Assembly: GCA_003615045.1 (NCBI GenBank)
Contig: ML014320.1
Coordinates: 1-30,120 of the forward strand
Reading direction: 5' to 3'
From: Caulochytrium protostelioides
Lineage: Eukaryota; Chytridiomycota; Caulochytriomycetes; Caulochytriales; Caulochytriaceae
Length of the DNA: 30,120 bases
Shown here: positions 1 to 30,120 of the stretch, piece by piece
How the letters are laid out: every line of letters begins with the position of its first letter
Numbering within the stretch: the first letter of the stretch is position 1
Notes under the pieces: generated by a model
Database searches by the model: none
Seen by the model: the letters and a program-made list of their open reading frames with translations, nothing else
Told to the model about the DNA's origin: nothing
Program-made: the position numbers and the translations under genes

Positions 1-1
1 C

Positions 2-274
2 CTCGGCAAGCTCCCGATCATGCAGCACTTTCTCTTCGGCACCATCCTGCCCTTCGCTGGGTCCGGCGTCTACTCGCAGGGCGACGCCCCATGCGCCGAC
101 GGCCATCTCCACGTGACGGCCTTTGGGCAGCTCGCTCCGGACTGCTGCGGCATCAAGGTACCCAGCGCCATCGCCGCGGCGGCCGCTGCCGGCGCCTCCA
201 CCACCACCGCGGCCGGCAAACGTGAGGCCATCGCGCAGTTCCGTGCCCCACCGCGCCCGCTTCCCTTCGACTAA
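2..274 (+). CDS. PTPA/Rrd-type PP2A phosphatase activator, C-terminal part
   Basis: This is the 3' end of a gene that starts left of the window; the reading frame is open from base 2 to the TAA at 272-274. The first visible residues read LGKLPIMQHFLFGTILPF, followed after a short insert by DCCGIKVPSAIAA. Both blocks match the C-terminal part of the phosphotyrosyl phosphatase activator family (yeast Rrd1/Rrd2, human PTPA). Members of this family are peptidyl-prolyl isomerases that help load and activate the PP2A catalytic subunit in cytosol and nucleus. The family fold ends near the PSAIAA block, so the remaining 40 or so residues, rich in alanine and threonine and ending RPLPFD, are a lineage-specific tail. 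Only about 90 residues are visible, so Rrd1 and Rrd2 types cannot be told apart. Confidence 0.85.
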   Translation, partial: LGKLPIMQHFLFGTILPFAGSGVYSQGDAPCADGHLHVTAFGQLAPDCCGIKVPSAIAAAAAAGASTTTAAGKREAIAQFRAPPRPLPFD

Positions 275-1576
275 ACATCACGAACACTTACACATAGTAC
301 GTCTGCCGAGGGGTTCTGGGTCTGATTGGGGCTGCTGCGAAGAGGTTCTTGATCCCGGGCGAGCTCTACATAGTTTTCTTTGACGTGAGACGCTCTGGGT
401 ACGCAGAAGCTGAGTGAAAGTAACAGTTGCTCATATATTTCTCCTCCCCTTCAAAATTCTTCTCCCATCGACATATCCATCTCACATCAGCTTTTGAAAT
501 TCGAATCAAGCCTAAGCGCCTGAGATTGAGACAGGGAAGCGATGTTCGCTTTTTATGGGCGAGGAACGTTGCCTACAGCTTGGACTTCCACCGATACAAG
601 ACCTCCTACTCTTACCATCCGCCGATTTGACTCTAAGCGGTGCAATTCAACATGTCCTAGTGATCGCCAATTAGCATCGGGGATGGATGGGGGCGCACGA
701 ATCAGAACGCAAGTACCCTTCCGGACGGGCTGACAATCGGCCAGCGCCGTTGAAGCAAAAAGCTCGATGTTGTCTTTCCTATGTCCCGCCTTCCTGCCTT
801 CCCATGAGCTTTCAGCTGCCCTCCGGCACTTTGGTCTCGGCCCATGTCGGAGTAATGGGGTGTGGACTCTGGCATGGCATGACTGCCGGCGGCGCCATAG
901 ACTGGAAAGCGGCACAAACTGGGTACCCTGCACAGGCTTTGTCGTATGTCCACCGTCAGGAGTGTTATGTGCTTGCACCTGCGTCGCCAGGGCCGCGCCA
1001 CCCGCGTTGTAGTGGTCACTGTGTGGCGGGAGCGCCGGTCTTGTGCCGCCATTTTACGGAGAAGGGATAACTATACGGTACCAACTCGCACGTGCTGATA
1101 GATGCTAGTAAGGAATGCGTCAGGCCATGGGATATGAACGAATGTGTATGCTTGGCGTGTATGCATACATGCATTTCTGCGGAGGGTCATACCTTGGCTA
1201 CATGCCGCATCGGACCGGCGGACCGGATCGTCAACCCCGCCGCCGTTTACCGCGCGAAGCATACCGCACCGACACTTCAATCAACTAATTCGACTCTTCA
1301 TGCTGATTGGCTGCCTCTCTGCATTTCAGCGCGTGTCTCTCCACTTCTGCATATCACCATTGTTCCCTTTCACTAATACTCCGTCGCTGCGACTTTTCCA
1401 TCCCATCTCGTCCCATCCCGTCGTGTTCAGCCCGATCTGAACACTTCAGCAGTGTTTCCAACCACGCCCACACTTCCGGACCTTCGTGCTAGTACCACAC
1501 TCTCCGCTGTAGGACGGCAGATAACCACGTCGCATCTTGCCTTACCAGGCCCTGATTCTGCAAGTATTGCCTCACA
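275..1576. other. Intergenic region with no supported gene
   Basis: This spacer lies between the PTPA stop and the start of the low-GC gene. Short open frames occur on both strands, but none has a recognisable domain or codon use like its neighbours. The last 200 bases before the next ATG are pyrimidine-rich (repeated TCCCATC/CGTC words), which fits a fungal promoter and 5' untranslated region. A small inverted repeat, GTTCAG and CTGAAC separated by six bases, lies near 1427-1444. No tRNA-like or rRNA-like sequence was seen. Confidence 0.5.
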
Positions 1577-3654
1577 ATGGCCCCTCACTGGAGCAGTCAT
1601 TGGGGTTCTACCCTGGCCATCCTGAGTATGGCCATCTTCGCTATCCTTTTCGCTTCCCTCGGCGCCGAAGCCATCCCAGGTCAGACCAATGATCCATCAA
1701 ACAAAGGTCGCCTCGTCGGAGAAAGTCACGCCACAAAGAAACCACATCACGACAAAAATGTACTGCGCACTCATGCGTACTCATCATCTACCGCAGTGCC
1801 ACACTTTCCCACAGGCGAGGAATAGCTCCCATACCATCCATACGGTACGACGATAACGGATGACCTGCCGCATCACTTCATTTCTACGCTCATGACTTTC
1901 AAAAATGTGGTATTATGGTGAATCATCGGCTATAGCGCGGCTCGCCAATTCGCGGCTAGTATTAAAGTTCTCGAAAGACGATACCGGTCGGTATGATTCA
2001 GCCAGTGAGGAAGCCAATGATCTGATCCTCCAACGAGTCACCCAGTGGGCTGAGCAGGATCATACATTCTCACGAGACGGCCAGGCGACGTCCAGCCATC
2101 TCCATCACGTTATCACCCATTTCAATAGCTTTGCAAAAATCGCAAAAAAAAATTAGCAACGGACACGGGCTTGGAAACAATGGACATCATCAAGTTAATG
2201 CTATTCTGGCTCAGTAACTGCTACCTCACATGCTAACGAACCTTCACACCGGATCAAAGCCAAATTTGAAACAGCGTTGAATTATCTATTTTTACCCGTC
2301 TTTAAAGACGATGCTTCGTCTTTCAACCTGGCGTCAAAAGAGACTAAGAGCATGATGGAAGCCGCTGACGCTTCGTTGAAGATCTCTAGAGCCATGGTTG
2401 ACAATATAAATTCAGTCAAAAGAGCTTTCTTCAAAGCCGCAGAAGTGCTGGCCAAACCGTCCGTGGTCCAGGCTCAACAAGAAGATAATCGTCATGTGGT
2501 CCAGGCTCAACGAGATGATAGCATTGAAAGATTTGCGGACCATTTTGTTGAGTCGTCTTTCCACAAAGCCGAAAAGGAAGCGGATCGTCTCTTTTATCGA
2601 CTCGCCACTGGCGAGACTACCTCGGGGGTGCTCAGCTATCTGGTTCCGCAACTCACGACCGAAAGCCGTGCGAAATTCGAGATCCCACTTGCTAACGCGA
2701 AAGTGATGTTCATGACAAATCCGACTCTCGCGGAAAGGTTTCTTTATTCTACAGTGTTCCACGTGGAGAAGGCCTCTGACCGATTCCAGAAACAGATCTA
2801 TCTGTTGAAGCATAGCCACATCAAGTGTCTTGTCGACCTTTGCCTTCCCGATCCTCCTGTTGAAATGAAAGAATATCCGGCGGACTTGAAAAAAATTGTC
2901 GCGGAGTACAATGAGCAGACTCTAAATGAAAGGATTCCGTCCACGGCTGCCGAATGGAGCGGTGTGTTTCATTCTGATATGCTGTCGGCCTACTATGTTG
3001 CAATTTACAACCCCTTAACTCCGCCAAGACACCGATCCGCAACCATATGGCGGGAATTCGGCATGCCCAAGTACGAAAACACGCAGATGGCTGAGTCTTT
3101 ATCCCAAGTGGCTAATCATCTCGAAACCTTAATGAACTTCCCCGAGAAGAGTACGCCGTTTCTTTCGGCCCAGGAAAGAGGCAAGAATAACAATGTCGAG
3201 CGAAAATCGTCATCAAAGTTTTCCACAGTCAAGCGGGCATTCGATACGGAAGACCGTTTGGCGACGTTTCGTTGCTTGCAGACTCTGGTAAAATCTTCAA
3301 AAAACTTTCTCGTATTCTTGGCAGGTTACTTTCGATTCGTTCTCACTGGTTTGCCTGATGATACATCCGTCTTCAGCAATGCTTATGCGTCACAAGGATG
3401 ACACTGTGCGCCTTATCAAAACTTTGAGACAAGCGGCCGCAGGGTTCACTGGGTTTCGATATCAAATGTCATGTGACAAACAGGTCTCAAAATCACCAGA
3501 ATTGGCTCGCAAACAGTCGTCTGGTGATATAGTTGACAAGGTTGCTGTTCAATTTGGATCTCTGTCAAATGCGTCAAACGCGGCGAGCCGGCCGCGTAGC
3601 GTCTCTCCTGGGGCGAAAAGGGCCCGCATTTCAGTGAAATCTTTGTTGAACTAA
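1577..3654 (+). CDS. Unrecognised secreted-type protein, multi-exon and apparently interrupted
   Basis: I do not recognise this family. The first exon starts at ATG 1577 and encodes a good signal peptide: hydrophobic core TLAILSMAIFAILFASLG and a likely cleavage after AEA. Downstream open frames at about 1826-1909, 1968-2152, 2153-2213, 2260-3324 and 3377-3654 read like one helical, charged, soluble protein. Two introns restore the frame exactly: 2214-2259, with a CTAAC branch site, and 3325-3376. A third at 1910-1967 is plausible. Two problems remain: an in-frame TAG at 1823-1825, and a one-base frame break at the A9 run 2144-2152. Each could be an unrecognised intron, a sequencing error or a real lesion. 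The C-terminus has a basic, nuclear-signal-like patch (GAKRARISVK). Base composition is clearly more AT-rich than in every neighbour, which suggests recent acquisition or fast evolution. No enzyme motif was seen. Confidence 0.45.
1910..1967 (+). other. Possible intron of the low-GC gene
   Basis: GTATTA at 1910 and ...TTAAAG ending at 1967 enclose 58 bases. Both flanks are in codon phase 0, so removal joins the frame of 1826-1909 to the frame of 1968-2152. The branch site is weak, so this is the least certain of the three introns proposed here. Confidence 0.35.
2214..2259 (+). other. Probable intron of the low-GC gene
   Basis: The 46-base segment begins GTAACT, contains TGCTAACG (a match to the fungal CTAAC branch consensus) and ends ATCAAAG. 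The upstream frame leaves one base and the downstream frame needs exactly one, so splicing gives a continuous frame and skips the TAA and TGA codons that block read-through. Confidence 0.6.
2463..2511 (+). repeat. 33-base direct duplication inside the low-GC gene
   Basis: The 16-base word GTGGTCCAGGCTCAAC occurs at 2463 and again at 2496, 33 bases (11 codons) apart. It duplicates the peptide VVQAQ followed by an acidic stretch (QEDN and RDDS). The copies have diverged after the shared word, so the duplication is not brand new. Confidence 0.8.
3325..3376 (+). other. Probable intron of the low-GC gene
   Basis: The 52-base segment begins GTTACT directly after GCAG and ends CCGTCTTCAG. One base is left upstream and two are needed downstream, so the frame is restored. 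Without splicing the upstream frame would stop at 3399-3401. With splicing it continues to the TAA at 3652-3654, adding a C-terminal region with a basic patch. Confidence 0.6.
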
Positions 3655-3970
3655 TATAACGCCGACGGCGTGTGACGTCGTCCAAGGGATCCAGCGGGTC
3701 TTTTATAGTAACAGCGGTCCAACGCGGGTTAATGATCATGCTGCTCCAATGGCGATCGACTTTGACTAGGCGCTGCGGAATCATGGACGTCGCCGCCCGC
3801 GGTCAGCGGCGGTATCACCTGGTCTGGTGTGGTTCACCGCCAGAGGAACCCGATCAGCGCCATCCTCCGTCTAACCGAGGTCTTCTTGTTATTTTCCCGC
3901 GTGCTGCTGCCCCGCCGCCGAGTTCTCGGCGCGAAGGACGGCCACCGACGTGCACGCGATCCGCGATTAG

Positions 3971-4538
3971 TGCCCATTAGTTGCCTATGGCGCCTCCAAG
4001 TTTGCCCCGGGAGGCAAAGGTGAGATCACCGTCCCCACAGCTCGTACGTACCAGGCGTGCGCCCAGTGGTTCCGCACCCTCCTGATCGACGAGTTCCGGA
4101 TGATCCAGGTGCATGCCGAAACGGATGACATCCTGACCAAGGTGAAAACCCGGGGCCCGAAGAAGGTGCCGATCGCTCGCGCCCCCGACCGAACCGACGC
4201 GGGCCAACCCGGCCGCGCCGACGGCCGTCAACCGGCTCCGAAACTCCCGGGCGCTCGCTCGACCGTGTCGACGCGGGTCAACCCGGTTTGCGAGACCCGG
4301 GTGTATGCTCCGACGAATGGGGTCCTGAAATCCTGTCAACGCCGGCGCCAGGGGATCGTGATCCGAGCCTGAAGCCTCCCCCGGCAATGAAGCCACCCAC
4401 AGCAAGTTTGTGAACCGCGACCTCTATGCCGCATTGAACATTCGACGCTGTCTGGCCTTACCCCCCAGATCGACCGGTGTGCCGCAACCCGGAGCAAACC
4501 AAGGTGCAGTCCAAGTCGGCAAGCTCATCCGACACTGA
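3971..4538 (+). pseudogene. Fanzor (TnpB-like RNA-guided nuclease) C-terminal relic, copy 1
   Basis: A continuous frame from 3971 to 4372 reads PLVAYGASKF..PGGKGEITVPT and then LIDEFRMIQVHAETDDIL. These correspond to the V-x-Y/F-G-x-x-x-F block and the VDEFRTS-x-x-C-x-x-C block of Fanzor proteins. After a frameshift, 4386-4538 reads EATHSKFVNRDLYAALNIRR, the RuvC-III motif with its catalytic aspartate (NRD-x-x-A-A-x-N-I), and stops at TGA 4536-4538. The expected first zinc-finger cysteines are lost (VHAET where C-x-x-C is usual), a TAG lies just upstream (3968-3970), and the N-terminal part with RuvC-I was not found. This is a decayed gene. Fanzors are eukaryotic, transposon-associated relatives of TnpB that cut DNA using a guide RNA made from their own 3' region. 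The assignment rests on motifs only. Confidence 0.72.
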
Positions 4539-4660
4539 ACCAAATGCGCTACTGCCTCGGTGGGGGACCCCTAGAGGGCACCACGGAGGGCATGGCGGGC
4601 GCGTTAGGTGCCAGGAAGGGCCTGTATATAGTATATAGGACCGCGTAAAACAAAAATATA
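4536..4660 (+). ncRNA. Candidate Fanzor guide-RNA scaffold / element right end, copy 1
   Basis: Noncoding sequence downstream of the Fanzor stop is shared with copy 2 at 14968-15075. It can fold as an outer stem, AATGCGC (4543-4549) with GCGCGTT (4599-4605). Inside is a second stem, CCTCGG (4555-4560) with CGGAGG (4584-4589), around a conserved GGGGACCCCTAGAGGGCACC core. A second conserved block, GACCGCGTAAAA and following AT-rich bases, lies near 4639-4660. In TnpB and Fanzor systems the guide-RNA scaffold is transcribed from exactly this position. RNA production is inferred, not shown. Confidence 0.5.
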
Positions 4661-5009
4661 GACAGATGATGGAGTCCTTGTGGCAAGCAAGCTTACGACG
4701 GTCGACGGGATGCATGGTATGGGAAGCCACGGGCTCTGAATTGCTCAGGACGCCCTGAGACCACAGCGTGCCATTACTCACTAGCGACTGTAACGCAAGG
4801 GCGGCGGGGAGGTTCTCATGTCGGTGGCGACGGCGTCATCGGAGCCAGCCCCGTGAGGACCATGTTCGCCACGTCCGGCATGGTGTCGGTGGCGAAGTCG
4901 CGCAAACACGCGATGAAACCACCTGTCCCAGGAAAAGGGGGCCATGCGGCCGGCAGTACCGACAGGACCAGCCCAAAAATGGGAAGAGGAAGGAGGCGAG
5001 TGCAAGTCG
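4661..5009. other. Spacer between the Fanzor relic and the PP2C gene
   Basis: No supported gene. The segment begins AT-rich, near the presumed end of the Fanzor element, and becomes GC-rich as it approaches the 3' end of the PP2C gene read from the other strand. No terminal inverted repeat or target-site duplication was recognised. Confidence 0.4.
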
Positions 5010-6662
5010 TCACGACGCCACCGTCATGGATGGCGCGGCAGCAACAGCAGTAGCCAAGGGGGTTGTAGTGGTGGTAGCCGTGGCGACACCGCTGAGCCGA
5101 GGAATCATGACAAGGACGTTGGTCGAGTTGTCGTCAATCTGGAGCCGCTCGAGCCCCGCCAGACTCACGTCCGCTAAGTGCTGGCTGAGCTGCGCCACAT
5201 CGGGTTCAGCAACGGTGCCAGACCCTGCCGCGGCGGCAGCACCAGCGAGCGCGAGGGCGGGCGAGGGCAGAGCCGGGGCAAGATGGGTAAGCAAGGTCGC
5301 GAGGTCGATGCCGTCCCAGAGCCCGTCGGTGCCGAGAACAAGACAGGCGTCGTGGCCGTGACGCCACGCGTGCCAGACGATATCGGGTGTGGCAATCACA
5401 CCCAAACGGGATGCGACTGCGTCGCCGAGTGAGCGCGTCACGACGATACCCGGGTACGGCAGAGTCCCCTTAAAGAGTCGGAGCGGGCCGTCCGGCGCGC
5501 CGTCAGGACCCAGCAGCGCCTCGACGCGGGCCCCCGGAAGCCGCGCGATGCGGTCGCGCTCAGCGGGACTCGCGAAGGTATGGTCAGCGGTCAAGCGGTG
5601 CGCGTGCCAGATGATGCCCGTCGACGGCTGGTGATGCGACGCCGTCATGGCGGTGCAGACGGTCATCCTGTCGGCTGCGGGCACTGGGGCGAGCGCCGTC
5701 GGCGCCACGGGCGCCTCATTCGCTTGCGGGTCGCCCGTGGCCGGCGCCGTCGCGCCGACCGACGACACGCCGTTCGTGGGGCTGGCGCCCGGCGAGGCCA
5801 AGCTGGGTTGCGTCGTGATGAGGACGGCGCCCGAGTCCCCGATGTTCGCGAGCCAGCACCCCTGTGGCACCACGACGGCGAGCAGCGCGGTCGTGCCGGA
5901 CAGGTAGAGGTCGATCCCGCTGTCATTGAGCAGCTGTTCCTGCAGCGTATCACAGAGGCGCGTCAGCGTGTGCGTCACGTGGTCCGACACGGCGCGCCAG
6001 GCCGGATCGGCGGTGATCGCGGACGGGTCGGCGCTCGCGCCTGGACCCGCGCTGGCGGTGGCGGCAGCGGCCGATCCGCCCCGGAGAAGCTCGGCGACGC
6101 GTGGCGGGTCGATCAGCTGCGCGAAGGTAGGCCCGAACTGGTCACGGACAAAGGCAGCGACATGACCGCCTTCCGTGCCGTGGCCATCAAACACGGCCAC
6201 GAGTGCCGTCACGGGGTTTGCCGCCGCCGCCGCCGTAGCCGATGCAGCTGCAGCTGCGGCCACTCCGTCGGGTGTCTGCACGAACGGCGCAAGACAGGGC
6301 GGATCGGAGAGAACAAGCAGCGTGTCCTGATTCGAGGGCCGCTGGCCTTGTGCCGAGAAGGCGCCGATCGCGGGTAGCGCCGCGGCGGCGGCCACGGTCA
6401 TCGACGTTATTGGTGGCAGCGACGACGCCATCGTGGTGCTGTCAGCAGCGGCGGCAGCGGCTGCAGCGGCGGCTGCAGCGGCAGCGACGGCGACGGCGGC
6501 GACGGCGGCGCCGGCGGCGGCCGACGTGGGCAGGGCCGAGCCTGAGGCGACAGGAGAGAGGGATGCAGCGGGCAGCGGGGAGCCGGCCGACGACGCGGTG
6601 GCCAAGTCGTGGGGCAGGGACAAGGGCACAGGCACAGGCATGGCCATGGCGGCAGCCGTCAT
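5010..6662 (-). CDS. PP2C-family (PPM) serine/threonine phosphatase
   Basis: A single exon of 550 residues with the ordered PP2C motifs. They are RPSNQD (108-113), VFDGHG (157-162), SGTTA (255-259), NIGDSGAV (273-280), RSLGD (410-414), GTDGLWDGI (444-452) and DDNSTNVLVMI (510-520). The aspartates of the DGHG, TDG and DDN motifs that bind the two metal ions are present, so a working Mg/Mn-dependent phosphatase is likely. Motif 1 has NQD instead of the commoner NED. The first 95 residues are low-complexity, with a long alanine run (about 59-73) from a GCG repeat. Alanine- and serine-rich insertions also sit between domain strands (130-150, 195-220, 285-345). There is no signal peptide or membrane segment. 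The substrate cannot be inferred. ATG 6662 is the first in frame; an internal start at a later methionine is possible. Confidence 0.9.
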   Translation of the reverse strand: MTAAAMAMPVPVPLSLPHDLATASSAGSPLPAASLSPVASGSALPTSAAAGAAVAAVAVAAAAAAAAAAAAAADSTTMASSLPPITSMTVAAAAALPAIGAFSAQGQRPSNQDTLLVLSDPPCLAPFVQTPDGVAAAAAASATAAAAANPVTALVAVFDGHGTEGGHVAAFVRDQFGPTFAQLIDPPRVAELLRGGSAAAATASAGPGASADPSAITADPAWRAVSDHVTHTLTRLCDTLQEQLLNDSGIDLYLSGTTALLAVVVPQGCWLANIGDSGAVLITTQPSLASPGASPTNGVSSVGATAPATGDPQANEAPVAPTALAPVPAADRMTVCTAMTASHHQPSTGIIWHAHRLTADHTFASPAERDRIARLPGARVEALLGPDGAPDGPLRLFKGTLPYPGIVVTRSLGDAVASRLGVIATPDIVWHAWRHGHDACLVLGTDGLWDGIDLATLLTHLAPALPSPALALAGAAAAAGSGTVAEPDVAQLSQHLADVSLAGLERLQIDDNSTNVLVMIPRLSGVATATTTTTPLATAVAAAPSMTVAS

Positions 6663-7936
6663 ACTCTAGGAGACGGAGGATGCGTCCGGGCCGTGGCGAC
6701 GGACGGCGCGGGGAGAAGCAGAACACCCGCGTGTGGCAGGCGATGGGGCCCGGCAGCACGGGATCACGAGCCGCTCCGCCCAGCGCCGCCGGGTCGCGGC
6801 ACGGTCGGCTTGGGTGGACGCGAGCGCCCCGAGAGAAACGCGGGGGGCAGGTCCGCCGGAGGGCGAAGAGGAAAGAGCTTGCGGCGGTCTGACCGCGAGT
6901 GTGGGCGGGCGATCGGACGCCGAGAGCGGCAATCGCTATGCCACGTGCTCCAGTGAATGCCAAGTGCGCTAAGGAACGCCGAGAAGGGCCGAAAGGGCGA
7001 GCACCCGTCGCGTAAAGCGTCCAAAGAGCGTCGTTAGGGGTCGTCGGATGTGAAGACGGACCCCAAATCGTTAAAAGCGGGATCAATAAGGAATCTTTGG
7101 TTCGTGCCGGTCGCAATCGAGGCCGATCTTTTGACGGACGTCATACCCCGTAGAGGCCTTCACGGGAGAAACGGGTTCTCGGATCCTCGGTGTTCCCGTG
7201 CGATGCTCGAAACGATCGATTTTTCGACGCCAACCTTGTCAGCGTATGTGGGCTCGGTTCTCTCCTTCGGATACGAGGGACCGATCTCGGCTCGGTTCAG
7301 GCAGATGCTCGATCGCATCCGATAGCGAAGCCAGACCGAGGCTGGAACCCATGCACCTCGCCCCACGCACCCCCTCCTCCATCGCGTGGTGACATTTCGC
7401 GTGGCAGACTAGTCGTCTCTCCAGGGGGGAAGCATGGCTGGCCACATCAGAAGGGTGAGGTCCGAAAAGGGCCGTCGATCGGTGGCATCCACTCACTCAC
7501 GGCGCGCCTTCCCCCGGTTCGGCGCCCTCGCGCCTCCCATCGGTGAGGTGCCCCTTTTAAGGCGCCCACTGGGCCACTCCACTCACCTGATGACCCATTC
7601 CTGTGGGCGTCGATCGTTGGGTGGTGCCGCAAGCGCATCGTGCGGCTCCTCGCGGCTCACGGTGGTCGGCGCGCCGCAGCGGGAGGTGGGTGGCCAGTGC
7701 CGCAGTCGGCGCCGCAGCCGGGGGCGTGTCGTCTCGAATCGACCCGTGGGCCCACGAGCGCTACGCGTCATGGAATAGAAGGGATCGCCGCGTGTTGTGG
7801 TGGCGATGGCGATGTGATGGATGCCATGGACCAGGGGCGCGCCGGCCGCCATGCCTCCGGCCGCCATGCCCCCGTCCCCCAGCCGCTCTACCGAGCGGAG
7901 GGGCAGCGCGGCCAGGGCGGCCGGCACGATCTGGCT

Positions 7937-8038
7937 TATCGGGATGGTCCAGATGTGGGGCCCGCCAAAGTATCCGGTGGCGATGAACATCCTGCGCAGC
8001 GTCAAGATACCTTCGACCGGGCCGGAGATGGCCAGGAA
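7937..8038 (-). pseudogene. Ethanolamine/cholinephosphotransferase-like remnant
   Basis: On the minus strand these bases read FLAISGPVEGIL, then a diverged stretch, then ATGYFGGPHIWTIPI. The order S-G-P-V-E-G-I-L, T-G, G-x-x-x-I-W resembles the region after the catalytic domain in fungal EPT1/CPT1, the membrane enzymes of the last Kennedy-pathway step. The CDP-alcohol phosphotransferase signature (DG-x2-AR-x8-G-x3-D-x3-D) and the WEEYHT block were not found upstream. The sequence just upstream on the minus strand is pyrimidine-rich, like the end of an intron. About 34 residues match, so this is either a relic exon or chance similarity. Confidence 0.35.
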
Positions 8039-8227
8039 AAGCGGAAGGATCAGGGATAAGGAAATGAAGGGCGAAGTAACGAAGCGGTCCTCCTGTCGAG
8101 AGATCCGGGAATTCACCAACACGGGGGTGAGGGGGGCTGCCAGGCGACGACGGTATTGCATCGCCGGCGAGGGAGTGACCCCTGTGGAGTATGGCGGTGT
8201 GGGATCAACCCGGAAAGCCGCCGTCGC

Positions 8228-8295
8228 TTAGCGACGATGACGATAATCACGACGACGATAGTGGCAACGACAACGATAACGATTGCGATGACGAC
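8228..8295 (+). repeat. Imperfect GAY/AAY trinucleotide repeat
   Basis: A run of GAC, GAT, AAC and AAT triplets (68 bases), with occasional interruptions. It would encode Asp/Asn on one strand and Val/Ile on the other. Neither frame belongs to a supported gene. Confidence 0.8.
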
Positions 8296-9928
8296 GCGTG
8301 CATTTATCCAGCACCCGCCACGATCTTTGCTGTGTTCAATCATTGTTGAGATCGGGCTGGGGCGGCAGGGATCCAGGAAGAGGGGATCAGCCATATCCTC
8401 TCATCTGGTGCCGAACGTCAGCCATTCAGAATCCAATTGAATGGGTGTTGTGATGGAACGTGGCCGATGTCTCGGTCCTTTATGCTTGCTTTTGACGTCA
8501 CGGCAGGCCTCTTTCACAGATTGGAACCCCCTGTGTCGCATGGAGAGGGTGTCAAGACATCACGCGCGGCGCGACTTCGACGCGTGGCTTCTATGAGCTT
8601 GCGGTATGGCCTACCTTCGCGGACATGTTTGTGGCATCTTGGTAGGTGATGGGAATCCGGTGAAGACCGACCTACGGGAGCACCGACGACTGGAAAAGCG
8701 GCACCGCTAACACCCATTTCTGGCTCTACGGCGCCTCCTGAAACGCTTTCTCGGTATCCGTCGGCATGGTCTGCCCATCAGTAGCCATCAATCGAATGCA
8801 TAATATAGAGGAGATTTGCTATTCGCCGACGTATGCCGAGACGTTGCTCAGACCACATGTGTTGAGAAGGGTGGCCTCGTACAGGGGAAGAATCAGGCCC
8901 CCCGAGTTTATGAACGATGCAGTATGATGCGGAGTTGGAGCTTTCTGAGGAGCTTCGCAACATGGCTTGGTGTCGCGCTGACAAGGTCGGGGAGGTGATG
9001 TTGTCTCGTCTTTTTTTGCGCCTTCGTTCGCAACCTCGTGTCTCATTATTATGCCTCGTGCCGATGCGACGGCCTGCGATGAATCGTCGATGCGTCGTAG
9101 CGGCATCACCTCCCTGGCCTCGGCGTACTGTCATGGGGGTCACGCCCTTATGCGATCTTCAACGAGGCCATGCCGCGCCAGATTTTCCGAAAAGGCGAGC
9201 ATCCATCTGGATGCTGAAGGGTGGAACGACCCTGATCATGGATGCCTCGTGGGTGTGGCGATACGCTCTATATAGAGGAGCATCGCACTGGCCCATCCTC
9301 GGCCGATCGGCGCGCGGGACCCTCTGAAAGGCGATGATAGGGAAGCCTGCGTGCGTCATCGGCGCCCAGACCGATGGGGGTGCGTGGCTAAGCCACGCGC
9401 ATCCGGAGGGAAGCCCGTCCGTCAGCGACGGGGCCACGAGCAAGCCGCGGGGAAGCGCGTCATCGCTGCGCACGCCACGGCCCTGACAAGACGGCCACGT
9501 CTGCTCCCGAACCCCCTTGGCCCGTCGGTGGCTCAGAGGCGAGGCGTCGGGTCCGAGCGACGCTGACTCGCGCTGCTCAGGTGACCGCCGATGCACGGAA
9601 AGCATATCATGCCCGCACAACATGGCGGAGAGGTCATTATTCGGGGCCGCGGCTATTCGTGTCGGCTGCAGTGGTCTCTCAGTATCGTTGTCTCCGCGCT
9701 CGCTGCGCTTCGTCCTGGTTTCACGATTGGGTCCGACACGCGTCGCTTCGCCTCGCGCTATCGATTCCCGCCGTTCCTTTCTGCGCCGCCTGCGACGCCC
9801 TGCGCTGACGAAGCAGCGCCTGAAGCAGCAGAACTCTCCCTGTTTATTTTCTCTGATCCTGACGCGACCGACCGGCCGCTTGCACGTCGCTCCCCCACTC
9901 TCCCGCTCCGCCTCCTCTCGGCAGCACG

Positions 9929-11964
9929 ATGTCGTCGTATCCGTCGCGGCCCGTCGCGGCCGTCAAGACCGCCCAAACCGCGGCCTCGGCGACCTCGGCG
10001 GCCGTGACGACCACGTCCAAGTTTCTCGCCGTCAAGCGCTGGGTCCAGGATCACCCTGTGATGGCTGTCGCGGCCCTGCTCGCCGTCGGCACAGGCGTCA
10101 CGTACTACGTGCAGACCACGCAGGCTTCCCGCGGACCGAGCAAGGGCGGCCGCAAAGCCGGCGGCAAGCCGGGCAAGAAGGCCGCCAAGTCGGACAAATC
10201 TTCATCCTCACCGGGTAAGTTCGCGTGTTTGCGCGAAAGGGATACCCTTCTATCGAATCAGACAGAATCAATGCAGACCGGATTGGATGGTCGTGATCGG
10301 AGTCATAGTTCTGGGACTCACCGCGCATGCTTCTGTTCATACGTATCTCTGCCGATATTTTTTTCATCCTCTGGGTGGATGGTCCATCGACATCGGCATC
10401 GACCACAGAATCGGCCTCGCCGTCCATCTCGACGAGCCAGGAGTCGCTGTCGAACGAGACGGACGAGTCCGCCTTGTTCCCGGAGGATATCACGGCGCTG
10501 AATGAGACCGAGCGCAAGCTCCTCGCGAACCGCGCGAAGCAGCACGGCAACACGTACTACGCCCGTGGCGACCTGAAGGACGCCATTCGGCTGTACACGC
10601 AGGCGATTGCGCTGCATGCGGACCCCATGTTCTACAGCAACCGCGCCGCGTGCTACTTGCGCACAAAGCAGTGGCTCGAGGTAATCGCGGACACGAGCGC
10701 CGCGCTGGAGCTGGCGCCGCGCTACGTGAAGGCCATCAGCCGCCGTGCTCAGGCATTCGAGGCGATGGGCATGTGGAATGAGGCCCTGAAGGACTGGACC
10801 AGCCTTGCCGTCCTGGAAGGCTTTAAGGTGCAGTCGACGCTGGAGGCCAGTGACCGCGTGATCCACCAGCTCGCGGAGGCGCGCGCCACCGAGCTGACCC
10901 AGTCGCGTGCCAAGAAGCTGCCCTCCGGGGCGTTCGTGACCGCGTACATGCAGGCGTTCCATGCGCACTCGCCCGAAGCGCTCGCGATCCATCTCTCGCT
11001 CGTGCCCAAGACTGAGGGTGACGCCGTGCTGCGCCGCGTACTCCAGCTCCTCAAGGACACCAAGTGGCTCGAGGCCTTCGGTCTGCTGGACGAGGCCCTT
11101 GCCAAGCCGCTCTCCCCGACCCAGAACAACGTGGCCATGATTCTCCAGGGCACTCGCGAGTTCCTGATGGGCGATCCGCGTGCTGCCATCTCGTTCTTTA
11201 CCAAGGTGCTGGCCAAAGACAAGAGCAACACCGAGGCTATGATCAAGCTCGGCTCTTGCTACATGGAGCTCGGCGACTCGGAAGAAGCGATCAACCGCTT
11301 CAACATGGCCGAGGCGGCCAACAAACACAACCCCGATATCTACTACCACCGCGCGCAGGTCCGCTTCCTTCTCGAGGACCTCGACAAGGCCCTCACTGAC
11401 TACCAGCGCGCCATCGAGCTCAACCCGGACTTCCTCTTCTCCTACATCCAGATGGCCGTGACGCTTTACAAAAGTAAGAAGCACGACGAGGCCGAGGCCC
11501 TCTTCAAGAAGACGCTTGACCAGTTCCCGGACCGTTTCGAGACGTGGAACTACTACGGCGAGATCCTCATGGACCAACAGCGCCTCGACGAGGCCGAGGC
11601 CGCCTTCAAGCGCTCGCTCGAGCTCGACACCGAGAAGCGCTCGCCGCTCGCGCTCATCAATCAGGCCATCCTCGCGTCCCAGGTCCGCAAAGACCTTGCC
11701 GCCGCCGAGGCCCTCTGTCAGGAGGCGTTGCAGCGCGATGCCGAGTGCGAGGTTGCGTACAACCAGCTCGCCCAGGTCTACCTGCAGCAGCAGCGCTTCC
11801 CGGAGGCCATCCGGTGCTACGACCAGGTCATCGACATTGTCCGCAACCCCGTTGAGCTGCTGGGCATGATCTCCTGCCGCGAGGCCGCCGCCGTCCAGTA
11901 CTACGTCATGGAGAAGTTCCCCGAAGACATGCGCAAGCTCCAGGCCTCAATTGGCGGCGCGTAA
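9929..11964 (+). CDS. TOM70: Tom70, mitochondrial outer-membrane import receptor
   Basis: Two exons, 9929-10214 and 10409-11964, give 613 residues, close to yeast Tom70 (617). Residues about 43-62 (HPVMAVAALLAVGTGVTYYV) form the N-terminal membrane anchor, followed by a lysine/glycine-rich linker. The cytosolic part is a chain of TPR repeats. The first, NRAKQHGNTYYARGDLKDAI with YSNRAACY and KAISRRAQA, is the three-TPR clamp that binds the C-termini of Hsp70/Hsp90. Later repeats (NTEAMIKLGSCYMELGDSEE, DIYYHRAQVRFLLEDLDKA, FETWNYYGEILMDQQRLDEA) form the preprotein-binding part. Tom70 receives hydrophobic carrier-type precursors from chaperones and hands them to the TOM channel. The intron has a perfect GTAAGT donor, and splicing preserves the frame. 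ATG 9929 is chosen because it gives the family's short N-terminus before the anchor. The gene converges on SLY1. Confidence 0.94.
10215..10408 (+). other. Intron of TOM70
   Basis: The donor GTAAGT at 10215 matches the consensus exactly, and the acceptor is ATCGACCACAG ending at 10408. Exon 1 leaves one base and exon 2 supplies two, making a glutamate codon, so the frame is kept. The first-exon frame otherwise ends shortly after the donor. At 194 bases it is longer than the introns proposed in the low-GC gene. Confidence 0.8.
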
Positions 11965-12079
11965 GCCCGTCTCTCTTGTGCTTGACCTGACTCCTCTTGC
12001 CATCTTCTCCTCCCACCGTTCCGACCAACCAAATTTCCTCGTGGACACCCTTTTTTCCTGCTCCCGTTTTGTTTCTCAT

Positions 12080-12085
12080 TTTATT
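12080..12085 (-). terminator. Likely polyadenylation signal of SLY1
   Basis: On the minus strand this reads AATAAA, about 64 bases beyond the SLY1 stop codon, a usual distance for 3' end formation. It lies inside the 184-base gap between the convergent TOM70 and SLY1 genes. Confidence 0.4.
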
Positions 12086-12148
12086 CATAATCACGATATA
12101 CACCGCCGCTGCGGTTACGCTTTCAGTTTCGGTTCGCTGATCCCATCG

Positions 12149-14401
12149 TCACAAGCTTTGGCTGGACGATGTTCCAGCGCCTGGGATCTGCTGCAGGAAA
12201 TCGTGCGCGTTCAGCAGCTCGGTCGCGCCATAGGTAATGCGCTTGGCGGCCTGGCCCGGCCGCTGGCTGTACTCGAGCAAGTTCTGGTACTCCACGTAGT
12301 TGCCGCCGCCAATCATAAATACGAGCGCGTCCTGGAAGGTCTGCGGGACCTGGCGCGCCGCGACCGCCGCCCGACCGCCCGTCAGCGGTTCTGTCCGCCG
12401 TGGCGTCTTGGGGTCCAGCACCAGCAGGTCCTCCACGTCGCCGCCGCCGCCACCGCCGCCGCCGCTGCTACTTCCACCGCCACCGCCGCTGCCGCCGCCG
12501 CCGCTGCTCCCGCTGCCGCTGCCGCCGGTACCATCCATGACGCCGGCGACGATGCGCGTGAGGGGCAGTTGCTTGCGCGCCGGCAGGAGGTTCTTGACGC
12601 CTGAGATGAGGCTGTCGAGCCCGGATCCTTCGAGGTGTCCCGCGAGCCGCGACGTGAACTTCCCGAAGACGTCGTTGGTCGCGGAGGCGGAGGCGGCGGC
12701 CGGGGTGGTCTGGCCGCCGCCGACGGCCACGCTGGCCATCTTCTGGACCGACTTCATCTGCTTGATGTACTCGAGGGCGGCGAGGGGCACGCCGGACTGC
12801 TGCAGGGCAGTCTCGGCGGCGGCCATGTCCTCAGGACGAATGCGATCCGCGGCGAGGTAGAACAGGATGTAGAGCCGGAGTTTGTCCTCGGGGTCGTGCG
12901 CGTCGTCCTGGAGCATGCGCATCAACTGCTGGTGGGACCGGCTCGACTGCTTGAAGAGCGACGATAGCGCCGAAGCCGAGGCGAACGCTTCCTGCTCGAG
13001 CTCGAAGAACTCGTCGAGCTTGCGGTCCTTGATGAACCCGAACAGCGCCGTCGCGATGCTCATGTGCATATCGAGCGTCCGGCGACGTTCCAGCAGCTCC
13101 GGCAGCTTCTCCATCGCGGCTTTGAGCTGGCGCGTGGACTGGGTGTTGGGGTCGGCGTTGATCGAGTCAGCCTGGACCTGCTCGAGCGATTTGCCGCCGC
13201 ACGACGCGGTGAGGGCCTCGACGTCGGCTTTGCACTTGTTGATTTCGCTGTCAATGGCTTCGGCGACCTGCGGGAACGGCTGCCCCGCATACTTGCGCCA
13301 GAAATAGTCGACGTTGGTGTCGATATCGAAGCGCTTGATTGCCGGCCGGCCGGCTGCCGCGGCCGCGGCCGCCCCTGGCCCCGCGTCGGCGGTTTCCTTG
13401 ACGGTAACGCGGTTGAGGGCGAGACCAAGGACGTCATGGATAAGCGCGGCATAGGTCCAGGAATGGCTCACCAGCGACGACAGGTCGACATTGCGGTCCA
13501 GCAGAATGAGCACCGGGCGCCCCATCTTCCATACCTTGCCGCGGGCCTGGTCGCCAACGACGTCCGCAAAGACATTGCTGCGCGTGTCCATGGTCTGGTC
13601 GCGGAGCAGCGCGTCCAGCTTGCGCGCAACCATCTCGGCGGGCCCGCCCTTCGAGAAGCGCAGCACGGGCACCTCGCCCAGCGTCACGAGGATCGAGAAC
13701 ACGCCGTCCACGATGCGCCCGATTGCGGTTTCGATCTGGGTCTCGGTGGAGACCGGGTTGTTCAGCACATTGTAGGAGTGCTTCACATTTAAGGACACGA
13801 GGTCGTTGTCGAGACAGATGTAGTTGAGGTACTGGTCATAGACCTGGGCGACGCGCGCCTGCGCGCCTGCGGCCACGGCAGCATTGGCGAGCGCCTCGAT
13901 CAAGTGCCGCGGAATCGCGCTCGTGAAGTTGAAGTAGTAGCACTCATACAGGTTCTTGGCCATGTCGCGGCGCAGCGCGTCGATGTTCGCCGGCGTCGGC
14001 TCGAGCATATAGACCGCGGGCACATCGAGGATTGGCTGCCGCTCGGTCGCGATGTTCATATGCACCGTGATGCCCTGCTCGCGCAGCTCGTTGACCTTGA
14101 TCAGCGGCGAGATGATGTCCTGGCCGGTCTGGTCGTAGATCAGGACCTTCCAGACGACCGGCTGCGCCGCCAGGAGGGCGGGGTCCGAGGGCGCACCGCC
14201 GCCAGCCGCGCCGCCGGCGGCGCTGCTGCCGGCCGCGCTGGCGCCGAAGGCCGCAAAGTCGTCGGTCTCAATTAGGTCGCTGCCCGTCCCACCAACGTGG
14301 TCACGCTTTGATGGCCATCCAGCGCGCGGCTCGTTAAAGTTGAGCATGCTGAGCACCGCTTCGCGTTGCGCGGCGCGCAGCGAGTCGAACGCATAGCTCA
14401 T
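12149..14401 (-). CDS. SLY1: Sly1, Sec1/Munc18-family protein for ER-Golgi fusion
   Basis: A single exon of 750 residues. The start MSYAFDSLRAAQREAVLSML matches the N-terminal helix of Sly1/SCFD1. The frame is open further upstream, but those roughly 100 residues have no counterpart in the family, so ATG 14401 is preferred. PVVWKVLIYDQTGQDIISPL, GITVHMNI, DVPAVYMLEPT and YYFNFTSAIPRHLIEALA are domain 1 signatures. The C-terminus has FMIGGGNYVEYQNLLEY and ITYGATELLNAHDFL. Sly1 binds the syntaxin Sed5/Ufe1 and SNARE complexes to promote ER-Golgi vesicle fusion. Yeast Sly1 has 666 residues. The extra length comes from an N-terminal alanine/glycine insertion (about 55-80) and a glycine/serine tract at about 624-654, just before the last conserved block. 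Confidence 0.95.
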   Translation of the reverse strand: MSYAFDSLRAAQREAVLSMLNFNEPRAGWPSKRDHVGGTGSDLIETDDFAAFGASAAGSSAAGGAAGGGAPSDPALLAAQPVVWKVLIYDQTGQDIISPLIKVNELREQGITVHMNIATERQPILDVPAVYMLEPTPANIDALRRDMAKNLYECYYFNFTSAIPRHLIEALANAAVAAGAQARVAQVYDQYLNYICLDNDLVSLNVKHSYNVLNNPVSTETQIETAIGRIVDGVFSILVTLGEVPVLRFSKGGPAEMVARKLDALLRDQTMDTRSNVFADVVGDQARGKVWKMGRPVLILLDRNVDLSSLVSHSWTYAALIHDVLGLALNRVTVKETADAGPGAAAAAAAGRPAIKRFDIDTNVDYFWRKYAGQPFPQVAEAIDSEINKCKADVEALTASCGGKSLEQVQADSINADPNTQSTRQLKAAMEKLPELLERRRTLDMHMSIATALFGFIKDRKLDEFFELEQEAFASASALSSLFKQSSRSHQQLMRMLQDDAHDPEDKLRLYILFYLAADRIRPEDMAAAETALQQSGVPLAALEYIKQMKSVQKMASVAVGGGQTTPAAASASATNDVFGKFTSRLAGHLEGSGLDSLISGVKNLLPARKQLPLTRIVAGVMDGTGGSGSGSSGGGGSGGGGGSSSGGGGGGGGDVEDLLVLDPKTPRRTEPLTGGRAAVAARQVPQTFQDALVFMIGGGNYVEYQNLLEYSQRPGQAAKRITYGATELLNAHDFLQQIPGAGTSSSQSL
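12434..12525 (-). repeat. CCG/CCA trinucleotide tract coding a Gly/Ser linker in SLY1
   Basis: An imperfect run of CCGCCGCCA-type triplets (plus strand) that encodes the glycine/serine stretch at about residues 624-654 of the Sly1 protein. It keeps the reading frame. Confidence 0.8.
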
Positions 14402-14967
14402 GGCGATCGCTTGCGCGCGGACGGTGGCAGCAGCGAGAGCGCGAAGGGCGACGACGACAGCCGCGGCGTCGCGGTCCTGGGGATCTGTTGAAGACGGCGA
14501 CGGTCGCGGGCCTTGGTTCAGAACGGCGGAGGGCACAGAGATGGCCACAGCGGGTATGGGAGGCGTCAGGGTGGGTCTCCGAGCATCCGCGATGGGGACG
14601 GGCCCATCGCCGTCGGCGTCCGCGCGTTTCTGAGTCGGGGTCCCGGCGCCTCGCGTATGAAGCCGATCCGATACACGAGGAGCGGCGATCGCTCGCATCG
14701 CCTTTGAACGGCGGCCGCCGCGTGGTCACCCGCGGTATGGTCGGCCTGCGGGACCACCGACGCCCGCGTCGGCGTCGGGTGCCCTCGGTCCGCTTCGATC
14801 CGCCGCGGCTGGTTCGGGCTGGCACGCGTGGCGCAGTCGCGGCGGTAACGCGGTGAGTGAGTCACTCGCCTTCGGCCGCGCGAGCGTGGGCCGCAGCGCC
14901 CGACACTGGCGTTTCTTCAGACCCCTGCGCAGGATCGGCCATTATCTTGAGTTTAAGTAGTATACTG
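14402..14967. other. SLY1 upstream region and spacer
   Basis: This holds the SLY1 promoter and leader. The SLY1 frame stays open for about 100 codons upstream but with arginine- and proline-rich, non-conserved content, so I treat it as noncoding. The part nearest 14967 becomes AT-rich at the far end of the second Fanzor fragment. Confidence 0.45.
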
Positions 14968-15075
14968 AGTATATTGATTTTAACGCGGTCGTCCATATAT
15001 TGACCTAATGCGCACACCAATCTTCGGTGGTGCCCCCTAGGGGTCCCCCCCCGAAGCAGACGCGCATTCGGTTCA
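14968..15075 (-). ncRNA. Candidate Fanzor guide-RNA scaffold / element right end, copy 2
   Basis: This is the counterpart of 4536-4660 on the other strand. Read on the minus strand, AATGCGC (15068-15062) pairs perfectly with GCGCATT (15013-15007). Inside, CTTCGG (15056-15051) pairs perfectly with CCGAAG (15027-15022), around the core GGGGACCCCTAGGGGGCACC. Compared with copy 1, the second pair of the inner stem changed from C-G to T-A on both sides. A block GACCGCGTTAAAA and AT-rich bases (about 14990-14968) is shared as well. Confidence 0.5.
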
Positions 15076-15231
15076 GTATCCAATGACTTTGCCGACCACG
15101 GGCTGCAACCTGGTTTGCTCCGGGTTGCGGCACAGCGCTATCGGCCTTTCGGGAAATGCCAGGCGGCGTCGGATGTTCAAGGCGGTATTGAGGTCGCGGT
15201 TCACAAATTTGCTGTGGGTGGCTTCACAGTA
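15073..15231 (-). pseudogene. Fanzor C-terminal fragment, copy 2 (5'-truncated)
   Basis: Directly after the kinase TGA, and in the same frame, 52 codons read CEATHSKFVNRDLNTALNIRR and onward to a TGA at 15073-15075. The RuvC-III signature (NRD-x-N-x-A-x-N-I) is intact. DNA similarity to copy 1 starts abruptly at GAAGCCACCCACAGC (15225 here, 4389 in copy 1) and includes a 24-base identical block, TGTGCCGCAACCCGGAGCAAACCA. Nothing Fanzor-like lies upstream because the kinase gene is there, so this is a 3'-end-only copy. It cannot encode a nuclease alone but carries the complete candidate guide-RNA region. Confidence 0.72.
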
Positions 15232-15941
15232 TCATAATTTAAGAAGCTCCAGCAGCTGCGAGCATACGTTCTTGTACTGCCACGCGTCGCCCTGCACGCG
15301 GCGGAACTGCACGCCCGTCAGGTTCATGAGTGGCACCTTCACGAGCGAGATTTCAAAGTAGAGATGCATCAGGTCCATGGACGCACGCATCCGGCACGCG
15401 GGGCACGCGAGGTGCGCCGCCGCCGCTGACCCCGCGCGGCCGCTCAGCAGCTCGTCTGAGCCTAGCCCTGGTTGGTTGGTCGACAGCCGGGCCATACCGT
15501 TTGCACGATTCGACGTCGACGGCGACGCTTGGTGCTGATGCTGGTGCTGGTGATGCGCGTGCTGGTGATGATGCATCCCGGCCGCGTCCATTCTTCTCGA
15601 TGGGGAGGCCTCATCCACTGCCATCGCGACCCGCGACGGCTGCTCCAGAGCGGCCAAAAGATCGCGCTGCGTGGCGCTCTTCGACAGCGATGTGATGAGC
15701 GCAGAGCGGTCGCCGACGCGGCCGCCCTTCGGTGTCGCAAGTGCGATTCGGCACAGGATCGTGCCCGCATACTCCTCATACACGATACCCTGCACAATCA
15801 GACAGTGCAGCACGTGGTGCCGCACAAACGAGGGTCGCCAGCTCGTCGTCGTCCGCACGCTCCATAGTGACCGCAGCGTCGCTTTGCACATCACGTCGTC
15901 GATGCGGCCCGGACGGTAGCCGGCGCGCAGATCCGCGCCCT

Positions 15942-15973
<32 letters not shown>

Positions 15974-16767
15974 CCCGCCGGCTCGAGGACCGACCGCTGC
16001 TTGTTCTTCTGGCTTTTCAATCGCCCCGGGAGCCCCGAGCGGAACTTCGTTGGCACCGGCGGCACCGGCGGCAGGGGCCCGATCGCGTCGCCGCTTTCGA
16101 CGGCGTCGTCATCCAGCTCCGCCGCGGATGGCGTGCGCTCGCCGGAATTCGAGGCACCGGGCGCATCGTCGGGCAGGCCACAGGCCATACTCGTGCCGAG
16201 ACGGCTGCGGCCCTTTGGCGAGCGGTGGTCGTGGTCCATGGTCGCGAGCCCTTCGGGATGGGACCGCGTCCGCGTGAACAGGGTGAACCGCGACGGCAGC
16301 CGGCGACGCGACCGGCGAGCGTCGACGTCGGCCCCCGCCTGCGGCGTCGCGCGCCCCTCGCGGTCGTCGGACGACGGCGCATCGTCGTCCTCGCCGCGCG
16401 ACGAGGTGGAGGCGAGACTCGCCAGGAAGCGCTCGTACCCCTCGACGTCGAAGCGCCGGTGGCTTTCGAGCGGCGCTTCGTCGTCTTCGGAGCCACCCAG
16501 CGTGTCGCGTGGCGCGGCAGGGAGGCTCGGCAGGAGCCCGCGCTGACGCCAGTCCTGGGCCCAGTCGGCGAGCCCCACGGGCGCCGAAGGGATCCGCCGC
16601 ATCGCGCTGAGCGTTGGGGCGTGCGCGCCGCCCACGGGACGGTGCCACGACAGCAGCTGCGGATCGATGGTGACCATATGCGCCATGCTTCTCGGCGCCT
16701 CGTACTCGAGCGCCCGCACGTACTGTGGTGGGATCGGCGGCACGGGGCCACCCACGGCTGTGTGGTA

Positions 16768-16802
<35 letters not shown>

Positions 16803-19800
16803 TGGCGGCGACCATGGCGGCGGCAGCAGCGCTGGCGCTTTCTGGCGTGAGCGAGCGGCCCGACGGGAAGGGCAGTGCCGCCATCGTGGGGTCCGTGAAG
16901 GCGCGCCCAGGCTCCATCGGCCGCTGCGACGGGGCCATGGCCGAGCGCCGCGGCACCGGATGAAGCATGCGATAGAACGTGGTCAGGTCGTCGTACACGG
17001 GCGAGGTGCCCGTGGTCGCCGTGGCCGGCTCGAGGGCGGCGGTGGCAGTGGACTGGCGCGCCGGCAGCGCCACGTGGTCGGCGGTTCCGTGGGACGGCGT
17101 GGCTTGGACGTCATGCCCCGGCGGCATCAGCGCGAGCTCGGGCGCGGCGCTGCGCTGGGGGGAGGTCGACGGCGGCGACCACGCGATCCCAGGACTCCAT
17201 GCTTGGCCGCTCTTGGCGGACGGCGGGCGCGCATGGGGCTCGGCGGCGGCATGTGACTTGCGCCGGAAAAGGGGCATGAGCCGGGATGTCGCGGGCGGCG
17301 TCCGCAGGAGTTCGGGATCGAGCTCGTCGCCAGCGCCGTCTTCGTTGGCGACGCTCCGCGAGTCCCGCCCGGAGGGCGTGCGGGTCGCGTGCGGGTCGAT
17401 GGTGCGCGCCGGCGAGCGGCCCGATGTCGGCGTCGCGGTCGGCGTCATACCTGTCGCGGCGTCGTAGCGCGTCGGTGTGCTCGCGGGCGATGTTGCCGTC
17501 GATGTGTAGTAGGTACCCGTGGCCGCGTGCTGCCAGATGTCCGCGTCACCGCCGTCCACGCAAGCATCCGCGGGTCGGCGGCCGCCGCCGCGCGAGCGCG
17601 ATGGCGACGGCCTCGGGTTGATGGGTGTCGTCTGCGGTGTGGGCAGATCAGGTGCGGCCAGGGCCGCGGTCTGGATGGCGGCGATGGCCACGCGCTCGGG
17701 GGTCATGGGCGCGACGGCGTCGAGCACGAGCGGCGCCGACGGCTCGACCTGCTTGGAGCGGTGGAGAATGGACTGCTCTTTGGCGAGCTTGCTGACGAAC
17801 AGGTGGTAGATCGCAATCACGGCGGCGCCCGAGTATGGGCTCGCGTGGGGCTCGACGCGCGGCGGCGCCGGCGGCGCCGGGCGCCGGTCGCGGGGGCGAT
17901 TTAAGCGGTCGCCGTCGTCCACGTCTTTCAGGTCGTGGAGGCGCGCTGTCTCGTCCGCCATAATGAGCGACCCACAGCTCAGGTCCGAGAGGGAGATGTG
18001 GAGTAAGCCCTGGGAGGCGCGGTACGTCGGCAGCTGGGGCGTTTCGCCGTAGGCCGGCGGGGAGGGCAGCGGCTTGGCGGGATCAATGTCGCGGTCGCCC
18101 GGGTCGGCGTGGGGGTTGGCGACGAGGCGCTGTACCTTCCTCGTGATCGCTTCGCTCGAGCCCAGGTCGAGGCCGCGCATACACGCGACGATGTGCGGGT
18201 CGACGTGGCGGAGCTGCGGAGGCCGCGGGACATAAAAGTTGTCGGGCGGGCCCGAGTAGCCCTTGTTGAGCCAGGGGTGGTGCTTGATCTCGGACAGAGT
18301 CCACCGCTTCTCGGAATTGACATTGAGGATTCCCGTCAACAGGGCTTTGACGTCCGCCGAAAGGTGAGTCGGAAACTCAAGAATGCCGCGCTTGATCTTT
18401 TCGTGGAGCCGGTAGATGCTCGAGTCGTCGAAGGGCACGCGGCCGCAGACGAGCACGTACAGAATGATGCCGATGCTCCAGACGTCGACTTCGGAGCCGG
18501 TATACTTCTTGGAGCAGAGCAGCTCGGGGGCCGCAAAGTACAGCGATCCACAAAACGTCTTGAGCAAGCGATCGGACGAGTACAGGTTGGCGAGGCCAAA
18601 GTCGATGATTTGAATTTCGCCCCCGCTCCCGATCAGAATGTTCTCGATCTTGAGGTCGCGGTGCACAATCGCATTGCGGTGGCAGTAGTCCACGGCGGAG
18701 ACGATTTGGCGCATGAACTTGCGGGCTTGCCGCTCCTTGAGCTTGCCATGGCTGATGATGTAGTCGAGCATCTGGCCTCCCGCGATGAGGTCCAGAAACA
18801 GATAGATGTAGCGGCCGTAGAACACGATCATATGCATGCGGCAGATGTTCGGGTGGTCCATCAGCAGCATGAGCAGAGCCTCCCGCAGCACGCGCATCTC
18901 CTTGCTGATGTCCGAGTTGGCGCGCATCTCGGCTGTCGCGAAAGCGTCCGCATACCCGGGTTGGTTCTCGGGGAACACGTCATCCGCCAGGCCGCGCAGG
19001 TCGCGCGTGTCCTTGATCACATACGGCGTCTCGAACAGGAAGGGCCCCGTCGGGCGCAGGATGATCTTGCACGCCAGCTGTTGCTGCGTCTGCGTATGCA
19101 CGGCAAGCTTGACCTTGCCCATCGAGCCCTGGCCTAGCGTCTTGGTGAGCTCCCACCCGTCAATGGTGCGCAGCGGCTTCGGGTCCATCCGGGGGTCGTC
19201 GTCCTTGTCCGGCACCGGCGGCAGCGGCAACGACGGCGACGGCGACGGCGACGCGGATGCCGTCGCCATTGCCGCTCCCTGACGCGCCGGCGCGTGGTCC
19301 GTCCGGACGCCGGGCCGGCCCGCCGCCGCGTCGGCAGGGTCCATCTGCAGCATCTGCGTCAGCGGCAGCGTGTCCTGCGGGCGGAGCGACGGCGGCAGTG
19401 GGATCGGGCTTGCTCGGGCGCCGCTGTGCGCAACAGCGGCATGGAGGCCGGCCGCCGTGGGCGGCGCCGCGAGCGCCGGCGAGTCAGCCGCGGGGTCGTG
19501 CTGGAACCGGGCCTGGGCGCGGGCAATCATCGCGTAGAACGCGGCATCGTCCATGTCCGCAAGATCCGCGACGGCAGCGGCGGGCGGGGACGGCGTGGAA
19601 GACGGGATCTGGTGGGCGGCGGCCGCGGCCGGCATGGCCGCCAAAGCCGTCGTCATGGCCGCCAGAGCCGCCGTCGTGGCGGCGGCGGCGGCGGCGGCTT
19701 CCACGGGCGTGGCCGCGGCGAGGACGGCGGCTTCCACGGCGGTGGCCGGCGCAGGCCGCGGCGATAACGACGCGTGGCCGTGGGGATCGGCGTGGGCCTG

Positions 19801-19809
19801 GGCGGCCAT
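15232..19809 (-). CDS. Kin1/Kin2-type (PAR-1/MARK family) protein kinase with KA1 domain
   Basis: A single exon of 1525 residues. ATG 19809 is the first ATG in the frame and has a strong context (GCCGCCATGG). Residue positions below use this start. The kinase domain spans about 217-515: GQGSMGKV glycine loop (226-233), lysine in ACKII (248), HRDLKIEN (383-390), DFG (403-405) and CGSLYFAAPE (420-429). HRDLKIEN, the CGSLYFAAPE activation-loop end and GGQ-x-LDYII are typical of Kin1. A 40-residue insert lies between the ATP-binding lysine and helix C. A long disordered serine/alanine-rich region follows. The KA1 membrane-binding domain is in two halves, about 1294-1363 and 1468-1525 (VKVPLMNLTGVQFRRVQGD, WQYKN, ending LLELLKL), split by a His/Gln-rich stretch. 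Kin1 kinases act at the cell cortex in polarity and secretion. The stop codon abuts a Fanzor fragment. Confidence 0.93.
16768..16803 (-). repeat. GGC trinucleotide run coding polyalanine in the kinase gene
   Basis: A near-pure (GGC)n run on the plus strand that encodes an alanine stretch in the disordered middle of the Kin1-like protein. Length variation would change only the number of alanines. Confidence 0.85.
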
Positions 19810-19921
19810 GGCGGCCGTGCCGAGCGCGGCGCGCGAGGGCGATCTTTTCTCTTCGTTCGTGATAGGGGCGCTGAATGGCCGCTGGACCCCCGCGGCTTTG
19901 CCGATGGCTTCTTTGCTGGGT

Positions 19922-19957
<36 letters not shown>

Positions 19958-22237
19958 AGCGGCGTGGCCGGTGGGCGCGTGCGATGATGAGGCAACAACA
20001 AGGGAACCGAGGGGGGAAAAGGGGTGCCGTGGTGCGCAGGCAGCAACCGATCAGAAAGCAGGGGTTCAGATGTGGCGTGGTACCGACGATTAAGTGGTGA
20101 CGCTACCGCTGAAGGCCCCACTCCTCCTGGGAGGACAACTTGCCCTTAATATCGCGCGCAAGCACGAGGGCGAGCAGCGGCGTCCTGCACGGATAGCGGC
20201 GCGAACGGCCACACGCGGGGGGCTTTATGTGCTCCTCGCATGCGCATGCCACCTCCAACTTTGAAGGTGGTGGCAAAGTAGTGGCAAGCACCCTCAGCAT
20301 CCGTTGGCGCTTGAGTCGACGACGCCGACCGTGACACCCATGGACCGTCCAGTTGGCGCGGTGGTCGCTTGCCGCACCGCGCAGCATGCTGTGTTCGTCC
20401 GTCGCGCCAACGCTGACGCCGGCACCGGTGGCCACGGTCATGCTGGCGGCGGACCCATCACCTTTCGCTTCCGCCGCTGCCGCTGCCGATCAGCCTGCTA
20501 TTGGAACCCGCGTGCGGTTCCCACGTTGCGTTGGCCGAGATGGGCAAGGAGGGCGGAGTAGGAGACGGCGACCACGGCGGGGACGTCGTCCCCGTGCCGC
20601 GAGCTGCCCGGCCAACGCGGGCCATAGCGTACGTCTGGATGGTGACGGCACTTGTGCGTCTCACCCTGCGGTGCTGTGGGCGCCATGGGTCCCGTCGGTC
20701 AGCACAAGAGCTCGGCGCCCGCCCATACCAGCGAGGCGCATGTGCCACGCAAGCCTTGTGCTCAGCCCTTGTCATGCCGGACTTGGTGCCCGGGCGATCA
20801 TCGTGCGATCATCGTGCAGAGCCGCCTTCAATGAAGCATTCAACCGGATTCCGCAAGACGTCTGCAAGACCCGGACCTGCACACAGCTCACCATGCATGG
20901 TTTCACGTTCACAACACCGGCCTTCCTGGCTTGATACTTGGCGCCCTGCGCCACGATGAGATGCTATGGTCTCAAGGCGATTCGGGGGTTCTGCGTATCA
21001 GATCGCAGGATGGCTCATCATTTTCACCTATTCCTAGGGATGGATCACTTCACCGGCTCTTGTTGCGGGTATACTTGATGCCTCCAACAAGGTGTTACTC
21101 CTTCCATGTCAGTGATTGTGAAGCGAGGCGTAGATACACAACTCGAGCCTACGGGCGACATGACAGAAATGGGACATCTGGGGGACCTCATCCCACGTCT
21201 CGTGGCTCTTCGGCTTTTAACGGGGAAGTTTGTTTTACCCATGTTTTGGCCGATTCTATCGAAGGCTTCTGCTATGGTGTCCGCAGTGACACAAGGAAAG
21301 CATCTGCGAGAGTATCTGCATCAGCAAAAGCGTCAGCAACAGCGTCAGCATACGCATGTGCATGAGCCGATGCTTGCATCACGATAATCATGGGGCCATC
21401 AACCGAGAGGAGCATCGTTGCTGCCCACCGCATGATGCAGCCAACGTGCGGTAGCAGCTGCCACACAGCATGGTCGCGTCGCTTCATGGCCGAGACCCTG
21501 CCACGAGGCGCTTGTCACATGGGATTCCTTACCTGGACGATTGACCGACGTGGCGCCGGCTTCCCGCACCTGCATCGGCGGGGCCGATCACCGTCGCGTC
21601 GGCGGCGTCCACGCTAGGCGGCCTGCTGGGCGGCACGGTCAGGGCTTCGCCGCGAGGGGCCAACCGTCCTGCCCTTGCGGGTCCGTGGGCAGGCCGCCGC
21701 CGCCGCCGCCGCTGCCGCCGCCCCGTTCTGGTCCCTTCGTGCCTTGGCCCGCGGCCGCCGCGGCCGCCCGGGTGGGGGCGCCAGGGTCGCCAGCCTGCCG
21801 TCGTCGCGTATGGCGCGATGGCGCTCCGGTGCGCGCTGAGGGCATCACGTAGCACAAGGTGATGTTTACTTGGATTTCGGCGCGATCGGCTAGGACAAGT
21901 ATGCCGTCTGCTGCATGCCGTCGGCTGCATGGCGCAGCGGCCGCTCACGCTTGGCGACCGCCGCCAGGGGCCGTGGCCGCGACGGGTGCGCTAGGAAACA
22001 AGCCCACTCTGTGCACCCTCGACCGCGACCGCGACCCCGTACTATTCGGCCCTCCCGTTGATCGCCGCCTCTGGGTCACTGGTGGTGCCTACCGTGATCT
22101 GTCTCAAACCTCTGGTTTGAAGCCATCTTTCCTTCGTATCGGCCTACTGCGAGAATCCTTTTATCCGTTGTAGCGTCGCCGACGGCAGAACTGCAGTCTT
22201 CGCAGTCCCATTGCATCCGCCCCCGATCGTCGCCAGC
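19810..22237. other. Spacer between the kinase and calcineurin B genes
   Basis: About 2.4 kb with no gene I can support. Near 19925-19965 is a (GGC)n run just upstream of the kinase ATG, in its presumed leader. Around 21290-21360 there are imperfect 12-base repeats of the type GCGTCAGCAACA. The region 20930-21500 is less GC-rich and has open frames on both strands (for example 21106-21387, plus), but none shows a known domain. No RNA gene was recognised. Confidence 0.45.
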
Positions 22238-22765
22238 ATGGGCCAGAGCAACTCGACCATGGAGGAAATGGTCAACAGCACCAATTTCTCGGCGGAGGAA
22301 GTGCATCGCCTGTACAAGCGGTTCCAGAAGCTCGACAAGGACGGCTCAGGCTCGCTCGACCGTGAGGAGCTACTCCAGCTGCCACAGGTCGCTAGCAACC
22401 CGCTCGCGCACCGGCTCGTCGAGGTGCTGGACGCCGACGGCTCCGGCGTCGTGGACTTCAAGGAGTTCATCACGGGCCTGTCAGCTTTCTCGGCGCGCGG
22501 CGCCAAGGATGAGAAACTCCGCTTCGCGTTCCGCGTCTACGACATGGACCGCGACGGTTATATCTCGAACGGCGAGCTCTTTCTCGTGCTCAAGATGATG
22601 GTCGGTAACAACCTGCGCGACGTCCAGCTCCAGCAGATCGTCGACAAGACCATCATGGAGGCCGATACTTCGGGTACCGGCAAGATTTCTTTCGAGGACT
22701 TCTGCGCTAAGGTCGACGCGACCGACCTGACCAAGAGTATGACTTTGGAGAACGACCGCATCTAA
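22238..22765 (+). CDS. CNB1: Calcineurin regulatory subunit B
   Basis: A single exon of 175 residues, the same length as yeast Cnb1. It starts MGQSNS, giving a glycine at position 2 and serine at position 6 as required for N-myristoylation. There are four EF-hand loops at about 33-44 ([12 protein letters not shown]), 65-76 ([12 protein letters not shown]), 102-113 ([12 protein letters not shown]) and 143-154 ([12 protein letters not shown]). The first three have canonical calcium ligands. The fourth ends in aspartate instead of glutamate at position 12, with threonine at position 5, so its calcium binding may be weaker. The protein is the calcium sensor of the phosphatase calcineurin and binds a helix of the catalytic A subunit. 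ATG 22238 is chosen because it creates the myristoylation site; the in-frame codons before it have no family counterpart. Confidence 0.96.
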
Positions 22766-23277
22766 TGTAGCGATGCCGCCACATGCGCGGCGCTGACGCG
22801 TCTGACGGGGGATGATGATGGGACATGGCTTGGCCTTTCTGGCGCGGCCCTTTTGGCATGGCGCAGGCCAAAGCGACGGGGCGCGCCCCGGGGCCGCCCA
22901 CGGATGCGCGTGCGGCACCAGCGAGGCTAATTCGCCATCGAGCGTGGGCACGCCGCCTCTCGGGCTTCGGGCAGGCCCCCGACGCGCATGGCTGCCACGC
23001 ATCGGTGCTACGTGCGTCACAGCAACCATCGACCCTTCGTGACGCGTGATCCATACCTCGCCGATGGTCTCGCCCGTGCCGCGCGACTGGTCTCCTCCTG
23101 CACTTGCACCCGCTCCCCCTTCCCCGGGCCGACGGACGGACTGCGGATTTCGCGAGTCGTGGGCCGCCCGTGCCGCCGGCCAAGCCTTTGCATGTCGTGA
23201 TCTCCCGTCACATCGGCCATCCCATTCCTCATCACGCTGCCTCGCATCGCGCATCCCGTCTCGCCTCTCGCTTCGCG
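22766..23277. other. Spacer between calcineurin B and EMC6
   Basis: About 510 bases with no supported gene. It contains the calcineurin B 3' end and the EMC6 promoter and leader. The last 60 bases before the EMC6 ATG are rich in CATC/CGTC/TCGC words, like other leaders in this window. Confidence 0.5.
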
Positions 23278-23628
23278 ATGGCTAGCCATGCCCCGCCGCG
23301 GAGCCAGCGGACCGTGCTGGCGCTGTCGCCCGAGTTCCTGTCCCACAACGTGCAGATCATCCGCAACGCCCGCTCCGGCCAGGCCGCGTTCGCCGGCCTC
23401 GCCGCCGGCTTCCTCACGCTCCAGGGCCTTCACGGCTTCGTCTTCTACCTCGCGACTTCCGCGCTGCTCAGCGTGTTTCTGACGCTCCGCTTCGGCCGCC
23501 GCCACGACACCATCACGCAGTACCTCCCGTCGCCCTCTGCAATCTGGACCCTCGATGTCCTCGGCAACCTCGTCAGCTACATGCTCTTCTGGACCCTCGG
23601 CTTCGGTCTCGTCTACATCTACGAGTAG
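23278..23628 (+). CDS. EMC6: EMC6, ER membrane protein complex subunit 6
   Basis: A single exon of 116 residues (human EMC6 has 110). The family blocks are NVQIIRNARSGQAAFAGLAAG, LTLQGLHGFVFYL, SVFLTLRFGRR and, at the end, LVSYMLFWTLGFGLVYIYE. There are three hydrophobic segments, at about 36-52, 54-70 and 92-113, as expected for EMC6. EMC6 is part of the transmembrane core of the ER membrane protein complex, which inserts tail-anchored and multi-pass membrane proteins. The frame is open upstream, but ATG 23278 gives the usual short cytosolic N-terminus, so it is preferred. Nothing unusual is seen in the sequence. Confidence 0.93.
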   Translation: MASHAPPRSQRTVLALSPEFLSHNVQIIRNARSGQAAFAGLAAGFLTLQGLHGFVFYLATSALLSVFLTLRFGRRHDTITQYLPSPSAIWTLDVLGNLVSYMLFWTLGFGLVYIYE

Positions 23629-23803
23629 ACATCGACGACGACGCCTTTGGGGACGTCCTCATCGTTAGCACGTTGCATGGTGTCGATGCCGTCGAGCGCG
23701 TCGATTCGTTCTGTATATAGTCTCAACCCATTTTTTGTAAGAGAACTGTGTGTTTTTTCCGTGGTTCAGAGATGACAGGTGGTGACGGCCCGCTTCACGG
23801 CCG

Positions 23804-26137
23804 CTAGCGCGTCATCATGGGCGGCGGGGGCGGCGGCGGCGGGGGCGGCGGGGGCGGCGGGGGCGGCGGCGCGCCGGTGCTACTGGCAGCGACCGCGACA
23901 TCAGGCTCGTGCGCCGCGGACGCCGCGCTCTCAGCGAGACTAAACCGCGAGCCGTCCGCCAGATCGTCGGCCTGCGTGCCGGGGAACGCGCGCGGCACGC
24001 CAGGCATCGCGTCCGGCTCGGGCATGAGCTGGCGCGGCGGTGGCAGCGTCGTCGGATCGGCAAACTGGAATGTCGATACCGGCGCCGGCGCCACATCGGC
24101 CGCGGGAACGGCGGCAGGAGCGGGAGGCGCCGGGACCGTCGCCGAGACGAACGGGGGCGCTGCAGCACCCGTCGGGCGCGTCGGGACGGGGCCAGAGCCG
24201 CCGATCGAGGTGACGGTGGCTTGACGCGCTGGCGCTGCGGCCATCATGGGCGCGGCCACGGGCGCGACGGCCACGGGCGCGACGGCCACGGGCGCGACGG
24301 CCACGGGCGGGACGGCCAGCTCGGGCGAAGCCACGACCGGCGCCGCCGCCGCGATCGGCGCCGCCGCCGCCACCACCGCCGGCGCAGCGGCCAGCGGCGC
24401 GGCGCCCACGGCCATGGACGCGGGCGGCGGGAGAAAGGGCGCGGGCGGGTCCTCGCGGAGAGATTCGATGGCGTGACCGATGGCGGCGATCCAGCGATCG
24501 AGGTCGGCGGCGGACTGGGCGCGGAGCACGTGGGACTTGGCGACGGGCGCGGCGGCGACGTCGGGCGGCAAACTGCCGGTCGGCGAAGGGGCATCGGGGC
24601 CGTTCGGAGGGGGGACGGTGAGGCCCGCGGGTGAGCCGTCACTGGCTGCGGGTACCGCGGGTGCCGCCGTCGCCGCCGCGGGCGGCACGGGCGAGTGCTT
24701 GACGGTGACGCGGCGCTTCGTGTGCTCCTGAACCGCAAAGACCAGGGGCGCGTCGTCGTGGTCGGGCAGCGGCGCGACCGAGAGCCGCGGCTGGTGCAGC
24801 GAGAGCGTCCATGCCAGATCCGGTTTGTCGTCTGCCTCCGGGTCGTCGGTGTGCTCGTGCAGCGCTTTCCGCGCGAGGGTCTCGACGACGTCGGCGTCGG
24901 GCTCGTGGATATGCTTGCCCTTGTGCGACCCGAATGTCTGCAGGTGCTGGTCTTTCGTGAGTTTGTGGTTGAAGCAGTGCAGATAGCCGGTCGCGGTCAG
25001 AACGACGAGGACAGGCTTCCAGTTGCGCTTGACGAGCGTGCCTGGCCGCATGAGTAGCCCCTGGTGGATCACGTCAGTGCGGTGGAACTGGAACGGAATC
25101 GAGTCGACCGAGCGCTCCTCGAGCCACGCGTCGCTGTTCTGGATGCCATACCCCTCCGTCAGATGCATCCACGCGCTCGACGGGTCCAGCGCGGCCAAGC
25201 TCGTGGCGAAGCTCTGCACCGCGGGGTTGGCCCCGCTCGGGTCGCCCGTGCTCATAATCAGCCCGAGTATGCTCTTGATTTCGGAAAAGAGCGCCGCGTC
25301 GCTGAGTCGCATCTTTTCGAAGAGCCCCAGCAGCGTGCGCTGGAACTCGTTCTCGCGCTGCACCGCGCCTGCGATGTGCCGCGCCAGGGGGCCCTCCAGC
25401 AGCCACGGGTCCTGATGCGGCGCCTTGCGCGTGCCCGCGGCGGCGGTCGCCGACGGCGCCGTCAGCGGGTTGGCCGGCACGTCGGGCGCAAGGCCGCGCT
25501 CGTGGATCTGCTGGTGAGCCTTGACGCGCAGGAACCGCGCTGCGGCGTCCGTCTCGGCCCGATACTTCTCAATCTCCCGGATGAGCCGGCTGCGCGCGTC
25601 GCAGATCGGCGTGTACGCCGCGAGCAGGAGGCCCTTGATTTCCTTGGTCGTCTTGGCGATCGTGGACCGCAGCGCCTGCAGGCGCGCAGGGATCTGGTGC
25701 GTGAGCACGTCCTTCTGCTGCGCGTGGTGCTGGGCCAGCTGCGCGATGGCGGGGAGCAGCGGCGCGAGCGCCGTGCGGGCATGCACGCCGGGCTGGGTCT
25801 GCAGCTCGGCCGTCTTTCTGGGCTTGCTGTCCACGACGGCGGCGGCGGCGGCCGCAGATGTGGCCGCTGGCAGCGTCGGCGTGCTCCCGCCGGCCGCGGC
25901 GGCGGCCGCGCCGGCAGGCGTCTCGGGCGGCGTCCAGAGCGACCCGATCTGCGCGTAGAGCTTGACGTTGTGGGCCTCGACGTCCTTCACGGTCGCGAGG
26001 ATCAGCGCGAGGTCGTCGGCAATCGCGCGCCAGGACTTGAGATGCGCGAGCACGAGCGGCAAGTGCTGCGCTTGCTGCGCCGCGTGCGGGAAGTACAGGA
26101 TCTGGCCGGTAGGCGGCGCCCACTTGGCCGTTCCCAT
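23804..26137 (-). CDS. Slm1/Rgc1(Ask10)-like BAR-type and PH-domain protein
   Basis: A single exon of 777 residues. Residues about 20-330 are helical and resemble the BAR-like half of the Slm1/Rgc1 family (HLKSWRAIADDLALILATVKDVEAHNVKLY; later RENEFQRTLLGLFEKMRLSD). The PH domain starts near 353 with VDSIPFQFHRTDVIHQGLL, then KRNWKPVLVVLTATGYLHCFN, close to the Slm/Rgc pattern IPF..., GYLHEF. It ends in a helix with the invariant tryptophan, DLDRWIAAI (546-554). A proline/alanine-rich insert of about 55 residues (484-535) splits the last strand from this helix. The tail is low-complexity with VAPVA repeats and a long polyproline run near the end. Slm proteins bind PI(4,5)P2 at the plasma membrane and work with TORC2; Rgc proteins regulate the glycerol channel. 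Which group applies is uncertain. Confidence 0.75.
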   Translation of the reverse strand: MGTAKWAPPTGQILYFPHAAQQAQHLPLVLAHLKSWRAIADDLALILATVKDVEAHNVKLYAQIGSLWTPPETPAGAAAAAAGGSTPTLPAATSAAAAAAVVDSKPRKTAELQTQPGVHARTALAPLLPAIAQLAQHHAQQKDVLTHQIPARLQALRSTIAKTTKEIKGLLLAAYTPICDARSRLIREIEKYRAETDAAARFLRVKAHQQIHERGLAPDVPANPLTAPSATAAAGTRKAPHQDPWLLEGPLARHIAGAVQRENEFQRTLLGLFEKMRLSDAALFSEIKSILGLIMSTGDPSGANPAVQSFATSLAALDPSSAWMHLTEGYGIQNSDAWLEERSVDSIPFQFHRTDVIHQGLLMRPGTLVKRNWKPVLVVLTATGYLHCFNHKLTKDQHLQTFGSHKGKHIHEPDADVVETLARKALHEHTDDPEADDKPDLAWTLSLHQPRLSVAPLPDHDDAPLVFAVQEHTKRRVTVKHSPVPPAAATAAPAVPAASDGSPAGLTVPPPNGPDAPSPTGSLPPDVAAAPVAKSHVLRAQSAADLDRWIAAIGHAIESLREDPPAPFLPPPASMAVGAAPLAAAPAVVAAAAPIAAAAPVVASPELAVPPVAVAPVAVAPVAVAPVAAPMMAAAPARQATVTSIGGSGPVPTRPTGAAAPPFVSATVPAPPAPAAVPAADVAPAPVSTFQFADPTTLPPPRQLMPEPDAMPGVPRAFPGTQADDLADGSRFSLAESAASAAHEPDVAVAASSTGAPPPPPPPPPPPPPPPPPMMTR
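23819..23873 (-). repeat. GGC-rich run coding polyproline at the PH-protein C-terminus
   Basis: An uninterrupted stretch of GGC/GGG triplets on the plus strand encodes about 17 consecutive prolines directly before the last four or five residues of the PH-domain protein. Such tracts can bind profilin, SH3 or WW proteins. Confidence 0.85.
24254..24313 (-). repeat. Four tandem copies of a 15-base unit
   Basis: The unit GGCCACGGGCGCGAC occurs four times in a row (the last copy has one change). It encodes the repeated pentapeptide VAPVA in the low-complexity tail of the PH-domain protein. The multiple of three keeps the frame. Confidence 0.9.
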
Positions 26138-26511
26138 GGCGGCGGGAAGCGCGGCGGTGACGAGGGGCCGCGACGTGGCAACGGTCTCGATGGTATCGAT
26201 GGCTTCAGCAGCTAAACCGAATCGCGATGGAGGGCTTTTTCATGCCTCCTTCGATCGGAGTGACCTGCCTAGCGACAAGCGACACCCTTCCGACATTGTC
26301 GCGCGAGCGATCCTCGTCGCTGCCGAAGGCGCCATCCAGGGTAGACGGTGAGGACATGCCATATCTTATACGACGACGTCGACGACACCCGTGGGACCAT
26401 GACTGATTGACCCCGCTGCCGGCGACCTGTGCCACGGAGGAAGTGCCGTGGATGTGGCGCTGGGCCCGCTCGATTTCCCGGCGATTGAGGCCACGTCGCG
26501 CCAGTCCGAGA

Positions 26512-26561
26512 ATGCGACGCGATGCGATGCGATGCGATGCGACGCGATGCGATGCGATGCG
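26512..26561 (+). repeat. GATGC pentamer microsatellite
   Basis: About ten copies of the 5-base unit GATGC, with GACGC variants at 26516-26520 and 26541-26545. It lies in the noncoding divergent spacer. Confidence 0.9.
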
Positions 26562-26990
26562 GTGGCCCTACTGCTGGAGGCACCCCCGACCCGGGAATAG
26601 GGACGAGGACGCCGCTTTCGGTGTCAGCGGTGTTTCATCCGTGCCCACTGCTGCTCGGGGCCACCAACCGCCGCGAAGCTGCAAGGACCACGGCGACGGC
26701 GATGGCCGCCCACCCGCCGTCCATACGGCACGTCCGGGCCGCCGAGCGGGCTGCGCATCCCCTTGGAGGATCAAGGCTGATCTGCCCGGTCTGGCCTGAC
26801 GCCCGGCGCGCGGCTGGCGCCCCAGCGGGCGGCCTTCCGGACGGGGGTGTCGGATGAACGGCGGCGGGCGGCGACCGCGAAAGAAAAGCCATGCCGCGCC
26901 TCGTTCGTCGCCTCGCTGGCTCGTCGGCCCCGGTGGCCGGAACGCGGCCACCGGACATCGTCGCGGCGCCAGCGGAACGCCAACGCCTGC

Positions 26991-27135
26991 GGCGTCGGCG
27001 ACAGCGGCGGCGTCGGCGACAGCGGCGGCAAGGCCGAGCAAGGCCGAGCCGTCCCGTACGCCGTCGCCCACCTCATGACCCGCGGCGGCTGCGGTATGCG
27101 CGGCGCGGCGCGGCGCGGCGCGGCCTTGCTCGGCC
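26991..27135. repeat. Compound repeat: 18-base tandem, GGCGC run and 14-base inverted repeat
   Basis: Three simple structures sit together. GGCGTCGGCGACAGCGGC is repeated twice from 26991. A GGCGC run covers 27099-27123. GGCCGAGCAAGGCC (27032-27045) is the exact reverse complement of GGCCTTGCTCGGCC (27122-27135), with 76 bases between the arms. All lie in the noncoding spacer upstream of the OSH gene. Confidence 0.85.
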
Positions 27136-27908
27136 AGGTTCGGCTAGGCTCGGCAAGCGCGTTCGCCGCGGGCTGCCCGTCGCGTGGGAGGCAAGAGCAT
27201 GGCCGCCCGCGAGCGCCGCGTGGCCGCCGCCCTCGCCACGCCGAGTGCCCATCGATCCCGCTTCGCGCGCCGACGCGGTGGCGGGCCGCGGCCGCCGGCG
27301 GAGGCCCGAGCAACCCAGAGTCGCGTTGCCGTCAGGGGCGTGCATGCTTTCTGTCGTCGGCGGCGCAGCGATACGCGTGCCTCAAGCGTCGCGCCGGCGT
27401 GGCCACAGATGGCGTTGCTCGCCGTCCCTTTCCGGCACCGCCGCGATCCTGGGGCTGGCAGGGAATGCAAATGCTCGCCGCACACCGCGCTCCTTGCTGG
27501 ATCCGCATCCATCGCGGTCTCCCGGCCTTTTTTTCTTCGTTTTCGCGAAACGCGCCGTCGGCCACGCCGCTGCCACGTGACACGTGTCGATCTGAGATCC
27601 GCTATCCCGCGATCCTGTCGTGCGACCGCTACCGGCTCCGATTGCACGGCCACCATCGCCATTGGGTCGCCATCACTCGTCGTTAGCGTCGTCCGTCGTC
27701 CCTCATTCGACTGTGATCGCTGTCTGGCGGCGCGTCGTTGCCTTTCAGAGCGCCGCGACGGCCCCTCCCCCCATACTCGGCTCTGCCAAGCGATCTCTGC
27801 ATCGGCGTCCGCAAATCTCATCCGGCACGCGCGTGTACGTGAATACGGTCCCGTCATCCTGTCCTCCTCGTCGCGTGGCGTCCACGTGGCATTCTCACCT
27901 GCATCACC

Positions 27909-29372
27909 ATGTTCGGCAAGCTCACCAAGAGCTCTGGCGCCGCCGGCAGCGGCTCCGTCCACGAAGGCTCCGTCGAGAGCCTCAGCAGCGCGATGGATGA
28001 CCCGAACGGCGGCGCCGGTAGCGATGCTGGCAACGGCGGCGCACCCGACGAGGTCGAGAAGGAAGTCCTCGACGAGGAGCCGCGCTCGATCCTGCTCGGG
28101 CTCGTGGCGCAGCTCCGCAAGGGCATGGATCTGAGCAAAGTCACGCTGCCCACGTTTGTCCTCGAGCCGCGCTCGATGACCGAGCGCATCACCGATTTCC
28201 TGAGCTTCCCCGGGCTGATCTGCGGCACCGCCCAGAAGACGGATCCTACCGAGCGATTCCTGGACGTGTTGCGCTACTATCTGGCGGGATTCTATGTGCG
28301 CCCGAAGGGCGTCAAAAAGCCATACAACCCGGTCCTTGGCGAGATTTTCCGCTGCCGCTATCAGTTGGCTGACGGCTCCAACTCCTACTTCATCAGCGAG
28401 CAGGTCAGCCATCACCCGCCCATGACCGCCTACTACCTGGCAACGCCGCGGCACGACGTGTACATCAACGGCATGATCATCCCGCGCTCCAAATTCCTCG
28501 GGAACAGCGTCGCTACGCTCATGGGCGGCTACAACCGCGTGGCCTTCCCGCACACCCATCCAGGCGAAGAGTACCTCGTCGGGCTGCCCAACATCTACGG
28601 TCGCGGCATCTTGTTTGGGACCATGTACATGGAGCTCGGCGACACCACCGTGATGAAGTGCGCCCAGACCGATCTGATGTGCGACCTGGAGTTCCAGACC
28701 AAGGGCTTCTTCTCGGGCACCACCAACGGCCTCAAGGGCAAGGTCAAACGCATCTCCACCGGCGAGGTGCTCTACACGCTCTCGGGCAAGTGGACCGAGC
28801 GCATCGAGATCACCGTTGTCTCGAAGGGTCTGCCGGGCGCAACGCCCGGCGTCACGATGCCCTTCTTTGACCCGAGCATGTCGCCGGTCGTCGAGAAGCG
28901 CGTCGCCCCGGAACCGGAGCAGGAGGAGTTTGAATCCCGCCGGCTGTGGTCGCAGGTCACGAAGGGCATTCTCGCGCGCGACCTCGATGTCGCCACCGCG
29001 GAGAAGGCGTTGATCGAGGACAACCAGCGTGAGCTGGTGCGGCAGCGCGCGGCGAAGCACGTCGTGTGGACGCCGCGGTTCTTTGAGCCTGCCAGCGACC
29101 TCGCCGTCCGCGCCGCCGCCGCCGCCGCCTCGGCCGCCGCCGCCGGCGCTACCAGCGCGCCGCCGGCGCCCCCCGAGGAAGACTACCGCCTCAAGGACGC
29201 TGCCGCCATCCTCACCTCGCCCCAGCCTGATCAGGACATCGAGCACGCGATGTGGATGCCCGCCACCGATGCCATCCACCGGTACTTTTGGGTCAGCAGC
29301 CTCACCAAGGCCGAGCGCGAGGGCCTCGTCCCGTCAGCGTCGGCCGCAGGCACCCCGGACTTGCTGCCGTAG
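27909..29372 (+). CDS. Osh6/Osh7-type oxysterol-binding-protein homologue (ORD only)
   Basis: A single exon of 487 residues. After a 55-residue flexible N-terminus, the lipid-transfer domain begins with DLSKVTLPTFVLEPRSM (74-90), then KKPYNPVLGEIFRC (136-149) and the family signature EQVSHHPP (164-171). The end, EFESRRLWSQVTKGILARDLDVA, matches the C-terminal part of yeast Osh6/Osh7. The LPTFVLE entry region and the absence of PH, ankyrin and membrane segments favour the Osh6/7 (ORP5/8-like) group. Its yeast members exchange phosphatidylserine for PI4P between the ER and plasma membrane. The histidine pair for PI4P binding is present. Alanine-rich insertions lie near 400-420. ATG 27909 is the first in frame. 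PS specificity is inferred from similarity, not proven. Confidence 0.94.
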   Translation: MFGKLTKSSGAAGSGSVHEGSVESLSSAMDDPNGGAGSDAGNGGAPDEVEKEVLDEEPRSILLGLVAQLRKGMDLSKVTLPTFVLEPRSMTERITDFLSFPGLICGTAQKTDPTERFLDVLRYYLAGFYVRPKGVKKPYNPVLGEIFRCRYQLADGSNSYFISEQVSHHPPMTAYYLATPRHDVYINGMIIPRSKFLGNSVATLMGGYNRVAFPHTHPGEEYLVGLPNIYGRGILFGTMYMELGDTTVMKCAQTDLMCDLEFQTKGFFSGTTNGLKGKVKRISTGEVLYTLSGKWTERIEITVVSKGLPGATPGVTMPFFDPSMSPVVEKRVAPEPEQEEFESRRLWSQVTKGILARDLDVATAEKALIEDNQRELVRQRAAKHVVWTPRFFEPASDLAVRAAAAAASAAAAGATSAPPAPPEEDYRLKDAAAILTSPQPDQDIEHAMWMPATDAIHRYFWVSSLTKAEREGLVPSASAAGTPDLLP

Positions 29373-30042
29373 ACCGCTGCGGCTCGATCAGCATGGGCTA
29401 GCGTGCGCAAGGGGTGGGGTGTTTGAAGTTTTCCTTAGTTGTTCTCGCTAAGGTTTGGTTTGGTTTGCAAGGACTGGATTGGCTGAATGCCGGACGGCCG
29501 TCTCGAGGCGTGGCGCGACAGGCGAATGATGAGATCGAGCATCAGGCCGTCGTATTGAAGAAGCATCCCTTTCTTTTTGCAAGCAGCCTTCGCACGCTGA
29601 GATGTCCTAACGGCCGGCCAGCCGTCCCCCCTCCGTTTCCGTGCTGTCAGCCTGCTGCGATCGTCGTGAGAGACGACCCGAGGGGACCCATGATGCCTCG
29701 CACCCCTGGTGGTCTCCGGACGGACGGTCATACGCCGCAGAAGGGCCCACCTGAGGGGCCCTCCCTTTCCTCCGCCTTCCGCACTTCGCGCGGGCCCGCG
29801 CCGCTATCACAACGACGGTGCTGACGATCCGCCCAACGATGAGCGACAGCTGGGATCGGTTCAATAAATAAGTCAAGTATAAAAAGAAGAATGAAGAGGC
29901 GACGACGGCGCCCATGGCCCGCCATCGGCCTGAGCAGCGAAAGACCACGCGAGCGGGGGAGCGCGCCCCACGACAGCGAGCGTGACGCGTGGTGCGCACC
30001 GCGGCGGGAGCGGTAGCATTCAGCAATCACCTCGCAGCGCGT
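29373..30042. other. Spacer between the convergent OSH and RGG-protein genes
   Basis: About 670 bases without a supported gene. It should hold both 3' untranslated regions. An AATAAA is at 29863-29868 (plus), about 490 bases after the OSH stop, a rather distant candidate polyadenylation signal. Open frames on the minus strand (29607-30026) are low-complexity and unrelated to known domains. Confidence 0.45.
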
Positions 30043-30120
30043 CTACCGGCGACCGCCGCGCGAGAACCCGCCCGGGGCGCCGCCGCGCCCGCCGCCGCGG
30101 CCTCCGGGACCGCCGCGCCC
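30043..30120 (-). CDS. C-terminal end of an RGG/GAR-rich protein (Gar1 or Lsm4 type possible)
   Basis: From the right edge, the minus-strand frame is open for 25 codons to a TAG at 30043-30045. It is almost entirely glycine and arginine: RGG boxes (GRGG, GRGGG), then APGGFSRGGRR at the very end. A C-terminal glycine/arginine-rich tail is typical of nucleolar or RNA-binding proteins such as Gar1 (H/ACA snoRNP), Lsm4 and some others. Too little is visible to choose. The phenylalanine-serine break and clean stop argue for a real coding end rather than GC noise. Confidence 0.6.
   Translation of the reverse strand, partial: GRGGPGGRGGGRGGAPGGFSRGGRR

Follow-up and report, generated by a model that had tools for sequence, protein, structure and literature searches.

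The window analysed here, the whole 30,120-nt stretch at positions 1 to 30,120 of contig ML014320.1 of the chytrid fungus Caulochytrium protostelioides, carries two remnants of a Fanzor-like coding sequence, each followed by a noncoding tail. Copy 1, on the plus strand (3977..4538), is 5'-truncated and frame-shifted, extends from the RuvC-II region to the C-terminus and ends in a TGA stop codon (4536-4538). The tblastn matches of most protein relatives begin at 3977, in a frame that differs from that of the C-terminal part; likeness to the family at the DNA level begins ~556 nt upstream of the stop, and six stops interrupt the frame of the C-terminus. The 3' tail of this copy, delineated from the stop codon to the right end by alignment with 40 other copies (4536..4660), harbors a nested hairpin recognized from sequence and fold (4543..4605), with outer arms AATGCGC (4543-4549) and GCGCGTT (4599-4605) and inner arms lying within 4553-4563 and 4581-4592. 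The right end itself, GGACCGCGTAAAACAAAAATATA at 4638..4660, corresponds to a motif common to the family, which was matched at 4637-4659 with two mismatches.

Copy 2, on the minus strand (15073..15230), is strongly 5'-truncated and consists of an open frame of ~51 codons closed by a TGA stop codon (15075-15073). Its tail, placed by sequence and by alignment with other copies, runs from the stop codon to the right end (14970..15075) and includes a nested hairpin apparent in the sequence (15007..15068), the outer arms of which are at 15068-15062 and 15013-15007 and the inner arms of which are CTTCGG (15056-15051) and CCGAAG (15027-15022). The minimum-energy structure of the hairpin stretch of copy 2 retains the outer stem and pairs the inner part otherwise. 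Inspection of the sequence found both tails and their nested stems where the first-pass annotation had placed them, and likewise the core, the G-T wobble and the broken inner pair of copy 1 as it had described them. No Rfam family reached the gathering threshold in a search of the window. The RuvC-I part with its DPG string is missing from both copies and, devoid of most of the gene, neither is able to make a nuclease. The start of copy 2 (15230) lies a few bases at most from the stop codon, at 15232, that closes a 1637-codon open frame on the same strand (15232-20145); this frame may be a gene ending in or beside the insertion.

Genomic copies of the tail and their coding sequence

The C. protostelioides genome (20.9 Mb in 337 contigs) was searched for further copies. 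The tail proved to be a repeat: its 21-base core, GGGACCCCTNGGGGGCACCAC, yielded 172 genomic matches with up to two mismatches and none in the reversed-pattern control, and the right-end motif yielded 35 matches with up to three mismatches, again with none in the control. A query spanning the coding end and tail of copy 1 (4375-4680) had at least 40 genomic matches, all 40 of the best candidates scored (of 526) being matches, while the DNA upstream of the element in copy L051, used as a control query, matched only itself. Fanzor-like C-terminal sequence was present upstream of the tail in all six tail-core matches fetched, each of them a zero-mismatch match outside the list of 40 obtained with the window query, with L082 retaining only the last part. 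As far as sampled, the tail thus belongs to a Fanzor-like element, and the linkage that had been proposed from the window alone extends to other loci.

The read-through of L051 retrieved at least 68 protein relatives (7998 candidates sharing most words with it were scored), 62 of which measured 539 to 725 aa; the five best were 42% identical to the read-through, with 99-100% of the query covered. The relatives numbered P0001-P0073 form a wide, mostly metagenomic set, many members of which are annotated with PF26935; P0016 is encoded on a 560-kb contig. When 177,635 PDB sequences were searched at E-values of up to 0.1, a profile of the family found two matches only, Parasitella parasitica Fanzor 1 (E 3e-16) and Spizellomyces punctatus Fanzor (1.9e-9), where the single read-through sequence had found none. 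The predicted model of P0001 (618 aa, pLDDT 85.5) was matched at ranks 1-7 of the PDB fold search exclusively by Fanzor chains, with E-values of 2e-19 to 3e-15. Protein relatives, family profile and fold matches thus concur with the first-pass annotation that the sequence upstream of the tails is Fanzor-like. Pfam matches were absent from three C. protostelioides fragments searched, PF07282 had no match in the C. protostelioides genome and only one of the eight proteins scanned (P0066) reached its cut-off; the 26 pattern matches in viral contigs included no relative. One annotated C. protostelioides protein, P0060 (CXG81DRAFT_23488, contig G000:C6), is a 554-aa gene model in which a Fanzor-like fragment takes up the first ~145 residues and the remainder is unmatched by Fanzor relatives; it is either a mis-model or an exonised fossil.

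Catalytic motifs are retained in these relatives. The RuvC-I aspartate (D371-P372-G373), the RuvC-II glutamate (E535 of P0001, in DEFR) and R578-D579 of RuvC-III (NRD) are each invariant in 14 of 14 aligned relatives, and, among the 50 relatives (of 73) for which both C-terminal motifs were recognized, 48 contain the string DPG, as do the Caulochytrium copies L049 and L056. In Fanzor1 proteins the RuvC-II glutamate is described as repositioned, six residues ahead of the zinc-finger site (PMC10711439). At this site, no CxxC was found between the DEFRTT-like and RD(L/V/I/M/H/Q)N motifs in any of 50 relatives, the count being confined to 50 of the 73 as one bordering motif was unmatched by the regular expression in the other 23. 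A looser count likewise gave 0/57, with 14 of the 57 stretches ending early at RRD or WRD. One or more single cysteines are left in most relatives. Since the C4 zinc finger is part of the Fanzor motif as published (Bao and Jurka 2013, PMC3627910), we refer to the clade as Fanzor1-like rather than as a plain member of the family.

Ends, decay and mode of spread of the copies

An 18-base right-end motif was present with up to five mismatches in 28 of 41 copies, ending 102-126 nt past the stop codon, compared to 0/40 in a downstream control; the common right end lies ~113 nt past the stop. The 5' starts of the 41 copies, three of which fall at contig edges, are scattered from -153 to -1782 relative to the stop, and protein matches to the 618 residues of P0001 start anywhere from residue 5 to residue 583. 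Comparison of the flanks of 36 of the 41 copies distinguished 26 separated start points; upstream flanks were unrelated but for one short cross match, and flanks downstream of the right end gave no cross match at all. The longer copies are staggered in the same manner: four of the longest extend to the gene start or into a 5' UTR, L069 and L076 sharing one within which L071 starts later, and L037 starting later still. In L039, L043 and L060, which are rearranged or nested, the start given by DNA similarity differs from that given by protein matches.

No inverted repeat of the right end was detectable at the left ends, the mean being 16.6 mismatches in 31 positions over the 41 copies versus 16.9 for shuffled motifs, and 13 to 18 in the four longest copies. 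A reading of the copies as internally deleted, two-ended 'ghosts' was rejected, as they have no left end in common. No poly-A was found. Target-site duplications were sought in 23 of the 41 copies, namely those with a right end of up to five mismatches, leaving aside contig edges, nested or rearranged copies and L064. A clear one was seen in L056 only (1/23), where TATTGAGACC stands at both junctions (10 bases exact, 13/14 with flanking bases), 10 bases being reached by 0 of 506 mismatched copy pairs; over the 23 copies the mean duplication was not above chance (4.87 vs 4.71, with 62/300 shuffles as high).

Several features of individual copies were observed alongside. Short direct repeats, GGGCCTATATAT-like or TATATAAACG-like, occur in and just after the last 40 tail bases of L066, L040, L036 and L049, and recall the variable 3' tails of some retroelements. 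L043 has two successive tails, as the sequence flanking one copy on its 5' side itself resembles a tail; insertion may therefore take place at, or adjacent to, the right ends of earlier copies. The long Fanzor-like copy L049 further contains an unrelated 333-bp repeat (L049:2329-2661), near copies of which are found at C218, C53, C11 and C2 (79-87% identity).

The copies have decayed without sign of protein constraint. Over the last 150 coding bases plus tail, their median identity is 79% and the closest pair of distinct copies is 91% identical; L064, which does not differ from L065 over the stretch compared, was left out of alignment statistics. In 152 columns of 40 copies, codon positions 1, 2 and 3 differ pairwise by 0.186, 0.170 and 0.164 (p=0.70 for position 3 against the other two), and the subfamily-diagnostic columns (9, 5 and 6 at positions 1, 2 and 3) likewise have no excess at third positions. 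When frames were followed back from the stop codon, 29 of the 41 remnants had internal stops; five lack a stop codon close to where it would be expected, and the seven that are open are short (51 to 202 codons); every remnant of more than 202 codons that was assessed is interrupted. With all codon positions equally diverged, the copies are fossils that have drifted free of constraint on a protein; the two window tails resemble each other through common descent, not through selection on each.

LINE and SINE insertion by target-primed reverse transcription leaves a fixed 3' end, shortened 5' ends and a flanking duplication. The fixed 3' end and many 5' start points of the present copies, together with one flanking duplication, suggest a spread of this type. 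Our preferred reading, to which we assign a probability of roughly 0.6, is that one Fanzor1-like element spread via RNA to high copy number, and that each tail closes the 3' side of a dead, 5'-truncated copy of it. The ancestral element would have been copied by target-primed reverse transcription with an enzyme supplied in trans, copying having begun at the fixed 3' end and often halted before the 5' end was reached. The inverted repeat, which starts from the stop codon, would have been a functional RNA hairpin of the living ancestor, most likely its guide-RNA scaffold, and might also have provided a handle for the reverse transcriptase.

A related explanation, which we consider unlikely, grants the hairpin the second of these functions only: it would be no guide RNA but merely the 3' signal by which a LINE/SINE-type reverse transcriptase, acting in trans, recognized the Fanzor-like transcripts that it mobilised. 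The fixed 3' end with scattered 5' ends and the single target-site duplication suit this explanation, and the want of a third-codon-position excess even in diagnostic columns is as expected of passengers. Against it stand the position of the tail, between stop codon and right end, where the first-pass annotation had held omega RNAs to arise and where that of Spizellomyces Fz1 is described (PMC10432273), and the distribution of candidate enzymes. The genome has 19 reverse-transcriptase (RVT_1) matches, all of them more than 10 kb away from each of the 35 right-end matches, and the LINE endonuclease PF14529 was not found in it. Listed positions, compared by eye, placed RVT_1 within 10 kb of two of the 100 core matches listed (of 172; on C183 and C94), where ~1.8 would be expected, and one match of the window query (C203) lies less than 10 kb from a reverse-transcriptase match. 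Reverse transcriptases are thus no nearer to the tails than by chance. These findings weigh against the preferred reading as well, as do the lack of poly-A, the single clear duplication among 23 copies and the faint covariation and modest fold scores of the tails. On G000:C183 (9330-11840, minus strand), a reverse-transcriptase match precedes a Fanzor-like fragment and tail by ~0.8 kb on the same strand, an adjacency that can be due to chance. Integrase has five matches, one of them beside a reverse transcriptase (C41).

If the tail instead formed the hairpin terminus of a DNA element such as a Helitron2-like one, with 5' parts deleted later, abortive DNA transposition should have retained both ends, whereas the truncated copies have neither a common left end nor an inverted repeat, and 26 separated starts among 36 copies would call for many independent deletions, each extending past the left end. 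We hold this explanation to be very unlikely despite the precedents from which it draws, Fanzor1 having been reported in Helitrons (Bao and Jurka 2013, PMC3627910), Helitron2 being described with hairpins and variable 7-19-bp duplications, and fungal Fanzor elements such as MCi-2 with differing 5' regions (PMC3627910).

The tail hairpin as a candidate RNA

Compared to dinucleotide shuffles, the hairpin stretches of copy 1 (85 nt) and copy 2 (83 nt) fold with z-scores of -1.90 and -2.58 (13/200 and 2/200 shuffles folding as well), and longer stretches of the same copies with z-scores of -1.79 and -1.76, so that a single window copy is only modestly unusual. L042 and L050 form an almost continuous hairpin from the stop codon on (z -2.95 and -3.85). 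In an alignment of 33 of the 41 tails, the mean z-score of -1.1 for the tails was hardly below the -0.92 of the coding end, the flank having -0.2. Across 33 copies, the two hairpin arms pair at -25.1 kcal/mol, as opposed to -16.2 kcal/mol with a reversed 3' arm, a large difference which indicates that the ancestor had a real inverted repeat.

RNAalifold returned six pairs, none of them compensatory. As the outer 5' arm is poorly placed in some subfamilies of the alignment used for RNAalifold and for pair counts, an alignment-free test was added, in which pairing within a copy had no advantage over pairing with an arm taken from another copy (p=0.34). Pair counts gave mixed results: 76.4% of cells were paired versus 74.4% in shuffles (1/500 as high), 14 cells were changed on both sides versus 8.7 (5/500) and the covariation score was 0.116 versus 0.098 (11/500), while neither the number of pairs with both sides changed (97/500) nor the further pair types (144/500) exceeded shuffles, and sliding the partner by three columns raised the covariation score to 0.126, above that of the true partner.

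The exchange of a T-A for a C-G pair, put forward from the two window copies as a change on both sides of the stem, does exist; as covariation it fails, being confined to two related copies of 40. The pair is C-G in 29 copies, C.A (unpaired) in five, T-A in two and other in four, the T-A carriers being window copy 2 and L055, which are 91% identical to each other. The C.A form is the unpaired intermediate. The exchange, rejected as proof of covariation, is most simply one event in one lineage. One-sided subfamily changes at tail positions 66 and 67 still pair by wobble, the change at position 69 breaks pairing, and at position 49 the unpaired form is the commoner. Nor is the tail more conserved than the coding end between source lineages (18/107 vs 20/152 diagnostic columns, p=0.48).

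The evidence for covariation is therefore weak to absent. The likeness of the tails, which the first-pass annotation had taken for conservation of an RNA, is that of neutrally drifting sequence, and covariation across many copies, by which a scaffold might have been recognized, was largely lacking, with the qualification that fossils are unable to show later selection. That annotation was thus half right in kind, the sequence being Fanzor-like and the tail in the right place, and too strong in its claim, which is partly supported. Taken in full, namely that a live Fanzor family has both window tails as conserved and functioning guide-RNA genes, it is highly improbable: the place between stop codon and right end, the stem loops and the slight excess of paired cells favor it, and a tail could in principle act without an ORF of its own, but most of the gene is missing in both copies, most remnants contain stops, the copies decay neutrally, RNAalifold found no compensatory pair, swapped arms pair equally well and the slid partner scores higher.

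With covariation this faint, even an ancestral RNA role is something we can only infer; given a position and shape that suit an omega RNA, we put at about even odds that the ancestral inverted repeat was the guide-RNA scaffold of the living element. Joining this to the preferred reading, a zinc-finger-less Fanzor1-like clade would have spread via RNA, transcripts from the nuclease gene through the scaffold to the right end being reverse transcribed into new sites, usually with loss of 5' sequence, and one hairpin would have served both the nuclease and the copying enzyme. We regard this combination as speculative and quite unlikely to hold in all its parts.

Relation to known Fanzor elements

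Fanzor genes are known from DNA elements (PMC3627910). What is new here is a set of Fanzor-like copies with a common 3' end, many 5' starts and no detectable inverted repeats, and this truncation series and the zinc-finger-less clade are more interesting than the likeness of the two tails with which the analysis began. A Fanzor-like family with LINE/SINE-looking insertions would connect RNA-guided nucleases with spread by reverse transcription in eukaryotes, and a clade with catalytic residues but no zinc finger would test the role of the finger. A literature search, largely of papers accessible without subscription, found no report of a LINE/SINE-like Fanzor family or of a zinc-finger-less Fanzor clade.

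Among described systems, the Fz1 element Spu-1 of Spizellomyces punctatus, in which a 75-nt scaffold is placed between stop codon and right end (PMC10432273), resembles the present family in its chytrid host, its ~2-kb locus with a single ORF, its many partial copies in one genome and its Fanzor1 protein fold (TM 0.70/0.74). In contrast to the Caulochytrium family, which has no detectable inverted repeats and in which copies miss the left end, Spu-1 is described with 30-nt inverted repeats and 134 'ghost' copies that have both ends (PMC10432273); the Caulochytrium-type clade further differs from it by the loss of the C4 zinc finger. Parasitella parasitica Fanzor 1 (PDB 9cf0), the best PDB sequence match of the family profile, is a larger protein with an FRI domain, and its omega RNA is reported to have a 7-bp first stem loop, common to three Fanzor1 omega RNAs, and one further stem loop before the guide (PMC11423790). 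Its zinc-finger cysteines, visible in the aligned chain, are absent from the clade studied here.

Two elements described by Bao and Jurka come close in the arrangement of their copies. CMe-1A of Cyanidioschyzon merolae, likened to the present family by description and not by sequence, has ~150 copies, each ~80% identical to the consensus, and no inverted repeats; its class is given as unknown, and the available part of its description presents a complete ~3 kb consensus and no 5'-truncation series (PMC3627910). Copies of MCi-2 from Mucor share a 3' part with the Fanzor gene and differ on the 5' side, and are similar to those of Caulochytrium also in having duplications (11-12 bp) and no inverted repeats (PMC3627910). 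The shared part of MCi-2 is 99% identical, and its 5' modules differ by subfamily (PMC3627910), whereas the Caulochytrium copies are progressively shortened.
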